The translations under genes and the position numbers were made by a program. From Candidatus Nitronereus thalassa (GTDB lineage Bacteria; Nitrospirota; Nitrospiria; Nitrospirales; UBA8639), in assembly GCF_032191465.1 (NCBI RefSeq), contig NZ_JAQOUE010000001.1, positions 2,480,001 to 2,544,000 of the forward strand: 64,000 nucleotides of DNA, written 5' to 3'. Positions 1 through 64,000 of the stretch are shown here, piece by piece (position 1 is the first letter of the stretch; each line of letters starts with the position of its first letter). The notes beneath the pieces were generated by a model. The model was not told the DNA's origin, did not search any database, and was given only the letters and a program-made list of their open reading frames with translations.

Positions 1-1
1 A

Positions 2-44
2 TGTACACTATTATCATTTAGTAAATAGTTACATTATAGGGTAC
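2..44. repeat. Imperfect inverted repeat upstream of zinc-ribbon gene
   Basis: The left arm begins TGTACACTATTAT and the right arm ends ATTATAGGGTACA; about 13 of 17 positions can pair. It lies directly before the TTG start at 49. It could be an operator, or a recombinase binding site given the integrase downstream. It is AT-rich and at the window edge, so the reading is tentative. Confidence 0.3.
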
Positions 45-48
45 AAAA

Positions 49-852
49 TTGCTGAGGAAACATATAAATCATAGAGGGATTTGGTGGCACGGACCTGTGA
101 GAATAGATCGGGACGTTATATTTCCATGGGACCTTAAGCCTTACAATCCATTTGATTATTACCATCCGTATAAAGCGACCAAGACCCGAAGAACGCGTTC
201 CCTTTATCATCTGTTTGCAGATTTGGACGGCAATGACCCAATGAAATTGAAGGATTTTTGCCAAAAATTCGGGGTCTTGGGAAATCCCCACAAAATATGG
301 ATTCCCTTGAACAAGACCGCTTTTGGAAATCAGACATTCTATGACTTTGATCCGGAAATAGAGGATCCTGAGCAAAAAGACACAAGAGGAAGTGTTTTTC
401 CTGATCAAAAACTTTGTTCAACAACAACGCTTTGGGAATTTCAGAGGGAGCAAAATGCAATGAAGGAAACTCTTCAATTCCTGGTCGAATGCGAAAATGC
501 TAAGAACGCACGGACTCGACTGGCGGCAAAAGAAAAAATCTCAATGCGCATTGCTGGGGAACTTACAAAAGTAGTGATGCGTCCTGTTTGGAATAAAAGG
601 GAGATGCGCTGGGTAACCCAGTGGGATAGTTTAACTCTATGCGGCCTAATGTATTTGATGCTTGCATTTGATCTTCAAAGCCCAGGTCGCAACCTTCTTT
701 GTGGGAAATGCGGAAGGTTTTTTCTTGCCGTACATGCCCGTTCTGAATATTGCTCACCCCGATGTCAAAATGCTGCAAAAGTAGCACGTTTTAGAAGAAA
801 GGAGAGAATGCGTCATAGAAAAAGATTAGGCGATAAAGGAAAGGAGTCTTAG
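49..852 (+). CDS. Zinc-ribbon (CGNR-like) protein next to an integrase
   Basis: A 267-residue protein; the only start that keeps the full frame is TTG at 49, so the true start is unsure. The C-terminal 45 residues carry CxxC (in LCGKCGRFF) and a second pair (YCSPRCQNAAK), followed by a very basic tail rich in Arg and Lys. This resembles the CGNR zinc-finger class found in putative transcription regulators, but the match is by eye only. The N-terminal 200 residues are unfamiliar. The stop at 852 is two bases before the integrase start, so the two genes are probably co-transcribed and belong to one mobile unit. Confidence 0.65.
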   Translation: MLRKHINHRGIWWHGPVRIDRDVIFPWDLKPYNPFDYYHPYKATKTRRTRSLYHLFADLDGNDPMKLKDFCQKFGVLGNPHKIWIPLNKTAFGNQTFYDFDPEIEDPEQKDTRGSVFPDQKLCSTTTLWEFQREQNAMKETLQFLVECENAKNARTRLAAKEKISMRIAGELTKVVMRPVWNKREMRWVTQWDSLTLCGLMYLMLAFDLQSPGRNLLCGKCGRFFLAVHARSEYCSPRCQNAAKVARFRRKERMRHRKRLGDKGKES

Positions 853-854
853 TT

Positions 855-2000
855 ATGGCAAGGCTTGGAGGCAAAGATAGAGGGATTGTTTTTAAAGATG
901 GGAAGTGGTGGGTTAGGTTGTTCATCAATGGGCGAGAAAAGTGGTTTCGTGCAGAAAATAAAACACAGGCCAAGGCTTTGTATGGACGACTTAGGGCGGA
1001 TATTCGTGAGGGCAAATATTTTCCTGAGAAATTTGATAAACAGAAAGACATTTCCCTTCGAGCCTGGATTGATCGCTATTTAGAGGGATCGACCAATCGA
1101 AACCTTGTCAATGAAAAACGACATGGTCGATTCTGGAAGCTATTGCTGGGAAAAAGAACGCTCGGCCAAATTACCATCGAAGATTGCCGGCGTACTCAAG
1201 CCAAAATTCGGGCAAAGGGAAAATGGAAGCCAGCGACGATAAACCGTTATATGGCCTTTCTGCGACGGGTACTTATGGTGGCTTTGAAGGAAGGAAAGAT
1301 TAGTCAGAATCCCGTGAGCTCCGTAAAGTTTTTCCCCGAAGCCGAAAAGGTGCGTTTTCTTACCGATGAGGAATTACTCAACCTTCGTAAACATTTGGCA
1401 GAAGAAGAATGGAAACTGGTGGCTTTTGCTGTGGAAACGGGGATCAGGAGAGAAGAACAATTCCACCTCCGCTGGAACCACATTTCCTTTGAAGCCCAAA
1501 CCCTCACCATTCCTCTTCCCAAAGGAGGGCGTACCCGGCATGTTCCTTTATCCACCCAAGCCTTAGAAATCCTTCGATCTCTGGATTCCATTCTTAATTC
1601 ACCGTTTGTGTTTGCCGGCATCAAAGATCCGCTTCAACCTATGGATAGTCGCGCTTTCATGCGCCGAGCGTTTGAACCGGCCCTGCGAAAGGCCGCCATC
1701 CAAGGGGCTTCCTGGCATACCTTACGGCACACCACAGCATCACGCCTTGCCATGGCTGGCGTCCCGATACGAACCATTCAGGAAATCCTTGGTCACCGTG
1801 ACATTGGGACAACCTTGAAGTACACCCATCTTGCCCCAAGCCACCTCAAGGAAGCCATTCAATTGGGCAGTTTAGCCAATTTGGAATCTCGAACTGGGAG
1901 TAAAACTGGGAGTGAGGGATTGCAAAGTAGGAAGGATGCTTCACAAGTGGTTGATTTGATGGCGCGCCAGTCTATCCTTTCTCAATCGATATCAAATTAA
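855..2000 (+). CDS. Tyrosine recombinase / phage-type integrase
   Basis: Site-specific recombinase of 381 residues, normal length for the family. The N-terminal part (to about 60) resembles the AP2-like arm-binding domain, followed by a SAM-like core-binding domain (about 65-165) and the catalytic domain. The catalytic set is visible: Arg in TGIRREEQFHLRW (about residue 197), HTLRH (about 287), LGHRD (about 312) and the nucleophile Tyr in LKYTHL (about 321). ATG at 855 follows the upstream stop by two bases. It likely catalyses insertion or excision of the element that extends left of the window; no attachment site could be identified here. Confidence 0.93.
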   Translation: MARLGGKDRGIVFKDGKWWVRLFINGREKWFRAENKTQAKALYGRLRADIREGKYFPEKFDKQKDISLRAWIDRYLEGSTNRNLVNEKRHGRFWKLLLGKRTLGQITIEDCRRTQAKIRAKGKWKPATINRYMAFLRRVLMVALKEGKISQNPVSSVKFFPEAEKVRFLTDEELLNLRKHLAEEEWKLVAFAVETGIRREEQFHLRWNHISFEAQTLTIPLPKGGRTRHVPLSTQALEILRSLDSILNSPFVFAGIKDPLQPMDSRAFMRRAFEPALRKAAIQGASWHTLRHTTASRLAMAGVPIRTIQEILGHRDIGTTLKYTHLAPSHLKEAIQLGSLANLESRTGSKTGSEGLQSRKDASQVVDLMARQSILSQSISN

Positions 2001-2058
2001 TAAGATCGATTTCCAAACATTTCTCCTGTTTCTAGGCACATCTATCGGAGGTAAGCCC

Positions 2059-2592
2059 ATGAAACGTAGACAGTTCCTAAAACTTTCTCTCATGGGTGGG
2101 ATACTTGTCAGTTTCAGCGGAGGCGGATGCATGGGGCTGCTGGTAGGAAAGAATAAGGAAGAGCTCACGGTAGACTCTGCGTTAAGAAAACTAGACAAGT
2201 TTACTAACACAACGATTGTCCACCTTGGCCAATGGAGTCCATATCAAATTTTTACGCATTGCGCCCAAAGCGTAGAATATTCCATGTCCGGCTACCCTGA
2301 ACATGATTCTGATCTCTTTAAGAGCACCGTGGGGACACTCGTGTTTTCATATTTTTCTTTACAAGGGAAAATGTCTCATGATTTAACCGCTCCTGTTCCC
2401 GGAGCGCCACCTATAGAAATCAAAGAAGATTCGACAAGCGCTTTGGTTCGATTACGGAAAGCTTTAATGGAATTTCAAGATTACCAAGGGAAGCTAGAGC
2501 CACATTTTTCGTATGGTGAGTTGTCAAAAGAGGAATTCACCGTAGCCCATGTCATACATTTGAATAACCACTTGGAAGAATTAAAGATCTAG
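2059..2592 (+). CDS. DUF1569 (DinB-like) protein with Tat-type lipoprotein signal
   Basis: A 177-residue protein starting at ATG 2059 with a GGAGG site eight bases upstream. The N-terminus has a twin-arginine motif (KRRQFLKL) and a hydrophobic stretch ending in a Gly-rich segment before Cys, so export as a folded lipoprotein is plausible. The body matches DUF1569 of the DinB four-helix superfamily: a histidine in the HCAQSVEYSMSGYP region and a C-terminal YGxLSKEEF...HVIHLNNH block, which usually provide metal ligands. Substrate and role are unknown. It stands alone between the integrase and the convergent desaturase. Confidence 0.8.
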   Translation: MKRRQFLKLSLMGGILVSFSGGGCMGLLVGKNKEELTVDSALRKLDKFTNTTIVHLGQWSPYQIFTHCAQSVEYSMSGYPEHDSDLFKSTVGTLVFSYFSLQGKMSHDLTAPVPGAPPIEIKEDSTSALVRLRKALMEFQDYQGKLEPHFSYGELSKEEFTVAHVIHLNNHLEELKI

Positions 2593-2883
2593 CAACCGCT
2601 CCTCCCTTTCTTCCCCTGTCAGTGTTGCATACATTTACCCCATTGGAAAATAAGCCCTTGTAGCGATGGGAGCCTACCCTTTTCCTCCCTTGGATTACTT
2701 CTTAGTGCTCTAAACAAGGTGGGGTTGGAAATTAAGGCCGCCTCAGGCCTTACAGTACCGCATTATTCTTTTTTGGGGCTTGTTCGTCGGAAAAAAATAT
2801 CAAGGAAGTTTTAGTTGAATAGGCGATTAGGTATGAAAGAGGTGTGAAAAAGGCAGGTCTTGCTGTGGTTCTAATAAGCAAGG

Positions 2884-3837
2884 TTACACGGCTTCTTTTT
2901 TGGCTTCGTGGGCGTAGAGGTATTGGTGGGGGACGGGTCGGAGATCCCAGACTAGGCCAAGCCACGAGAGCAGGACGAGTCCATAATAGGTCAAATCAAT
3001 TTCCCACCAGAAAAATCCCTGACGGGCAGATGAGGCGTAATGGTGGTGGTTGTTGTGCCACCCTTCGCCTAGGGTGAGGAGGGCAAGGAACACATTGTTT
3101 CGGCTTTGGTCACTTGTCTCATAGCGTCTCTTCCCGATCAAATGGGAAAGAGAGTTAATCGTGCTGGTGGCATGTAACAAGACCACCGTAGAAATAAAAA
3201 ATCCCCAAATCAGCATTTGCATCCCGTTGGTGCCAAGACCGGGCGCATAATGTTCCAGTAATGTTCCAAGTCCAAAAATTCCCACGGCAAAGAGGAATGG
3301 GATCAAGGTATCAAAACGATTGAGAAACTGTAACTCGGGGAATCTTGAAAAGTCCCCGACCACGTCATGCTTGGTGGAAAAGTTTTGTTTGGAGGTGAGC
3401 CAACCAATTTGACTCCACCAAAATCCGCTTTGATGTGGGGAGTGCAGGTCATTTTTTTTATCCGAATGTCGGTGATGGATGCGATGATGAGCTGCCCACC
3501 ACAGGGGACCCCGTTGGACGGCAGTGGCTCCGACTAGGGCAAATATAAATTGACAGGTCCGAGAGGTCCGAAAAGCGCGATGAGAAAAGTAGCGATGATA
3601 GAATCCGGTGATGGCAAACATTCGAATTCCATACAGTGCCACGGCTACCGCCACGGCAATCCCGCTCCATCCTACCCATAGAACACCAAGACACATGAAA
3701 TGCATGATGAAAAACGGAGCAGACTGTACCCAGTCTATCTGATGATGCTCTTTAGACGTGGGTTTGTGATCAACCGCGTGGGCATCAAACCAACGAATAA
3801 TGGACGTCACGAATTTTGGACGGCTTAAGAAGGACAT
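2884..3837 (-). CDS. Delta-9-type fatty acid desaturase
   Basis: Integral membrane di-iron desaturase of 317 residues that would introduce a cis double bond into acyl chains. All three histidine boxes are present: HRYFSH at 81-86, HHRIHH at 117-122 and HNNHHH near 260. This order and spacing fit the acyl-CoA/acyl-lipid delta-9 (DesC/OLE1) family. Hydrophobic segments flank the boxes at about 40-78, 92-108 and 170-220. It lies 112 bp after the FAD-linked oxidase on the same strand and may be the last gene of a peroxidase-oxidase-desaturase group. Regiospecificity cannot be told from sequence alone. Confidence 0.92.
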   Translation of the reverse strand: MSFLSRPKFVTSIIRWFDAHAVDHKPTSKEHHQIDWVQSAPFFIMHFMCLGVLWVGWSGIAVAVAVALYGIRMFAITGFYHRYFSHRAFRTSRTCQFIFALVGATAVQRGPLWWAAHHRIHHRHSDKKNDLHSPHQSGFWWSQIGWLTSKQNFSTKHDVVGDFSRFPELQFLNRFDTLIPFLFAVGIFGLGTLLEHYAPGLGTNGMQMLIWGFFISTVVLLHATSTINSLSHLIGKRRYETSDQSRNNVFLALLTLGEGWHNNHHHYASSARQGFFWWEIDLTYYGLVLLSWLGLVWDLRPVPHQYLYAHEAKKEAV

Positions 3838-3949
3838 GCATTAACTCCTGTGTTTCTCACAAAAGTCACAAGGTTTGAAAAAGTAAACGAATTGGTCATG
3901 AAGAATCAAGAGGGGCGGGTCTCAAGATGAATGAAAAACTATTCTACCA

Positions 3950-5305
3950 TTATTCGCTTCCAATGGATAGAAGTTCCTGAAAATAATGATTGAACAGTCG
4001 ATTCTGGGGGTCATATCGCTTTCGGGTTTCCTCAAAGGTGTTCAGCCTGTCTCCAAAGGCCTTTCTGGCCTGGCCTTGGGTAATGCCATAACTTTGGTTA
4101 AAGAGTGGCACGCCTCCATGGTCACTACAAAACTCGTTGTAAGCCAGCAGGAACTCTTTCCACCCTGGATCGCCAGTTGAAACGGGATCAATACTGACCA
4201 CTGGTTCATGAAACGAGTACGAGAATAGGGACTGTTGGTCCTGGGCAATCCGGTATCCCACATTAAGCATATTGCATCGATACCTATTTGATCGGTAATA
4301 GGCCCGGCAAAATTGAAAGTAGTCCCGCAGGGTTTGGAGAAAGGACTTTTCTGGAAATGCCCAAATACTGAAGGTATAGCGGCTCATTCCAGATTTTTCG
4401 GGATATCGGATAATTTGATCCGTGGGGCTCGTATGCGGACTTCGAAGAATATAATTCATGGAAAATCGAAGCAGTATTCCAAAAGTATCCAAGATGAAAT
4501 AACGGAGCCCCTTTATGGGAACCAATTTCGTGACAAGAAACGCGAACAGCGGTGAAAAATTTTTCCACACAATATTCCTCGCCCACCAGACGAATCGAGA
4601 TGGGGCCCGGTCATTCCGGTCATGATATTTTCTAAATTCAATGGTAATTTTGTTATCGAAGGGCCATAAGTACATCATGATGGCTTCGGGTTTACCAAAA
4701 ATGGCGGGAAGCGATTGGGCAAAATCTTCAAGATCAAAGGTCTCATGATAGACGGCCATGGACTGTAGGGGTCTAATGCGAAATGTCGCTTCAAAGATAA
4801 CACCCAACAATCCATAACTGGAGCGCATGATTTGTAACAGGTCAGGCTGGGCTTCCGTGACTTCAAGCACTTCACCTGATGGTAAAACGAGTTTCATCCC
4901 TGCGACATAGGAAGCCACCTGTCCCCATTCCCCAGGCATGGAGGAATCCTTGGTCCCACCACATGCCGCGCTTCCTATGGATAGATTGCCAAGTTCGACG
5001 TTTACATAAAATTGCAGGCCCTGTTTCTCCAGTTCCTTGGCCACGTCAATATAAAGAGCCCCGGCTTGGGCGGTGACGGTATCCGAGCCGATCGACACAA
5101 TCTTATTCATGCCGGTCATGTCGATATTGGTTCCCTCATTCGCCACGGCGCACCGAGTGGTGGAATGATTGGACCCCGTGGCGCGAACGGGGCTTGGATA
5201 CTTCGAGGAATCAGTGAGGACTCGAACGATATCATCGACCGAATGTACGGTAACGACCTCCTTGGGGTGAGAAAGCAAATCCCCAAACCAATTTCGTTTT
5301 TCCAT
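3950..5305 (-). CDS. FAD-linked oxidase (aldonolactone oxidase / VAO family)
   Basis: A 451-residue flavoprotein. The N-terminal half is an FAD-binding type 4 (PCMH) domain: VRATGSNHS (about 40-48), whose His is where this family often attaches FAD covalently, then NIDMTGMNKI, a Gly-rich GSAACGGTKDSS stretch and the SSYGLLGVIFEATF element. The C-terminal half resembles the D-arabinono-1,4-lactone oxidase domain and ends with a DPQNRLFNHYF motif. No signal peptide is seen, so it is probably cytoplasmic or membrane-associated. It is 27 bp downstream of the peroxidase gene, suggesting one transcript. The true substrate is unknown; a sugar lactone, alcohol or lipid-derived alcohol is possible. 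Confidence 0.88.
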   Translation of the reverse strand: MEKRNWFGDLLSHPKEVVTVHSVDDIVRVLTDSSKYPSPVRATGSNHSTTRCAVANEGTNIDMTGMNKIVSIGSDTVTAQAGALYIDVAKELEKQGLQFYVNVELGNLSIGSAACGGTKDSSMPGEWGQVASYVAGMKLVLPSGEVLEVTEAQPDLLQIMRSSYGLLGVIFEATFRIRPLQSMAVYHETFDLEDFAQSLPAIFGKPEAIMMYLWPFDNKITIEFRKYHDRNDRAPSRFVWWARNIVWKNFSPLFAFLVTKLVPIKGLRYFILDTFGILLRFSMNYILRSPHTSPTDQIIRYPEKSGMSRYTFSIWAFPEKSFLQTLRDYFQFCRAYYRSNRYRCNMLNVGYRIAQDQQSLFSYSFHEPVVSIDPVSTGDPGWKEFLLAYNEFCSDHGGVPLFNQSYGITQGQARKAFGDRLNTFEETRKRYDPQNRLFNHYFQELLSIGSE

Positions 5306-5332
5306 AATAAGATCCAGCCGAATGCCTAGACG

Positions 5333-8230
5333 CTACTCGTTTCTGAAAAATGCTTCGTCATCTTCGGCTCCAGGTCGTGGTTTCCAATCTAATGAGTAGT
5401 ATTCTCCACGATCCCGAGCCCAGGGATCGAAGGCGTTGACGACGTGTTCCAGCTCTCCGCTCAATTCAGGCATCGTTCGGAGAAGGATGCGCTTCATCGG
5501 CAACATTTCTTGCTCATGATCATTGGGCTTGCCCTTTTCCATGACTTTTCCGGTCGGTCCATTGTCATTGACCCAATCCACCCCTAAGTAAGAATAAAAC
5601 TCGGGACGAAAGCTGGACGTAAAAAACCGATCGCTGTACAACCGGCGAGAGGCGTTGAGAATAAACACCACAAACTGTGTTTCGGAAATGGCGAATCCAT
5701 GCGGGCGTGTGGATTCAGCCAAATAGCCCACAATCGTATCCACGTCCTCAATATTATCCACAACCGTACCATCTGGATGACCCAAACAATCATTGATGGG
5801 AGATCCATCATCGTTTACCTGAGATTGGGTAATGATCTTCGAGGCATCACAGCGGTGCTGGCCATAAACCTCGCGCAAGGCTTTCACGAGTTGTTCCTGC
5901 TCCTCACGCGCGGGTGAATCTGCAGGCAATCGTTCATCATTAAAGTCGTTAAAACTCGTCAATTGTTTGAGAGCATATTGTCTTCGAAACTCGTTGTATC
6001 GTGGAATCCCGCGTTCGCGATCTCTAATGAGGTCCAACGCGGCCACGTCGATTTTGTGTGTCGAAGAGTTCAGATGAGGGATCGTCAAATTTTGCAAAAA
6101 TTGTGGATGGTTCTGCAGTGTGAGTAGGCCTAATCGTTGACGGCCTAAACTTGTCGCCCAATTGGCCAATCCCCGACTCCGCATGGCTTCCGTCGCCTTA
6201 GCGCGAAAGGTGTCCACCACTGGCACTTTTTCTTTGACCACATTGGGGTTCGAAAGTTCTCGGTATTCTAAAAGGTCCGGTACTAAGGGGTGCAGCCGAT
6301 ACACGGAGATAAATTCTTCAGGAAAGTTAAAGGGTGATCCAAAGTGATTCACGCCTCCGTTCACATGATCGGGATTCGTCAGATCCCAAACATCTTCTTT
6401 GAGCGGAAACAGTCCTGACAGGACCGTCTTCCCTCGGTAGCGTTCGTTTCCAAGACCGAAAATTCCTGGGCCAACGGCAAAAACCGAATACCACGTAGTT
6501 TGTTTCTTCGAATTTTCCGATTCCCCAAAATTATTCACCACGACTTGTTCCAAGGCTTTAGCGACCAGAGGGTGCTCGGCGAACAGGCCACTCCAGTTGG
6601 AATTCATGCCCTTGTACAGGGCCTCGTTGTAGAGTAGCTGGGTGGTCCATTCGATCGTATGAATTTTCGCAATCTCGGCTGACACCACAAGGCGTGCGGC
6701 TTGATAGAGTTCTTCCGGGGTGACGTCTTTATAAGCAATGACCGTATTGGGGTTCACAGGATTTCGTAGCCCGGAATCTTCATCTGGAGTGTTTGCTGCG
6801 CGTTTCCGGAACTTCTCCACAAAAAGATTATGCTCACGAGCGAATACGTTATGAAGAAAACTCAAGCCCACGGTCCAGTTATCCGGAAAGGCTGCGGCTT
6901 CTTGACCTTGCCAGGCGTCATGCATAGGATCGGAGGAGTCCATCAATGGAAGATAGCCCAACTCGTTGGATGGGTTTCCTTGTGTATTTCTTTCAACCAA
7001 CAATAGTTTAGCGGGGTCGGAGGGATCTCGTTTCACTCTTTGTAGAGAGGTCTGGTCGTACCCGTAGAGTTGGGAAGCATCCCACCAGGCCGTCACATGG
7101 TTGTGAAAAGTCTTTGGTGCTCGCGTCAGATATGATTTCTGATTATGGGTAAAAGTTTCAGGTTCGCTGTCTTCAGCAACTAGGGTTTTCCCGATGGCAT
7201 CGCCGGGTCGGCATCCCAGTTGGGAAATGTCCTTGTCCGATAAGGACCTTCCTCCGAGATCCGTCCTACACCCAACTGTCATTGATTCGGGATGGTTGTT
7301 GCCTTCATCTAAATGCGCGAACCAGTCGTGGGTCATAAATTGAATCCAATATGCCGCAAGTACATTGAAGAACGGGGCCTTCTTGTAATCGCAATTGGCC
7401 TCTTTGGAATATCCTTCCAAGCCCGAACCCTCTTGGCATTTCGAGGGGTCAGACTGTGTGCGGGTGAAAAGCTTTCTGCTAATGATTTGAGGATCAGGCG
7501 TTAACAGTCCGATGCGTTCGCCATGTCGGTTGCGGATCAATTCCGTGCGGCTCAATTCGGAAAAGGTCTCATCGAATTCCACATTCCTGGCAAAGAGCAT
7601 TCCCGTCGAGCCCATCAAGGGATTTTTGATATCGTTACAAATTCCCATAAGTGTTCGCTGGCGAATGAGTTCCCCTTGGCATAGTTGACCACTTTCTGTG
7701 GAGACATCTTGAAAGTGGGGATGCCCTGCGGGCAGTTGCATTTCAGGCCAAGTTTTGAGGGCAGGACCGTCAATCCCTTCACGACCTTTAATATAATGTT
7801 CAAAGGTACGGCTATTGTCATAGAGGTTAAATTTAATTAATCCGATCCGCTGAAGTTCCAGATCAAGGAGGGCGCCGTTAATGCCTCGTCCATTGGGACT
7901 CAACGGCCCAGTGCTTTTTATAATCCCTTCTCTTTTGGAAGTGGCGTCGCCCACGGCATAGTAATTGGCCCAGTCGTTCCATGGGGTGTCGCGTTGCGCT
8001 GCCGCTTCGGTTCCGCCGCGACACAAAGCGGTCTGTTCGGAGACTTTTCCCAGGAATCGGTTTTCCCGTTTTTTCGCCAGTGTGAGAACACCGGTGACGA
8101 GTTTTCCCTTGCAGCTCTCTAGAGAAATTTTTTCTTCTTTCCGGCTCCCATCGGTCACGCATCCGAACAAAAGGGAAAGAGGTAATATGCATGCGAGTAG
8201 CAACGAGCGACCAGTAGAAGTATTCTTCAT
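5333..8230 (-). CDS. Animal-type haem peroxidase, secreted lipoprotein
   Basis: A 965-residue member of the animal haem peroxidase superfamily, which includes cyclooxygenase, fatty acid dioxygenases and bacterial peroxidases. A lipoprotein signal peptide ends in LLFGC (Cys about 24), so it is exported. The distal haem region is MTHDWFAHLDEG (about 297-308), followed by LTRAPKTFHNHVTAWWDASQ, WTVGLSFLHNVFAREHNLF and, near 646, the proximal-His block EEFISVYRLHPLVPD. An N-terminal region of roughly 200 residues precedes the catalytic core and is not recognised. It heads a minus-strand group with the FAD oxidase and the desaturase. Family knowledge supports a peroxidase or lipid dioxygenase; which one cannot be decided here. 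Confidence 0.9.
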   Translation of the reverse strand: MKNTSTGRSLLLACILPLSLLFGCVTDGSRKEEKISLESCKGKLVTGVLTLAKKRENRFLGKVSEQTALCRGGTEAAAQRDTPWNDWANYYAVGDATSKREGIIKSTGPLSPNGRGINGALLDLELQRIGLIKFNLYDNSRTFEHYIKGREGIDGPALKTWPEMQLPAGHPHFQDVSTESGQLCQGELIRQRTLMGICNDIKNPLMGSTGMLFARNVEFDETFSELSRTELIRNRHGERIGLLTPDPQIISRKLFTRTQSDPSKCQEGSGLEGYSKEANCDYKKAPFFNVLAAYWIQFMTHDWFAHLDEGNNHPESMTVGCRTDLGGRSLSDKDISQLGCRPGDAIGKTLVAEDSEPETFTHNQKSYLTRAPKTFHNHVTAWWDASQLYGYDQTSLQRVKRDPSDPAKLLLVERNTQGNPSNELGYLPLMDSSDPMHDAWQGQEAAAFPDNWTVGLSFLHNVFAREHNLFVEKFRKRAANTPDEDSGLRNPVNPNTVIAYKDVTPEELYQAARLVVSAEIAKIHTIEWTTQLLYNEALYKGMNSNWSGLFAEHPLVAKALEQVVVNNFGESENSKKQTTWYSVFAVGPGIFGLGNERYRGKTVLSGLFPLKEDVWDLTNPDHVNGGVNHFGSPFNFPEEFISVYRLHPLVPDLLEYRELSNPNVVKEKVPVVDTFRAKATEAMRSRGLANWATSLGRQRLGLLTLQNHPQFLQNLTIPHLNSSTHKIDVAALDLIRDRERGIPRYNEFRRQYALKQLTSFNDFNDERLPADSPAREEQEQLVKALREVYGQHRCDASKIITQSQVNDDGSPINDCLGHPDGTVVDNIEDVDTIVGYLAESTRPHGFAISETQFVVFILNASRRLYSDRFFTSSFRPEFYSYLGVDWVNDNGPTGKVMEKGKPNDHEQEMLPMKRILLRTMPELSGELEHVVNAFDPWARDRGEYYSLDWKPRPGAEDDEAFFRNE

Positions 8231-8775
8231 GAAATTTCTCCAGATGGGTTAATCACCAATAGATAACAACGTGTCATGATACATCGAGTTCAAATGAGGC
8301 TGAGATGGCGTCAGGGTTAAGAGAGAGGAGTCGGCATCAGGCCGATGGTTGGGGCGTTTTGGGAAATTCCTCTTCCATTTCGTCCCCGTGAGCCAACCTC
8401 TTGTCAGCCTGGTCTTGAGAATGACCAATGAATTCGGAGTGGAATCATAAGAAATTCACGATGTTTAGTAAATCTTTTTTGTATGCTTGCCCACAGACCG
8501 TCCATATGTCCTGGGCTAGGTTCGTATTTGGTTTCCCTAGATCCTTAACCTGGAGAAAACGTCCTTGAGTGAGGAGCCTCGTTCTGTAGGGAATGGGGCT
8601 CCTTTTTTGGGGAGAGCGGATCACTAGAAATTTTTTGGCACAAATTCATCCTACTTCCAAGAATCTGTGGAACCACTCATTTAAAACGAACTCAAATCAA
8701 TGAACATTAAGGAAGCAAAATTTCATAGAGCTCTCCTCATTCTTAGGGGCCTCGGTGGAAAAAATAGTTTAGCCC
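8231..8775. other. Long intergenic region between divergent genes
   Basis: About 545 bp between the peroxidase start on minus and the HD-GYP gene on plus. It should hold the peroxidase promoter and the promoter for the HD-GYP gene. No ORF of interest is seen. The only clear element is a plus-strand intrinsic terminator at 8572-8608 that does not follow any recognised gene. Confidence 0.6.
8572..8608 (+). terminator. Orphan rho-independent terminator
   Basis: AGGAGCC (8572-8578) pairs perfectly with GGCTCCT (8597-8603) around an 18-base loop, and a run of Ts follows. No plus-strand gene ends upstream; the nearest upstream gene is on minus. It could end a small RNA transcribed from somewhere in 8300-8570, or act as a leader attenuator of the downstream HD-GYP gene. 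Confidence 0.65.
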
Positions 8776-8817
8776 ATGATTTCTTGGTCCGAATATTTCC
8801 GTAGTTGGAACAGGTCC

Positions 8818-10200
8818 ATGCCATTCAAACCCTTAAAAATTGAAGATTTGCGAATCGGACACTATGTCAAGCTAGAGTGTTCATGGTGGAGGCACCCTTT
8901 CGCCAAAAACATTTTTAAAGTTACCACCGCAGCTGAACTCCGCCTTATAAAGAAAATATCAAAACTTACGTTGTTTTATGATCCTGAGCTTTCGGATACC
9001 GGCTCGGAAATAGAAGAAAAACCACCAGAGGGTCAAGGATATTCCTTTCCTGGATCTTCTGCGCAGGTGAGTGGAGATCAAAAGGTTCACTTATTTGATG
9101 CAGAGCGCCAAGATAGAGAGGAAGAAGCCAAAGAACATAAGATCAGGGTTCTGGCGGAGGATCGCGGAAAGCGGCGCGAAGCTTATCGAGAACGGAGAAA
9201 CCAACTCAAGAAAACGGAACGGGCTTATGAAGACGCGGCAAAACAAACCAAAATTGCTCTCAAAAATATGGCATCCGGTGATATAGCCGGGTTACGCATG
9301 GCAGAAAATTTGCTATCGGACTTGACCAAGTCGTTGGGGGAGGACCGAATTGTCATGGCCCTTCTCGAGGTGATGAACTCTAAGGATACTGAAGATCCGC
9401 TTTTTGTTCATGCCATGAATGTCTGTGTCCTTTCGATGTTGGTGGGAAAAATCATGGGACTATCAGGAAAAGATTTGACGACATTAGGATTGGGCGCGTT
9501 GGCCCATGACATCGGATATCTCAAAATTCCGCGAGCTGTGTGTTTAACCACAGCTGGATTTGCGAGGGAAGGAGCAAATTTAAAACTCCACATTGAGGCA
9601 GGTCTTTCCGGAATTGGACGAATTCCTGAGTTTCCGGAACCCGGGATACAAATCATTGCGCAACATCATGAACGTCTTAATGGTCGGGGATATCCCCATG
9701 GACTCACCCGAGACCAAATTTCCCTTTTAGCCAAAATTGTGATGATTGTCGATGAGTACGATGAGCTGTGTAACGGTCAGGACGACGAGGAAGGGTTGAC
9801 TCCTTACGAAGCACTCTCCCTCATGTATAAAAATGCCACGGTAAGGAAAACGGGAGAATTTGATGAGGAAATTCTGATTCTCGTCATCAAAACCCTGGGA
9901 GTCTATCCGCCAGGAACATTGGTGGAATTGAATGACGGGTCGATCGGGGTGGTCATTAGTATCAATCCTCAATGCCGAACAAAGCCGCAGGTTATGATTT
10001 ATGAGTCTGATGTTCCGCAGGATGAAGCCGTCATTGTCGATCTATCTCAAGATGAAGAATTATCCATTGAAAAAAGTCTTCGTCCTCAGGAGATCAGTAA
10101 AGTAGCAAAAAACTATCTTTGCCCAAATCGGGTTACAGGTTTTTTCCCTTCTTCATCTGAAATTTCACTTTTCTCACAAGCCAGACAGGCAGTTTCCTAA
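8818..10200 (+). CDS. DUF3391 plus HD-GYP domain protein, first of tandem pair
   Basis: A 460-residue protein; the start MPFKPLKIEDL at 8818 is preferred over ATG at 8776 because the paralogue downstream begins with the same residues. The N-terminal 60 residues match DUF3391 (CSWWRHPF core). A charged Lys/Glu-rich linker follows (about 80-150). The C-terminal HD-GYP-like domain has HDIG near 228, the HHE motif near 282 and NGRGYP. HD-GYP proteins normally hydrolyse c-di-GMP. Here the Lys that usually follows HDIG is Tyr, and DG before the GYP motif is NG, so catalytic competence is open. The closing 60 residues form an extra domain shared with the paralogue. Confidence 0.88.
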   Translation: MPFKPLKIEDLRIGHYVKLECSWWRHPFAKNIFKVTTAAELRLIKKISKLTLFYDPELSDTGSEIEEKPPEGQGYSFPGSSAQVSGDQKVHLFDAERQDREEEAKEHKIRVLAEDRGKRREAYRERRNQLKKTERAYEDAAKQTKIALKNMASGDIAGLRMAENLLSDLTKSLGEDRIVMALLEVMNSKDTEDPLFVHAMNVCVLSMLVGKIMGLSGKDLTTLGLGALAHDIGYLKIPRAVCLTTAGFAREGANLKLHIEAGLSGIGRIPEFPEPGIQIIAQHHERLNGRGYPHGLTRDQISLLAKIVMIVDEYDELCNGQDDEEGLTPYEALSLMYKNATVRKTGEFDEEILILVIKTLGVYPPGTLVELNDGSIGVVISINPQCRTKPQVMIYESDVPQDEAVIVDLSQDEELSIEKSLRPQEISKVAKNYLCPNRVTGFFPSSSEISLFSQARQAVS

Positions 10201-10423
10201 CCATCCATTCAGTGGCTTGGCTCCTTCCTGATTGGACCGTTGAGCGAGTCGGAAACTAAGTGTCATCGCCAATGTGAAATTTGGGTAACATTCAGAAGAA
10301 CCTTAAACAGTACCCAATTAATATAACTCCATTCTTTTTCTTTAGCTTACCTCTTAAAAAACCGAAATAATCCTTATGTAACAAGGTTTTCGATCCGCTT
10401 TTATGACAATGGGTTAATCCGCT

Positions 10424-11779
10424 ATGCCTTTTAAGCCTTTGAAAACAGAAGACCTTGCTCAAGGAATGTTTGTGAAGCTGGATTGTTCCTGGTGGCGGCA
10501 TCCCTTTGCCACGAACAAGTTTAAGGTCACCTCTCAAAAAGATTTAGAAACCATAAAAAAAATTACTAACCTAAAACTGTTTTATGATCCCAACCTCTCC
10601 GATGTATTACCTCCCTCGGAAGAAGATCCCGACAGTTCCGTTACAGCCAGAGAAATAGTTCCAGAAGTAGCTCCAATTCCAGAAAGTCCTGTGGAGGCAA
10701 AAGTAGAGAGAGAAGAGGATTCGGATATACTTCCTGGAGATAGGAAAGAACGCACAAAGGCGTTTAAGGAACGGCGTGATCAGATCAAACGCTCGGAAGA
10801 GGCCTATCAGGAATCCACCAAGCAGGCCAAAGTGGCGCTCAAGAATTTGTCGGCAGGGGATCCCAGGGGCCTACAAAGTGCGGAAAAAATTTTAACGAAC
10901 TTGACGAAATCTTTGTCCAGCGAACGAACACTCATGGCACTTCTCGAAGTGATGAACTCAACAGAAATTGACGATCCGTTGTATTTTCATGTGATGAACG
11001 TCTGCGTGTTGTCCCTCCTTGTAGGAAAAGAATTGGAGCTCGAACAAGCAGACCTTATGCACTTAGGACTGGGGGCGTTGTCTCATGACATCGGGTTTTT
11101 GAATCTCCCGAGGCAACTCCGTCTGACCAAGCCAGGATTTGTGCATCAAGCGGCTGATCCTTCTCTCCATATCGAGCAAGGATTGAAAAGCGTGTTGAAA
11201 ATGGAGGATTTTCCTGAAGCCAGCATCAAGATTATTGCTCAACATCATGAGCGGCTCAATGGGAGTGGTCATCCCAATCAATTGGCTGGGGATGAGATTT
11301 CCCTGTTAGCTAAAATCGTCATGGCTGTCGATGAATACGATGATCTCTGCAATAACCCCAATCGCCAGCAAAACCATACTCCGTACGAAGCTCTTTCTCA
11401 GCTGTATAAGAATGCGTCTGTCAACCAAACCGGGGAATTCGATCCCAATATTCTGGTTGTTCTCATAAAGGCGCTTGGTGTTTATCCTCCAGGAACGGTG
11501 GTCGAATTGAGCGACGGTTCCGTGGGTGTTGTGGTGAGTATTAATTCCAATACTAGAACCAAACCTCAAATAATGCTCTACGTTCCCAATGTTTCCTATG
11601 ACGAAGCCGTCATTGTGGATTTGGCAAAGGAAGAAGGCTTGACGATTCAGAAAAGCTTAAAGCCTAAGGAATTGAGCCGGGCCGTCCGTGAATACTTGAG
11701 CCCTCATCGAGTGACGGGATACTTCCCCTCTGCCGTGGGAATATCTGTGGGAGCGTCGCCTCAACCAGTGTTGAGATAG
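10424..11779 (+). CDS. DUF3391 plus HD-GYP-like protein, second of tandem pair
   Basis: A 451-residue paralogue of the preceding protein, similar along its full length, with the greatest divergence in the charged linker (about 65-115). DUF3391 at the N-terminus has the same CSWWRHPF core. The HD domain keeps HDIG but is followed by Phe, and the GYP motif reads GHP (NGSGHP). The HHE motif is intact. It starts 223 bp after the first copy, so it may have its own promoter. A likely reading is gene duplication with the second copy drifting toward a binding or regulatory role. Confidence 0.88.
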   Translation: MPFKPLKTEDLAQGMFVKLDCSWWRHPFATNKFKVTSQKDLETIKKITNLKLFYDPNLSDVLPPSEEDPDSSVTAREIVPEVAPIPESPVEAKVEREEDSDILPGDRKERTKAFKERRDQIKRSEEAYQESTKQAKVALKNLSAGDPRGLQSAEKILTNLTKSLSSERTLMALLEVMNSTEIDDPLYFHVMNVCVLSLLVGKELELEQADLMHLGLGALSHDIGFLNLPRQLRLTKPGFVHQAADPSLHIEQGLKSVLKMEDFPEASIKIIAQHHERLNGSGHPNQLAGDEISLLAKIVMAVDEYDDLCNNPNRQQNHTPYEALSQLYKNASVNQTGEFDPNILVVLIKALGVYPPGTVVELSDGSVGVVVSINSNTRTKPQIMLYVPNVSYDEAVIVDLAKEEGLTIQKSLKPKELSRAVREYLSPHRVTGYFPSAVGISVGASPQPVLR

Positions 11780-11912
11780 TTGATTCTTCTCTGACCTGTA
11801 GTCATTGTGACAAACCTCGTTTTTCGGTATAACCCTCTCAAATAGTTCTTCCCTTTCAGGTGTACTTCGCCATAAATTCATGTGGCATGGGTGGTAATTT
11901 CAAGGAGACAAT

Positions 11913-12698
11913 ATGCGAACGGTTATCTTCACACTCGTGTTGATTCTCATGCCTTCTGCTTTTGCTTTGGCAAAGGTTCAAACCCAAGCCATTTCCTATC
12001 AACATGGTGAAGTTCAGCTTGAAGGTATTCTTGCTTGGGATGACTCGATAACCGGCAAGCGTCCGGGCATCTTAGTCGTCCATGAATGGTGGGGATTGAA
12101 TGACTACGCGCGCGACCGTGCTCGACAACTTGCGCAACTGGGCTATGTGGCGTTTGCCGCGGATATGTATGGAAAAGATAAGATCACGGTTCATCCGGAT
12201 CAAGCAGGTGCCTGGATGAAGCAGGTGCAAGCCAATGTAAGCCAATGGCAGGCTCGAGCCATAAAAGGATTGGCGGTGTTACGAAGCCAAGAGCAGGTGG
12301 ATCCAAAAAACATTGCCGCCATCGGGTATTGTTTTGGTGGGGCGACGGTCATCCAGTTGGCTTATAGTGGAGAAGAGATCAAGGGGGCGGTCAGTTTCCA
12401 TGGAGCCTTGCCATTGCCAATAGGGAAGCAAGCGACTAAGGTGAAAACCAAGATTCTAATTGCACATGGCAATGCCGATCCGTTTCAGAAAGAGGACCAC
12501 ATTCGAAAATTCAGAAATGCCTTGGACAAAGCCAACGTTGATTGGCAGATGGTATTCTACGCCGGTGCCCGGCACAGTTTCACTGACCCCGGTGCGGATG
12601 CGCGTGGCATGGATGCCCTCAAATATGATCAGGCCGCGGATGTTCGATCATGGAAACATATGCAACTTTTTTTTGATGAAATCTTTTTGACCCCCTAA
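11913..12698 (+). CDS. Dienelactone hydrolase family protein, exported
   Basis: An alpha/beta-hydrolase of 261 residues with a signal peptide (about 1-20, ending AFALA). AAGGAG lies seven bases before the ATG. The DLH features are present: VVHEWWGLNDYARDRA near 55, the nucleophile elbow IGYCFGG with Cys near 139, the Asp in HGNADPF near 186 and His in GARHSF near 220. Family members open cyclic ester bonds; periplasmic versions in many bacteria have no assigned substrate. It is 44 bp upstream of the antiporter gene on the same strand, which may be coincidental. Confidence 0.9.
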   Translation: MRTVIFTLVLILMPSAFALAKVQTQAISYQHGEVQLEGILAWDDSITGKRPGILVVHEWWGLNDYARDRARQLAQLGYVAFAADMYGKDKITVHPDQAGAWMKQVQANVSQWQARAIKGLAVLRSQEQVDPKNIAAIGYCFGGATVIQLAYSGEEIKGAVSFHGALPLPIGKQATKVKTKILIAHGNADPFQKEDHIRKFRNALDKANVDWQMVFYAGARHSFTDPGADARGMDALKYDQAADVRSWKHMQLFFDEIFLTP

Positions 12699-12741
12699 AT
12701 GGTGCCCTTCTTACATTCAAGTTTGATCCCGCCTCTCTCTC

Positions 12742-13977
12742 ATGGAATTGTTTGACATTCTTGCTATCGTTATCAGCCTGACCGCTGGCTTTGCCTACCT
12801 CAACCATCGATTCATTGGGCTGCCCGTCACCATCGGCGTGATGGTCATTGCCTTGTTAGCCTCGTTACTTCTTCAAATAATTGATCTTGCCGGCTTGCAC
12901 CTCGGGGATCATGCGGCGCGGTGGCTCTCTAGCATTGACTTCAATGCCACGCTCCTTCATGGCATGCTCAGCTACCTTCTCTTTGCGGGAGCCCTGCACG
13001 TCAAACTCGATGATTTGCATGAACACAAATGGACTATTGGAATATTAGCTACGGTGGGGACGGTGGTCTCGACCTTTTTAGTGGGGACAATAACCTGGTG
13101 GGTACTTGGACTGTTGGGCGTCGCGCTCCCCTTAGTCATGTGTCTGGTGTTCGGAGCCCTCATTTCCCCAACCGACCCTATTGCCGTTCTGGGGATTTTA
13201 AAAAATGCCAAAGCACCCAAAAGTTTGGAAGTAAAGATTACCGGGGAGTCATTGTTCAATGATGGTGTGGGGGTGGTGATCTTCCTCGTCTTGGCGGAAA
13301 TCGCTACAAGCACGCATGAACCCACCATGAGTCATATGGCAGGACTCTTCGCCCAAGAAGCCATTGGTGGCACGCTTTTTGGTTTAGCCTTGGGGGCGCT
13401 AGGCTATGGCCTGCTTAAAAGCATCGACCAATACCAGGTAGAAGTCATTATCACCTTGGCGCTGGTCACCGGTGGCTATGCTCTGGCCGATGCCCTACAT
13501 CTTTCGGGGCCGATTGCCATTGTGGTAGCGGGCCTGGTCATTGGGAATCAAGGGCGCCGTTTCGCGATGTCTGAAAAAACTCGGGAACATCTGGATGTGT
13601 TTTGGGAACTGCTCGATGAAATCCTGAATGCGGTTCTCTTTGTACTGATCGGCCTGGAAGTGTTGGTTCTCACTTTTACCCAAGAATATCTGCTCGCAAG
13701 CTTAGCGCTTATTCCCTTAATTTTGCTTTGTCGCTTGGTGGCCATCGGATTGCCCATGACCCTGCTTCGTCGGGTGCGCACATTTTCGCCTGGTGCGATC
13801 TGGCTGATGACCTGGGGCGGACTACGTGGGGGAATCAGCGTGGCCTTAGCCTTATCGTTACCAACGAGCCCGGAACGAGACGTGATCCTAGCGATCACCT
13901 ATGCGGTAGTCGTGTTCTCCATTGTGGTCCAAGGATTAACTATGGAGAAACTGGTGAAACGCCTGTCCGTATCCTGA
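12742..13977 (+). CDS. NhaP-type Na+/H+ antiporter (CPA1)
   Basis: A polytopic membrane protein of 411 residues with about 12 hydrophobic segments. Diagnostic CPA1 features include ISPTDPIAVLGILK near 145, the ion-binding GESLFNDGVGVV near 170 with its Asn-Asp pair, and a Gly-rich TWGGLRGGISVALAL near 355. It would exchange cytoplasmic Na+ or K+ for protons. It lacks the long cytoplasmic tail of eukaryotic relatives. No strong ribosome-binding site is visible before the ATG at 12742. Confidence 0.92.
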   Translation: MELFDILAIVISLTAGFAYLNHRFIGLPVTIGVMVIALLASLLLQIIDLAGLHLGDHAARWLSSIDFNATLLHGMLSYLLFAGALHVKLDDLHEHKWTIGILATVGTVVSTFLVGTITWWVLGLLGVALPLVMCLVFGALISPTDPIAVLGILKNAKAPKSLEVKITGESLFNDGVGVVIFLVLAEIATSTHEPTMSHMAGLFAQEAIGGTLFGLALGALGYGLLKSIDQYQVEVIITLALVTGGYALADALHLSGPIAIVVAGLVIGNQGRRFAMSEKTREHLDVFWELLDEILNAVLFVLIGLEVLVLTFTQEYLLASLALIPLILLCRLVAIGLPMTLLRRVRTFSPGAIWLMTWGGLRGGISVALALSLPTSPERDVILAITYAVVVFSIVVQGLTMEKLVKRLSVS

Positions 13978-14047
13978 AGGCGTTCGGTGGAGTAGTTGGA
14001 GACAATTAAGAAAGCCAGCCTAAATAATGTTCTGATCGAATTTCGTC

Positions 14048-14284
14048 CTATGATGACTCTCTTTTGGATCGCTCTACCCGAGACTCAAGCATAGCTTCTT
14101 GTACGGTCGTACAGGGGTCTAACAGGGCTTTGGTCAAGGCGTCCATGGCTTGCTGGGCGTGTTGAGTCTCATGCGGGTGGCGCTCCCGAGGGGGGTGAAG
14201 TTTCTTGCTCGCTGTGGGTTTCTTCCGATTCGCTAATCCTATCTGCATGGTCTGGGCCAGTTGCGCTCGTGGGTCGAGTGTCAT
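14048..14284 (-). CDS. Small uncharacterised protein
   Basis: A possible gene of 78 residues starting MTLDPRAQLAQTMQIG, with AAAGG six bases before the ATG at 14284 (a longer form would start at 14311). It is Gln-, Arg- and Lys-rich with no membrane segment or known motif. It sits in the gap between the antiporter and the glycosyltransferase, on the opposite strand. It could be spurious. Confidence 0.35.
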   Translation of the reverse strand: MTLDPRAQLAQTMQIGLANRKKPTASKKLHPPRERHPHETQHAQQAMDALTKALLDPCTTVQEAMLESRVERSKRESS

Positions 14285-14493
14285 AATGCCTTTGTGTGTG
14301 TAAGCCCCCATGGGCCGTGGGTGAGTAAATGGTTCTCACTGACGAGGTACGCAAGGGTCGTACCAGAATTCCTAATTCAGCGCGGTAGTTGGGCTACACC
14401 AAAAACTATGATGCCTAGAGGACCTTTCCTCGCTCAGGAATTCATCGGCTATTCGCGCGACAAAAAAGAGTCATAATTTTGGCAACATAAGTC

Positions 14494-15654
14494 ATGGACA
14501 CCGACACCATTAATTTCATTCTTGCCATTCTCAGCGCGGGGTTTTGGCTGCCGATCGGCATTCTTCTAATTTTGAAGAGACATGCCTTGACTGTGTTGGC
14601 CTCGTTGGATGAGGGGCCTACTCAGAACTGGCCGAAAGTCACCGTGGTTATCCCGGCGAGAAATGAAGAACGCAATGTGAACCAAGCGCTCCAGTCAGTT
14701 TTAAGGCTGGATTATCCTGACCTGCAGATTGTGGTGGTGAATGATCGGTCCACGGATGGAACCGGAAGCATTTTGAAACAATTGGCGGAACAGGATCCCC
14801 GGCTAACGCTCATGCATATTCAATCGTTACCGGACGGGTGGTTGGGGAAAACCCATGCCCTTCACATGGCGGCTCGGCAGGCGCTAGGAGAGTTTATTCT
14901 TTTCACCGATGCGGATATCGTGTTTCATCCTTTGGCACTTAGAAAAGCCATGAGCCATGTTCAAGCCAACCGGTTGGATCATCTCACGGTGGTACCGGAA
15001 GACACCATGCCCGGGTTTTTTCTCAGATCGCTCTCCGCGACCTTTGGGATCTTCATGTTTATGCTGTTTCAACCCTGGAGGGTACGAAATCCGAAAAGCC
15101 GACGGTACATGGGCATAGGAGCGTTCAATCTTGTCCGAACCTCGGTCTATCGGGCCATCGGTGGCCACCAGGCCATTGCACTGAGGCCTGATGACGATCT
15201 CAAGTTGGGAAAATTGGTGAAGCTGAACGGCTTTCGGGCGGATGTGCTCAATGGCCAAAGTATGGTTACAGTGGAATGGTACCGATCCGTACCCGAATTG
15301 ATTCAGGGTTTGATGAAAAACATGTACGCCGGAATGGAGTATCGCCTGTCGCTGGTGATTTTGGCGACCATTGGCTCTTTACTGTTTCACATTTGGCCGT
15401 GGATCGGGATGTGGGTGACCACAGGAGTCCCGCAAATCTTGTATGCGCTCACAGTACTCATGATGGTCGGAAGCTTTGGGATTGCCATGGCGCCACACGG
15501 AGTCAAACCTTGGCAAGGGTTACTCCTTCCCCTGACCATTAGTCTGTTGGTGTATATCCAGTGCCGAGCGACCATTTTGACTCTCTGGCAAGGAGGCATT
15601 TACTGGAGGGAGACCTTTTATACCTTGAAGGCTTTGAAAAATAATAAAGTCTAA
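14494..15654 (+). CDS. Membrane-anchored family 2 glycosyltransferase
   Basis: A 386-residue GT2 enzyme. An N-terminal membrane segment (about 5-27) is followed by the GT-A domain: VTVVIPARNEERNV near 50, VVVNDRSTDGT near 80, the DxD-like FTDADIVF near 136, and an acceptor-site region with RPDDDLKLG near 233. Two to three membrane spans lie at the C-terminus (about 288-375). This architecture is shared with CrtQ- and HpnB-like lipid glycosyltransferases, so a lipid acceptor is plausible. No neighbouring pathway gene narrows the substrate. Confidence 0.87.
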   Translation: MDTDTINFILAILSAGFWLPIGILLILKRHALTVLASLDEGPTQNWPKVTVVIPARNEERNVNQALQSVLRLDYPDLQIVVVNDRSTDGTGSILKQLAEQDPRLTLMHIQSLPDGWLGKTHALHMAARQALGEFILFTDADIVFHPLALRKAMSHVQANRLDHLTVVPEDTMPGFFLRSLSATFGIFMFMLFQPWRVRNPKSRRYMGIGAFNLVRTSVYRAIGGHQAIALRPDDDLKLGKLVKLNGFRADVLNGQSMVTVEWYRSVPELIQGLMKNMYAGMEYRLSLVILATIGSLLFHIWPWIGMWVTTGVPQILYALTVLMMVGSFGIAMAPHGVKPWQGLLLPLTISLLVYIQCRATILTLWQGGIYWRETFYTLKALKNNKV

Positions 15655-15787
15655 TATCCCAAGCATCTATTTGTCAGCCTCAAAGCGAAAAATTAGGATT
15701 CCGGTTCCTTTTTGTAGACATGTGAGAATCAATAACCTCGACGTCAATTTCCAGTAAGAAATTTTGTTCCTTTTCCCCATCGCCCAC

Positions 15788-15815
15788 TTGACTCTGGGAA
15801 ACAATTTTTTATTAT
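15788..15815 (+). promoter_or_regulatory. Sigma-70-type promoter for MoxR-Bat operon
   Basis: TTGACT (15788-15793) and TATTAT (15810-15815) are separated by 16 bases, close to the consensus -35/-10 arrangement, about 80 bp before the MoxR gene. It is the only convincing promoter seen ahead of the ten-gene run that follows. Confidence 0.6.
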
Positions 15816-15892
15816 AAAAAGGTAAACCAAAGGGGGCTGAAACCTTAAACTAGACAAGGTCCCCCAATGATGTTGTCAATTTGCCTCAATTA

Positions 15893-16885
15893 ATGTTCAT
15901 ATCAAGACCGATGTCAGGATCTGAACATTCAGCATTTCATCAACTTCAGCAGTACCTGAACCAACAAGTCATTGGGCAAGAGGGGCTGACCCTCCGGTTA
16001 CTCATTGCTCTACTGGCTGATGGACACCTTTTGGTTGAGGGTGCCCCGGGTCTGGCCAAGACCACGGCTATTAAAACTCTGGCTTCGGGTCTTGAAGCCA
16101 ACTTTCATCGCATTCAATTCACGCCTGATTTATTACCTGCCGATCTTACGGGTACGGATATTTATCGTCCCCAGGATGGATCGTTCCGTTTTCAGCAGGG
16201 GCCGATCTTTCATAACCTAGTATTGGCGGATGAAATCAATCGTGCGCCCGCCAAGGTCCAGTCTGCGTTGTTGGAAGCCATGGGAGAACGGCAGGTCACG
16301 ATTGGGCGAACCAGTTATCCTCTGCCGGAGTTGTTTCTGGTGATGGCAACGCAAAATCCAATTGAGCAAGAAGGCACGTACCCGTTACCCGAAGCCCAGT
16401 TGGATCGATTTTTGATGTACGTGCGTGTGGACTATCCGGATGTGGAATCAGAGAAGAAAATCGCGAAACTTGTTCGGCAACAGGCGCAAACAGAATTTTC
16501 CAAATTGCCGATAGACCTCACTCCTATTCCCGAAAAAACTGTACTGGCCGCTCGGCAAGCCGTGTTGAATCTCCATCTGTCCCCGGCGCTTGAAGAGTAT
16601 ATCGTGCATCTGGTGATGGCAACTCGAGAGCCGGCTAAATATTCTGAAGATCTGGGTCGATGGGTTCGATTTGGTGCGAGCCCTCGTGCGACCATTGGAT
16701 TAGAACGATGTGCCCGGGCTCATGCCTGGCTGCAGGGCCGTGACTATGTCTCCCCCGAGGATATTCAGGCCATGGCGCATAATGTGTTATCCCACCGGGT
16801 GCTCCTGTCCTTTGAAGCCGAAGCAGACGGCATTACTCCAGATCGATTTGTGTCAGAAGTTCTTGCGCGGGTGGCCGTTCCTTAA
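15893..16885 (+). CDS. MoxR family AAA+ ATPase
   Basis: A 330-residue ATPase (start uncertain: TTG 15881, ATG 15893 or ATG 15911). Walker A is GAPGLAKT, Walker B is LVLADEINRA, and the family stretch ATQNPIEQEGTYPLPEAQLDRF is complete in three consecutive parts. The C-terminal lid has the SPRATIGLERCARAHA block. MoxR ATPases act as chaperones that mature or insert partners, often with von Willebrand A proteins. The next five genes (DUF58, DUF4381, two VWA proteins, BatD) are its usual partners, so they probably work as one complex at the membrane. Confidence 0.95.
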   Translation: MFISRPMSGSEHSAFHQLQQYLNQQVIGQEGLTLRLLIALLADGHLLVEGAPGLAKTTAIKTLASGLEANFHRIQFTPDLLPADLTGTDIYRPQDGSFRFQQGPIFHNLVLADEINRAPAKVQSALLEAMGERQVTIGRTSYPLPELFLVMATQNPIEQEGTYPLPEAQLDRFLMYVRVDYPDVESEKKIAKLVRQQAQTEFSKLPIDLTPIPEKTVLAARQAVLNLHLSPALEEYIVHLVMATREPAKYSEDLGRWVRFGASPRATIGLERCARAHAWLQGRDYVSPEDIQAMAHNVLSHRVLLSFEAEADGITPDRFVSEVLARVAVP

Positions 16886-16903
16886 ATGAGGTAAGGCGTA
16901 TCT

Positions 16904-16953
16904 CGTCGTTCGTATCTGGTATCTTGTTAAAATACGAAATACGAAAGACAACG
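16904..16953. repeat. Short inverted repeat with TACGAAA units
   Basis: CGTCGTTCGTAT (16904-16915) faces ATACGAAAGACAACG (16939-16953), with a further ATACGAA in between. It fills most of the 79-bp gap between MoxR and DUF58 inside the operon. A related AATTCGAA-type element is at 24202-24234 within the same run. Confidence 0.5.
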
Positions 16954-16964
16954 AAAATTCCCCC

Positions 16965-17933
16965 ATGACCCTCCCCGGTATCGACATTGATGTAAAAGAA
17001 CTTATTGGCCTTCGCCATCAGGTGGGGGCCTTGGAGGTGACGTCTCGCAAGCGGGCACTGTCGTTATTAGCTGGGGGCCAGCTGTCTCCCTTTAAAGGGC
17101 GAGGGATCGACTTTGAAGAAGTTCGCCGATACCAAGCTGGTGATGATGTTCGCCATATGGATTGGCGAGTGACGGCGAGAACCGGACATCCGCATTTAAA
17201 ACTCTTTCGCGAAGAACGTGAGCGTCCGGTGTTATTTCTCGTGGACTTTAGTGTCTCCATGCTGTTTGGAACCAAAGTCGCGTTTAAATCCGTTGTGGCA
17301 GCCCAAGCGTCAGCATTATTAGCCTGGGTCTCCATGAAAAAAGGAGATCGGGTCGGGGCGGTCTTATGTTCTGAATCAGGGCACCAAGAACTTCGTCCGG
17401 CTGGTGGTCGGGGAAGTGTGCTTCGACTCATTCATACGATGTCGGCTCTTCATACCGTGGCGAGATCTACGGGAAAGCAGGGGCTAAATTCTGAATCGCC
17501 ATTGTCCTCGGCCTTGAAACGGATCATTCGAATTACTCGGCCAGGAAGCCAAATTTTTCTTGTCAGCGATTTTGCGGGTTTGGATGCTCAATGTGAATCT
17601 GCCATCGCTCGCTTGGGTGTCCATAACGAACTTGTCTGTATCATGCCCTTCGATTCATTGGAAGCAACACCTCCTCCTCCGGGAATGTATAAGGTCAGTG
17701 ATGGTATACGGTCGACGTGGCTAGATACAGGCCATGATCAGACCGTGGCCAAATATCGTCAGCAGTTTCAGGAACGCCAGAACAAGATCCAAACCTTGTG
17801 TCTCAAGTCCGGCTTGGGATTTTTCACCTTGGCGACCAACCAATTTGTGCCGGACGGCGTGCGTGATGGCTTGAGACAAGTGAGTGCCAGGCGTTGGTAT
17901 CACCATGCCGGGACCTACAGCAAGATGGGTTGA
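16965..17933 (+). CDS. DUF58 protein
   Basis: A 322-residue protein that carries the DUF58 signature GRGIDFEEVRRYQAGDDVRHMDWRVTARTG (positions about 46-75) followed by a VWA-like fold beginning LVDFSVSM. The Asp-x-Ser-x-Ser-like metal site is partly retained as DFSVS. The family is found next to MoxR and is thought to act with it in envelope stress or protein maturation. It stops directly at the start of the next gene, so the two are translationally coupled. Confidence 0.93.
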   Translation: MTLPGIDIDVKELIGLRHQVGALEVTSRKRALSLLAGGQLSPFKGRGIDFEEVRRYQAGDDVRHMDWRVTARTGHPHLKLFREERERPVLFLVDFSVSMLFGTKVAFKSVVAAQASALLAWVSMKKGDRVGAVLCSESGHQELRPAGGRGSVLRLIHTMSALHTVARSTGKQGLNSESPLSSALKRIIRITRPGSQIFLVSDFAGLDAQCESAIARLGVHNELVCIMPFDSLEATPPPPGMYKVSDGIRSTWLDTGHDQTVAKYRQQFQERQNKIQTLCLKSGLGFFTLATNQFVPDGVRDGLRQVSARRWYHHAGTYSKMG

Positions 17934-18422
17934 ATGATGAATGGTGCCTCGGATCCGCTGAGTGACTTGCGGGATATTCATCTTCCAGACCCCGTGTCGT
18001 TTTGGCCTCCTGCGCTTGGATGGTGGATCGCTTTGATCCTCGTCATGGGTCTGATCCCTCTTTCAATATGGGCCTTTCGAAAATTTCGAACACCCAAGGC
18101 ATTGCGAACCGCCCGTCATGAACTCCAAGGATTGCGCGAATCCTACGCAGCGAATCAACAAGATCATACTCTTACGATTGGGGTGTCCCGTCTTCTGCGT
18201 CGATATGCTATCGCGGTCTATGGACGAGAACGGGTCGCTGGCCTCACGGGTGAAAAATGGCTAACTTTTCTCAATGAAAAAGGACAAACGAACCAATTTA
18301 CGGATGGCACAGGAAGGGTATTGGTCTCGGTACCCTATGGTAGTCACGAACCGGTTCAAGGACAAGAGTTGATCGCTGCCGTGGAACATTGGCTCCAAGG
18401 GAACCGGAGGCCGAAACCATGA
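17934..18422 (+). CDS. DUF4381 membrane protein
   Basis: A 162-residue protein with a short N-terminal segment (LRDIHLPDPVSFWPPALGWW), one membrane span at about 28-50 and a cytoplasmic tail of mostly helical sequence. DUF4381 proteins are regular members of MoxR-Bat operons between DUF58 and BatA, as here. ATG at 17934 follows the upstream stop immediately and its stop overlaps the next start (ATGA), so translation is tightly coupled. No catalytic motif is present. Confidence 0.88.
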   Translation: MMNGASDPLSDLRDIHLPDPVSFWPPALGWWIALILVMGLIPLSIWAFRKFRTPKALRTARHELQGLRESYAANQQDHTLTIGVSRLLRRYAIAVYGRERVAGLTGEKWLTFLNEKGQTNQFTDGTGRVLVSVPYGSHEPVQGQELIAAVEHWLQGNRRPKP

Positions 18423-19483
18423 TGGAGTTTGCCTGGCCCTGGGTGTTAGTCGGTTTGTTGCTTCCATTTGTGGTGAGGTATGTGCTTCCTCGTGCGACAC
18501 CCCTGAAATCCGAATCTGCCCTTCGTGTTCCATTTTATCAAGCAGTCACGGAGGGGGAGGGCGGGCATGTTCTTCAGAAATCCTCTCCCCTACAATCTGG
18601 AATATTTTGGATGGCCTTCTTGGTGTGGACCTGTCTGGTGATCGCGGGGGCTCGACCGCAATGGGTGGGTGATCCCATTGCCTTACCAGTAAGTGGACGA
18701 GATGTCATGTTGGCGGTGGATCTTTCCGGCAGCATGGAAATTCCCGACTTTGCCTTGAATGGGGAAAAAGCCAATCGTTTGCAGGTGGTGAAAGAGGTGG
18801 CCGGAGAATTTATTCAACGTCGCAAGGGCGATCGCCTCGGTCTGATTTTGTTTGGATCGAAAGCCTATCTACAAACACCACTGACCTTTGACCGACAGAC
18901 TGTCCAGCAAATGTTGCGAGAGAGCGCCATCGGTTTGGCGGGAAAAGAAACAGCCATTGGCGATGCGCTTGGATTGGCGGTGAAGCGGTTTCAACATCAA
19001 TCCCAAGACCATCGCATCCTCATCTTGCTCACGGATGGATCCAACACCGCGGGAGAGGTGGATCCCATCCAAGCTGCGAAACTGGCGGCTAAGGAAGGTA
19101 TTCGCATCCATGCCATTGGCGTGGGATCGGATTACATGGAAATGGACACGATGTTTGGGACGCGCGTGGTCAATCCAGCCAGTGACCTGGATGAAAAGAC
19201 GTTGAGTACCATCGCAGAACTCACCGGAGGCGTCTACTTCCGTGCTCGCGATACGAAAGGGCTCGAGACGGTGTATCAACAACTGGATCAAATTGAGCCG
19301 GTGATTACAGACACAGAGTATTTTCGCCCTATTACGGATTTATATGTGTGGCCATTAGGGGTAGCGATGATGCTGTCAATGTTGATGTCGGTAAGGCATC
19401 TCGGTCTGCGCAATCCTTTTTCGAAACGGGAAAAAGTCGAATCATTGAGTGGAGCATCGTTGTCGAAGGTGGCAATTGGATGA
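18419..19483 (+). CDS. BatA-like von Willebrand A membrane protein
   Basis: A 354-residue protein; ATG 18419 overlaps the upstream stop and has GGAGG eight bases before it. Two membrane spans lie at about 5-22 and 60-80, then a VWA domain with an intact MIDAS (AVDLSGSM near 100, TDGSN near 200) and a last span near 320-340. BatA is the metal-ion-binding VWA component of the aerotolerance (Bat) set. The stop overlaps the BatB start (ATGA). Confidence 0.92.
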   Translation: MMEFAWPWVLVGLLLPFVVRYVLPRATPLKSESALRVPFYQAVTEGEGGHVLQKSSPLQSGIFWMAFLVWTCLVIAGARPQWVGDPIALPVSGRDVMLAVDLSGSMEIPDFALNGEKANRLQVVKEVAGEFIQRRKGDRLGLILFGSKAYLQTPLTFDRQTVQQMLRESAIGLAGKETAIGDALGLAVKRFQHQSQDHRILILLTDGSNTAGEVDPIQAAKLAAKEGIRIHAIGVGSDYMEMDTMFGTRVVNPASDLDEKTLSTIAELTGGVYFRARDTKGLETVYQQLDQIEPVITDTEYFRPITDLYVWPLGVAMMLSMLMSVRHLGLRNPFSKREKVESLSGASLSKVAIG

Positions 19484-21321
19484 AAGTCGACGCGTTTCAT
19501 TTTCTCAGACCATGGTGGTTGTTTGGTTTGATCCCGGTAGCCTGGGTCCTGTGGCGATTAATGCGCAGTATCCAAGCCGGACGATCCTGGCAACAGGTCT
19601 GTGATCCCCATCTATTGCCACATTTATTAATAGGGAATGATCAGACCGGCGGAAAAAGCGCCTGGGTGTTGTTGGGCCTTGGGTGGAGTCTGGCACTTCT
19701 GGCATTGGCAGGTCCGGTGTGGTCAAAACTGCCGCAGCCAGTGGTCCGGTCGGAGTCGGCCCTTGTTATTGTGCTCGACATCTCCCGCTCAATGGATGCG
19801 CAGGATCTTCGTCCCTCACGGCTGACTCGGGCAAAGCACAAAGTGTTGGACATTCTGAAACGGCGGACCGAAGGGCAAACCGGATTGGTGGTATTTGCCT
19901 ATGATCCATTTGTGGTTTCCCCTCTGACCGATGATGCGAAAACGATTGCTTCTATGGTTCCGACATTGTCGACGGACTTGGCCCCTGTTCAAGGTAGTCG
20001 TCCTGAATTAGCCTTGGAACGAGCGGATGAACTTTTGGTGCAAAGCACAGTCTCCGAAGGGACCATTCTACTTATTACCGATGGCGCTGAATCGTCATCG
20101 GTAAAGAATACGGCAGAGGCACTTCGTGATAAAGGTCGGGTGGTGTCGGTGCTAGGAGTGGGTTCCGAAGAAGGTGCGCCCATTCCATTACCAAGTGGGG
20201 GGTTTTTGACGGATCAATCCGGGGCTATTGTGATTCCTAAACTCGATCCAGGAATCTTGCAAGAGTTGGCTCGATTGGGAGGAGGCCTGTTCGAAACTTT
20301 GCAACCTGATGATCGCGATCTTGATAGAATTTTGGATGCATCTCTCAAGGCTCCAACGATTGATGAAGCAGAAGATACCGAGCGAAACACTGATCAATGG
20401 CAAGAAGAAGGACCATGGCTCGTTCTTGCCGTACTCATGATTGGCGTGCTGGCATTTCGTCGGGGTTGGTTTGGCGTCGTGTTATTGATTGGTGTCCTGA
20501 TTCCAATGCCGGCTTATGCGTGGACCTGGGAAGATCTGTGGAGTCGTCCCGATCAACAAGCCACTCGAAAGCTGCAACAAGGGAAGCCCAAAGAAGCCGC
20601 TGAATTATTTCAAGACCCAAATTGGCAAGGCGTGGCCCATTATCGTTCGGGGCAATATGAGGAAGCGGCTCAAGCCTTTGGTGATCAGAGCAATCCTGAG
20701 AGTCTCTATAACCAAGGCAATGCGCTCGCACGCTTGGGAAAATATGAAGACGCTTTGAAGTCTTATGAACAAACGCTTCACCAGAATCCCAGTCACGAAG
20801 ATGCAAAGCATAATGCCGATCTCGTCAAGAAGTTATTAGAACAACAACAGCAACAATCCCAAAACGGCCAAGGCGATCAACAGTCTTCGCAAGGTTCGGA
20901 GAACCAAGGGAGTGGGTCGAATAACCAGCAGAATGCCCAAGGTCAACAAAATAAAGAGAACAGGCCAGGGGACTCTGATCAGGAAAATTCCGTCCCATCT
21001 TCAAATAAAAACCAATCTGATAAAAAAGAAAGCGAGTCTTCGCCAGGCCACCAGAATTCAGAAGAAGACGCGGCTAATGTGGCAGAGGAACAATCGAACA
21101 GTCCTGCGAAAGACGTTCAGCCTGACCAAAATGAGGAAGCCGACAAGTCGCAAGTGGCGAAAGCTGAGCCGGAACAGGAGGAAGATCTCGAAGAACGCCA
21201 AGCGACGGAGCAGTGGTTACGCCGGATCCCTGATGATCCTGGCGGCCTGCTTCGGCGTAAGTTTTTACTAGAGCATCGACGACGTGGAAATACTCAGCAA
21301 GCGGAGGGGCCATCATGGTGA
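19480..21321 (+). CDS. BatB-BatC fusion: VWA plus TPR protein
   Basis: A 613-residue protein starting at the ATGA overlap with BatA. Membrane spans near 12-28 and 60-80 precede a VWA domain with MIDAS DISRSM (near 97) and TDGAE. After spans near 310-345, TPR-like helices follow (SLYNQGNALARLGKYEDALKS is typical), and then a tail of about 130 residues rich in Gln, Asn, Ser and Glu. In many genomes the VWA part (BatB) and TPR part (BatC) are separate genes; here they are joined. The polar tail is low-complexity and probably disordered. Confidence 0.9.
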   Translation: MKVDAFHFLRPWWLFGLIPVAWVLWRLMRSIQAGRSWQQVCDPHLLPHLLIGNDQTGGKSAWVLLGLGWSLALLALAGPVWSKLPQPVVRSESALVIVLDISRSMDAQDLRPSRLTRAKHKVLDILKRRTEGQTGLVVFAYDPFVVSPLTDDAKTIASMVPTLSTDLAPVQGSRPELALERADELLVQSTVSEGTILLITDGAESSSVKNTAEALRDKGRVVSVLGVGSEEGAPIPLPSGGFLTDQSGAIVIPKLDPGILQELARLGGGLFETLQPDDRDLDRILDASLKAPTIDEAEDTERNTDQWQEEGPWLVLAVLMIGVLAFRRGWFGVVLLIGVLIPMPAYAWTWEDLWSRPDQQATRKLQQGKPKEAAELFQDPNWQGVAHYRSGQYEEAAQAFGDQSNPESLYNQGNALARLGKYEDALKSYEQTLHQNPSHEDAKHNADLVKKLLEQQQQQSQNGQGDQQSSQGSENQGSGSNNQQNAQGQQNKENRPGDSDQENSVPSSNKNQSDKKESESSPGHQNSEEDAANVAEEQSNSPAKDVQPDQNEEADKSQVAKAEPEQEEDLEERQATEQWLRRIPDDPGGLLRRKFLLEHRRRGNTQQAEGPSW

Positions 21322-23132
21322 AGATTCTTTGGTCTTTGGCTTGGCTCGTGGGGACGTTGGCCGTCGGTTTTCAAACAACTTCTTGGGCTCAGTCTGTCAC
21401 GACCTATGTGGACCGAAATCCCATTACCATCGAAGAAACTGTGAAACTCGTCGTCAAATATAACGGAGGAAGTCCAGATGGCACGCCAGATCTTTCGGGG
21501 TTAGCCAAAGATTTTGATGTTTTAGGGACTTCACAAAGCAGCCGCACGAGCATTATCAATGGAAAAATGGAATCCTCGACGGAATGGGTGAGTACGCTGG
21601 CGCCAAAACGTGAAGGGTCGATCGTGATTCCACCCATTCCTGTAGGTGCGGAAGTGAGCCTCCCCTTAACATTAAAAGTTCTCCCTGCAGGACAACCAGG
21701 GAAGACGGGTCAGGCTCGGGATTTATTTCTGGACGTTCAAGTACAGCCGAAAAATCCCTACGTACAAAGTCAGGTTACGGTAACGATGAAACTGTTTCAT
21801 GCCCTTTCCCTTCGGGAAGGCAGTCTCGATGAACCCAAGGCTCCCGATGTGCTGGTGCAAAAACTTGGGGAAGATCGCTCGTATGAAACGGTGCTTGATG
21901 GTCGGCGCTATGGAGTGATTGAACGGCAGTATGCCTTGTTCCCGCAAAAGAGTGGAAAGGTCACCATTCCCTCGCTGACATTCACGGGAAAAGTTCAGGA
22001 TCAGCAGCATCGGCGGTCATTGTTTGATGACATGATGGGGAACCGGCCCGGGTTATTTGGTGCGGATCCCTTTGGAACGTTGAGAACGGTCCGGACACGA
22101 AGTGAAAGTTTCACACTTACGGTTCAGCCAATTCCTTCAACGATACAGGGGGACACGTGGTTGCCGGCTCAAGAATTTATCCTTCAAGAAAGCTGGCTTC
22201 CCGAGAGTTTTGAAAAAGAGGCCAAGGTCGGCGAACCGATTACCCGGACTATCACCATGGTGGCCAAGGGATTAACGGGAACGCAATTACCCGATCTGCC
22301 AGTGAGCGATCAGCCGAATGTGAACGTCTATCCCGATCAACCCAAAACCGAAACGAGAGTGGAAGATGCCATGGCTATTGGGATTCGACAACAAAAAATG
22401 GCCTTTGTTCCGACCGCCTCTGGCCCTCTTCATTTGCCAGAAGTGCGTATTCCTTGGTGGGATTCGAAGACCAAGCAACAGCGAGTTGCTGTGTTGCCCT
22501 CTCGCATCGTGAATATTCTTCCTGAACCGGGGAGTCAAATCACTCGTTCGGGTGAGCAACCGAATTCAGGAACGTTGGCGCCAGTGGCTTCTGGGCAGCA
22601 GGCAAAGGAAGAATCTTCCGGGTTCGATCAAGGCATGGTTCCGGGAAGTGGGGGCGGTGGTTCTTCTTCAACGGTGGTCATGTGGCAAGTCATTGCGGGC
22701 GTGCTCATGGTGCTGTGGTTTGGCACGGGCTTTGGTTGGTGGTATAACCATCGTCGAGTCAATCCCAAAAAAGGCGGACAGACCAAGGATTTGGTAAAAG
22801 CGAATAGTTTACGTTATGCCCGTCATGCCTTTTCCCAAGCCTGCCATGCCAATAATCCCAAGAAGGCCAAAGAAGCTCTGTTAGATTGGGCTGGTAAAAA
22901 GTGGAGTCACCATCCTCCTCTGGGTTTACAGGGTGTGGCCCAACGTTTGACCGATGCCGAGGCCAAAAAAGCGGTCTGGAAACTAGACCGTGTGTTATAT
23001 TCTTCAGAAGGTGGTACTTGGAATGGCCAGGATTGTAACCGAGTCGTTTCGAGCGCCATGGAGCAGTGCGAGCAGAAGTCTTCTGGTTCCAGTGATGGGC
23101 TCCCTCCTTTGTATCTGACCGAAGCATCGTGA
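21315..23132 (+). CDS. BatD-like protein
   Basis: A 605-residue protein with a cleavable signal peptide (about 1-26, ending SWAQS) and large periplasmic beta-rich domains, one membrane span near 460-480, and a cytoplasmic tail of about 120 residues. The order signal peptide, VDRNPITIEETVKLVV, beta domains and C-terminal span is that of BatD. The start overlaps the preceding gene by 7 bp. It probably presents the periplasmic side of the Bat complex. A short low-complexity Gly/Ser stretch precedes the membrane span. Confidence 0.88.
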   Translation: MVKILWSLAWLVGTLAVGFQTTSWAQSVTTYVDRNPITIEETVKLVVKYNGGSPDGTPDLSGLAKDFDVLGTSQSSRTSIINGKMESSTEWVSTLAPKREGSIVIPPIPVGAEVSLPLTLKVLPAGQPGKTGQARDLFLDVQVQPKNPYVQSQVTVTMKLFHALSLREGSLDEPKAPDVLVQKLGEDRSYETVLDGRRYGVIERQYALFPQKSGKVTIPSLTFTGKVQDQQHRRSLFDDMMGNRPGLFGADPFGTLRTVRTRSESFTLTVQPIPSTIQGDTWLPAQEFILQESWLPESFEKEAKVGEPITRTITMVAKGLTGTQLPDLPVSDQPNVNVYPDQPKTETRVEDAMAIGIRQQKMAFVPTASGPLHLPEVRIPWWDSKTKQQRVAVLPSRIVNILPEPGSQITRSGEQPNSGTLAPVASGQQAKEESSGFDQGMVPGSGGGGSSSTVVMWQVIAGVLMVLWFGTGFGWWYNHRRVNPKKGGQTKDLVKANSLRYARHAFSQACHANNPKKAKEALLDWAGKKWSHHPPLGLQGVAQRLTDAEAKKAVWKLDRVLYSSEGGTWNGQDCNRVVSSAMEQCEQKSSGSSDGLPPLYLTEAS

Positions 23133-23171
23133 ATTTTTTTGGGGTTGACTTGAAAAGAATAATGATTAAAA

Positions 23172-23211
23172 AAAACGAAAAAAGGGGCGAAATTTTGCCT
23201 TTTTCCGTTTT
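23172..23211 (+). terminator. Possible hairpin terminator or attenuator after BatD
   Basis: AAAACG (23172-23177) pairs with CGTTTT (23206-23211), with an inner AAAAAGG/CCTTTTT stem and small bulges. It is in the 104-bp gap between the Bat block and the ABC transporter block. It may partly separate their expression. The loop is AT-rich and no long T run follows, so strength is uncertain. Confidence 0.4.
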
Positions 23212-23236
23212 AGCTAGAAATTGAATAGGAAAACCT

Positions 23237-24193
23237 GTGGGCTCGATTGTTGAAATACAGCAGCTTCGAAAAACCTTTGGTTCCATCGTGGCCGTCGATC
23301 AGGTCACGTTTACTGTGGGCCAGGGCGAGGTCTTGGGGTTTCTTGGACCGAATGGCGCGGGAAAATCCACGACCATGAAAATGATCACTGGTTTTCTGAC
23401 GCCAACCAGCGGCACGGTCAAGGTCAATGGATTCGATATCCAGGCGCAACCCCTCGATGCGAAGAAAAGTTTAGGCTATCTCCCGGAAGGCGCCCCGGCC
23501 TACAGCGATATGACGCCGTGGACGTTTCTCCTGTTCATCGGAGAGATGCGAGGGTTTAAGGGGGAAGATCTCAAGCGACGTGTCTCGGATACCATCAAAA
23601 AGGTCAATCTCGAAGGCGTGATTGGGCAACCTATTGAGACCTTGTCCAAAGGGTTTAAACGCCGTGTGGGTTTGGCCCAGGCCATTCTCCATGATCCATC
23701 GGTATTAATTTTAGACGAACCGACCGATGGTCTCGATCCCAATCAAAAACATGAAGTGCGCGAGCTGATTAAAGAAATGGCCCGGGAAAAGGCCATTATT
23801 CTTTCTACCCATATTTTGGAAGAGGTGCACGCGGTGTGTACTCGGGCGATAATTATCGCCAAGGGAAAGGTCATTACCGATGGTACGCCAGCTGACCTTG
23901 AAGCGCGGTCTCGATACCACAATGCTGTCATTCTTCGGTTTCAAGGTGCACTTCCCGATGGAGCGGTAGATGTGTTACGTGGGGTCTCAGGCGTGAAAGG
24001 TGTCGAAGAACTCAAAGAAGGGGAGGTTGCCCAGGGGTTTTGTGTGTTGCCAGAAGGCGGGCAACCTATTCTCAATGCCATTAGCGAATGTGCAAAGAAC
24101 CATCATTGGTCCGTGGCCGAGGTTTCGGTTGACCGTGGGCAATTGGATGATGTCTTTCGTTCACTGACCATGCCGGCACAAGCATTAACATAG
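23237..24193 (+). CDS. ABC transporter ATP-binding subunit (GldA-like)
   Basis: A 318-residue ATPase with GTG start at 23237. Walker A GPNGAGKST near 39, signature LSKGFKRRVGLAQA near 135, Walker B VLILDEPTDGLDP near 155 and the H-loop STHILEE near 190 are intact. The C-terminal 80 residues are the extension seen in ABC-2 exporters. It pairs with the permease and auxiliary proteins downstream. Related sets in gliding Bacteroidetes are GldA/F/G, but the same module with MoxR-Bat occurs in non-gliding bacteria. Confidence 0.95.
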   Translation: MGSIVEIQQLRKTFGSIVAVDQVTFTVGQGEVLGFLGPNGAGKSTTMKMITGFLTPTSGTVKVNGFDIQAQPLDAKKSLGYLPEGAPAYSDMTPWTFLLFIGEMRGFKGEDLKRRVSDTIKKVNLEGVIGQPIETLSKGFKRRVGLAQAILHDPSVLILDEPTDGLDPNQKHEVRELIKEMAREKAIILSTHILEEVHAVCTRAIIIAKGKVITDGTPADLEARSRYHNAVILRFQGALPDGAVDVLRGVSGVKGVEELKEGEVAQGFCVLPEGGQPILNAISECAKNHHWSVAEVSVDRGQLDDVFRSLTMPAQALT

Positions 24194-24201
24194 AGATACA
24201 T

Positions 24202-24234
24202 AAATTCGAAACTCGAATATCAAAATCCGAATTT
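24202..24234. repeat. Short inverted repeat with ATTCGAA units
   Basis: AAATTCG (24202-24208) pairs with CGAATTT (24228-24234), with a further ACTCGAATAT in between. It lies between the ATPase and permease genes. Its period and place in the operon resemble the 16904-16953 element. Confidence 0.45.
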
Positions 24235-24259
24235 CAGGGGGTTAGATAAAAGAATACCT

Positions 24260-24994
24260 ATGGGAAGAATCGGCGTTATCTTTAAACGTGAATTAGCTGG
24301 ATACTTTGCCACGCCGATTGCGGCGGTGTTCATCGTCATCTTTTTGATGTTGGCTGGGACCTTTACCTTTTATTTGGGGAACTTTTTCACCCGAGGCCAA
24401 GCCGACCTCCTTCCCTTTTTCAATTTTCACCCGTGGTTGTATTTGGTGTTGATCCCGGCATTGGCCATGCGCCTCTGGGCGGAAGAGCGGCGTGGAGGGA
24501 CGATTGAGCTGTTATTTACGCTTCCGGTGACTTTATGGGAAGCCGTGGTTGGGAAATTCTTGGCAGCCTGGTGTTTTACCGGAATCGCCTTGGCCTTGAC
24601 CTTCCCTATGTGGGTCACAGTGAATTTATTAGGTGAACCAGATAACGGGGTGATCTTGGCCGGGTATATCGGAAGCTTTCTCATGGCGGGTGGATTCATG
24701 GCCATTGGCTCCTGTGTCTCCGCCATTACGAAAAATCAAGTCATCGCATTTGTGGTGAGCGTCGTGGTCGGTTTGGGGTTTGTCCTGAGTGGCTTCCCTT
24801 TGGTGCTGGATTTCTTCAGTGGATGGACACCTCAAATTTTCCTTGAACTCATTAGCTCATTTAGTTTTCTTACCCATTTCAATGATATCAGTCGAGGAGT
24901 CATTGATTTTCGAGATATTGTGTATTTCCTCTCACTTATTGGGTTTTGGCTGTTTGCGACGGCCCTTATTTTGGAATGGAAAAAAGCAGAGTAA
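24260..24994 (+). CDS. ABC-2 type permease (GldF-like)
   Basis: A 244-residue membrane protein with six hydrophobic segments and the ABC-2 pattern near the N-terminus (GVIFKRELAGYFATPIAAVF) and near 75 (MRLWAEERRGGTIELL), the coupling-helix motif in this class. It would form the membrane pore with the ATPase upstream. The gap to the next gene is 12 bp. Confidence 0.93.
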   Translation: MGRIGVIFKRELAGYFATPIAAVFIVIFLMLAGTFTFYLGNFFTRGQADLLPFFNFHPWLYLVLIPALAMRLWAEERRGGTIELLFTLPVTLWEAVVGKFLAAWCFTGIALALTFPMWVTVNLLGEPDNGVILAGYIGSFLMAGGFMAIGSCVSAITKNQVIAFVVSVVVGLGFVLSGFPLVLDFFSGWTPQIFLELISSFSFLTHFNDISRGVIDFRDIVYFLSLIGFWLFATALILEWKKAE

Positions 24995-25006
24995 AAATTT
25001 AATCCT

Positions 25007-26941
25007 ATGAATGCACGACTTTTAACAGGAAGCGGATTACTCATTGCGGTGGTGTTGTTTTTTGCCGTGAATGTGTTGAGCAATGTCGCGCTTCGTTCGG
25101 TCCGGTTTGATCTCACCGACCAGAAACTCTATACACTGTCCGAAGGCACAAAAAATATTTTACAAAGCCTCGAGGAACCTATCACCCTAAGATTTTACCT
25201 GTCGAAGAAACTCGCTACGGGATTACCAGGCATCAATAGCTATGCCAACCGCGTGATGGAACTTTTGCAAGAGTATGAAGCGGCTGCTGGCGGGAATCTG
25301 AATCTTCATATCATCGACCCTGAACCTTTTTCTGAAGAAGAAGATCGTGCCGTGGGTTATGGTCTTCAAGGGGTGCCGCTGAATAATGGCAATGTCCAAT
25401 TCTATTTTGGGTTGATTGGCACAAGTTCCACCGATGATCAAGAGCTCATTCCCTTTTTCCAACCGGACCGTGAAGAATTTTTGGAATACGATCTCACCAA
25501 GTTGGTTTATCAGTTGTCTAACCCTAAACCGAAAGTCGTTGGGCTTCTTAGCACCTTGCCGATTGAGGGCGGTCGTCCTCCCATGGGAATGATGCCGGGG
25601 CAAGGGGGAAGTGCCCCATGGATGATTTTGGATACCATCAGGGAAATCATGCAGGTGAAGTCGTTGGACAAGGAGGTGAAGAATATCCCTGAGGATATTG
25701 AAATTCTCATGGTCGTGCATCCCAAACGATTAAGTGATCCCACCCTCTATGCCATCGATCAGTTTGTCCTGCGGGGTGGACGGGCCCTGGTGTTTGTCGA
25801 TCCGCACAGTGAAGCCGATCGTGTTCCCCCCAACCCACGAAATCCCATGGGGATGCAAGGCCCGCGCAATTCGGATTTAGGAAAAGTGTTTGAGGCGTGG
25901 GGCATTGAACTGGTCAAAGGCAAGGTGGTGGGTGATTTGCCACTGGCCAAAAAAGTGAACTTTCAGAAAGAGTCTCGCACATTTGTAGCGGACTACCCTC
26001 TGTGGATTGATCTGACTCCAAAACATTTGAATGCCGAGGATGTGGTCACTGCCAAACTTCCGAACTTAACCTTTGCATCGGCAGGCATCCTGCAGAAGAA
26101 GGAAGGCAGCGAGATTAATTTTATCCCCTTGGTCGAGACGGATGACCAGGCCATGCAAATCGATTCCTCTCGCTTGATGTTCATGCCTGACGTCGAAGGT
26201 CTTTTGCAGACGTATCGTCCTGAAGGAAAAAAACTAACCATGGCCGCGCGTCTCACGGGGAAGGTCAAAACGGCATTTCCGGAAGGCAGGCCTAAAGCCA
26301 AAGAAACTGACAATAAAGATGAGGAAATCGATAGCGAAGACCCAGCGGCAACAGACCAGCCGCATCTTTCAGAATCAGCGGACCCCATCAATGTCATCGT
26401 GGTAGCGGACACGGATATGCTGCAAGACAGGTTTTGGGTGCAGGTGCAAAATTTCCTTGGGCAGCGGATTGGGATTCCCACGTCGGCGAACAATAGTTTT
26501 GTGACCAATGCCTTAGATAACCTGACCGGAAGTAGTGATTTAATTACCGTGAGAAGTCGAGGAAGTTTTTCTCGTCCCTTTACTTTGGTCAGGGCCATTC
26601 AGCAAGAAGCGGAAATGCAGTACCGTCAAAAAGAGCAAGCGCTGCAACAACGCTTAAAAGACACTGAGCGAAAAATCCAAGAGTTACAAAAGAAAAAGGA
26701 AGATCAAACGACCATTATTCTGAGTGGCGAGCAGCAGGCTGCGCTTGACGGGTTTCGGCAACAATTGGTTTCGACCCGGAAAGAACTTCGTGGCGTTCAA
26801 CATGAATTACAAAAAAACATCGAAACACTGGAAGGGATCGTAAAATTTCTCAACATAGGGCTCATGCCTATGATTATTATCGTCGGGGGAGTCGTGTTCA
26901 GTGCGTACAAAGTACGCCGACGAGGGAAAACCAAAGTGTAA
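25007..26941 (+). CDS. Gld-like ABC auxiliary protein (GldG type)
   Basis: A 644-residue protein with one N-terminal membrane span (about 7-30), a large extracytoplasmic domain of the ABC-type uncharacterised transport auxiliary family (YTLSEGTKNILQSLEEPITLRFYLSKKL near the start), a coiled-coil of about 90 residues (about 525-615; KEQALQQRLKDTERKIQELQ) and a C-terminal span (about 617-635). GldG-like proteins pair with GldA and GldF in exporters of unknown substrate. The long coiled-coil probably stands in the periplasm. Confidence 0.88.
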   Translation: MNARLLTGSGLLIAVVLFFAVNVLSNVALRSVRFDLTDQKLYTLSEGTKNILQSLEEPITLRFYLSKKLATGLPGINSYANRVMELLQEYEAAAGGNLNLHIIDPEPFSEEEDRAVGYGLQGVPLNNGNVQFYFGLIGTSSTDDQELIPFFQPDREEFLEYDLTKLVYQLSNPKPKVVGLLSTLPIEGGRPPMGMMPGQGGSAPWMILDTIREIMQVKSLDKEVKNIPEDIEILMVVHPKRLSDPTLYAIDQFVLRGGRALVFVDPHSEADRVPPNPRNPMGMQGPRNSDLGKVFEAWGIELVKGKVVGDLPLAKKVNFQKESRTFVADYPLWIDLTPKHLNAEDVVTAKLPNLTFASAGILQKKEGSEINFIPLVETDDQAMQIDSSRLMFMPDVEGLLQTYRPEGKKLTMAARLTGKVKTAFPEGRPKAKETDNKDEEIDSEDPAATDQPHLSESADPINVIVVADTDMLQDRFWVQVQNFLGQRIGIPTSANNSFVTNALDNLTGSSDLITVRSRGSFSRPFTLVRAIQQEAEMQYRQKEQALQQRLKDTERKIQELQKKKEDQTTIILSGEQQAALDGFRQQLVSTRKELRGVQHELQKNIETLEGIVKFLNIGLMPMIIIVGGVVFSAYKVRRRGKTKV

Positions 26942-27039
26942 AATTTTTCCCCTAAATTCTAACAAAGCAAGAAATTAAAATTTGGTGCTGCTTTATGGTG
27001 GCTACCTAAAATCCTGCCAGCTTCGATAATTAAAAGAAT

Positions 27040-28191
27040 ATGACGACCAAATCCTTAACTATCCTCGGGGGTCTTGCGATTGTGCTCATTGGAGTCGCGC
27101 TCCTCCTGTCGCAACCGGACACATCCGGACAATCAAAAGCAGGCCAGTATCTTTTCCCTGGACTCATGGAAAAAATCAACGAGGTGTCCGAACTGTCGGT
27201 GAAAACCCAGGCTGAGACCATCACCATTGCCCGAACTGGGGAATCGTGGATCGTCAAAGAGAAACATGACTACCCAGCCAACATGGAAAAACTTCGCGAA
27301 GCCGTTGTTGGCTTGGGAGAATTAAAAATTCTTGAGGCCAAAACCAAGAAGCCAGAATTATACGATAAACTCGGATTGGAAGATGTTGAGGCTGAAGGAT
27401 CGTTTTCCACCGGCCTCACGCTCAAGGATGCAGCTGGAGCTATTATGGCGGAGGCCATTGTCGGTAAGCAGGAACCCTCCAAAGGCAGTCTCGGTCAAGA
27501 TGAAGTCTATGTGCGCAAACCAGGAGATCCTCAAACGTGGTTGGCCATTGGGAAATTCTCAGTCGAAAAGGTTCCAAGCGAATGGTTGGACAAGGATTTT
27601 CTGGAAGTAGAACCCAAGCGAGTACGACAAGTGACTATCAAACATCAGGATAACACAAAATTAGTCCTGAAAAAGGAACGTCCCGACGATCAGGATTTTA
27701 CCGTTGTGAATCTTCCCAAGGGAAAAGAAGTTCAATCGCAATTCGCCGTGAACAATATTGTCGCAACGGTGACGTCTTTGGGGCTAGAAGACGTCAAGCC
27801 TGCCAGTGAAGTTTCTTTTGATGAGAAAGCGGTGGTCACGGCCCTCTTTCAAACCTTCGATGGCCTCGAAGGAAACGTGAAGCTCTTTCGCAAAGACGAA
27901 AAGGATTACGTGAAGGTCTCAGCAGTGTTCAATGCTGATCTCATCTGGAAACCTAAACCTGAAGAAGAGTCACAATCAGAAAAACCAGAAAACGAGGAGA
28001 ATGCCAAGGCCAGCGAGATCGAAAAGAGAGAAGCCGAAAAACCAAAACCACCGAAAATCAAACCAGAAGGCGACGTCAAAACCGAAATCGAAACTATAAA
28101 TAAAAAAGTTGCCGATTGGGTCTATGTCATCCCCAAATTCCGCGCAGATACGATCCTCAAAAAGCCTGAAGATTTGATTAAGAAGTCTTAG
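27040..28191 (+). CDS. DUF4340 protein, end of ABC block
   Basis: A 383-residue protein with an N-terminal membrane anchor (about 5-22) and a periplasmic domain containing repeated beta units, typical for DUF4340. It is a usual neighbour of GldG-like genes. The region at about 308-350 is Glu/Lys/Pro-rich and probably unstructured. It is the last gene in the run that began with MoxR. Confidence 0.82.
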   Translation: MTTKSLTILGGLAIVLIGVALLLSQPDTSGQSKAGQYLFPGLMEKINEVSELSVKTQAETITIARTGESWIVKEKHDYPANMEKLREAVVGLGELKILEAKTKKPELYDKLGLEDVEAEGSFSTGLTLKDAAGAIMAEAIVGKQEPSKGSLGQDEVYVRKPGDPQTWLAIGKFSVEKVPSEWLDKDFLEVEPKRVRQVTIKHQDNTKLVLKKERPDDQDFTVVNLPKGKEVQSQFAVNNIVATVTSLGLEDVKPASEVSFDEKAVVTALFQTFDGLEGNVKLFRKDEKDYVKVSAVFNADLIWKPKPEEESQSEKPENEENAKASEIEKREAEKPKPPKIKPEGDVKTEIETINKKVADWVYVIPKFRADTILKKPEDLIKKS

Positions 28192-28248
28192 CCGTTCCCT
28201 ACCCTCCCCAGACCTTCAAATACAGAATTGTTTTGAAGTTTTATAAAG

Positions 28249-28480
28249 CCGGGTTTCGCCCCGGCACGACGAGGCACTTTTGTTTCGGCAAAAGTGCCCA
28301 AAACCATTTTTGCCCGTGCGCGGCCCCTCCGATCCTGCTAAGAGCAGGTTCTCCGGGGTTCCTCCGCCTCCTTACCGAATCAAGATGGCTCAGAAACTCG
28401 CTCCGCTCAATCAGTCTTCGCCAGAGAGGTAGGATTCGGTAAGGAGCCTCCGCCGCGCCCAAGGCGGGAAGACATTTTAA
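28249..28480 (+). repeat. Structured dispersed repeat, copy A
   Basis: About 230 bp that match the reverse complement of 29309-29541. Shared blocks include CGGGTTTCGCCC, TTTTGTTTCGGCAAAAGTG, CCAAAACCATTTTTGCCCG with TGCGCGGCCC, and AAGATGGCTCAGAAACTCGC. Internal hairpins are a CACTTTT/AAAAGTG stem and a perfect 14-bp stem between 28368-28381 and 28433-28446. Intergenic, GC-rich compared with the ORF that follows. It carries no convincing protein-coding frame. Confidence 0.8.
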
Positions 28481-28534
28481 AAAGCTACTTTTTAAACTGT
28501 AATAGGAAGGGGAAGCTCTTGGTTAAGTTGAAAT

Positions 28535-29047
28535 TTAGTGATATGGAAAATCAACACCCTTTATCCAGTGTTCATTACCAAATTGATCAACAATGGCAAT
28601 GTCGGCTTTAAAGGGTTCATTTTTTTCTTGTACAGGTGGAAAAATCCAGAAATCGTAACTTAGATCTGTGGTTCCACCCCCAGGGATCATGAAGCTACCA
28701 TAGATATTCTCATTCATTTTTCTACACATGACATGTCCAAGAATTTTTGGTTTTTTCATTTTTACAAGAGTAGGAAGCACATTAAATTTTGATATATTAG
28801 TTACTGTAAAATGTCCTACAATTTGCATAGCTGGCTCACCACCAGAGGCACCCATGTGCCACCATGTTGTATTTGGGTTGGACTTCGGTAAGAGAACAAG
28901 AGTTTTTCTAGGAATATTATGAATGGCATCAGAAGGTTTAAAAATATTTCTTGCTTTTTCAGCGATCCAACCGAGAAAGCCTTTCAGATAAACGAATATC
29001 GTAAGGGCTCCAACTATAACTCCTATAATTAGACTTAACTCATCCAA
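28535..29047 (-). CDS. AT-rich membrane-anchored protein of unknown function
   Basis: A 170-residue protein with one membrane span at about 5-28 (LIIGVIVGALTIFVYLKGFLGW) and a hydrophilic C-terminal domain that looks beta-rich. No family is recognised. The base composition is clearly more AT-rich than the Bat/ABC block, and inverted repeat copies flank it on both sides. This suggests the gene came in as a small cassette. Confidence 0.6.
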   Translation of the reverse strand: MDELSLIIGVIVGALTIFVYLKGFLGWIAEKARNIFKPSDAIHNIPRKTLVLLPKSNPNTTWWHMGASGGEPAMQIVGHFTVTNISKFNVLPTLVKMKKPKILGHVMCRKMNENIYGSFMIPGGGTTDLSYDFWIFPPVQEKNEPFKADIAIVDQFGNEHWIKGVDFPYH

Positions 29048-29308
29048 AACTATTTCCTAATTTTTCGTGGTAACTAACAATGATTAGAAGGATCCAAATA
29101 AGATGCGGATCTTTGAGTTCCTGTCACTATAACATGCATCGGGAATCCTCATCGAGGATTTGTGAACTCTTTTAATACTCAACGACTACCTCCCGTCCAC
29201 CCAGTTTTCATGGCCACTTTATGAGGGGCGGCATAACACCGTTTCCTTAGGGAACTGTTACATTTTCACGCAAAACTGAATTTAAGGCGAAACTCGGATT
29301 ACTTTCTT

Positions 29309-29541
29309 TGAGGTCTGTATTTCAACGCGTTGGGCGCGGCTGGGCCGGCGCCCCGAATCGGACTTTTTGGCGAAGACTGTTTGAGCGGGGAGGTGGCTTT
29401 GTACCTCAGAGCGAGTTTCTGAGCCATCTTGATTCGGGGTGGTGGACCAGGCACCCGGAGGGCCGCGCACGGGCAAAAATGGTTTTGGTCACTTTTGCCG
29501 AAACAAAAGGGTCTCGCCGTGCGGGGGCGAAACCCCGCATA
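29309..29541 (-). repeat. Structured dispersed repeat, copy B (inverted)
   Basis: Inverted copy of 28249-28480. The central stem is 29351-29359 (CCCCGAATC) with 29431-29439 (GATTCGGGG). In copy A the same stem reads TTACCGAATC with GATTCGGTAA, so both sides changed together, which is evidence for conserved structure. The segment CGGCAAAAGTGACC differs from copy A by one base. The loop region is longer here. Confidence 0.8.
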
Positions 29542-29572
29542 TAAATAAATCTAAGTAGAAGGGGAAGAGTTT

Positions 29573-30223
29573 TTAAGCCGGAGTGATTTCTTTTGAAGGT
29601 TCAGAAGATTTCTTACTTTTTTTAAGTAGGACATCCTGCAATTCCTGATACACCTGCATCAATCGCGAATCTTCGAGCCGATAGGCCAGGGAAATCATAA
29701 TTAAACCAAACAGCAAGACCAGCACCCCTAACCCCGCCACCCCCAACGCCATCAACAACCCACCGGCTGTCCCAAATCCCCCATCAATCCCAAACATAAT
29801 CAGAAACGCCGCGGTGCCAATAATGACCAGAGCTAGCCACGCCATGGTAATAATGCTCGAAGACCATGGCATCCGTTTGGTTAATCGTAACTCCACACCG
29901 GTCTCAGTGGAATGGAGTTCAATTGTCCCCTTCAGCGGCCAGGCCGTACGAAATCGCAATGTAAACAACTGGTAATAGGGACGAAGGGTAATCACCTTCT
30001 GGTCCTCAAACCAACGTGCGATTCCGTGTGGCAATTCAATAGTGGCTTGTTTGCCAAAACGTTGTATCACCGTTTCCGCAGTGAAGTCGTCGAGGGGATC
30101 TGTTCGTCGAGCAATACCAAAGCCATAAAGGGCGGCAAGAGGTCGAAGACTGGTGAATTGATACCAATCTCCAATTACAAGTAATAAAAAAAGTATGCTG
30201 CCAAAGACACTAGCCAGGATCAT
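29573..30223 (-). CDS. Uncharacterised membrane protein
   Basis: A 216-residue protein if it starts at ATG 30223 (a TTG start at 30244 would add seven residues). Hydrophobic spans at about 1-20 and 122-145 and 148-175 are followed by a hydrophilic tail of about 35 residues. No motif is recognised. It is separated from the divergent tRNA gene by about 100 bp. Confidence 0.6.
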   Translation of the reverse strand: MILASVFGSILFLLLVIGDWYQFTSLRPLAALYGFGIARRTDPLDDFTAETVIQRFGKQATIELPHGIARWFEDQKVITLRPYYQLFTLRFRTAWPLKGTIELHSTETGVELRLTKRMPWSSSIITMAWLALVIIGTAAFLIMFGIDGGFGTAGGLLMALGVAGLGVLVLLFGLIMISLAYRLEDSRLMQVYQELQDVLLKKSKKSSEPSKEITPA

Positions 30224-30288
30224 ATCGTCTGCAACATAACACAACAGAACCCAATGCTGGGAAGGCGTAATTTCACTTAGACGGTGAT

Positions 30289-30318
30289 TTGACTTAACTT
30301 ATAACGCTTAGCTACTAT
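30289..30318 (+). promoter_or_regulatory. Candidate promoter for initiator tRNA
   Basis: TTGACT (30289-30294) and TACTAT (30313-30318) are 18 bases apart, directly before the tRNA. It would put the start site at or next to the first tRNA base; a TTATAA box at 30299-30304 is an alternative. Confidence 0.4.
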
Positions 30319-30323
30319 CCCTC

Positions 30324-30400
<77 letters not shown>

Positions 30401-30419
30401 AGAAGAAATCCCACAATGT

Positions 30420-30458
30420 ACAGGCCCTGTCGACTAGTCGACAGGGCCTGTTTGTTTA
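30420..30458 (+). terminator. Perfect-palindrome terminator after the tRNA
   Basis: A 32-bp exact palindrome (30420-30451, arms ACAGGCCCTGTCGA/TCGACAGGGCCTGT around CTAG) is followed by TTTGTTT. It begins 20 bases after the tRNA CCA end and would end its transcript. Being a perfect palindrome, it could also stop transcription on the other strand. Confidence 0.85.
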
Positions 30459-30590
30459 TGAAACCATGAAAGACCGGTCCCGTGGTTAAGGTATTGTTTG
30501 AATTTTGAATCTCGTGCAATACTTTGACTTGCCGTAACCATGTAGGATTTCCGACTTGGCCGAAGCCTCTCTCACTAGAGTATCTTCTTT

Positions 30591-31403
30591 GTGATTTCTC
30601 AAACAATCTTGGCTATTTTTTCCGGGGGGTTGGTCGGTTTACTCCTGGGGGCGACTGGGGGAGGAGGCTCGCTTATTGCTCTTCCCCTCTTAGTCTATCT
30701 GGTTGCGATTCCGGTTCAACATGCCACTGCCATGTCTCTGTTGGTGGTCGGGTATTCGGCGTTGTTCGGGGCATGGCAGGCCAGTCGTCAGGGGCTGGTG
30801 AAAGGATGGGTTGCCCTCATCTTTAGCAGTACCGGAACGTTTGGGGCCTGGGTGGGCGCACAAGGTCATCGGGTGTTCCCGCACGAACTGATTCTATTTT
30901 TACTTGGAGTGCTCTTAGTCTCTATTTCCCTTTGGACCCTTTTTGCGAATCATCTACCTCATGGGGAAAACGGTGAAAGTGACGGAGTCCCACACATACA
31001 ATTTTCTTTAAGGTTTTTTCTGGAGGCAATCACCATTGGCTTTGGTGTTGGGTTGATTTCCGGGTTTTTCGGTATTGGGGGAGGCTTTATTATGGTGCCT
31101 GCGCTAATGTTTGTCCTTCGGTTTCCTATACGCATGGCGGTGGGTACGTCGTTCTTGATTATTGCCCTCACTTCTGTGGGGGGCGTTGTCGGTCATTTAG
31201 ATATCGATCATCTTGATATTTCACTCACGGGTTTCGTGATTCTAGGGAGTTTGGCCGGGATGATGGTGGGTGCTCAAATTGCAAGGATGATGGTCGAACA
31301 GACATTGAGACAGACTTTTGCCATCCTTGTGGGTTTCATCGGACTCTTGGTCATGCTCGATAATGCATGGCGGATGGTGACGATGGAGTCCTCATTCAAC
31401 TAA
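30591..31403 (+). CDS. TauE/SafE family anion permease
   Basis: A 270-residue membrane protein with about eight spans; GTG start at 30591. The N-terminal repeat has GLVGLLLGATGGGGS and the second repeat GVGLISGFFGIGGGFIMVPAL, the glycine-rich hallmarks of the family. TauE/SafE proteins export or import sulfite, sulfoacetate or related organosulfur anions. It converges with a SLC13-type gene, which could mean a joint role in sulfur anion transport. Confidence 0.9.
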   Translation: MISQTILAIFSGGLVGLLLGATGGGGSLIALPLLVYLVAIPVQHATAMSLLVVGYSALFGAWQASRQGLVKGWVALIFSSTGTFGAWVGAQGHRVFPHELILFLLGVLLVSISLWTLFANHLPHGENGESDGVPHIQFSLRFFLEAITIGFGVGLISGFFGIGGGFIMVPALMFVLRFPIRMAVGTSFLIIALTSVGGVVGHLDIDHLDISLTGFVILGSLAGMMVGAQIARMMVEQTLRQTFAILVGFIGLLVMLDNAWRMVTMESSFN

Positions 31404-31417
31404 CCACCAGTTGATGA

Positions 31418-33229
31418 CTATGGGCTCAATGGCCAGATCCAGATCAGGGTGGGAACCGAGACTAGCACAATAAGGATTTCTAGCGGGAGCCCCATTCGCC
31501 AATAATCTCCAAACCGATATCCCCCTGGCCCCATGACCAGCATATTATTTTGGTGACCGATCGGAGTGAGAAACGCACAGGAAGCTCCGATGGCCACAGC
31601 CATGAGAAAGGGATCGGGGTTCATCCCTAAATGTTGAGCCACAGCCCATCCTAGTGGTGCCATGACCACGGCGGTCGCGGCATTATTCATGAAGTCCGAA
31701 AGGATCATCGTCAGAATCATCAAGATGGCGAGAATGGCTGCGGGAGGAAGTCCTGCTGACCCGTTCACGATAGATTCAGCGAACATTTGTGTTAAGCCAC
31801 TGGTCTCCAAGGCGTTTCCTATGGGAATCATTGCTGCAATCAACACGACTACCGGCCAATCGACGGAATCATAAACCTCCCGGGGAGGAACCATATTTCG
31901 CATAACCATGATGACTGCCGCTAAGAGCAGTGCAATGGGAAGAGACAAAATACCCAATGATCCACTAATGATTGCAAGGGAGTAAATTCCGACAGCCAAC
32001 CAAGCCCCGGTCTTTCCCCCGATTCGCAACCCGCGTTCGGCAAGGGGAAGACACCCTAATGTGGAAATTACTTCAACCACCTGCTCTTTTTCACCTTGGA
32101 GCAACAACACGTCACCTGTTTGAAAACGAAATGACTTTAATCTCCCCCGATGGGGTTTCCCTTGTCGTGAGACGGCCAATAAAGTAATGCCATACCTCGA
32201 CCGTAATCTCAGCGTATGGGCCATGCGTCCGATTAACCAGGAACGATTGGGTAGAATCACTGCTTCCATGAGCACTTCATCACTTGGGATGATTCTTGTG
32301 GTATCAGGGTTTTCAGAGGCGTCCTCCTTGGGTTGCGTGCCCGCGAACTCCAACTTTAATGTTTCCATAAGTTTTTTAAGGCCAGGAGGATCGGTTTCCA
32401 GAATTAAAATATCTCCTTCTTGAATCGGTTCGTTTCCTCTCACATTTCGAACCGGTTGATCTCGCCGGATAAGTCCCACAATAAGGGTATCCGTCTCTTC
32501 TGTTTCCTGTTCCAGCTCCGCAAACGTTTTCCCGATGGCAGTAGAATCTTGAGGGACTCGAACTTCCGTGACATAGTCCCCGATATGGAATAATTCCTGG
32601 GGCGGGCTCTGTTTTCTTCTTGCGGATGGGATCAGATGCCATCCGATAAAGGTGACAAATACCAGTCCTATGATTGCCACGGTAACTCCCACGGGGGTGA
32701 AATGAAACATGCTAAACGGAGTTCCGGATACATCCCCACGATAGGCCGAAACAATAATATTGGTAGGTGTGCCAATCAGAGTGACCATGCCACCTAAAAT
32801 CGTACCGAACGCTAGTGGCATCAGCACGATGGCCGGGGAGCGCTTGGCTTCCATCGACGTTTGAATGGCCACTGGCATCAGAAGAGCCAGGGCTCCAACA
32901 TTATTCATCACAGTTGAAAGGAGAGCACCCAGTCCAGCTAGTACAGCGATGTGGAGGGAGGGAGAGTAGAGTGCCATCCGAACATATTTGGCGACAAAAT
33001 CAATGGCACCAGTGTTACTCAAGGCCTGGCTGATGACTAATATCGCGGCAACGGTAATGGTGGCAGGATGTCCGAATCCCGTAAAGGCCTCACTGGGGGA
33101 AATGACACCGATCGTGGTTCCCACCAGTAGAACCCCCATGGCGACAATGTCATAGCGCCATCGTTCCCAAATGAAGAGTGCCAACGCTCCCCCCAACAGT
33201 CCTAACAACAGGAGTTGATCAAACGTCAT
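31418..33229 (-). CDS. SLC13/DASS-type permease with RCK_C domains
   Basis: A 603-residue membrane protein. Two sets of membrane spans (about 1-190 and 380-600) resemble the divalent anion:Na+ symporter family, with the TPTNIIVSAYRG block near 160 and a related GHQNNMLVMGPGGYRFGD near 565. Between them lie two TrkA-C-like (RCK_C) soluble domains (about 205-380). This layout is known for sulfate/tricarboxylate and metalloid permeases. The substrate is not decidable; sulfate is a reasonable guess given the TauE/SafE gene beside it. Confidence 0.88.
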   Translation of the reverse strand: MTFDQLLLLGLLGGALALFIWERWRYDIVAMGVLLVGTTIGVISPSEAFTGFGHPATITVAAILVISQALSNTGAIDFVAKYVRMALYSPSLHIAVLAGLGALLSTVMNNVGALALLMPVAIQTSMEAKRSPAIVLMPLAFGTILGGMVTLIGTPTNIIVSAYRGDVSGTPFSMFHFTPVGVTVAIIGLVFVTFIGWHLIPSARRKQSPPQELFHIGDYVTEVRVPQDSTAIGKTFAELEQETEETDTLIVGLIRRDQPVRNVRGNEPIQEGDILILETDPPGLKKLMETLKLEFAGTQPKEDASENPDTTRIIPSDEVLMEAVILPNRSWLIGRMAHTLRLRSRYGITLLAVSRQGKPHRGRLKSFRFQTGDVLLLQGEKEQVVEVISTLGCLPLAERGLRIGGKTGAWLAVGIYSLAIISGSLGILSLPIALLLAAVIMVMRNMVPPREVYDSVDWPVVVLIAAMIPIGNALETSGLTQMFAESIVNGSAGLPPAAILAILMILTMILSDFMNNAATAVVMAPLGWAVAQHLGMNPDPFLMAVAIGASCAFLTPIGHQNNMLVMGPGGYRFGDYWRMGLPLEILIVLVSVPTLIWIWPLSP

Positions 33230-33463
33230 GTAGGGGTGTGGTCTCCTCTCGCTCTTGAATCAAGGGTCTTTTAAAAGAACAGCTAAAGCTAAGCAAAGTG
33301 TAAGATTTCTGTTCCCCATCAGCAACTGCTCGGGAATGGTTTTGGGAGGGAGTTTTACCATCACTAGCTTGGTCAACTAACGCCTGTGACATCGCGCAAT
33401 TTTTCGGTAGTGATTGGTTTTGAAATTTTTAGATCATATAAAATGTTCAAATTACACAAAATC

Positions 33464-34876
33464 CTAAGCTTCCATTTTAATTTTCGTTCCCAAGACACGG
33501 AATAGAATGGCGATCTGCGTGGCGTAATTGGTCCGTTCAGCGGCTAGTTGTTGTTCGCCGTTGGCAAGCACGCGCTGAGCATCGACTACGTCGATAAAGC
33601 TGATCAACCCCTGCTTGTACAATGTTTCAGCTTGGTAAAAACTGACTTCGCTGGCATTGACCGCTTTTTGCAAAGACTGTTGCCGTGCGCGCGAGGCGTT
33701 GATGGCAGCCAGTGAGGCTTCAACTTCTTCGCTGGCTTCGCGGAGGATTTGTTGATAATTGGCCAAGGCTTCCTCTGCCTGCGCTGTTGCGATCGCAACA
33801 TTCGCTCCACGCGCACCACCGGCAGTTACAATTTGGTTGATCAATGTGCCAAGTGACGCGATCAGGATATCCATGGTTGGTGAACCGACGACACCCGTGG
33901 CCCCGATGCCAATCTGCCCAATCAATTGAAAGGTAGGATAATAATCGGCTTCGGCCACGCCGATGCGTGCCACGGCTTGCTTCAGTGCCTCTTCACTTCT
34001 CCGGATATCCGGACGAATGGCGAGGACTTCGACCGGCACCAATTCGGGAATTTTTCCCTCATAGACCGGGATCTCTTGGTGCTCCTGCAGCAATGCTTCA
34101 TACACGCCAGGGTACCGACCAGTCAGGCTGGCCAGGCGGTTACGAGAATTAAGGAGGGCCTGCTTCAGCGGAGGAATGCCAGCGCGTAAATTTTCCACGG
34201 AGGTTTCGGCTCGACGTAAGTCCAGTTCCGGTGACAGACCAGCTTTGTAGCGACTCCGAACAATGGAAAGCGTTTTGGCCTGCAACTCTACGGATTCTTT
34301 CAACAGATTCAGCTGGCGCTGATTCCCACGCAGGCGCAAGTATTCGCGGGTAATCTCGGAACTGGTACTAAGGACGATACCTCGCAGGTCCGCCTGTGCC
34401 CCTCTTGCCCCTGCCTCGGCAGCTTCGACGCCTCGCCTAAACCGTCCGAACACATCGAGTGGCAATACGGCACCCAGGGCGCCGAATACACTGCCTGTGG
34501 TATTCCCGCTGCTGTTTAGGGAGCGTTCTTCTTCCAGATTGTTGTCCAATACGGCCCCTATCCTGAGGTTATCTCCCGCGTCGGCGAGAACAATACGAGC
34601 GTCCGCCTCCTTAAGCCGCGCCAGGGCTGCAGCCACCTGGTAATTATGTTGGAGCCCGGTCCGCACGAGTTGATTGAGAATCGGATCTGAGAATTCTGTC
34701 CACCAATCTTCGGCAAGTGCACTGTCTCGCTTACCTTTATTCAGAGAATTCAACACATCTTGGGACACAAACGCTTCCGGTGTGTCGATTACCGGGGCCT
34801 GATAGTCGGGTCCCACCGTACAGGCTCCGAGCAGAAACAGGTTGATCAAAACCATCGAGACCCACGTAACCATCAT
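33464..34876 (-). CDS. RND outer-membrane lipoprotein, NodT family (system 1)
   Basis: A 470-residue outer-membrane channel of the TolC/OprM class. The lipobox is FLLGAC near residue 19, so the mature protein starts with a lipidated Cys. Two similar halves with long helices are seen (about 60-240 and 260-460), and DYQAPVIDTPEAF early on is typical of NodT. The start overlaps the permease stop by four bases (ATGA). It completes the first tripartite efflux pump. Confidence 0.93.
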   Translation of the reverse strand: MMVTWVSMVLINLFLLGACTVGPDYQAPVIDTPEAFVSQDVLNSLNKGKRDSALAEDWWTEFSDPILNQLVRTGLQHNYQVAAALARLKEADARIVLADAGDNLRIGAVLDNNLEEERSLNSSGNTTGSVFGALGAVLPLDVFGRFRRGVEAAEAGARGAQADLRGIVLSTSSEITREYLRLRGNQRQLNLLKESVELQAKTLSIVRSRYKAGLSPELDLRRAETSVENLRAGIPPLKQALLNSRNRLASLTGRYPGVYEALLQEHQEIPVYEGKIPELVPVEVLAIRPDIRRSEEALKQAVARIGVAEADYYPTFQLIGQIGIGATGVVGSPTMDILIASLGTLINQIVTAGGARGANVAIATAQAEEALANYQQILREASEEVEASLAAINASRARQQSLQKAVNASEVSFYQAETLYKQGLISFIDVVDAQRVLANGEQQLAAERTNYATQIAILFRVLGTKIKMEA

Positions 34877-37800
34877 GAAGATTCCTCGACGACTACTCCC
34901 TTGGTTTCCGTCCGTTGCAACTGGGCTTCCAACTCTTGCCCGGCATGGGCCCTAGGTTTAATGTGTGGAGCGATCCAGTAGTACCCCACGGGAACCAAAT
35001 ACAGTGTGAATAAGGACGAGAGCCCAAGCCCTCCGAAGACAACCCAACCGATCGCTTCGCGAGCCTCTGTACCTGGTCCGGTGCTGAGGATAAGCGGGAG
35101 ACTTCCGAATACGGTGGACAAAACGGTCATGGTTACTGGGCGCAGTCGCACCCGAACTCCTTCCATAATGGCGTCGTGCACATTCATACCCTGGTCTCGC
35201 ATCTGATCCATGAACTCGACGAGGAGGATGGCGTTTTTCGTCATCAATCCCACCAACATCACGAGCCCGATCTGGCTGTAGAGGTTGATGGATTGTCCCG
35301 TACCCAGAAGCGCAAAGACCGCGGCGGCCAGACCGAACGGTACGGTGAAGATGACAATGAGAGCGCTGCCCAGACTTTCAAACTGGGCGGCGAGAACCAG
35401 GAGCACAACTGCCAACGCAATGACAAACGTGACAGCCACGTCATAATTCGTTTCCTCCAGAGTTGCGGCTTCGCCTAGAAACAGAATGTTGACGTTCGAA
35501 GGTAGCACCTCATCCGCGACAGTCCTCACTTTGTCCAGAACCTGCCCGAGTGCCGTTCCCGGTGGAACCGCGAGGTCTAGTTCGATAGCCCGGCGTTGGG
35601 CGTGGCGGTCCAACTCCGCAGCCACGCCTGCTTCCTTCACGCTGATCATGGCGCTCAGAGGGACAAGGTCATTGTTCTCATTGGTCACGAAAATATTCAA
35701 CAGATCGCCGGGATCATTGATCGTGCCTTGGGACGAGCTCACCATAATCGGGACCGCCTGGTCTTCAATGCTGAGATCGATCAGCTCATACTTATCCACC
35801 ATCACACGGAGCATCTGGGAAATGCGGTCCATCGGCACGTTTAGGTCGCGGGCTTTTTCACGGTCGATATTAAAGGAAAGCTCCGGCTGGGATGTGTCGA
35901 ATTGAATGCGTACATCCTCGATTTCTGGCACCTGATTCAATAACCCCTCGGACATGAGGTCGGCTGCGGCAGAAAGCTCGTCGTAATTATTCCCCACCAA
36001 TGCGATCTCTAATCCCGATCCAGCGCCGCGCACGTTGAGACTATTTTCACGACGAATCCGGACCTGTGCACCCGGCATATCCGTGAGCGCTCGAGAGACT
36101 TCCTTGGCCAGCGCCATTTGACTGATTTCCCGCTCATCCCAAGGTGCTAGTGTCGCCTTCGTATAGGTTCTATTTTTATCCCAACGCCCGACAATTGTAT
36201 AAATATCAGTTATGACGCCACTCCTCTGGTAGGGTTGCAACACGGCTTCCACTTTTCGGGATTGGCGTCCGGAATAGACCAATGACGCTCCGTCCGGACC
36301 GGTCAAGATGACTTGTAAAGAGCCTCGGTCCTCTTGAGGCAGGAGTTCCTGATTCAATAAAGAAAAACCGACCACGCCGCCTCCGGCGATAAGAAGGGTG
36401 ATGGGAATGGCCAGATAGGAATGGGACAACAGAGCATCAAGAGAGTGATAATAGAAACTGCTCAGGTGCTGGCCGATGGCATTCAAACGGTTTCTGAAGA
36501 ACATGATTGTCGAATTTTTATTTGAGGCCTGAGGCAGTCGGGAAGCCATCATGGGACACAAAGTTACAGCCACAAACGAACTGATGATTACTGCGATCGC
36601 GAGAACCAAGCCGAATTCCCGAAATAGCCGTCCGGTTTGTCCGGGCAGAAACGCAATAGGCAAAAACACCGAGACCAGGGTGATCGTAGTGGCAATCACC
36701 GCGAAAAACACCTGACGCGTTCCCAGCACTGCCGCGGCCAGATTTTCAGATCCTTGGGAACGGAGGCGCTGAATGTTTTCTAGCACGACAATCGCGTCAT
36801 CCACGATTAAACCAGTGGCAAGGACAAGTGCTAGGAGTGTTAACAGGTTGATGGAAAAGCCGAACAACCAGATGGCGGCTAGCGTGCCGACTAACGCGAT
36901 CGGCATGGTGACGGCAGGTATAAGGACGGCTTGCCATTGTCCCAGGAACACGGCGATGACGATCAATACGATCAGAGTGGCGAAGACGAGGGTAAAGAGA
37001 ACCTCTTGCAAGGCGCCTCGGATATACACCCCATCATCAGATGTGACTACGAGGGAAAAGTCGCGCGCGCGCGCGTTTATCCGCTCAATTCGCTTTGCTA
37101 CTTCATCGGAAATTTCTATTGTGTTGGAACCAGCTTGCCGGACTACCCCGAGACCAATCACCATACGGCCGTTCAGCAGGGAATAGGATTCAGCTTCTTT
37201 TGAATCATAAAATACATCCCCAATATCCTCGATCCGGATGTTATCGCGGATATGTAATCGTTTCACCTCCTCCGGCTTGACGACAGAGGCATAGGCGCGA
37301 ACGATCAGTTCCTGATCTTCGGATTCGTAACTACCTGCCGGTACATCGAAGCGTGCATTGGTGAGAATTTCCACCACGTCCGTAGCCGAAAGGCGGAAAC
37401 CGGCCATGCGGGCCGGATCTAACAGGACGCGCAGGACGCGCGGCTGGTCCCCATTCAAACGTACATCAGCTACTCCGGGAATCGAAAGTAGCTCAGGTGT
37501 CACATCTTTCTCGATCCGTTGGGCCAGGGTTTGCTTTGAGAGGGTGTCGCTGTATGCGGACAGCTGGACAATGGCATTGGCATCGTCATCTGCCTTCAAG
37601 ACTACGAGTTGATCAATATCATCTGGCAATTCTCGCTCAATCCGGCTGACCGCCTCGCGTACCTCGCTGGCCGCATCATTCAGGTCCACTTCCGGTTCAA
37701 ATTCCGCGCGCAGACGCATGTTATTCTCTTCGCTGGAGGCTTCAATATTTTTGACACCAGACACACGAGCGACTGCTCCTTCGAGAATACTCGTGACTTC

Positions 37801-37998
37801 GGTGTCCATGGTTTCTGGCGATGCGCCTTCGTAAATCGAACGGACACTGATCACGGGGCGATCGACATCCGGCAGTTCGCGCACATCGACTCCCATGAGA
37901 CTTCCCAGTCCAGTCAACATGATCAACAGATTGACAACAGCAATAAGCACAGGCCGTCGTACACTCAACGCGACGAGGTCATTGCCAAGATTCTTCAT
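34873..37998 (-). CDS. RND efflux permease, HAE1/AcrB type (system 1)
   Basis: A 1041-residue inner-membrane transporter with 12 membrane spans and two large periplasmic loops. The proton-relay residues are in place: GLIVDDAIVVLEN (Asp-Asp of TM4, near 410) and VGLMTKNAILLVEF (TM10 Lys, near 945). The N-terminus reads SVRRPVLIAVVNLLIML. Middle gene of a MFP-RND-OMP operon, overlapping both neighbours by ATGA. It probably exports hydrophobic drugs or other toxic compounds; specificity is unknown. A (CG)6 run at 37062-37073 encodes part of a periplasmic loop. Confidence 0.95.
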   Translation of the reverse strand: MKNLGNDLVALSVRRPVLIAVVNLLIMLTGLGSLMGVDVRELPDVDRPVISVRSIYEGASPETMDTEVTSILEGAVARVSGVKNIEASSEENNMRLRAEFEPEVDLNDAASEVREAVSRIERELPDDIDQLVVLKADDDANAIVQLSAYSDTLSKQTLAQRIEKDVTPELLSIPGVADVRLNGDQPRVLRVLLDPARMAGFRLSATDVVEILTNARFDVPAGSYESEDQELIVRAYASVVKPEEVKRLHIRDNIRIEDIGDVFYDSKEAESYSLLNGRMVIGLGVVRQAGSNTIEISDEVAKRIERINARARDFSLVVTSDDGVYIRGALQEVLFTLVFATLIVLIVIAVFLGQWQAVLIPAVTMPIALVGTLAAIWLFGFSINLLTLLALVLATGLIVDDAIVVLENIQRLRSQGSENLAAAVLGTRQVFFAVIATTITLVSVFLPIAFLPGQTGRLFREFGLVLAIAVIISSFVAVTLCPMMASRLPQASNKNSTIMFFRNRLNAIGQHLSSFYYHSLDALLSHSYLAIPITLLIAGGGVVGFSLLNQELLPQEDRGSLQVILTGPDGASLVYSGRQSRKVEAVLQPYQRSGVITDIYTIVGRWDKNRTYTKATLAPWDEREISQMALAKEVSRALTDMPGAQVRIRRENSLNVRGAGSGLEIALVGNNYDELSAAADLMSEGLLNQVPEIEDVRIQFDTSQPELSFNIDREKARDLNVPMDRISQMLRVMVDKYELIDLSIEDQAVPIMVSSSQGTINDPGDLLNIFVTNENNDLVPLSAMISVKEAGVAAELDRHAQRRAIELDLAVPPGTALGQVLDKVRTVADEVLPSNVNILFLGEAATLEETNYDVAVTFVIALAVVLLVLAAQFESLGSALIVIFTVPFGLAAAVFALLGTGQSINLYSQIGLVMLVGLMTKNAILLVEFMDQMRDQGMNVHDAIMEGVRVRLRPVTMTVLSTVFGSLPLILSTGPGTEAREAIGWVVFGGLGLSSLFTLYLVPVGYYWIAPHIKPRAHAGQELEAQLQRTETKGVVVEESS

Positions 37999-39107
37999 GA
38001 ATCGGAAGCTCCCAGGACTTCCACGTTGATCCCAAGACGCAATCGCTGCAACCCTTCCACGACCACAGGTTCTCCTTTCGCAAGTTCACCTTTCACAAGA
38101 ACACTGCCAGACTTTCGTGCAATCACCTGAACGGGAATCTTTTCAGCTTTGTTGTCCCGAACAATCCAAACAAAGGAACCCTCACGACCCCATTGCAAGG
38201 AAATCTCGGGGACGGTGGGATACTGCCCTCCTGGTATTTCCCATCGGGTTGTAAATGACATGCCGGGACGTAGAAGATCCGCTTTGTTCTGAAGATTGAC
38301 TCGGGCCAACACGGTCCGTCGCGTTTCATTTACACGACTTTCCAGAGCCGAAATATGTCCGGAGAAAGTGTGATCAAGATACGCTGGCGTGGTTGCCGTG
38401 ATGTTTTGTTGGTCCGCCTGTGCCTTTCTCAAAGCTCCAGCCAGGGCCTCGGGCACTTCAAAATCTACATGCAAGATTTCCCGATCATCTAAGTCTGTGA
38501 TCGGAGTATTGGTATCCACACGATCTCCAGGATCTATTTTTGGCAGACCAACGACACCATCAAAAGGGGCTTTTATCCTTCGTTTTTCCAAGTCCAACCA
38601 GGCTTGATCCAACGCGACCTGTGCTGCTTCGAAATCGGCCCGCGCCGTATCGACCTCACTTTCAGGAACGGCCCCTTCCTTTACCGCTTGTTCGTAACGA
38701 CCTAATAGGCTTCGCGCGTTTTTCAATTCAATTTCAGCGAGCCGCACGGCCAGTTTTTCTTCCCGGTCATCCAACAAGACCAGCACATCCCCTTTAGATA
38801 CACGATCCTGTGCCTCGAAGAGCACCGTGGTGACTTCCTCTGCCACCGCCGGAAATATTTTCACGGACAATCTTGCGCGGCCTGTACCCATTCCCTCAAA
38901 TACATGATCGTTGGAAGTCAGGATAACCGGCTGAACCAACACTTTGACAGCAGGAGAGACTATGTCAGAATGTGCGGTCTCTAAAATGGTTTCCTGGTCC
39001 GGACCCGCGAGCGTTTGTGATTCCGGTAAAGGGGTGGGCTTCCCCTCCTGCCCCGCGTCCGTACTCTCCTCTGAAAAACAGCCCACAAGAGAGAGCATGA
39101 GAATCAC
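37995..39107 (-). CDS. RND periplasmic adaptor lipoprotein (system 1)
   Basis: A membrane-fusion protein of 370 residues from GTG 39107, with lipobox LSLVGC directly at the N-terminus. Lipoyl-like and hairpin domains follow (VLVLLDDREEKLAVRLAEIE; AFDGVVGLPKIDPGDRVDTNTPI), then a beta-barrel and a membrane-proximal domain. The signal peptide looks truncated at GTG 39107. Extending the frame upstream gives an N-terminus VILEKLIIAVILMLSLVGC with a charged n-region, and AAAAGGAG lies at 39148-39141, so initiation at a rare ATT (39131-39129) or ATC (39137-39135) is more likely than GTG. ATGA overlap with the permease. Confidence 0.88.
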   Translation of the reverse strand: MILMLSLVGCFSEESTDAGQEGKPTPLPESQTLAGPDQETILETAHSDIVSPAVKVLVQPVILTSNDHVFEGMGTGRARLSVKIFPAVAEEVTTVLFEAQDRVSKGDVLVLLDDREEKLAVRLAEIELKNARSLLGRYEQAVKEGAVPESEVDTARADFEAAQVALDQAWLDLEKRRIKAPFDGVVGLPKIDPGDRVDTNTPITDLDDREILHVDFEVPEALAGALRKAQADQQNITATTPAYLDHTFSGHISALESRVNETRRTVLARVNLQNKADLLRPGMSFTTRWEIPGGQYPTVPEISLQWGREGSFVWIVRDNKAEKIPVQVIARKSGSVLVKGELAKGEPVVVEGLQRLRLGINVEVLGASDS

Positions 39108-39140
39108 GGCGATAATCAGTTTTTCTAAAATGACGATTTT

Positions 39141-39148
39141 CTCCTTTT
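39141..39148 (-). promoter_or_regulatory. Ribosome-binding site that implies a rare start codon
   Basis: AAAAGGAG reads on minus from 39148 to 39141. No ATG, GTG or TTG follows at a normal distance in the adaptor frame; ATT nine bases on and ATC three bases on are the only candidates before the long signal peptide. This decides that the adaptor probably starts upstream of 39107. Confidence 0.55.
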
Positions 39149-39395
39149 GTTTGGTGATGGACGATGCAATTTTTCAATTTTCTCCATTAGGGGAGGCTTA
39201 ATTCGAGACCTTGTCAAAAAACTTCAAACGAAACCTTTTCGAGTGAAACCATTCTTGGTGTTTGGAAATTGTCCCTCTTGTCACAAATTGATTTGGCGCC
39301 CGGTAAAGACGAGTTGATGTCTAGCCATATGACAAATCGAGCCCGTGTCCATCTCTTTTGGAATTTTATATCACTCACACTGGTGCTCCACCTTG

Positions 39396-42300
39396 CTAAG
39401 ATTCAGAATCTGATTGCACTTGAACATGGTGTAAGGCCTCTTGTCCTTTCCTCAAACACAGGCCTTGAATGTCTTCAACAACCAAATACAAACAGGGGAT
39501 TAAAATCAGCATGATGGCAGTGGAGAACAAAATGCCAAATCCCAAGGAAATGGCCATCGGGATCATAAAGCGAGCTTGACGGGACGTTTCGAAAATCATG
39601 GGGGCCAAGCCACCAAACGTACTCAAAGTGGTGAGAAGAATCGGGCGAAATCGCCGAATGCCTGCCAGCCTGATGGCTTCGAAAGGCTCCACGCCTTCTT
39701 GCCGTTTCTTGTTCGCATAATCGATCATGATGAGTGAGTCGTTCACCACCACCCCCCCCAGTGCGATCATGCCCATCATGCTGATGATACTAATGTTATA
39801 TCCCATGATCATGTGACCAATCACGGCGCCAACAAATCCGAATGGGATTGCCATCATCACAATGGCCGGTTGCACATAACTGCGAAAGGGAACGGCCAAT
39901 AAGACATAGATAATGATTAAAGACAACGTGGTACTGTACAGAAAACTATTCATGGCATCTCGTAGATCCGCACGCCGTCCTTCAAAGCTGTAGCTCAGGC
40001 CTGGGTCTTCGCTCAGGAGTTGGGGAAGAATGTCGGTCTTGAGGGTGTTGAGGACGAGGTTTGTTTCCTTGATGGGTTGCACATTTGCAGTGACGGTCAC
40101 GGTGCGATGTCCGTCACGCCGATTGATTTCCCGAAACGCCCGATCTCTTTTCACCGTGGCCACTTGATACAAGGGCACTTCTTGCCTTCCCGGAGTTCGG
40201 ATCACGAGATTCTCGACGTGATATTCGCTCGTCCGTTCCGATTCGGGAAGTCGAACCAGCACTTTTATCTCGTTACGGCCTCGTTGTTGTCGAAGCGCTT
40301 GGGAACCATAAAACGCGTGACGCACCTGCCTGGCAATTTCTTGAGCCGTGAGCCCCAAACTTCGGGCTTCTTCATTAATACGAAAGTTAAGCTGGGGTTT
40401 CCCTGGGGAATACCCATCATCAACATCTTTGACACTGGAGAATTCGGCAATCCGTTCGGCCAACCGCGCACTGGCCTTATCCAACAGGTCAATATCACGA
40501 TGGCTCAATTCCACACTGATGGAAGGGCCTCGACCCGGTCCACCGCTGTCTGACTCGAATCGAACATATTCCACACCAGGAATTCCCGGCGTGCGCGCTC
40601 TCCACAAATTGGTTAACGCATTCGTATTCAAGGGGCGGGTTTCTGGTGGCGGCAAATGGATCCGTACATTGATGGTATTGTTTTGAACCAGAGTAAAGAT
40701 GCCGGTGGTCAGTGCCTCTCCGCCATTTTCCTGAATCACTTCTTGCGCGGAATTTACCAACACATCTCGAACTCGAATGATTTCCCGAAGGGGGCTACCA
40801 AAGGGTAGGACTGCGGTGGCGCTGGCAAAATCCGCCTCCACCTTCGGCATCAGAATAAATCCCATACGTCCGCTGAGAGGAAATGCCAGTATGATGGCAA
40901 AAAAAGCCAAGCAGAGTGAGACGCTCACATAGCGATGATACATGGCCCGCCGCAGAAAAGGACCGTAGATGTCTTCAACAAAATGGGTAAAGGTGCGACT
41001 GAATCGTTGTTGGAAGTGATGAAGGGCCGCCCCCACCTTTCCGGGTGGCTGGGTGGTTCCATGTGCCAAGTGGGATGGAAGAATAAACAACGCTTCGACC
41101 CAGGAAATGATAAAGGCCGTGGATACCACCGCGGGAATCACCGCCCATATTTTGCCAAAGGATCCGGGCACGAACATGAGCGGAAGAAACGCCACGATAT
41201 TGGTGAGAATGCTAAACCCGATAGGGATGGCAATATCTCGGGCTCCTTGGATGGCTGCATCCATGAGTGTCATGCCCCGTTGCCGATATTCATAAATGTT
41301 TTCCCCTGCAATAATGGCATCATCCACCACAATTCCCAGGGCGATGATAAACGCAAACAACGAAATCATATTGATCGAAACCGACATGACCGGAAGAAAC
41401 AATAATGCGCCGAGAAAGGAGATGGGGATTCCCATGGTCACCCAGAATGCGAGTTTATATTCCAGAAAGAGGGTCAGGATGACTAACACCAGGAACAGTC
41501 CCAGAAATCCGTTGCGGAGTAGAAGCGTCAGTCGTTGGTAATAAATTTCTGAACGATCCTTTTGAACGGCATACTCAATCCCTGGGGGAAGATCCTGGAC
41601 AATCCGATTCATCGCCAATTTCGCACTAGTCGCGACCCCGATAGGTGTTTGATCTCCCACCCGGTAAATTTCGATTCCGATAGCGCGCATACCATTGAAC
41701 GTGGCGAAGGTGTCACTCTCTTCGAATCCTTCCGATACCCGGGCGATATCACGAAGACGCAAGATGGTGCCGGCTTGGGTGGCAATGATGGGAATATCAC
41801 GAAACTCGGATGCCCAATCTCGTCGTTCCTGCACGCGAAGCAAGATTTCGCCGCTCGACGTGTCTACACTACCCCCCGACCGATCCAACGCCGTGGCCGA
41901 AATAATTTGTGCGATCCGTTCCAACGTGAGTCCGTAGGATCTGAGATCCTCCTGGGACACTTCCACATGGATTTCATAGGGCCGAGCTCCTTCGAAATCG
42001 ATTTGCGTGATTCCCGGTTCTTGGAGAAGGCGATCGCGAACCTGTTCGGCGGCTTCGCGGAGATCCCACTCGGAGACGTTGCCAAACAACTGGAGATTCA
42101 AGACGTCGCGACGATGCGTATCCAGCGTGACCTGGGGTTCTTCAGCATCTTCGGGAAAGGTCACAATTCGCCCGATTTCCTGTTGAATGTCCTGATACAC
42201 TTTTTGATTGTTGGAATGTGCCAGCAACTCGACGACGACCGTTCCCTGATTTTCTGAAGCCGTGGCTCGAACTTCCTTGACACCTTCAAGGCTGCGAACG

Positions 42301-42560
42301 GCCTCTTCAATGGCCAAAATGACGCCTTGCTCAACTTCTTCGGGGCTGGCTCCCGGGAATGGAACACTGATAGTTACTGTATCTTCTTCAAATTCCGGGA
42401 AGACTTCCTGTTTAATCTGGGTGGCCATGAATAACCCGCCCAATAATAAACACAACATAAAGAGATTGGGGGTGACTCGGTTGTGGACCATCCATGCCAA
42501 AGGTCCAGAGTTCTTCGAACGTTTGGACCTGGAAAGTTTAATGTCCATTGTTGGACTCAT
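39396..42560 (-). CDS. RND efflux permease (system 2)
   Basis: A 1054-residue transporter with 12 spans. TM4 has IIALGIVVDDAIIAGEN with both Asp. In TM10, the position that is Lys in AcrB (K940) is Val (GGVVVNDSLIMID), unlike system 1. The opening MVHNRVTPNLFMLCLLLGGLF is followed by the porter pattern FPGASPEEVEQGV. The gene start is ATG 42560 or ATG 42548; either overlaps the adaptor end. It probably belongs to a different RND subfamily with another ion-coupling detail. Last gene of the OMP-MFP-RND operon. Confidence 0.94.
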   Translation of the reverse strand: MSPTMDIKLSRSKRSKNSGPLAWMVHNRVTPNLFMLCLLLGGLFMATQIKQEVFPEFEEDTVTISVPFPGASPEEVEQGVILAIEEAVRSLEGVKEVRATASENQGTVVVELLAHSNNQKVYQDIQQEIGRIVTFPEDAEEPQVTLDTHRRDVLNLQLFGNVSEWDLREAAEQVRDRLLQEPGITQIDFEGARPYEIHVEVSQEDLRSYGLTLERIAQIISATALDRSGGSVDTSSGEILLRVQERRDWASEFRDIPIIATQAGTILRLRDIARVSEGFEESDTFATFNGMRAIGIEIYRVGDQTPIGVATSAKLAMNRIVQDLPPGIEYAVQKDRSEIYYQRLTLLLRNGFLGLFLVLVILTLFLEYKLAFWVTMGIPISFLGALLFLPVMSVSINMISLFAFIIALGIVVDDAIIAGENIYEYRQRGMTLMDAAIQGARDIAIPIGFSILTNIVAFLPLMFVPGSFGKIWAVIPAVVSTAFIISWVEALFILPSHLAHGTTQPPGKVGAALHHFQQRFSRTFTHFVEDIYGPFLRRAMYHRYVSVSLCLAFFAIILAFPLSGRMGFILMPKVEADFASATAVLPFGSPLREIIRVRDVLVNSAQEVIQENGGEALTTGIFTLVQNNTINVRIHLPPPETRPLNTNALTNLWRARTPGIPGVEYVRFESDSGGPGRGPSISVELSHRDIDLLDKASARLAERIAEFSSVKDVDDGYSPGKPQLNFRINEEARSLGLTAQEIARQVRHAFYGSQALRQQRGRNEIKVLVRLPESERTSEYHVENLVIRTPGRQEVPLYQVATVKRDRAFREINRRDGHRTVTVTANVQPIKETNLVLNTLKTDILPQLLSEDPGLSYSFEGRRADLRDAMNSFLYSTTLSLIIIYVLLAVPFRSYVQPAIVMMAIPFGFVGAVIGHMIMGYNISIISMMGMIALGGVVVNDSLIMIDYANKKRQEGVEPFEAIRLAGIRRFRPILLTTLSTFGGLAPMIFETSRQARFMIPMAISLGFGILFSTAIMLILIPCLYLVVEDIQGLCLRKGQEALHHVQVQSDSES

Positions 42561-43773
42561 TTTGAGGTTCGGTGGCGATTGGCGGCATGGGGCGAAGAGG
42601 CATTCCTTCGGTGGGCGAAGGAACGTCCGTCACAATCAAACGGTCTCCTTCTTGAAGACCCTGAGAGATCAGGACATGACTAGGGCCACGATAAAGGACA
42701 GTGATTTGACGAATCTCCAGAGCCTCGTGTTCGGTGAGGAGCCAGACGGCATCACCATCGCGGACGAAATTTCGGTCCACCTTTGCCACCTGTTCCATCT
42801 CATGCCCTTGAATTTCTGCTCGCAAATAGGATCCGAGTAATACCTGTGGACCTTCGGGATGGTCTGTATGAAGATTCAAGGGGTCTTCGATCGCCACGAG
42901 AACCCTGGCCATCCGTCCTTCAGTTTCCAAATCCGTCAACAACCGAATAACCTTGCCGGTTCGAAATGTTCCCTTGCCCCAGACGGCGTCATGATAAAGT
43001 TTTACCGGCGACCCTGTTCTGTCCGGTGAGGCCGGGATCTTGATCCAGCGGAGCTGGGACTGCGCGATTGATAATTCGACCCAATATTCATCCGTACCCA
43101 CTAGTGTGACGATGTCCGAAGACGTGGTGATGTAGGCGCCCAGGTCCACATGACGTTCCAGCACGGTGGAATCAAAGGGAGCCTTCAACGCCGTGCGGCT
43201 CAAGGCGAGTTTGGCTGATTCTAGAGCGGCCTTTGCGGCATCGATATTGGCTTGACTGGACTGTAACTGAGGCAACCGAAGCACAAGGGTTTTTTCTCGT
43301 TCGGAAATGCCTTCTCCCAACAGATCAAATTCCTGTTTCGCTACCACCTGATTGCCTTGTTCCAGTAACAGTTCAGCGCGAGCTTTTTCCAGGTCGGTGT
43401 GTCGTTGTCGAACCGCCAAGGCATAATCTGCTGGATTTAAGCGCAGGATCGTCTCCCCTTTGGAAAAACGACCCCCAGGAGACAGTTCCGGGCTTACCTT
43501 AGTAATCTCCCCAATTACTTGGGCGCGAAGGGTGGTGCGATGGGCGGGTTGAACGCTACCCCATGCCTCAATCATCACCGGATGGGTAGCCAGGGTGATG
43601 TTTATAGTATCGACCAGGCTTGCTTGCCGGGATTTGGCTTTGCGTTCAGGATGGGGAGCGGTCTTAACTAGTGAAAATGCAATTCCCGCTGCGAGCAGCA
43701 GAATTCCCAGGGGGAGAACGATTTTGAGTCCCCATCGAAATCTGGGACTGATGGTTGGAGGCGTCAGTGACAT
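42538..43773 (-). CDS. RND periplasmic adaptor (system 2)
   Basis: A 411-residue membrane-fusion protein with an N-terminal membrane anchor (about 12-32; VLPLGILLLAAGIAFSLV) and no lipobox. Hairpin and lipoyl domains follow the usual order (VIGEITKVSPELSPGGRFSKGETILRLNP; LKAPFDSTVLERHVDLGAYI) and then the beta-barrel. It overlaps the permease gene and is 30 bp from the upstream OMP gene. Confidence 0.93.
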   Translation of the reverse strand: MSLTPPTISPRFRWGLKIVLPLGILLLAAGIAFSLVKTAPHPERKAKSRQASLVDTINITLATHPVMIEAWGSVQPAHRTTLRAQVIGEITKVSPELSPGGRFSKGETILRLNPADYALAVRQRHTDLEKARAELLLEQGNQVVAKQEFDLLGEGISEREKTLVLRLPQLQSSQANIDAAKAALESAKLALSRTALKAPFDSTVLERHVDLGAYITTSSDIVTLVGTDEYWVELSIAQSQLRWIKIPASPDRTGSPVKLYHDAVWGKGTFRTGKVIRLLTDLETEGRMARVLVAIEDPLNLHTDHPEGPQVLLGSYLRAEIQGHEMEQVAKVDRNFVRDGDAVWLLTEHEALEIRQITVLYRGPSHVLISQGLQEGDRLIVTDVPSPTEGMPLRPMPPIATEPQNESNNGH

Positions 43774-43803
43774 GAAAGGTTTCTTATAAGTTTGAACATT
43801 TGG

Positions 43804-45231
43804 TTAGCCTGCCGATGAAGTCAGTTCCCGTACTTCCGGTTTTTTCAATTCCCATCCCCCAGCGAGAGCTCGGGCCAGGTCGACTCGAAAATCAATCAAG
43901 TTTCGTCGCGCAGTGAGAATTTGTCGTTCCAACACTTGCTGGCTCACGAGGGCATTGAGCACGTCGATATAAGCGGTTGCCCCTTGGATATATCGACCCC
44001 GCAAACGTTGGATCACTTGGGTGGCGAGATGGAATTGTTGTTCCAAACTGGCGGTTTTTTCCCGTTGTTGAGCTTCACGGGATAATGCGTCTTCGACTTC
44101 TCGAATCGCCTGAAGCACGGTCGATTCATAATTATTGAGTGCCTCGGACAGCAGGGCCTCGCGTCGTTCTACTTCAGCGGCCCTGGCCCCGGCATCAATC
44201 AACGGGGCGACGACCTGCGTGGCCACAGTGGCCAACCAACTGGAAAACAACCCAGCGGGGGCGGTGGCGAACGACCCGCCCGTGAGGGTGGAGCTCAAGT
44301 TTGTCGTCAATGATCCCGTCAGATCAATTCGGGGAAATCGATCCGCAATGGCGGCGGCGATGCGGGCATCCGCGGCTTGCACTTGGTAAAAATTTCCTTT
44401 GACATCCGGCCGCCTCTGCAGAAATTCCACGAGCAGTCCAGTCGCCGGCAGCGGTGGAATCATAAGAAGTGACTCCTCCCGAGGGAGGTGGATCGCTTGG
44501 GGCGGTTGCCCAACGAGAATGGCCAATTGATGACTCAAAGTTTCAATTCGCGCGACCACATCCTTGGTTTCTCCCCGCGTTTGTTCAATGAGTTGCCGCT
44601 GTCGCAAGACATCGGCTGCACCCGCGACTCCCTGCCGAAACCGTAAGGTGACGAGGTGCAGGACTTTTTCATTGGTCGCGATTTGGCGATTCAGCAAGGC
44701 CAGTTGACCTCGTTGCTCGGTCATGTTGTACCAAGCCTTGGCAATCTCCGCCGAGAGAGTTAAGCCGGCTGTCTGGACATCCGCGTCACTGGCTTCGGCG
44801 TCAAATTGTGCCGCCGTGGTATTTGCCCGAACTCGTCCCCACAGGTCCAATTCGTAAGCTGCTGCCAACCCCAATTGAAACCGGTCAGTCTCGCGGCCAT
44901 TATTGTCCCGACTACGGCTAGCATTCAGCGTACCGTTTAGACTCGGAAATCGGGCGGCCCCCTCACGGGATAGCACGGCCTCCGCTTGTCGCAATCGATC
45001 CCAAGTGGCCAATAACGACGGATTATGTTCTAACCCCAGATCGATGAGGGTATTGAGGTTCTGATCCTCAAACGCTTCCCACCATTTGTCTGGAAGGGGA
45101 TGCTTCCCCGAATGAGAAAATTGAGGAGGAAGCTGAGCCTGCAATGTGATGGGTGTGGGATTGGACAAGCATCCACCTATCAGCGCACTATTGAGAATCA
45201 AGACCATGTTAAACCAGCGCCATTGGTTCAT
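43804..45231 (-). CDS. RND outer-membrane lipoprotein, NodT family (system 2)
   Basis: A 475-residue channel protein with lipobox IGGC near residue 21. TolC-like helices carry the pattern DRLRQAEAVLSREGAARFPSLNG near 85 and ADRFPRIDLTGSL near 300. It is first in its operon, in contrast to system 1 where the OMP gene is last. It is divergent to the OmpR-type regulator, and the 215-bp region between them carries the direct repeat at 45365-45383. Confidence 0.93.
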   Translation of the reverse strand: MNQWRWFNMVLILNSALIGGCLSNPTPITLQAQLPPQFSHSGKHPLPDKWWEAFEDQNLNTLIDLGLEHNPSLLATWDRLRQAEAVLSREGAARFPSLNGTLNASRSRDNNGRETDRFQLGLAAAYELDLWGRVRANTTAAQFDAEASDADVQTAGLTLSAEIAKAWYNMTEQRGQLALLNRQIATNEKVLHLVTLRFRQGVAGAADVLRQRQLIEQTRGETKDVVARIETLSHQLAILVGQPPQAIHLPREESLLMIPPLPATGLLVEFLQRRPDVKGNFYQVQAADARIAAAIADRFPRIDLTGSLTTNLSSTLTGGSFATAPAGLFSSWLATVATQVVAPLIDAGARAAEVERREALLSEALNNYESTVLQAIREVEDALSREAQQREKTASLEQQFHLATQVIQRLRGRYIQGATAYIDVLNALVSQQVLERQILTARRNLIDFRVDLARALAGGWELKKPEVRELTSSAG

Positions 45232-45364
45232 GCTCTACCTCTAAAAACTCTCCGGGTCTCGTGGTTCGAGCTGCCTATGCCTAGTAGGGAATTATAACGG
45301 AGACGTGCATCCTGAGGGTCTGTGCGTTCAAACTTTTTTGTATGAAAGTGTAACGATCCCTAGG

Positions 45365-45383
45365 TTTGATACACTTTGATACA
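45365..45383. promoter_or_regulatory. Tandem direct repeat, candidate OmpR-type operator
   Basis: TTTGATACA occurs at 45365-45373 and again at 45375-45383, a 10-bp period. OmpR/PhoB-class regulators bind direct repeats spaced by one helical turn. The site lies in the divergent region between the RND system 2 operon and the response regulator gene, so autoregulation and pump control by one site are possible. Confidence 0.55.
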
Positions 45384-45446
45384 ATTTTTCTTTTCACGGG
45401 TGATCGCTTACCGGCATAATAGAACGAAAATCTGTTCAGGAACCCC

Positions 45447-46166
45447 ATGGACCCTTCACCTCATATTCTCATCGTTGATGACGAACCGACGATTCGCGGC
45501 CCTCTCGCTACCTATCTTACTCAAAACGGGTTTCGTCTTAGCACTGCGGGAAATGCGTCCGAAGCAAAGAAGGTACTTGAATCCAGTGCCATTGAACTCG
45601 TCGTGCTGGATATCATGATGCCTGGAGAAAATGGGTTATCCCTCTGCCGGCATCTACGGGAGACGAAAGATATTCCGACCATTTTATTAACCGCCATGGC
45701 CGAGGAAACCGATCGCATCGTGGGTTTGGAGATGGGAGCGGATGATTACGTGGTGAAACCCTTCAATCCTCGTGAACTCTTGGCGCGAATCAAATCTGTC
45801 TTGCGTCGCGCCAACAGCTTGCCCAAAAAAGAACCATTAGTCTTCGCCAAAACGATTACCTTCGATCCCTGGCGGTTATATGTCGCGCAGCGGGAACTCA
45901 TGGGGAACGATGGTGTTGCCATTCCGCTTAGTACCAGTGAGTTCGGGCTCCTCATGGTATTTCTCCAACACCCGCAAATGGTGCTGACTCGTGATCAATT
46001 ACTCGATCTCACGCGCAATCGAGCCGCGGAAATGTTTGATCGCAGCATTGATATTCAAGTGAGCCGACTTCGGAAGAAAATTGAACGTGATCCGAAAAAT
46101 CCCACGCTTATTAAAACGGTATGGGGCGGGGGCTATACCTTTACAGGAGAGATCCAAACCGAATGA
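45447..46166 (+). CDS. OmpR-family response regulator
   Basis: A 239-residue regulator. The receiver has the acidic DDE at 11-13, phospho-acceptor Asp55 (VVLDIMMPG), a Thr of LLTA near 83 and the Lys of VVKPFN near 104. The C-terminal winged helix (about 140-235) ends with ERDPKNPTLIKTVWGGGYTF, as in OmpR. Its stop overlaps the kinase start (ATGA). It most likely controls the divergent RND operon. Confidence 0.95.
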   Translation: MDPSPHILIVDDEPTIRGPLATYLTQNGFRLSTAGNASEAKKVLESSAIELVVLDIMMPGENGLSLCRHLRETKDIPTILLTAMAEETDRIVGLEMGADDYVVKPFNPRELLARIKSVLRRANSLPKKEPLVFAKTITFDPWRLYVAQRELMGNDGVAIPLSTSEFGLLMVFLQHPQMVLTRDQLLDLTRNRAAEMFDRSIDIQVSRLRKKIERDPKNPTLIKTVWGGGYTFTGEIQTE

Positions 46167-47680
46167 TTCCTCTGGTGGCATCCTTCCAACGTTGGTTACC
46201 CCAGAGGCTGGCGAGCCAAATGATTGGGTTGCTTCTGGGTGCCTTGGTCATTGCGCAAGTAGCCAACTTTCTCATTTTCATGATGGATGAGCGTCGGGCG
46301 GCGAATCGGCTGGTGGAGCGGACGCAAATTTTGGAACGCACTGCCTCGCTGGTCCAACTCATCGAACATAGTTCCCCAGGAATCCATGGGAAAATGGTCC
46401 AAGCCGCGAGCTCTCGGAAACTGTACTTTTGGTTTTCGGATGTTAGCCCCATCCCGGCGAATACGCCGCAGACAGACAACGATCTTATGGCACGACTCAA
46501 AGAATTATTGGGGGATCATGACATTCACCAGTTACGAATTTTGACCCACGAACAACAGAAATTACTCATGAAAGAAGAAAAGACCACTCAGACCTTTGGT
46601 GATCCTGACGTCATTTCTTTCTCAAAGAGATTGCAACAACAGGTGGCTTCCTTACCTCTCTCTAAAGTGGATCCGCCAGGCCTTCTGGTCTCCGCGCATC
46701 TTGCCGATGGAAGATGGCTCAATGCGGGGTTGGGTATAAATCCCCCACTCAGCCGATGGGTGTGGCCGACATTTTTTTCTATGGTGTTGGCGGTAGGAAG
46801 TATTTGCATCATCGTCGTGTTCATGGTGAAACGTATCACCCGTCCTCTACAACGGTTGGCTGAAGCTGCAGAACTGGTCGGGCGCGGGGAGACCATCACC
46901 CCTGTATCTGAAGATGGACCGGTTGATATTCAACAGACCATTCATGCGTTCAATCGCATGTATGACAGGCTTCAACGGTTTGTCCAGGATCGGACCAGGA
47001 TGTTGGCGGCGATTAGTCATGATCTTCGTACACCGATTACTTCCCTACGACTCCAGGCCGAATTGATTACGGATGAAGACGCAAAAGAAAAGATTTTGAA
47101 AACGTTGGATGAAATGCAACACATGACCGAAGCCACGTTGGCGTTTGCTCGCGATGAAGCCTCAGCCGAACAGTCTCGTTCCGTGGACCTGGCGGCATTA
47201 GTCGACAGCCTCTGCCAGGACTTGGCGGACTTGGGCATGGAAGTGAGTTGTGAGGCCACGGAAAAAACGCCGTATACTTGCCGTCCGGTGAGTCTAAAAC
47301 GTGCCCTGCGCAATTTGATTGAAAATGCCGTGCACTATGGTCAACGAGCGCGGGTTGAATTGCAGCAAGCCGAAGGGGAATTTCAAATCCTCATCTGGGA
47401 TAACGGGCCCGGCATTCCGGAACAGGATGAAGAACGCGTGTTCCAACCCTTCGTGCGACTGGAGGAATCCCGAAGCCATGAAACCGGGGGGATTGGACTC
47501 GGTCTGGCCATTGCGCGTTCCATCGTGCGACAACATGGTGGGGACATTACCTTGGCCAAGTATAAGTCTCAGGAATTTTGTGTCACCGTCCATCTCCCCC
47601 AATCCCATTCGACGATTGGACAATCCGGTCATCAAGTCCAAGTATCGGAACGACCTACCTTAACCAGAACGATCCTGTGA
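46163..47680 (+). CDS. EnvZ-type sensor histidine kinase
   Basis: A 505-residue kinase from ATG 46163 (overlap with the regulator stop). Two membrane spans (about 18-40 and 200-225) bracket a periplasmic sensor; a HAMP domain (RRLAEAAELVGRGE region) is followed by the H-box AISHDLRTPITSLRLQ (His near 285), N-box RNLIENAVHYG, G1 DNGPGIPEQ and GGIGLGLAIARSIV. Its periplasmic part has no known fold by eye. The stop overlaps the peptidase start (GTGA). Confidence 0.94.
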   Translation: MIPLVASFQRWLPQRLASQMIGLLLGALVIAQVANFLIFMMDERRAANRLVERTQILERTASLVQLIEHSSPGIHGKMVQAASSRKLYFWFSDVSPIPANTPQTDNDLMARLKELLGDHDIHQLRILTHEQQKLLMKEEKTTQTFGDPDVISFSKRLQQQVASLPLSKVDPPGLLVSAHLADGRWLNAGLGINPPLSRWVWPTFFSMVLAVGSICIIVVFMVKRITRPLQRLAEAAELVGRGETITPVSEDGPVDIQQTIHAFNRMYDRLQRFVQDRTRMLAAISHDLRTPITSLRLQAELITDEDAKEKILKTLDEMQHMTEATLAFARDEASAEQSRSVDLAALVDSLCQDLADLGMEVSCEATEKTPYTCRPVSLKRALRNLIENAVHYGQRARVELQQAEGEFQILIWDNGPGIPEQDEERVFQPFVRLEESRSHETGGIGLGLAIARSIVRQHGGDITLAKYKSQEFCVTVHLPQSHSTIGQSGHQVQVSERPTLTRTIL

Positions 47681-49008
47681 AACGTTTGAAACGGCCTGTG
47701 CAGATTTTTCAATCAGCCATATTTTTCCAAGCCTTTCTCTACCTGATAGCCTTTCCCTCGATGGCCAGTGGAGAAATTCAAACCACACCTACTCAGTTAA
47801 CCGAACAAGAACAACAGCTCGTAAACTGGGTTGGGTCTAAACAAGCGATTATGCTCAAAGATTTGGAAACCTATGTGAACATCAATACCTGGACAATGAA
47901 TCGTGATGGCCTTGATCAGTTCAGAGATCTCCTGGATGAAGAGCTCCAATCGCTGGGCTTTGAAACAACTTTGAAGCCGAGTGGGGAAATCGAGCTGCTT
48001 TCCTGCCAGGAAAAGAAAGTTACCTTTGCCCAACATTTGTTAGGGCAGCGCATTGGGAAGAGTTCAACCAAAGTGCTGCTCAATGGCCACCTGGACACCG
48101 TGTTCCCCAAGGATGATGAATTTCAAACCATGGTCATTGAGACAGATGGGAAAATCAAAGGGCCGGGCGTGTTGGATATGAAGGGTGGGATTGTGGCCAT
48201 GACCTATGCGCTAAAAGCGTTGCATCAGCATGGGCGGTTACAAAATTCCAACATCACGGTGTTCTTCAATACGGATGAAGAAGTGGGGTCACTGGGATCA
48301 CGACCCTATATCGAAGAATTGGCGATGCAGCATGATGTGGGACTGGTGTTTGAGGGATCGCATAACCATAAACTCGCGCGTCAGCGAAAAGGGCTGGGTC
48401 AAGCGCGTATCAAAGTGATTGGGAGAGAAGCGCATGCCGGCGAAGCGCATGTCGATGGGGTATCGGCCAACCTGGAACTTGCTCACAAAGTGATCGCCCT
48501 TGAGGCGTTAACAGACTACGAAAAGAAAACGACCGTGAATGTTGGAATCATGCAGGGAGGAGAAACGCGGAATACGCGACCAGGCTGCGCCGACGCCTTC
48601 GTCGATTTACGGTTTGCCGACAACCATGATGGGCTGGAGCTCAAAACCCAAGTGGAGAGAATAGCGTTGACCCGATATACCAACCATTCGGATTTCCCTG
48701 CCTTGCCAAAATCGGAAGTGTGGAGTGTACTTCACAGACCGGCCAAGGCCATACATCCAACAACAGACAATCTTATTGCCGAAGCCATGGGGCTGTCTAC
48801 TCTGATTGGCGAGCCAATCGTGGGAACCTATTGGGCCGGTGGTGGGACCGATGGATCACTGATGCAGGCTAAGGGATTGCCCACGGTGGATAGCCTAGGC
48901 CTTAATGGCGATGGTGTTCATTCCTCCAGAGAATGGACGACCACGAAGTCCTTGATGGCGAGAACAAAGCTAATTACGGTGTTTTTGGATCGGTTGATCC
49001 ATCAATAG
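47677..49008 (+). CDS. Exported M20 family metallopeptidase
   Basis: A 443-residue protein; GTG 47677 overlaps the kinase stop and fits a signal peptide (about 1-28, ending SMASG). M20 zinc-site motifs are seen: LLNGHLDTVF (His, near 128), PGVLDMKGG (Asp, near 165), FFNTDEEVGSLG (Glu pair, near 200) and the last His in GDGVHSSREW. The closest type is carboxypeptidase G2-like. Coupling to a two-component pair is unusual; it may be part of the response that the kinase controls. Confidence 0.88.
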   Translation: MKRLKRPVQIFQSAIFFQAFLYLIAFPSMASGEIQTTPTQLTEQEQQLVNWVGSKQAIMLKDLETYVNINTWTMNRDGLDQFRDLLDEELQSLGFETTLKPSGEIELLSCQEKKVTFAQHLLGQRIGKSSTKVLLNGHLDTVFPKDDEFQTMVIETDGKIKGPGVLDMKGGIVAMTYALKALHQHGRLQNSNITVFFNTDEEVGSLGSRPYIEELAMQHDVGLVFEGSHNHKLARQRKGLGQARIKVIGREAHAGEAHVDGVSANLELAHKVIALEALTDYEKKTTVNVGIMQGGETRNTRPGCADAFVDLRFADNHDGLELKTQVERIALTRYTNHSDFPALPKSEVWSVLHRPAKAIHPTTDNLIAEAMGLSTLIGEPIVGTYWAGGGTDGSLMQAKGLPTVDSLGLNGDGVHSSREWTTTKSLMARTKLITVFLDRLIHQ

Positions 49009-49037
49009 TATTCCCAAGTGAGGCCTGAAATTTCTTT

Positions 49038-50075
49038 CTAATGTAATCCGTCGTGAATGCCATCGGCGATTCGAGTTGCAACTCCCTCCTCGTTTTCTTG
49101 TTCTCGTACGGCTTTGATTCGGCCATAGAGACGTCGAAGGTGCTCTTCATATTCGCCTTTTTTTAACCCGGCGTGATCACGCTCAAAGATTCTCCCCAAC
49201 AGGTATCCGATGATTTCCATGACGTCTAAGAGCCTCGCATCCGGCTCCATGGCTTCTTCCGAGAAAAACTCCATGACCGCGACGACCTTCGGGCCTATGA
49301 GGATGGGAAAAGCAAAGCCGGCTTTCACACCGATTTCACTGGCCAAACGGGCTCGAGGGAAATTTGGGTCTTTCGTCACATTTTTGATCCATGCCGCTTT
49401 TCCACTTGCCAAGACCCGGCCTGGCAAACCCTCTCCCGGAACAAATTTCGTCGTATCGGTCACCTGACGAAACGTCTCGAATTTGATCCAATCCTTCAAA
49501 ATCCAAATTTTGCTAGGATTTAATAAGTCATTATCACCATCGCGAATATAGAGATGGGCCACCGGCCAACCTGTAAAGTCGCAAATGATTTTCATGGCTT
49601 GTTTTAACGCATCCTCTACCGGGTCATTGGTGTTGGAGATGACCGCAATCTCTTGATTCAATTTCAGTACGCTCGTTTCTTGCTTCAAGAGATCATAGGC
49701 CCGTTTCATTTTTTCGGATTCCTTCTGTTCTTCGAGGAATCGTACTTGTGCTAATGCAAAGACAGCGACAAGCCAGATAACGAAGATGGAAAGCGCTCGA
49801 TTGACTTCTGCTATCCAGAATGCTGCCCCAGGATCGGAGACGAAGATGCCTTCCAAAGTCAAAATAGTTCCAGCGATCGCCCCACCCAGAATCAACCGCT
49901 TGTCTTTCGCCATAAAGCCCAGCAAGACCAAAATGGTATAGGCTTCGCCGATGGACACCCCTAACGGGAACATGCCATCCACGATGGAAATGACGGCCGC
50001 ACTGAGGACGATCAGAATTAAATATGCCAGGGAAGATTTCGAAAACATGGGTTCTTTTTCAGGAAGTGGGGTCAT
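49038..50075 (-). CDS. Membrane GAF sensor, histidine kinase truncated at H-box
   Basis: A 345-residue protein: four to five membrane spans (about 13-110), a short coiled-coil (about 115-145), and a GAF domain (about 155-300; VPGEGLPGRVLASGKAAWIK). The C-terminus reads RIKAVREQENEEG then ATRIADGIHDGLH and stops. This is the start of the HisKA_3 dimerisation helix of NarX/DegS kinases, including the phospho-acceptor His, but the ATPase domain is absent; the next 29 bases lead directly into the oppositely oriented M20 gene end. It is probably a kinase remnant, or it has become a non-kinase sensor. Confidence 0.8.
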   Translation of the reverse strand: MTPLPEKEPMFSKSSLAYLILIVLSAAVISIVDGMFPLGVSIGEAYTILVLLGFMAKDKRLILGGAIAGTILTLEGIFVSDPGAAFWIAEVNRALSIFVIWLVAVFALAQVRFLEEQKESEKMKRAYDLLKQETSVLKLNQEIAVISNTNDPVEDALKQAMKIICDFTGWPVAHLYIRDGDNDLLNPSKIWILKDWIKFETFRQVTDTTKFVPGEGLPGRVLASGKAAWIKNVTKDPNFPRARLASEIGVKAGFAFPILIGPKVVAVMEFFSEEAMEPDARLLDVMEIIGYLLGRIFERDHAGLKKGEYEEHLRRLYGRIKAVREQENEEGVATRIADGIHDGLH

Positions 50076-50181
50076 ACAGTATTCTCAAGTTTACTCACTG
50101 TATGAAAGTAGTGAAGAGTTTTTCAATGGCCGGGAGATATTTCTTTTTGCAAAGGATGGTCAGTACGGCAATGCGCGTAGG

Positions 50182-51867
50182 CTAGAACGGGGATTTCCCC
50201 GAGACGAACTCATCCTCTAGCCAGATGACACAGTCAAAAATATCCAGAAAGACATGGTGGTCGGGAATGAGTCTGGGGATCAAATCAACGGCGCGCAGCA
50301 TCTGCAACGGTTGCTCGTTAATGTTGGCGAGCAATACGAGAATATTCCGTTTTTGCATATATTCAAACACGGATTCCAGCGCATGCGCGGCTGACTGGTC
50401 CAAATAGGGGACCCGATTCATCTCAAAGACGATGATCTTGACGGAGGGCAATTGTTTGAGGTTGTCAATTAGGAAGTGGGCAAAACCAAAAAAGACCGGG
50501 CCTGTGAACGATTTGATATACACATTGTCTAAATACTCCTGTGGTAAGACGAACTCTTCTCTCAGGTCGATCGGTTTGCGAACCTTGAGTGACCGAAGCG
50601 GAAACAGGGTAATGGTTTCTTCTCCGATATCCCCCATCTTTTTCATAAACACAAACACGGAGAGGGTCATTCCAGTGCCGACGGCCGTAATCAAATCAAC
50701 AAACACGGTCATGCCCAGGACGATAAAAAGGATGGCGCCTTCGGCTCGATCCACCTTCATGACTTCTTTCAGGCCATTGTAATCAATGATGTCAAACCCA
50801 ACGGTGATCAGAATTGCAGCCAGTACGGGGATGGGCACATATTGCACATATTTCCCTAATCCGAATAAAACGGCCAACAAAAAGAGACTCGAAAACACGC
50901 CGGATAGTCGAGTGCGCCCGCCAGCTTTCACATTGACGATTGACGACATCGTCGTTCCGGCTCCCGGCACTCCGCCAAAAAATGCTGAAACCATATTGCC
51001 CATGCCCTGACCAATGAGTTCACGGTCACTGTGGTGTTTGGTTTCGGTCATCTTGTCGACGATCACCGCCGTTAATAAGGTATCGATGCATCCCAAAGCT
51101 CCCAGGGTTACGGCCGCGCTAAGGATGAACGATGGTTGGGAAAAGTCAAAATGTAAGAAGGATTCAAATTGAAGTGTGGGTAATCCCTGAGCCACTTCAC
51201 CAATGAGAGGGACGGAAAAACCAAAACCGAGGGATATGAGCGTTCCTGCTATCAGGGCGGTGAGGGTCGCTGGAATGATCGTGGTGACCTTCGGGGCAAG
51301 ATAAATGATTGCCAGGGTCACCACGCCAAGCAGGAGGGCTTGAAGATTGGTGTGAAGTAAGGCTTGTAGCCCCCCTGTCAATACTTGGCGAATGGAGGAA
51401 GGTGCTGGTAATCCTATTAGTGGATAGATCTCGAATAAGATCAAAATAATTCCAATGCCTGTCATGAATCCCGACAGCACCGGATAGGGAATATATTTGA
51501 TATTGCCGCCAAATTTCAGGAGCCCGAAGACAATTTGTACGGACCCGGCCAAGAAGAAAATTCCCAGTATCGTGCCAAGGGCAAGTTCTAGGCTTCCTGC
51601 AAAGCTGATGGCTTGCGAAATCGTCAAAGCTGCGACCACGGTCATAGGGCCAGTGGGCGTACTGATGAGTGTGCGGGTGCCCCCAAAGATAACAGCCACG
51701 GCTCCGAGAAATATGGCGCCGTACAACCCCGACATGGCGCCGAGCCCGGATTGAAGACCAAAGGCCAAAGCCAATGGCAATGTCACAATCCCTGCGGTGA
51801 GACCTCCTAAGAGATCGCCCTGGATATGACGGAAATCGATTTTTGATTCCGGGGTTTCGTATGTCAT
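50182..51867 (-). CDS. SulP family anion permease with STAS domain
   Basis: A 561-residue transporter. The N-terminal membrane part (about 15-405) has GGLTAGIVTLPLALAFGLQSG, the TGPMTVVAALTIS segment and VPGAGTTMSSIVN, with about 12 spans. The C-terminal STAS domain (about 450-555) holds the DQSAAHALES core. SulP proteins carry sulfate, bicarbonate or other anions; substrate not decided. It follows the radical SAM gene by about 50 bp but is probably transcribed on its own. Confidence 0.93.
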   Translation of the reverse strand: MTYETPESKIDFRHIQGDLLGGLTAGIVTLPLALAFGLQSGLGAMSGLYGAIFLGAVAVIFGGTRTLISTPTGPMTVVAALTISQAISFAGSLELALGTILGIFFLAGSVQIVFGLLKFGGNIKYIPYPVLSGFMTGIGIILILFEIYPLIGLPAPSSIRQVLTGGLQALLHTNLQALLLGVVTLAIIYLAPKVTTIIPATLTALIAGTLISLGFGFSVPLIGEVAQGLPTLQFESFLHFDFSQPSFILSAAVTLGALGCIDTLLTAVIVDKMTETKHHSDRELIGQGMGNMVSAFFGGVPGAGTTMSSIVNVKAGGRTRLSGVFSSLFLLAVLFGLGKYVQYVPIPVLAAILITVGFDIIDYNGLKEVMKVDRAEGAILFIVLGMTVFVDLITAVGTGMTLSVFVFMKKMGDIGEETITLFPLRSLKVRKPIDLREEFVLPQEYLDNVYIKSFTGPVFFGFAHFLIDNLKQLPSVKIIVFEMNRVPYLDQSAAHALESVFEYMQKRNILVLLANINEQPLQMLRAVDLIPRLIPDHHVFLDIFDCVIWLEDEFVSGKSPF

Positions 51868-51918
51868 GAGATTTTGCGCCCTGTTCCGCTAAAGTTTTTC
51901 ACTGAGGATTGGGCAACT

Positions 51919-54120
51919 TTACACCAATAAGAGGCCGATGGCTCTAGCTTTTTCAAACGCTGGGGAATGCAGCATGGAATCAAATCCATTTGGTCCGTCT
52001 TGGAGATAGGCTACTCGAGTATCTTTAAATGTGGGATAGGAATGTCCTCCATCAGCGCCACGGGGTGTAGATCTGTGAATTAGGTCGAGCAGCCACTCTG
52101 CGTTTTCCTTCGGTAGCGTACAGGATTCATCCATGGTTCGATTTGGTAGGAACATGCGAACCCGATTTCCTTTTACTGTTTCTTGATATGGCTCTCCGCC
52201 GATCCAGACAAACCGGCGTTCGGACAACGATGGATCTTCTGGATATGGGGTCGCTAAGATACGCTTCACCCAATCACGCCGTACGTGTGGTTTGGATACC
52301 GGCTCGGTAAACCAGGCCCGGACATCCTGTTCTAACGCTTCGCCTTCGATGTATTGATGCAACGCGCTGCGCAATCCTTGCCCTACCCAATCCGGCAACA
52401 TGCCTTTCACATCGGCATAGACCAAATCATTTTCGGCAAATCCGCCAAACGTTGGTCCTAGTCGTCGAATTCCATAACGTTCAGGGTTTAACCCAATCGG
52501 GCTGTGTGCCGTGGCGGAGAAACGATGCCAGAAGGCCGATTGAATTAAATCATGCGCGAACAATTGGCGAACCCGTTCCAGGCTGTCCACGGCTTCATCA
52601 ATGGTCTGTCCTGGCAAGCCGTACATGAGATAAGCATGAATGAGGATTCCCGCCTGCCTACAGGCTTGGGCCACACGCACGGTTTGATCGACCGTGATGC
52701 CTTTTTTCATTTCTTCCAACAAGCGATCGCTGGCTGCCTCCAACCCTGCGGTCAACGCGATGCACCCGGAGGCCGCCAACAGGCGACACAGGTCCGGAGT
52801 AAACGCCGGTTCGAATCGCACATTGCCCCACCACGAAATCGTCACCCCACGTTCCAACAGGATCAACGCCAATTGTTTGAGGCCAGCCGGCGGGGCGGCT
52901 TCATCCACAAAGTGAAAACCCCGCGTGCCTGTCTCGGCCATCATCGCTTCGATGCGATCCACCAGCACTTCACTTGGGGCCGCTTCATAACGCCCGATGT
53001 AATCCAGACCCACATCACAAAACGTACATTGCTTCCAATAGCAACCATGTGCCACGGTCAACTTATTCCAATGCCCATCCGACCAAAGCCGGTGCATCGG
53101 ATTCAAAGTATCTAAAATCGACAAGTACTGCGTGAGGTTCAACCCTGAATAGGTAGGTGTGCCGAGTTCAGCCATCGTGGGGTTGCGTTCCTTGGCTCCA
53201 TCTCTCCACACCACCTTGGACTCCGTACGCAAAAATGTCCGGCAGAGATCTGCCTCTTCCCGCTGACCTTCAAGATGTTCCAGCAGACACAGAAATGGCA
53301 GTTCGCCATCATCCATCGTGATGAAATCCACGTAATCAAACACACGGGGATCATTCACCTGCCGCAACTCGGTGTTCGGATATCCCCCGCCAAGCACAAC
53401 GGTAATTTCGGGAAATTTTGATTTGAGCGCCTGGCCCATCCTAAGCCCGCCGTAGAGGTTTCCAGGAAACGGAACGGTCAAACCGACGACAGAAGGTTGG
53501 CACTTCTCTACATGTTGCCACATGGCATTCAACATCAGCTCATCGGGAAGGCTTGGCGGGGAAGCCAGGGCTGCTGCGATAGGATCGAACGATGACGCTC
53601 CCATGGCGATCGACTCGGCATATCGACTCAAGGCAAAGTGTGGCGAGATGGTCGCTTGGATCAAATCCGCCAAGTCTTCCAAATACAACGTGGCCAGATG
53701 CTTTGCGCGATCCGTTTGATAGTCCGAACGTTTATGGAGGGAGGTCGTGGATTCCTCATTGGTAAAGCGCGGACCTTGCGGAAGAAACTCTCCCTGGAAG
53801 ATACGCGTGGCCAACGTGGGATCACGCCCTTGTAAAAACTGAATAACGGAATCAATGGTCTCTACATAGGTATGGGACAAGCTCAACATCTGTCGAGCTT
53901 CACCAGGAAGGTCGGCATCGGTCCGTGAGCGCAATTCCTCAAAGACCCTCGTTAACCCGGATTGTGAAAACAAGCCCAACACCATTTCAATTCCAACATC
54001 GGCCTGGTCCACCGTGTACCCGCGTCGTCGAAGAAACCCCGTGAGATACGCGGTGGAAGGATAGGGCGTATTCAATTGTGTCAACGGAGGAATGATTAAC
54101 AGAATGGAAGAGGTAGGCAT
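51919..54120 (-). CDS. B12-binding radical SAM protein
   Basis: A 733-residue protein. The N-terminal domain resembles a cobalamin-binding Rossmann fold (SSILLIIPPLTQLNTPYPSTAYL; VVLGGGYPNTE). The radical SAM cluster motif is CYWKQCTFC (CxxxxCxxC spacing, near 355), one residue longer between the first two Cys than the canonical CxxxCxxC. A TIM-barrel with WWGNVRFEP and ALTAGLEAASDRLLEEMKKG follows. Substrate unknown. ATG 54120 is preferred; a GTG at 54132 is possible. Confidence 0.82.
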   Translation of the reverse strand: MPTSSILLIIPPLTQLNTPYPSTAYLTGFLRRRGYTVDQADVGIEMVLGLFSQSGLTRVFEELRSRTDADLPGEARQMLSLSHTYVETIDSVIQFLQGRDPTLATRIFQGEFLPQGPRFTNEESTTSLHKRSDYQTDRAKHLATLYLEDLADLIQATISPHFALSRYAESIAMGASSFDPIAAALASPPSLPDELMLNAMWQHVEKCQPSVVGLTVPFPGNLYGGLRMGQALKSKFPEITVVLGGGYPNTELRQVNDPRVFDYVDFITMDDGELPFLCLLEHLEGQREEADLCRTFLRTESKVVWRDGAKERNPTMAELGTPTYSGLNLTQYLSILDTLNPMHRLWSDGHWNKLTVAHGCYWKQCTFCDVGLDYIGRYEAAPSEVLVDRIEAMMAETGTRGFHFVDEAAPPAGLKQLALILLERGVTISWWGNVRFEPAFTPDLCRLLAASGCIALTAGLEAASDRLLEEMKKGITVDQTVRVAQACRQAGILIHAYLMYGLPGQTIDEAVDSLERVRQLFAHDLIQSAFWHRFSATAHSPIGLNPERYGIRRLGPTFGGFAENDLVYADVKGMLPDWVGQGLRSALHQYIEGEALEQDVRAWFTEPVSKPHVRRDWVKRILATPYPEDPSLSERRFVWIGGEPYQETVKGNRVRMFLPNRTMDESCTLPKENAEWLLDLIHRSTPRGADGGHSYPTFKDTRVAYLQDGPNGFDSMLHSPAFEKARAIGLLLV

Positions 54121-54280
54121 GACATCACACACCTACCATACTGACTAGGCTTTCTGCTAGGGATTAGGAGGAGGATTATGTTGAAAATATAGGAAAACTA
54201 TGATGTCCTATGGACCAAAGAGAAAAACTACGAATCTGGTTTTTCTAGATTTGTCCTATCTATTATGATCTGCTATTCCG

Positions 54281-54949
54281 TTATGGAACAAGTTCGTAGT
54301 CTTCACCGAATGCTTTTGTTTTAAATAAGCGAAACCTGACATCATTAAGATCCAAGAATGGAAAGCTTTTTTTATACCTTTCTATTAGTTTTTGAAAAGC
54401 TACCCTGCCATCAGGGTAATAGCGCCACAGCGTTGGTTCATAGGTACAATCTAGATAGAAGCTTCCAATAAATACTGTTTCATTTGGTTTGACGATAAAG
54501 CTCCCACCTATTGGTTTCTTATCTTTATATAGGATATCTCGTTGTGCGGTTAGAAAGCCTATCTTAGAAATCGAATCAGCTATCTTAATACTAAACGCGC
54601 TTATCCCGTACTCACCAGGTTCCAATGAGAATGCATAATTTAAAAATACCGAATCGACCATAAGTCGAGAAGGGCTATGTAGCACAAGAGTTGGCTCAAC
54701 CTCGTTGCTAATAACGGGCATTGGAAGCTTATCAAAGGCAAGGTTAATTAATTGTGCATTCTCATGAGTACCACAATTCCAACGCCGTCCCCAATTCACA
54801 TCCAATAACACAACCCCATTCAATTTATCTTGGGTATATGTATCTTTTGAAATTACATTAGTGCCTTGAAATTTTATAGGTTGAGTACCACCGGAACAGG
54901 CAGATATAGCTATAGTGACTATAAACGAGAGGAGAGTTTTATAGTTCAT
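54281..54949 (-). CDS. AT-rich lipoprotein of unknown function
   Basis: A 222-residue protein with lipoprotein signal MNYKTLLSFIVTIAISAC (lipobox ISAC). The mature part looks beta-rich, with several Tyr and Phe, and no family is recognised. The gene is markedly richer in A and T than its neighbours, and it has its own 5' region, which points to acquisition by transfer. Confidence 0.65.
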   Translation of the reverse strand: MNYKTLLSFIVTIAISACSGGTQPIKFQGTNVISKDTYTQDKLNGVVLLDVNWGRRWNCGTHENAQLINLAFDKLPMPVISNEVEPTLVLHSPSRLMVDSVFLNYAFSLEPGEYGISAFSIKIADSISKIGFLTAQRDILYKDKKPIGGSFIVKPNETVFIGSFYLDCTYEPTLWRYYPDGRVAFQKLIERYKKSFPFLDLNDVRFRLFKTKAFGEDYELVP

Positions 54950-55018
54950 AAGTTCTCCTTTGTCACTCGCAGTAAAAAGGTAACCTTAATCTTATTGAAT
55001 AACCTCCAGCATCGCTCC

Positions 55019-55159
55019 CTAATACACCACTTCACGCAGTTGCCTCACTCCGTGAAGAATGCCCATGGAGCGACGTCCTAGGGGCGTCAGCACATACTCC
55101 ACCTCGACTTGGAGTTTGTCGCTCATGACGGTTCGGTCCGCCAGACCAAATCGTATCAT
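55019..55159 (-). pseudogene. C-terminal remnant of an HxlR-type regulator
   Basis: Translating 55159 to 55019 on minus gives 46 residues with GLADRTVMSDKLQVEVEYVL followed by TPLGRRSMGILHGV. The E(Y)xLTPLGR wing is the signature end of HxlR winged-helix regulators, where a similar run reads GL..R.V......VEYSLT.LG. The helix-turn-helix N-terminal half is missing, and the sequence upstream is the end of the GNAT-nitrilase gene. It looks like a gene whose 5' part was lost by deletion. Confidence 0.65.
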
Positions 55160-55175
55160 GTTTCGCATAGGATGG

Positions 55176-56780
55176 TTACGATACCCGAATGATTTCTACT
55201 GGCTTTTTGGCTTCGAGATTGTAAAGATCAAGCCGTCGATCTCGTAAGGGACGCACGCTTCCCATCTCTCGTGTTTCGTGAAGCACGACCAGATCGAGAT
55301 CGCCGATGACGACGGTTTCGCTGTTGAAGTCGGCAGTGCCGGCAATCCCGTCCGTGGGGAAGGCCATATCGCTCGGCGTGCAGATGGCGGCTTGGCCGTA
55401 ATTAATAAGGAAGTTATCGACCTGGGGGAGATTCCCGACGTTGCCGGAAAGTACAGTATAAATGACGTTTTCAACTGCGCGCGCTTGGGCCGTGTATCGT
55501 ACTCGCAAGTAGGCCTTCCGCTCATCGGTGCTAAACGGAACGAACAAGACTTCGACGCCTGCCAGAGTCAGCAATCGAGCCAGCTCGGGAAATTCGATGT
55601 CGTAGCAGACGAGTATCGCAATTCGGGCATGGCTGGTTTCGAATACTTTGAGGCCCTCGCCAGGTTCTATCCCATATTCTTTCCGTTCATTCGGCGTTAC
55701 GTGGAGTTTGTCCTGTGTGTATACGTTGCCATTGGGGTCAAACAAATGTGCCACATTGCGAATACCGTTTCCGACATGAACCGGATGGGAACCTCCAATG
55801 ATAAACAGGCCTGAGCGTTTGGCTTTGGTGATGAACATGTCTCGATACCGGTCCACCATTCCTGCCAGTTCTTTGATGCCGTCCACCGGTTTCATCGTCG
55901 GGTCGAGCATGCTAAAGAGCTGCACGGTAAACAATTCGGGAAAGACCAGGTAATGACAATGGTATTGCTCGGCTGTGGCTACAAAGAAATCCACTTGATG
56001 TTCGAACTCTTCCCAACTTTTGACTGAACGCATTTCGTATTGCGCGGCGCAGACCCGAATTTTTCGTACGGGGCGTTTCATTGGCGAGGCGGCAATCATG
56101 CGTTTTGGTTGGCGGTACGCGGAATTCTTGAGTTCGAGAAAGGTGGCATAGTCCAAACTCTGTTCGTCCTGAAGGTAGCTCATGTGGACGCCCTTCACCT
56201 GGTACCCGGCTTTGAGGTGGGCAGTGAGCGCAGGATCTTTCAGCTCTCCCCGGCAAACTTTGTCCACGTATTGTTCGGCAGACAAGCGTCCGGCGTACTC
56301 ACGGTATCCTGGAATACGTCCTCCTGCCACCATGCGACGAAGGTTAAAACGCTTTAGAATATTCATCCGGGCTGCGTAGAGTTTTCCGGCAATGCCCAGC
56401 CCACGATAATCTGGATGCACGGCCATATCCGCGCCATAAAGATCATCGCCGGCTGGGTCGTGGGTGCTGAAGGTTCCATTACCTGTAATCTCCGCATAGG
56501 AGTACCACGGGGATTCGTCATCGAGATGGACGATTAGTGCCATTGCATATCCCACGACCTGTTTTCCGATCGTTGCAATGAGTTGACCGTCGGGGAAGGC
56601 TTCGATTTGCATCCGGAGAAGTCGTTCGTCACAAAGTCCCGCTGGGCCATAATTGGCATACGCGGCAGCTTGGCATGCGTAAATTGTCGGAACATCATCA
56701 AGCCGAGCACGGCGAACTTTGACGCTTGCGGCACGGGAAGTCAGTTCCTTTGGGGAAAGCTCATTCGCCATATTGAGCAC
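55176..56780 (-). CDS. GNAT acetyltransferase fused to carbon-nitrogen hydrolase
   Basis: A 534-residue bifunctional protein. The N-terminal GNAT domain (about 20-200) has the acetyl-CoA loop VHPDYRGLGIAGKLY. The C-terminal nitrilase-superfamily domain (about 230-515) has the Glu (VFPELFTVQ), Lys (KLHVTPNE) and Cys (LVCYDIEFPE) catalytic triad. This fusion is a known family in many bacteria, whose substrate remains unassigned. It is divergent to the small protein at 56982. Confidence 0.93.
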   Translation of the reverse strand: MLNMANELSPKELTSRAASVKVRRARLDDVPTIYACQAAAYANYGPAGLCDERLLRMQIEAFPDGQLIATIGKQVVGYAMALIVHLDDESPWYSYAEITGNGTFSTHDPAGDDLYGADMAVHPDYRGLGIAGKLYAARMNILKRFNLRRMVAGGRIPGYREYAGRLSAEQYVDKVCRGELKDPALTAHLKAGYQVKGVHMSYLQDEQSLDYATFLELKNSAYRQPKRMIAASPMKRPVRKIRVCAAQYEMRSVKSWEEFEHQVDFFVATAEQYHCHYLVFPELFTVQLFSMLDPTMKPVDGIKELAGMVDRYRDMFITKAKRSGLFIIGGSHPVHVGNGIRNVAHLFDPNGNVYTQDKLHVTPNERKEYGIEPGEGLKVFETSHARIAILVCYDIEFPELARLLTLAGVEVLFVPFSTDERKAYLRVRYTAQARAVENVIYTVLSGNVGNLPQVDNFLINYGQAAICTPSDMAFPTDGIAGTADFNSETVVIGDLDLVVLHETREMGSVRPLRDRRLDLYNLEAKKPVEIIRVS

Positions 56781-56981
56781 CGGGGTCCTTCTTGGCCGTA
56801 AAAGAATGTGGCATGGATATTACCTACAGAAAAAGTTGTGCATCCTAAAAAATCGCTGTCACAATAGTTTAGCCATTTGGTTACGTCAAATGAGGGTTAC
56901 CGATCCGGAGGATGGTTCACAGATCGGAATTTTAGGTATTTACCTCACGTCCATGAGGCGTGGTTCTCTCAGGAGGTTATC

Positions 56982-57374
56982 ATGTTCGGTCCAATTACTG
57001 TGCCCTTTGGAGTCAAGATGCTGTTTAATACCGTGAAGCTCAAACCCGATGTCAATTTTGATCAGGTGGAATTAGCGGTCGGAGAAATGTGCATGGTGGT
57101 GAAGGAAACGTACGGAGGGGAAAAGGGAGGATTTATTGCAGGCCAAGTCTTCAAATTCTCAGGTTTTGTGTCTGATGAAGGGTCGTTCTCAAATTCCAAA
57201 GCTGCGAATGACCATTATGCCATTGTGACCTATTGGCATTCGTTCGAGGATCATGAAAGATCCCATGCGGATGATATCTTCAAACAGAAGCTCAATGCCT
57301 TGTTAGCGCTTTGTTCTGAGACCCAAGAGTTGGGCTATGATTTGTTATGGCAAGGGGAAGCGAAAGCTTCGTAA
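56982..57374 (+). CDS. Small uncharacterised protein
   Basis: A 130-residue soluble protein. A textbook AGGAGG site six bases before the ATG at 56982 fixes the start, although the frame is open upstream to 56877. The sequence has an alternating pattern and a C-terminal FEDHERSHADDIFKQKL helix; it may be a ferredoxin-like alpha/beta-barrel, but no family is certain. It has its own promoter region of about 200 bp, shared with the divergent GNAT-nitrilase gene. Confidence 0.75.
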   Translation: MFGPITVPFGVKMLFNTVKLKPDVNFDQVELAVGEMCMVVKETYGGEKGGFIAGQVFKFSGFVSDEGSFSNSKAANDHYAIVTYWHSFEDHERSHADDIFKQKLNALLALCSETQELGYDLLWQGEAKAS

Positions 57375-57395
57375 GAGTGGTAATTTCCCAAATGA

Positions 57396-57426
57396 GACAG
57401 GCCCCATCGTTAAGAGGGGGCCTGTC
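57396..57426. terminator. Hairpin between convergent genes
   Basis: GACAGGCCCC (57396-57405) pairs perfectly with GGGGCCTGTC (57417-57426) around an 11-base loop. It lies between the convergent ends of the small protein gene (57374) and the secreted protein gene (57455). No long T run follows on either strand, so it may be a bidirectional, Rho-assisted terminator. Confidence 0.6.
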
Positions 57427-57454
57427 TGTGGATTGGGAAGAAACTTTTATGCCC

Positions 57455-58291
57455 TTATTGAAGTTCTGGATTTTCTTGTTCCTCGAATCTTGCTCGAATA
57501 TCCGCGTTGAATACTCCCTCCGCTGAACCACCTCGATTGCAACGAATTTGGCCAGAGTCTGTATTGCAGCTTTTGCTTTGCAGCCAGGGGTACTCGATTC
57601 CCCAGAGTCTGAGGCGATCCACTTTGTGCGATTTGGGAAATTCAAAAAACTGATGCATTTCTTCTTCAACACTGAGGGCGGTGTTGGCATTTTGGTTCGA
57701 AAGAATTTGCGTCCACCAGACCAGCAATTCACCAATAACTGAGGCCTGATGGTTTCCATCAAATGGATCATAGGGAAGGACTTGAGACGCCCCGCCAAAC
57801 AGGCATTCGTATTGGCCACCAAACACCTGAGCCTTGAACACTGTTCCTTTGATAGGCTGCCTTCTCAATTTTTGAGTCAAGTGAAGTGTGGCTTGTCCAT
57901 GGTCTGGGCCTCCATCCAAGACGCAGCCATTGGGAACGAGGGATACGGAAAATTCTTGTCCTCGAAATGGTTGTCCATCTATTCTTCTTGGAATCCGGAT
58001 GCCGGCCAATCGTCGCTGATTAGGAATTCGAATTTTCAATTCGCTAGCAAGTGGTGTTTGAGAAATTTCATCTTGTTTCGCCTGAAAATCAATAGTGAGT
58101 GAGCCATTCAGGACCGGATCATGAGCATACGTGGTACCGGCCATCATTCCCCCGAAAAGCACCGAAAGAAATATCGCTCGTATGGCAGATTTGATGAGTT
58201 TCTTTCCTAAAAAGGGCAATTGACGTGATGATTCGAGAATCCCCGAAGAAAAGCGTTGCCCATTGTCGTGATTGATTACACCCAGTGCCAT
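57455..58291 (-). CDS. Exported protein of unknown function
   Basis: A 278-residue protein; AAGGAG eight bases before ATG 58291 supports this start. The signal peptide is unusual in having a long N-region of about 30 residues before the hydrophobic core (IRAIFLSVLFGGMMAGTTYA, then HDP). The mature part is Gln-, Asp- and Arg-rich with two Cys pairs and no known family. A weak pattern of short repeats with GGxxxCxF is present near 160. Confidence 0.65.
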   Translation of the reverse strand: MALGVINHDNGQRFSSGILESSRQLPFLGKKLIKSAIRAIFLSVLFGGMMAGTTYAHDPVLNGSLTIDFQAKQDEISQTPLASELKIRIPNQRRLAGIRIPRRIDGQPFRGQEFSVSLVPNGCVLDGGPDHGQATLHLTQKLRRQPIKGTVFKAQVFGGQYECLFGGASQVLPYDPFDGNHQASVIGELLVWWTQILSNQNANTALSVEEEMHQFFEFPKSHKVDRLRLWGIEYPWLQSKSCNTDSGQIRCNRGGSAEGVFNADIRARFEEQENPELQ

Positions 58292-58743
58292 GTAGTCTCT
58301 CCTTTTGACTGTTGGGAAGAACGGGACTCATTTTGGAAAAGGCAGGGCGACTATGCACATGCATGACGGCCTAGCCAGAGGGAATGCCTTTATGAACACA
58401 TTCTGCTCTTTCCTGAACGAATTCCCTTCCTCCTCCATGATCAACAAAAAAACTTTCCTTGGTTTTGACTATCGGCCCTTCTCGCGAGATCCTTGCCATT
58501 CCGGAAAAAGTGCATAATTCCGGGCCTTAGAAACAGAGATCCGCCCTGTTCCGACAAAATGATATTAAATGACAGGAACGAGGAAACGTTTCGTTTAAAG
58601 AAGGAAACCCTAGATTGACGTGCGACAATTTGACGGGTATGGAGGAGGAGTTCTTGGGAAAAATTAGGGAATGCCTTGATTGATCTTATTTATGAAGGGC
58701 TGCATAGCAGGACAATTTCTCACCATTTAAAGAAGGAATGGGA
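58292..58743. other. Intergenic region of 452 bp
   Basis: It lies upstream of the secreted protein gene and downstream of the NtrC-like gene, both on minus. The promoter of the secreted protein should be here. AAGGAG at about 58299-58304 serves its start. No conserved RNA or long repeat is seen. A TTCCGG/CCGGAA pair (58498-58503, 58526-58531 region) is too weak to name. Confidence 0.5.
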
Positions 58744-60519
58744 CTATTCTTCTGCGGCTAATCCGAGGGTGACCAGACGGCGATAAAAAGTCGAGCGGCT
58801 CATGCCTAGAATTTTTGCGGCCTCGGTGCGGTTGTTGTTGGTGTATTTGAGAATGGCCGTGATTCGTTCTTTTTCGTCGGGTTCATGCTCCTTGCTCAAG
58901 AACACTTGAGGATCGACCTCCGCGATTTCCGGAGGTAGATCTGACGGTTCTATCGATTTTCCATGGCACCCGATGAGGGCAAAGTCTATGGCGCTTTTCA
59001 ATTCCCGTACGTTGCCGGGCCACGGGTATCGCATCAGCAATTGCATGGCATCGCGGCTCAAGTCCATTCCCTCAGATTTTCCGCTTGTGGCACGTGCCTG
59101 TCCTAAAAAGACAGAGACCAACAAAGGAATATCTTCCCGCCGTTCTTGTAAGCGTGGGAGTTGAATGCGGCCGACTCGTATGCGGTATAGCAAATCGGAG
59201 CGGAATTTGCCGACATTGGCCAGGTCCTCCAAGTTGGCATGAGTGGCAGCCAGAATGCGGACATCCACTTTCCGTGGTGAGGACTCTCCTAGTCGAAGGA
59301 TTTCTTTTTCCTGAAGGGCGCGCAGGAGGGTGGCCTGTGTCGTTAGGGGCATATCACCAATTTCATCCAGAAACAACGTGCCTTGATGGGCGGCTTCAAA
59401 CAGACCTTGATGATCTTCGGTGGCTCCGGTAAACGCCCCTTTTTTATGCCCAAAGAGTTGGCTGCCGAGCAGAGTTTCGGTGAGCCCCGCGCAATTTATC
59501 GCCACAAATGGTTCATCATGGCGGGGACTGATCGTATGAATGGCGCGTGCCACCAGTTCTTTGCCGCTTCCTGTATCGCCAGTGATTAAAACAGGGACTT
59601 CGAGTGGGGCAACATCTTTGATTGCTTGGTAGACCACCTGCATGGCTGGACTCTTTCCCACGAGGTCTTGAAACTGAGCCTGTTTGTTCACCTCCCGGCG
59701 TAGCTCATGAATTTCGGTGATGTCATAGAGGACAAACACTTTTCTGGTGGAATCTTGAGGATCATCCTTGATATCAATTTCCAACCAGAACCGTTTGCCC
59801 ACCCTAGAGTCTAGATGGGTGTGAATTTTCGATCGTTCACTTACGGGTTGGTGAAGCATTGATTGCAGAGCTGCTTCTTCAGTCTTGGGCAAGCCAAATA
59901 CTTTTTCCCAGGCTTGGCCGCATACGTCTTCCGCTGGTTGGTGAAGGATCTGTGCGGCAATTTCACTGATAAACTCGATGTGGCCATGGTTATCAATCAA
60001 TATTGTGCCAATCTCCAATTGGTTCAAAATTGATGCTAAATTATTCCGACTTTGTTCGAGTTGTGCGTAGAGGTCTTCCAGTTGTGTTTTTGATCGAGCC
60101 AATTCTTCGTGATGGGCTTGTTCCAAGTCGTGGTGACGTTTCTTGTCCAGGCAATTGGAAATTCTGGCTTTCAGGATTTTGGCGTTAATCGGTTTCACCA
60201 GGTAATCATCCGCTCCGAGCATCAGACATTTTTCAACGTTGTCTAATTCGTTGAGTGCGGACACCACGACCACGGGAAGCGTCTGATGTTGAGGATTGCT
60301 CTTTATCTGTTCCAATACCTCAAAGCCGCTCAGGCCAGGCATCATGATATCGAGAAGCATGAGATCAAACGGTTGGGTGTTTAGGAGTTGTAAGGCTTTT
60401 TCACCATTCTCCGCGGTGCGGGCGGAATGCCCTTGGCGCTCAATGTGCCGAACCAACAAGTCGCGATTGTCGGGATTGTCATCGACCACGAGAATGGATG
60501 CTTTGGGTGAGATGGTCAT
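58744..60519 (-). CDS. NtrC-like sigma-54 activator with receiver and PAS domain
   Basis: A 591-residue regulator: receiver domain (Asp57 in LMLLDIMMPG), coiled-coil (about 135-170), PAS domain (about 170-290), AAA+ domain with Walker A GDTGSGKE near 317, the sigma-54-contact motif GAFTGA near 361, and Walker B LFLDEIGDMP, and a Fis-type helix-turn-helix (NNNRTEAAKILGMSRSTFYRRL, about 562-583). The intact GAFTGA loop shows it activates sigma-54 RNA polymerase. It overlaps the single receiver gene by ATGA and likely acts on the divergent cytochrome promoter. Confidence 0.95.
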   Translation of the reverse strand: MTISPKASILVVDDNPDNRDLLVRHIERQGHSARTAENGEKALQLLNTQPFDLMLLDIMMPGLSGFEVLEQIKSNPQHQTLPVVVVSALNELDNVEKCLMLGADDYLVKPINAKILKARISNCLDKKRHHDLEQAHHEELARSKTQLEDLYAQLEQSRNNLASILNQLEIGTILIDNHGHIEFISEIAAQILHQPAEDVCGQAWEKVFGLPKTEEAALQSMLHQPVSERSKIHTHLDSRVGKRFWLEIDIKDDPQDSTRKVFVLYDITEIHELRREVNKQAQFQDLVGKSPAMQVVYQAIKDVAPLEVPVLITGDTGSGKELVARAIHTISPRHDEPFVAINCAGLTETLLGSQLFGHKKGAFTGATEDHQGLFEAAHQGTLFLDEIGDMPLTTQATLLRALQEKEILRLGESSPRKVDVRILAATHANLEDLANVGKFRSDLLYRIRVGRIQLPRLQERREDIPLLVSVFLGQARATSGKSEGMDLSRDAMQLLMRYPWPGNVRELKSAIDFALIGCHGKSIEPSDLPPEIAEVDPQVFLSKEHEPDEKERITAILKYTNNNRTEAAKILGMSRSTFYRRLVTLGLAAEE

Positions 60520-60890
60520 ACGGAAGGTTCAGGCAGGAGTCGGTGAATTTTTATGAGAAGGGATGAAAAGTCGATGGGCTTGGGTTCGTATTCATCGCAT
60601 CCGGCTTCGTAGGCTCGTTCCTTATCCCCGGTCATGGCGTGGGACGTGAGTGCGATTACGGGGATATGTTTCGTGTCCTCTCCGTGTTTCATGGTTTTGG
60701 TGGCATTCCATCCATCGATTTCCGGCAAATTCATATCCATGAGAACTAAGTCTGGTTGTTCCGTTTGGGTCATTTCCAGACCTTTTTTGCCATCCTCCGC
60801 CACTAGGACATGAAATCCTTTGCTGCTCAATCGGCGAGAGAGCATGTCCCGGTTCAGTTCGTTATCCTCAATCAGTAAAATTGTTGCCAT
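60516..60890 (-). CDS. Single-domain response regulator
   Basis: A 124-residue receiver; MATILLIEDNELNRD at 60890 is preferred. Asp52 in LVLMDMNLPEIDG, the Thr of ALTSHAMTGD, and Lys in YEPKPIDF are in place. No output domain is present, so it is a CheY-like relay. It is between the kinase and the NtrC-like gene, and could compete for or relay phosphate. Confidence 0.93.
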   Translation of the reverse strand: MATILLIEDNELNRDMLSRRLSSKGFHVLVAEDGKKGLEMTQTEQPDLVLMDMNLPEIDGWNATKTMKHGEDTKHIPVIALTSHAMTGDKERAYEAGCDEYEPKPIDFSSLLIKIHRLLPEPSV

Positions 60891-60897
60891 GGTCGGG

Positions 60898-62754
60898 TTA
60901 GGTGCGTACTGAGGGATCTGCAAGGGCAATGTCGGGAAGACTCAGATCGGGTGACCAGGGGGTAGGAATGGTCATCACAAAGGTAGAGCCTTTGTCTTTT
61001 TCACTCGTAACCTGAACATCGCCTCTGAGAATCTGAGAAATTTTTCTGGTTATTGCCAACCCGAGCCCGGTTCCTCCGTACTTACGGGTGGGGGAAAGGT
61101 CGCCCTGAGAAAATGGATCAAAAATGGTTTCTAATTCTTGCTCGGTCATACCAATGCCTGAATCAGTTACGCGAAAGGAAACCCAATCTTGCAAATCACT
61201 TCGTTCTCGCGTCACGGTAAGGTTGATGGTTCCTTGGCTCGTGAATTTGCATGCATTGCTGAGGAGATTATAAAGACCTTGCCGAATTTTGGTAGAGTCA
61301 GAATACATGTCCCCCAGATTGGCTTCGCATTGCACGTTTAAGACATTTGCATTTTTTTCTACTAATGGTTGGATGGTCGTTTCTACGTCATGGATGAGAT
61401 TTGCTAAATGAAAGGTCTCCGGATGCACGTCCATTTTTCCGGCTTCGATTTTTGATAAATCTAAAATGTCATTGATTACGGTGAGCAGGTGTTTTCCGGA
61501 CCCCCTAATTTTTTGAAGATCGGGGATATATTGTGAATGTCCATGGTCTGTGGCCTCCTCCTGGAGCATCTCGCTGTATCCAATAACAGCATTGAGTGGG
61601 GTTCGTAGTTCGTGGCTCATGTTGGCCAAAAACTGACTCTTTGCCTGATTGGCGACCTCGGCATCGAGTTTGGCTTGGCGTAATTCATCTTGTTCATTTT
61701 TTCGTAGGGTAATATCACGAAGAGAACCGGCCATACGGGTTGGTTGTTGGTCATTCGACCAGATCGCTTGCCCTCTGGCATGAAACCACCGAAATTCACC
61801 GGATTTGGTCTGAAGGCGATAGTCAATGTCAAAGGGAACCCTTTGATGGAGATGGGCGTGGATGGCATCCATGACACGTTGATGATCATCTGGGTGTAAT
61901 TTGGATTGGAAACTGGAAAAGACATTATCCATCTCGTCGTCCTGATATCCCAATAATTCTTTAAACCTCGGGGAATAATACATCCCGTTTGTGATAATAT
62001 CCCAATCCCAGATGCCATCGTTGGATCCTTTTACCGCAATATCATAGCGTTCTTCACTTTGTCGTAATTCTTGCTCAGCACGACGACGTTCTGCCATTTC
62101 TACGTGTACATGGCGATTGGCGATCAAGAGTTTTCGAGTCATGAAGATGGTAAACGTTCCAACCACTAGAGCAATGGCGGCTTCCCATTTGAGCGTATCG
62201 GCCATTTTGGATCGCGAGTAGTCTCGGAGAAGTTTGACGGTTTCATCGGCGCCATTCAGAAAGACGGTGTGTAATCCTAAGAGCTCCTGGAATTTGGCTG
62301 GCCAGATTGGGTCTTCTTTGGGAATCTCTAAAAAGGCATCGGCTTCGGCAATGTAGGTATCTAAAAGGGATTTCTGAGCTTGCAGTCGTCGTTTGATTTC
62401 TTGTGTTGGTGCTCCGGGAATAAAAAATGTTTCTCCGGTGCCTTGATTTAAAACGATCTGTCCTCCTTTGATTAATGCATCTACAGTTTCTCGTAATTTT
62501 TTTCTGGTCGCGGCTTGTTCCGGGGTCGAACCCTGTGAGATCAACAGCACCTCGCTTAAATCTTTTTGAATGAGAGTTCGTTCTTGCCCAGCCAGATCGA
62601 TGATGATGGCATCATTCTTTTGTTTATTGATCACCAAAAAGGTGTACACCAAAATTCCCGAAAGGGTCAGAATGAATAGTGTCGGTAAGCCCACCAATTG
62701 GGCAACGAGACTGGGTTGTTTGGTTGTGGAGCTAAGGTGGGTCGATTGCGGCAT
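60898..62754 (-). CDS. Membrane histidine kinase with PilJ-like sensor and PAS
   Basis: A 618-residue kinase from ATG 62754 (an in-frame start at 62769 would add five residues). Two membrane spans (about 18-40 and 180-205) enclose a PilJ/type IV pili methyl-accepting-like sensor (NDAIIIDLAGQERTLIQKDL). A PAS domain with PAC (about 230-350), HisKA with NMSHELRTPLNAVIGY (His near 378), N-box NLLSNACKFT and GTGLGLAITRKIS follow. Head of the minus-strand operon kinase-receiver-NtrC; its promoter region also holds the 62899 repeat. Confidence 0.93.
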   Translation of the reverse strand: MPQSTHLSSTTKQPSLVAQLVGLPTLFILTLSGILVYTFLVINKQKNDAIIIDLAGQERTLIQKDLSEVLLISQGSTPEQAATRKKLRETVDALIKGGQIVLNQGTGETFFIPGAPTQEIKRRLQAQKSLLDTYIAEADAFLEIPKEDPIWPAKFQELLGLHTVFLNGADETVKLLRDYSRSKMADTLKWEAAIALVVGTFTIFMTRKLLIANRHVHVEMAERRRAEQELRQSEERYDIAVKGSNDGIWDWDIITNGMYYSPRFKELLGYQDDEMDNVFSSFQSKLHPDDHQRVMDAIHAHLHQRVPFDIDYRLQTKSGEFRWFHARGQAIWSNDQQPTRMAGSLRDITLRKNEQDELRQAKLDAEVANQAKSQFLANMSHELRTPLNAVIGYSEMLQEEATDHGHSQYIPDLQKIRGSGKHLLTVINDILDLSKIEAGKMDVHPETFHLANLIHDVETTIQPLVEKNANVLNVQCEANLGDMYSDSTKIRQGLYNLLSNACKFTSQGTINLTVTRERSDLQDWVSFRVTDSGIGMTEQELETIFDPFSQGDLSPTRKYGGTGLGLAITRKISQILRGDVQVTSEKDKGSTFVMTIPTPWSPDLSLPDIALADPSVRT

Positions 62755-62898
62755 ACTGAAAAGTAACAAATGGGTTCTAAAATATCACATGAAAAGTTTT
62801 TCTTTCAGGAACTCCAAAATCTTATTTCGGTAGGCCCTCCTTCATATTTTGGTCATGGGTTTTTCCCCAAAGCCAGGTTTTATGACGAGTTGATTTGT

Positions 62899-62922
62899 GT
62901 GTCAGGTTGTGTCACCTGACAC
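62899..62922. promoter_or_regulatory. 9-bp-arm inverted repeat, candidate activator site
   Basis: GTGTCAGGT (62899-62907) and ACCTGACAC (62914-62922) are perfectly inverted around TGTGTC. The centre is about 155 bp upstream of the start site expected from the sigma-54 promoter at 63041, at the usual distance of NtrC-type enhancer sites, and about 155 bp upstream of the kinase start on the other side. Confidence 0.7.
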
Positions 62923-63040
62923 ATTGACCCTGTGGTAGTGAAACATCTTTGTGGAACAGTTCCAGTGTTCTCCAAAAATCTCAATGAACTCAACGTTGTA
63001 AGTGTTTGAAAACAATAATATTTTTGAAGATGGTCAATAA

Positions 63041-63056
63041 TGGCACTGCCTTTGCT
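63041..63056 (+). promoter_or_regulatory. Sigma-54 promoter for the cytochrome gene
   Basis: TGGCAC (63041-63046), five bases, then TTGCT (63052-63056): an exact match to the -24/-12 consensus, with ten bases between the invariant GG (63042-63043) and GC (63054-63055). The expected start is near 63067, leaving a leader of about 48 bases before the ATG at 63115. Confidence 0.85.
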
Positions 63057-63114
63057 CTATGTTTGGTATGACCTTTTAATTTTTGGATATCATCGTTCTA
63101 CAAAGGAGTTGATG

Positions 63115-63573
63115 ATGAAACGTACTCTTAAAACAATGGTGCTCCTCTCCATGATGATTGCTTTCACTGGGAATTTAGCTCTGGCAGGGAGTGAACGCGA
63201 TCCCTTAAAGCCACGCGTGCCCAAAGCGGAAAGGGGAACAGCCAAAAAAATGAAATCGCCGTTTGGGGATTTAGATGAGGCTCCAGCTGAAATCGTGGCG
63301 GAAGGCAAGAAAATTTTTGAAGGCAAGGGGACCTGTGTGAATTGTCATGGAAAAGACGGGGATGGCCAAGGGCCTGCTGGTAAAGTGTTGAATCCAGGTC
63401 CTCGTGATTTCACCAACTGTAAATTCCACAAGAGACGGAAGGATGGGGAATTGATGTGGGTGGTGATGAATGGAAGTCCCGGGACGGGAATGGTATCCAT
63501 GATTCCAGCGACGATTTCTGAAGAGGAAGGCTGGAAAGTTCTGGCCTACGAGCGGAGCTTTTGCAAAAAATAA
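63115..63573 (+). CDS. Exported c-type cytochrome
   Basis: A 152-residue monohaem cytochrome. ATG 63115 has AAGGAG six bases upstream (63103-63108); ATG 63112 is too close. A signal peptide (about 1-24, ending ALALAG) directs export. The haem motif is CVNCH at 74-78, in GKGTCVNCHGKDGDGQGPAG, and a candidate axial Met is in GMVSMIPATIS near 130. It is the target of the sigma-54 promoter at 63041 and is divergent to a kinase operon; it may donate electrons to an oxidase or peroxidase. Confidence 0.92.
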   Translation: MKRTLKTMVLLSMMIAFTGNLALAGSERDPLKPRVPKAERGTAKKMKSPFGDLDEAPAEIVAEGKKIFEGKGTCVNCHGKDGDGQGPAGKVLNPGPRDFTNCKFHKRRKDGELMWVVMNGSPGTGMVSMIPATISEEEGWKVLAYERSFCKK

Positions 63574-63916
63574 TCACATTCGTTTCATGGGGAAAAATAT
63601 TTTCCATGATTCACTCTTGTTGCGAATGTTCCTGAAAGAAAAATAAGTTGAGACCACTGGCCCCGTTTGATTGCATCTGCAAGGTTGGCCCTGGGGGGGG
63701 ATCCTTTCTTGGGAAGCATGAAATGAGGGCCAGTGCCTCCTTAACCCATTAAATCCCACCTTCTCTCTTCACCATCTATTTGTTATCAGGACGAAGAGCA
63801 CCATGTGAAATGTTCAGGCCATTGTCAATTCGGCTGGTTTTCCTTTTGAGCCTAGCTAGGATTTCCCATTCTTTGCCACAAAGTCCACAGAAAATGTTTT
63901 TCTCCCGGAGATCTTA
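63574..63916. other. Intergenic region with a bulged hairpin
   Basis: A hairpin between TCATGG (63585) and CCATGA (63609), stem TCATGG..AAAA/TTTTCCATGA with a two-base bulge, may end the cytochrome transcript. Nothing else is recognised; no second sigma-54 site was found before the response regulator gene at 63917. Confidence 0.45.
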
Positions 63917-64000
63917 ATGGCCCGTATTCTTTTAATCGACGATGAACCACAAGTCCTCGCCTTGCTGGGAGAGTTTCTCGAGCAACAGGGCCATGAGGTC
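63917..64000 (+). CDS. Response regulator, truncated by window end
   Basis: The first 28 residues of a receiver domain (MARILLIDDEPQVLALLGEF and on) with the acidic IDDE motif. CGGAG lies seven bases before the ATG at 63917. The output domain is beyond the window, so it cannot be classified further. Confidence 0.85.
   Translation, partial: MARILLIDDEPQVLALLGEFLEQQGHEV

Follow-up and report, generated by a model that had tools for sequence, protein, structure and literature searches.

A probable envelope alpha-dioxygenase of Candidatus Nitronereus thalassa, its optional flavoprotein partner and an unrelated desaturase

Bacterial oxylipins are little known. The described proteins closest to the haem enzyme reported here are the fatty-acid alpha-dioxygenases (alpha-DOX) of plants and cyanobacteria, such as those of rice (4kvj) and Arabidopsis (4hhr) and Calothrix CalDOX. 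Two other systems offer points of comparison. The cyanobacterial linoleate 10S-dioxygenase (10S-DOX) is also a haem dioxygenase of the cyclooxygenase (COX) superfamily accompanied by a catalase-related enzyme acting on hydroperoxides, a hydroperoxide lyase; it lies near COX, whereas the proteins described below fall on the alpha-DOX side. The periplasmic oleate diol synthase of Pseudomonas aeruginosa (PA2077/PA2078, RoxA-like di-haem) forms oxylipins outside the cytoplasm, as our proteins would, but has an unrelated fold, a c-type haem and mid-chain oxygenation.

We analysed a window of 64,000 nucleotides from Candidatus Nitronereus thalassa, in which an initial annotation had noted three oxidative enzymes encoded on one strand with gaps of 27 and 112 bp. 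The ORF coordinates confirm this arrangement, with all three ORFs on the minus strand, and we consider the genes real since all frames are open and close homologues exist. A promoter and terminator scan was uninformative, the number of sites not exceeding that in shuffles.

5333..8230, minus strand: exported lipoprotein of 965 aa, a long haem protein of the alpha-dioxygenase type (PF03098, 3e-66)
3950..5305, minus strand: FAD-linked oxidase of the aldonolactone/alditol-oxidase type (451 aa, without signal peptide; FAD_binding_4, 2e-19; ALO, 6e-7)
3838..3913, minus strand: upstream region of the desaturase, also conserved in the sister genome, where no FAD gene lies at this place (blastn 81% over 2884-3913, homology stopping after)
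2884..3837, minus strand: acyl-CoA (SCD1-like) fatty-acid desaturase, a bystander to the pair (317 aa; FA_desaturase, 1e-19)

The first of these proteins had been described as an exported lipoprotein of the peroxidase superfamily, which contains fatty-acid dioxygenases. Its export signal was confirmed, and its affinity is with these dioxygenases. Its N-terminus is a lipoprotein signal, MKNTSTGRSLLLACILPLSLLFGC, with the lipobox LFGC and Cys24, and the 965-aa protein is predicted to be anchored in the membrane as an envelope lipoprotein. In profile searches of the PDB, alpha-DOX came first (2.4e-78), far ahead of lactoperoxidase (2.4e-7) in second place. The structural model (pLDDT 74.6) also has alpha-DOX as its top match, with a VIA Z of 24.4 over 563 residues for the rice enzyme (4kvl) and a Foldseek value of 2.2e-22 for 4hhs. 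In the tree, the protein falls in a separate clade of long sequences (100/100) that groups with plant and cyanobacterial alpha-DOX, away from peroxidases and COX, with a support of 94/92 that is just under the usual level and involves long branches. PF03098 peroxidases, including the genuine peroxidase that this genome also encodes (C2:326431), form their own branch (100/100), as do murine COX-2 and the COX-like protein of N. europaea (100/100, 10S-DOX being left out of the tree). Profile, structure and, less decisively, the tree place the protein with alpha-DOX, in an exported clade of that group whose members are long (~950 aa), and it is probably not a plain peroxidase.

The long clade shares with the plant and cyanobacterial enzymes the fold, the haem ligands, the catalytic Tyr, the carboxylate-binding His and Arg with the Thr, and the channel Phe, Ile and Ala. 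We compared 47 aligned sequences with the residues that are listed for rice alpha-DOX as catalytic or as lining the fatty-acid channel (PMC8720084). Eleven of the 13 tested positions are invariant (Q297, H301, H524, W528, T529, F640, Y644, H647, F856, A860 and R863), and the other two, F853 and I857, are kept in 45/47. The invariant residues include H524, T529 and R863, equivalent to the carboxylate/alpha-carbon residues H311, T316 and R559 of rice.

8159..8161, minus strand: codon of the lipobox Cys24 (LLFG|C) of the dioxygenase, from its sequence
7328..7330, minus strand: distal haem His301 (rice H157), 47/47
6659..6661, minus strand: His524, by equivalence with rice alpha-DOX H311 a carboxylate-binding residue, followed by W528 and T529 (rice W315 and T316), 47/47
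6299..6301, minus strand: Tyr644, catalytic by equivalence with rice Y379, 47/47
6290..6292, minus strand: proximal haem His647, 47/47
5642..5644, minus strand: Arg863, by equivalence with rice alpha-DOX R559 a carboxylate-binding residue, 47/47

The long clade differs from the known alpha-DOXs (~600 aa) by some 300 additional residues, by export through a lipoprotein or Sec signal, by an identity of about 28-30% and by its gene neighbours. It is spread over about six bacterial phyla, and its loci elsewhere contain catalase-related (allene-oxide-synthase-like) proteins, lipoxygenase, a COX-like enzyme, P450, phospholipases, RoxA-like cytochromes and GMC oxidoreductases. A catalase-related protein, whose best PDB match is coral allene oxide synthase (4e-11), is found in 26/80 loci, mostly as the adjoining gene (17 examples). 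Nitrosomonas loci carry a lipoxygenase and a COX-like enzyme, and lipoxygenase occurs in 0/199 other sampled Pseudomonadota. Patatin and a Tle1-like lipase are also found, with P450, near long-clade dioxygenases, and RoxA-like cytochromes adjoin several loci. Moreover, the shorter alpha-DOX type is found fused to a lipoxygenase, with patatin and FadL adjoining, and also to a catalase-type domain. Given these neighbours, we read the gene sets best as serving lipid-hydroperoxide (oxylipin) chemistry, and this recurrent company upholds the link to lipid oxidation that had been proposed for the peroxidase.

In most Nitrospira loci, G103 being an exception, no recognisable lipid genes directly flank the dioxygenase. 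The window has no catalase-related gene, and searches of its own genome, which had no positive control, found neither a catalase-related protein nor a lipoxygenase. Among the gene-set families, c2b (about 400 aa, A4) gave no PDB match, and c1 and c4 no significant Pfam match. We found no description of this gene set in the literature.

The FAD oxidase has FAD_binding_4 and ALO domains above cut-offs and a histidyl-FAD motif, which identify it as a VAO-type aldonolactone/alditol oxidase. It shares these features and the fold with aldonolactone oxidoreductases and alditol oxidase (8qmy, 2vfr), but its identity to them is about 16% over the fold. Its match in the PDB is ancestral GLDH (1.5e-24), and its model (pLDDT 80.8) gave a fold match at 4e-21. 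Sugar 1,4-lactone oxidase (TIGR01678) was rejected as an exact label, the score of 93.6 bits being under the curated NCBIfam cut-off of 396.8 bits. The flavin is probably covalently bound, as suggested by the following residue.

5165..5167, minus strand: His47 in GSNHS of the FAD oxidase, probable site of covalent FAD attachment, invariant in 8/8 homologues

The FAD oxidase gene adjoins the dioxygenase gene in four Acidobacteriota as well as in the sister genome; elsewhere it sits in the same gene set without the dioxygenase, and most long-clade loci are devoid of it. Its family is present in about 1% of sampled Acidobacteriota, and adjacency to the dioxygenase has a P of about 4e-5. An obligate partnership was rejected: among 297 Acidobacteriota, four genomes have the FAD oxidase and four the dioxygenase, and the genome chosen as centre is the sole one with both. 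The FAD oxidase is a true functional partner of the dioxygenase, though rare and optional, and together the two make up a new form of the oxylipin-type gene sets of bacteria. It had been suggested that the FAD oxidase could oxidise an alcohol product. It is a recurrent neighbour, but direct action on the dioxygenase product is doubtful because the FAD oxidase has no export signal and the dioxygenase is extracytoplasmic.

The initial annotation had proposed the trio as a possible pathway, and a three-gene lipid-oxidation operon with the desaturase supplying substrate would account for the shared strand and short gaps. We regard it as very improbable. The desaturase, with three His boxes (HRYFSH 81, HRIHH 118, HNNHH 261), PF00487 and a match to SCD1 (2.8e-26), is a Delta-9 acyl desaturase (SCD1-like) present in 145/147 genomes of the order, mostly without the dioxygenase. 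The 91 other loci with a dioxygenase that we examined (1.57 Mb, including some duplicates) all lack it. Even within the genus it is apart from the dioxygenase: in the sister genome the desaturase is on a different contig, next to trmE/gidA/atp genes, and there it keeps its upstream region but has no FAD gene. Synteny with that genome breaks between 3913 and 3950, so that the upstream region proper to the desaturase falls on one side of the break and the FAD gene on the other. The desaturase is therefore an ordinary housekeeping gene set beside the pair by rearrangement, its membership in the group being no more than chance, and we rejected it as a pathway member. Nor is a supply of unsaturated chains needed, since the best substrates of characterised cyanobacterial alpha-DOXs are saturated C10-C16 acids (PMC8720084).

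Two alternatives concern the dioxygenase itself. A plain exported haem peroxidase (peroxicin-like) could detoxify peroxide at the envelope, its likeness to alpha-DOX being that of the superfamily fold. The PF03098 match, the distal Gln/His and proximal His common to peroxidases, and the fold match of mammalian peroxidases (Z about 19-20) agree with this. We nonetheless find it improbable, as the profile search favours alpha-DOX by 70 orders of magnitude, Tyr644 and the carboxylate residues are invariant, and the genome's true peroxidase branches separately. About equally improbable is a fatty-acid dioxygenase of another position specificity (10S-DOX or COX-like, mid-chain) coupled to a catalase-related hydroperoxide lyase or allene oxide synthase. 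The frequent catalase-related neighbours speak for it; the cyanobacterial 10S-DOX product is reported to be converted by a catalase-related protein (PMC13049297), and known catalase-related enzymes use mid-chain hydroperoxides (PMC5617202). However, the residues that hold the carboxylate beside the tyrosine in alpha-DOX are all kept, and the COX-like group is on a separate branch.

Altogether, we consider it likely that the locus encodes an envelope lipoprotein alpha-DOX that oxygenates a fatty acid at C2, with an optional FAD partner and an unrelated desaturase. From the observed family placement, conserved residues, export signal and genomic context, we infer the following reaction, substrate and product. 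A haem-generated radical on Tyr644 would abstract a C2 hydrogen from a free fatty acid bound by His524 and Arg863, and addition of O2 would yield a 2-hydroperoxy fatty acid. This could give a Cn-1 aldehyde by decarboxylation or a 2-hydroxy acid by reduction. In what is the weakest step, the FAD oxidase would probably oxidise an alcohol or hydroxy product after its entry into the cell.

More tentatively, and in our view rather doubtfully, these genes may belong to a modular, phylum-spanning bacterial oxylipin system across the envelope, in which the lipoprotein alpha-DOX attacks membrane-derived fatty acids, swappable second enzymes convert hydroperoxides or aldehydes, and the flavoprotein is of the aldonolactone-oxidase type for lipid products. 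The second enzymes of such a system would be a catalase-related synthase, P450, lipoxygenase, RoxA-like cytochrome, GMC oxidase or the present flavoprotein.

Activity in the long clade would mean that nitrifiers, methanotrophs, Acidobacteriota and others own an exported plant-type alpha-oxidation enzyme, placed in gene sets reminiscent of the oxylipin cascades of eukaryotes. Lipid signalling, fatty aldehyde production or membrane remodelling in such bacteria could then be approached through enzymes that can be tested, and there would be material on how the alpha-DOX and COX cascades are rooted in bacteria.

Three open reading frames lie on one strand of the window (positions 2480001-2544000 of contig 1 in a genome of 4.0 Mb), separated by gaps of 27 and 112 bp and each carrying Pfam domains above the curated cut-offs:

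5333-8230, minus strand: dioxygenase/peroxidase, 965 aa (An_peroxidase)
3950-5305, minus strand: FAD oxidase, 451 aa (FAD_binding_4 and ALO)
2884-3837, minus strand: desaturase, 317 aa (FA_desaturase)

This confirms the arrangement described in the initial annotation, which had read the trio as a possible lipid oxidation pathway. In that reading, the dioxygenase guess is well supported and the link to the flavoprotein moderately so, while the link to the desaturase finds no support.

We assign the 965-aa protein to a long, exported subfamily of the fatty-acid alpha-dioxygenase (alpha-DOX) group, with a predicted activity of this type, on the basis of profile, residues, structure and tree. First, plant alpha-DOXs are its best PDB relatives in a single-sequence search (6e-55), and a 47-sequence profile retrieves alpha-DOX at 2.4e-78, followed by lactoperoxidase at 2.4e-7. 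The 47 sequences were then checked column by column against the catalytic and fatty-acid-channel residues listed for rice alpha-DOX (PMC8720084; rice numbers in brackets). Distal H301, H524 (H311), W528 (W315), T529 (T316), Y644 (Y379), H647, F856 (F552), A860 (A556) and R863 (R559) are invariant in all 47, and F853 and I857 are kept in 45. The AlphaFold model (mean pLDDT 74.6) also has alpha-DOX as its top Foldseek match (2.2e-22); with VIA, alpha-DOX reaches Z 24.4 (3.1 Å over 563 residues), peroxidases about 19-20 and COX 16-19. Finally, in a tree whose plant and COX-2 sequences were transcribed from HMMER alignments, the long family forms one clade (100/100) and falls with plant alpha-DOX and a short bacterial group on one side, at a support just below the usual level (94/92). 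Peroxidases and COX lie outside (each 100/100). The short group includes a Calothrix protein judged to be the characterised CalDOX from its residue numbers (H131, H290, W294, T295, H361, R529 and others), which equal those in PMC8720084. The same genome also encodes a plain PF03098 peroxidase (G000:C2:326431-327936, locus L001), with a DCC1-like thiol oxidoreductase gene close by.

When one genome per species was scanned, 198 stretches encoding relatives of the dioxygenase came up. The best 80 of these (57-85% identity, nearly full length) belong, judging by their record titles, to Nitrospirota, Acidobacteriota, Beta- and Gammaproteobacteria, Gemmatimonadota, Desulfobacterota and one Sulfurovum MAG. 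Alpha-DOX-like sequences were already known in Cyanobacteria, Proteobacteria, Actinobacteria, Acidobacteria and Bacteroidetes (PMC8720084); Nitrospirota, Gemmatimonadota and Desulfobacterota are not among these five phyla. Within the order, to which Nitrospira genomes also belong, the long form occurs in 12 of the 147 genomes searched besides its own. The protein has a clear lipobox (LLFGC), and long-family N-termini, read by eye, show a lipobox, a Sec-type signal or an anchor, which makes an extracytoplasmic location the predicted rule for the family. In the sister genome (G001) the dioxygenase frame (L030:1102-3972) is broken by a TAG that may be a sequencing error, the contig having very low coverage (0.67).

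The desaturase, a complete SCD1-like enzyme, had been proposed to supply unsaturated chains. This claim does not hold: the gene is present in 145 of the 147 genomes, most of which lack the dioxygenase, and it is absent from all 91 other dioxygenase loci (1.57 Mb, some loci duplicated), so that the trio was not recovered elsewhere. Moreover, two characterised cyanobacterial alpha-DOXs prefer saturated acids, with maximal activity on C12:0 for both (PMC8720084), and the supply argument therefore fails. In the sister genome, homology around the desaturase covers only 2884-3913 and lies on another contig, where other genes stand downstream and the FAD gene is missing upstream; homology of the dioxygenase-FAD block reaches as far as position 8243, beyond which the upstream flank differs and carries a transposase-like gene. 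Within the genus, rearrangement has therefore either brought the two blocks together or pulled them apart. Just past the desaturase, 49-2000 encodes a CGNR zinc-finger protein and a phage-type integrase at slightly low GC, a possible island edge. On the other side of the trio, 8776-10200 and 10424-11779 hold two much alike genes in tandem (474 and 451 aa); the former has DUF3391 and HD domains of HD-GYP type, the latter was compared by eye only.

Neighbouring families were clustered and annotated at the 80 long-dioxygenase loci.

Gene families near the long dioxygenase (loci out of 80)
Catalase-related protein: 26 (part of the count being matches to c2b, which resembles this family)
c1, c2b and c4, three uncharacterised families: 26, 26 and 23
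DyP-related: 22
GMC oxidoreductase: 8
Large cytochrome c: 7
RoxA-like: 6
Tle1-like lipase: 6
P450: 5
FAD oxidase: 5
Patatin: 3
Lipoxygenase: 3
COX-like: 3

Families c1 and c4 (for example L080:13884-14339 and 14383-15696) have no significant Pfam match, and c2b (L080:17236-18435) none in Pfam or PDB. The catalase-related gene follows the dioxygenase in the 17 loci checked, with 33-339 bp between aligned segments; among PDB entries its product is best matched by the coral allene oxide synthase-lipoxygenase protein, with true catalases ranking lower. A precedent for this pairing is described in PMC13049297, where the product of a cyanobacterial 10S-dioxygenase is converted by a catalase-related hydroperoxide lyase. 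In Nitrosomonas europaea (L085:6596-22582), a COX-like gene (4e-70 to COX-2), a lipoxygenase gene and the long dioxygenase gene follow one another, in a stretch that holds genes for a GMC oxidoreductase, a large cytochrome c and DyP-related proteins as well; a sample of 199 other Pseudomonadota yielded no lipoxygenase. Fusions occur as well. A nitrospirotal genome (G103) encodes a 1741-aa alpha-DOX-lipoxygenase, after which come genes for a patatin-like phospholipase and a FadL-type porin (L170:610-9858), 5-8 kb from its long dioxygenase. A Rhizobium phaseoli plasmid encodes a catalase-type domain fused to alpha-DOX, and the next gene is that of a RoxA-like cytochrome c (L169:2765-7262). The CalDOX gene itself (L167, Calothrix plasmid pCAL6303.01) precedes GMC oxidoreductase and patatin-like genes. 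Altogether, neighbours and fusions point to lipid hydroperoxide chemistry.

The FAD oxidase has a VAO fold, and its nearest relatives are ancestral galactonolactone dehydrogenase and alditol oxidase. His47 in its GSNHS motif, invariant among homologues, would be the usual histidyl-FAD site, suggesting a covalent bond. Close homologues are rare (3/147 genomes of the order, own included; 4/297 Acidobacteriota). The sister genome has the gene directly behind the dioxygenase, just as the window does; in Acidobacteriota its place is roughly 40 bp (L118) or roughly 12 bp (L100) downstream, some 0.5 kb away in divergent orientation (L109), or upstream, behind the gene of a Tle1-like lipase (L124). 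These 4 of 19 acidobacterial dioxygenase loci, which are not independent, compare with a background of about 1% (P ~4e-5). Even without a dioxygenase, the gene lies beside GMC, DyP-related, c1, c4 and c2b genes (L163, L164) or a large cytochrome gene (L150, L162), and thus belongs to the wider set as an optional component; the copy at L149 (genome G025) has none of these neighbours. No signal peptide was found in any homologue whose start was read, nor in the catalase-related and lipoxygenase proteins. Dioxygenase products would thus need to reach the cell interior, or else the enzymes would act in parallel. What is new here is a long, exported alpha-DOX subfamily residing in modular, oxylipin-like bacterial gene sets, in one of which it is paired with a flavin oxidase.
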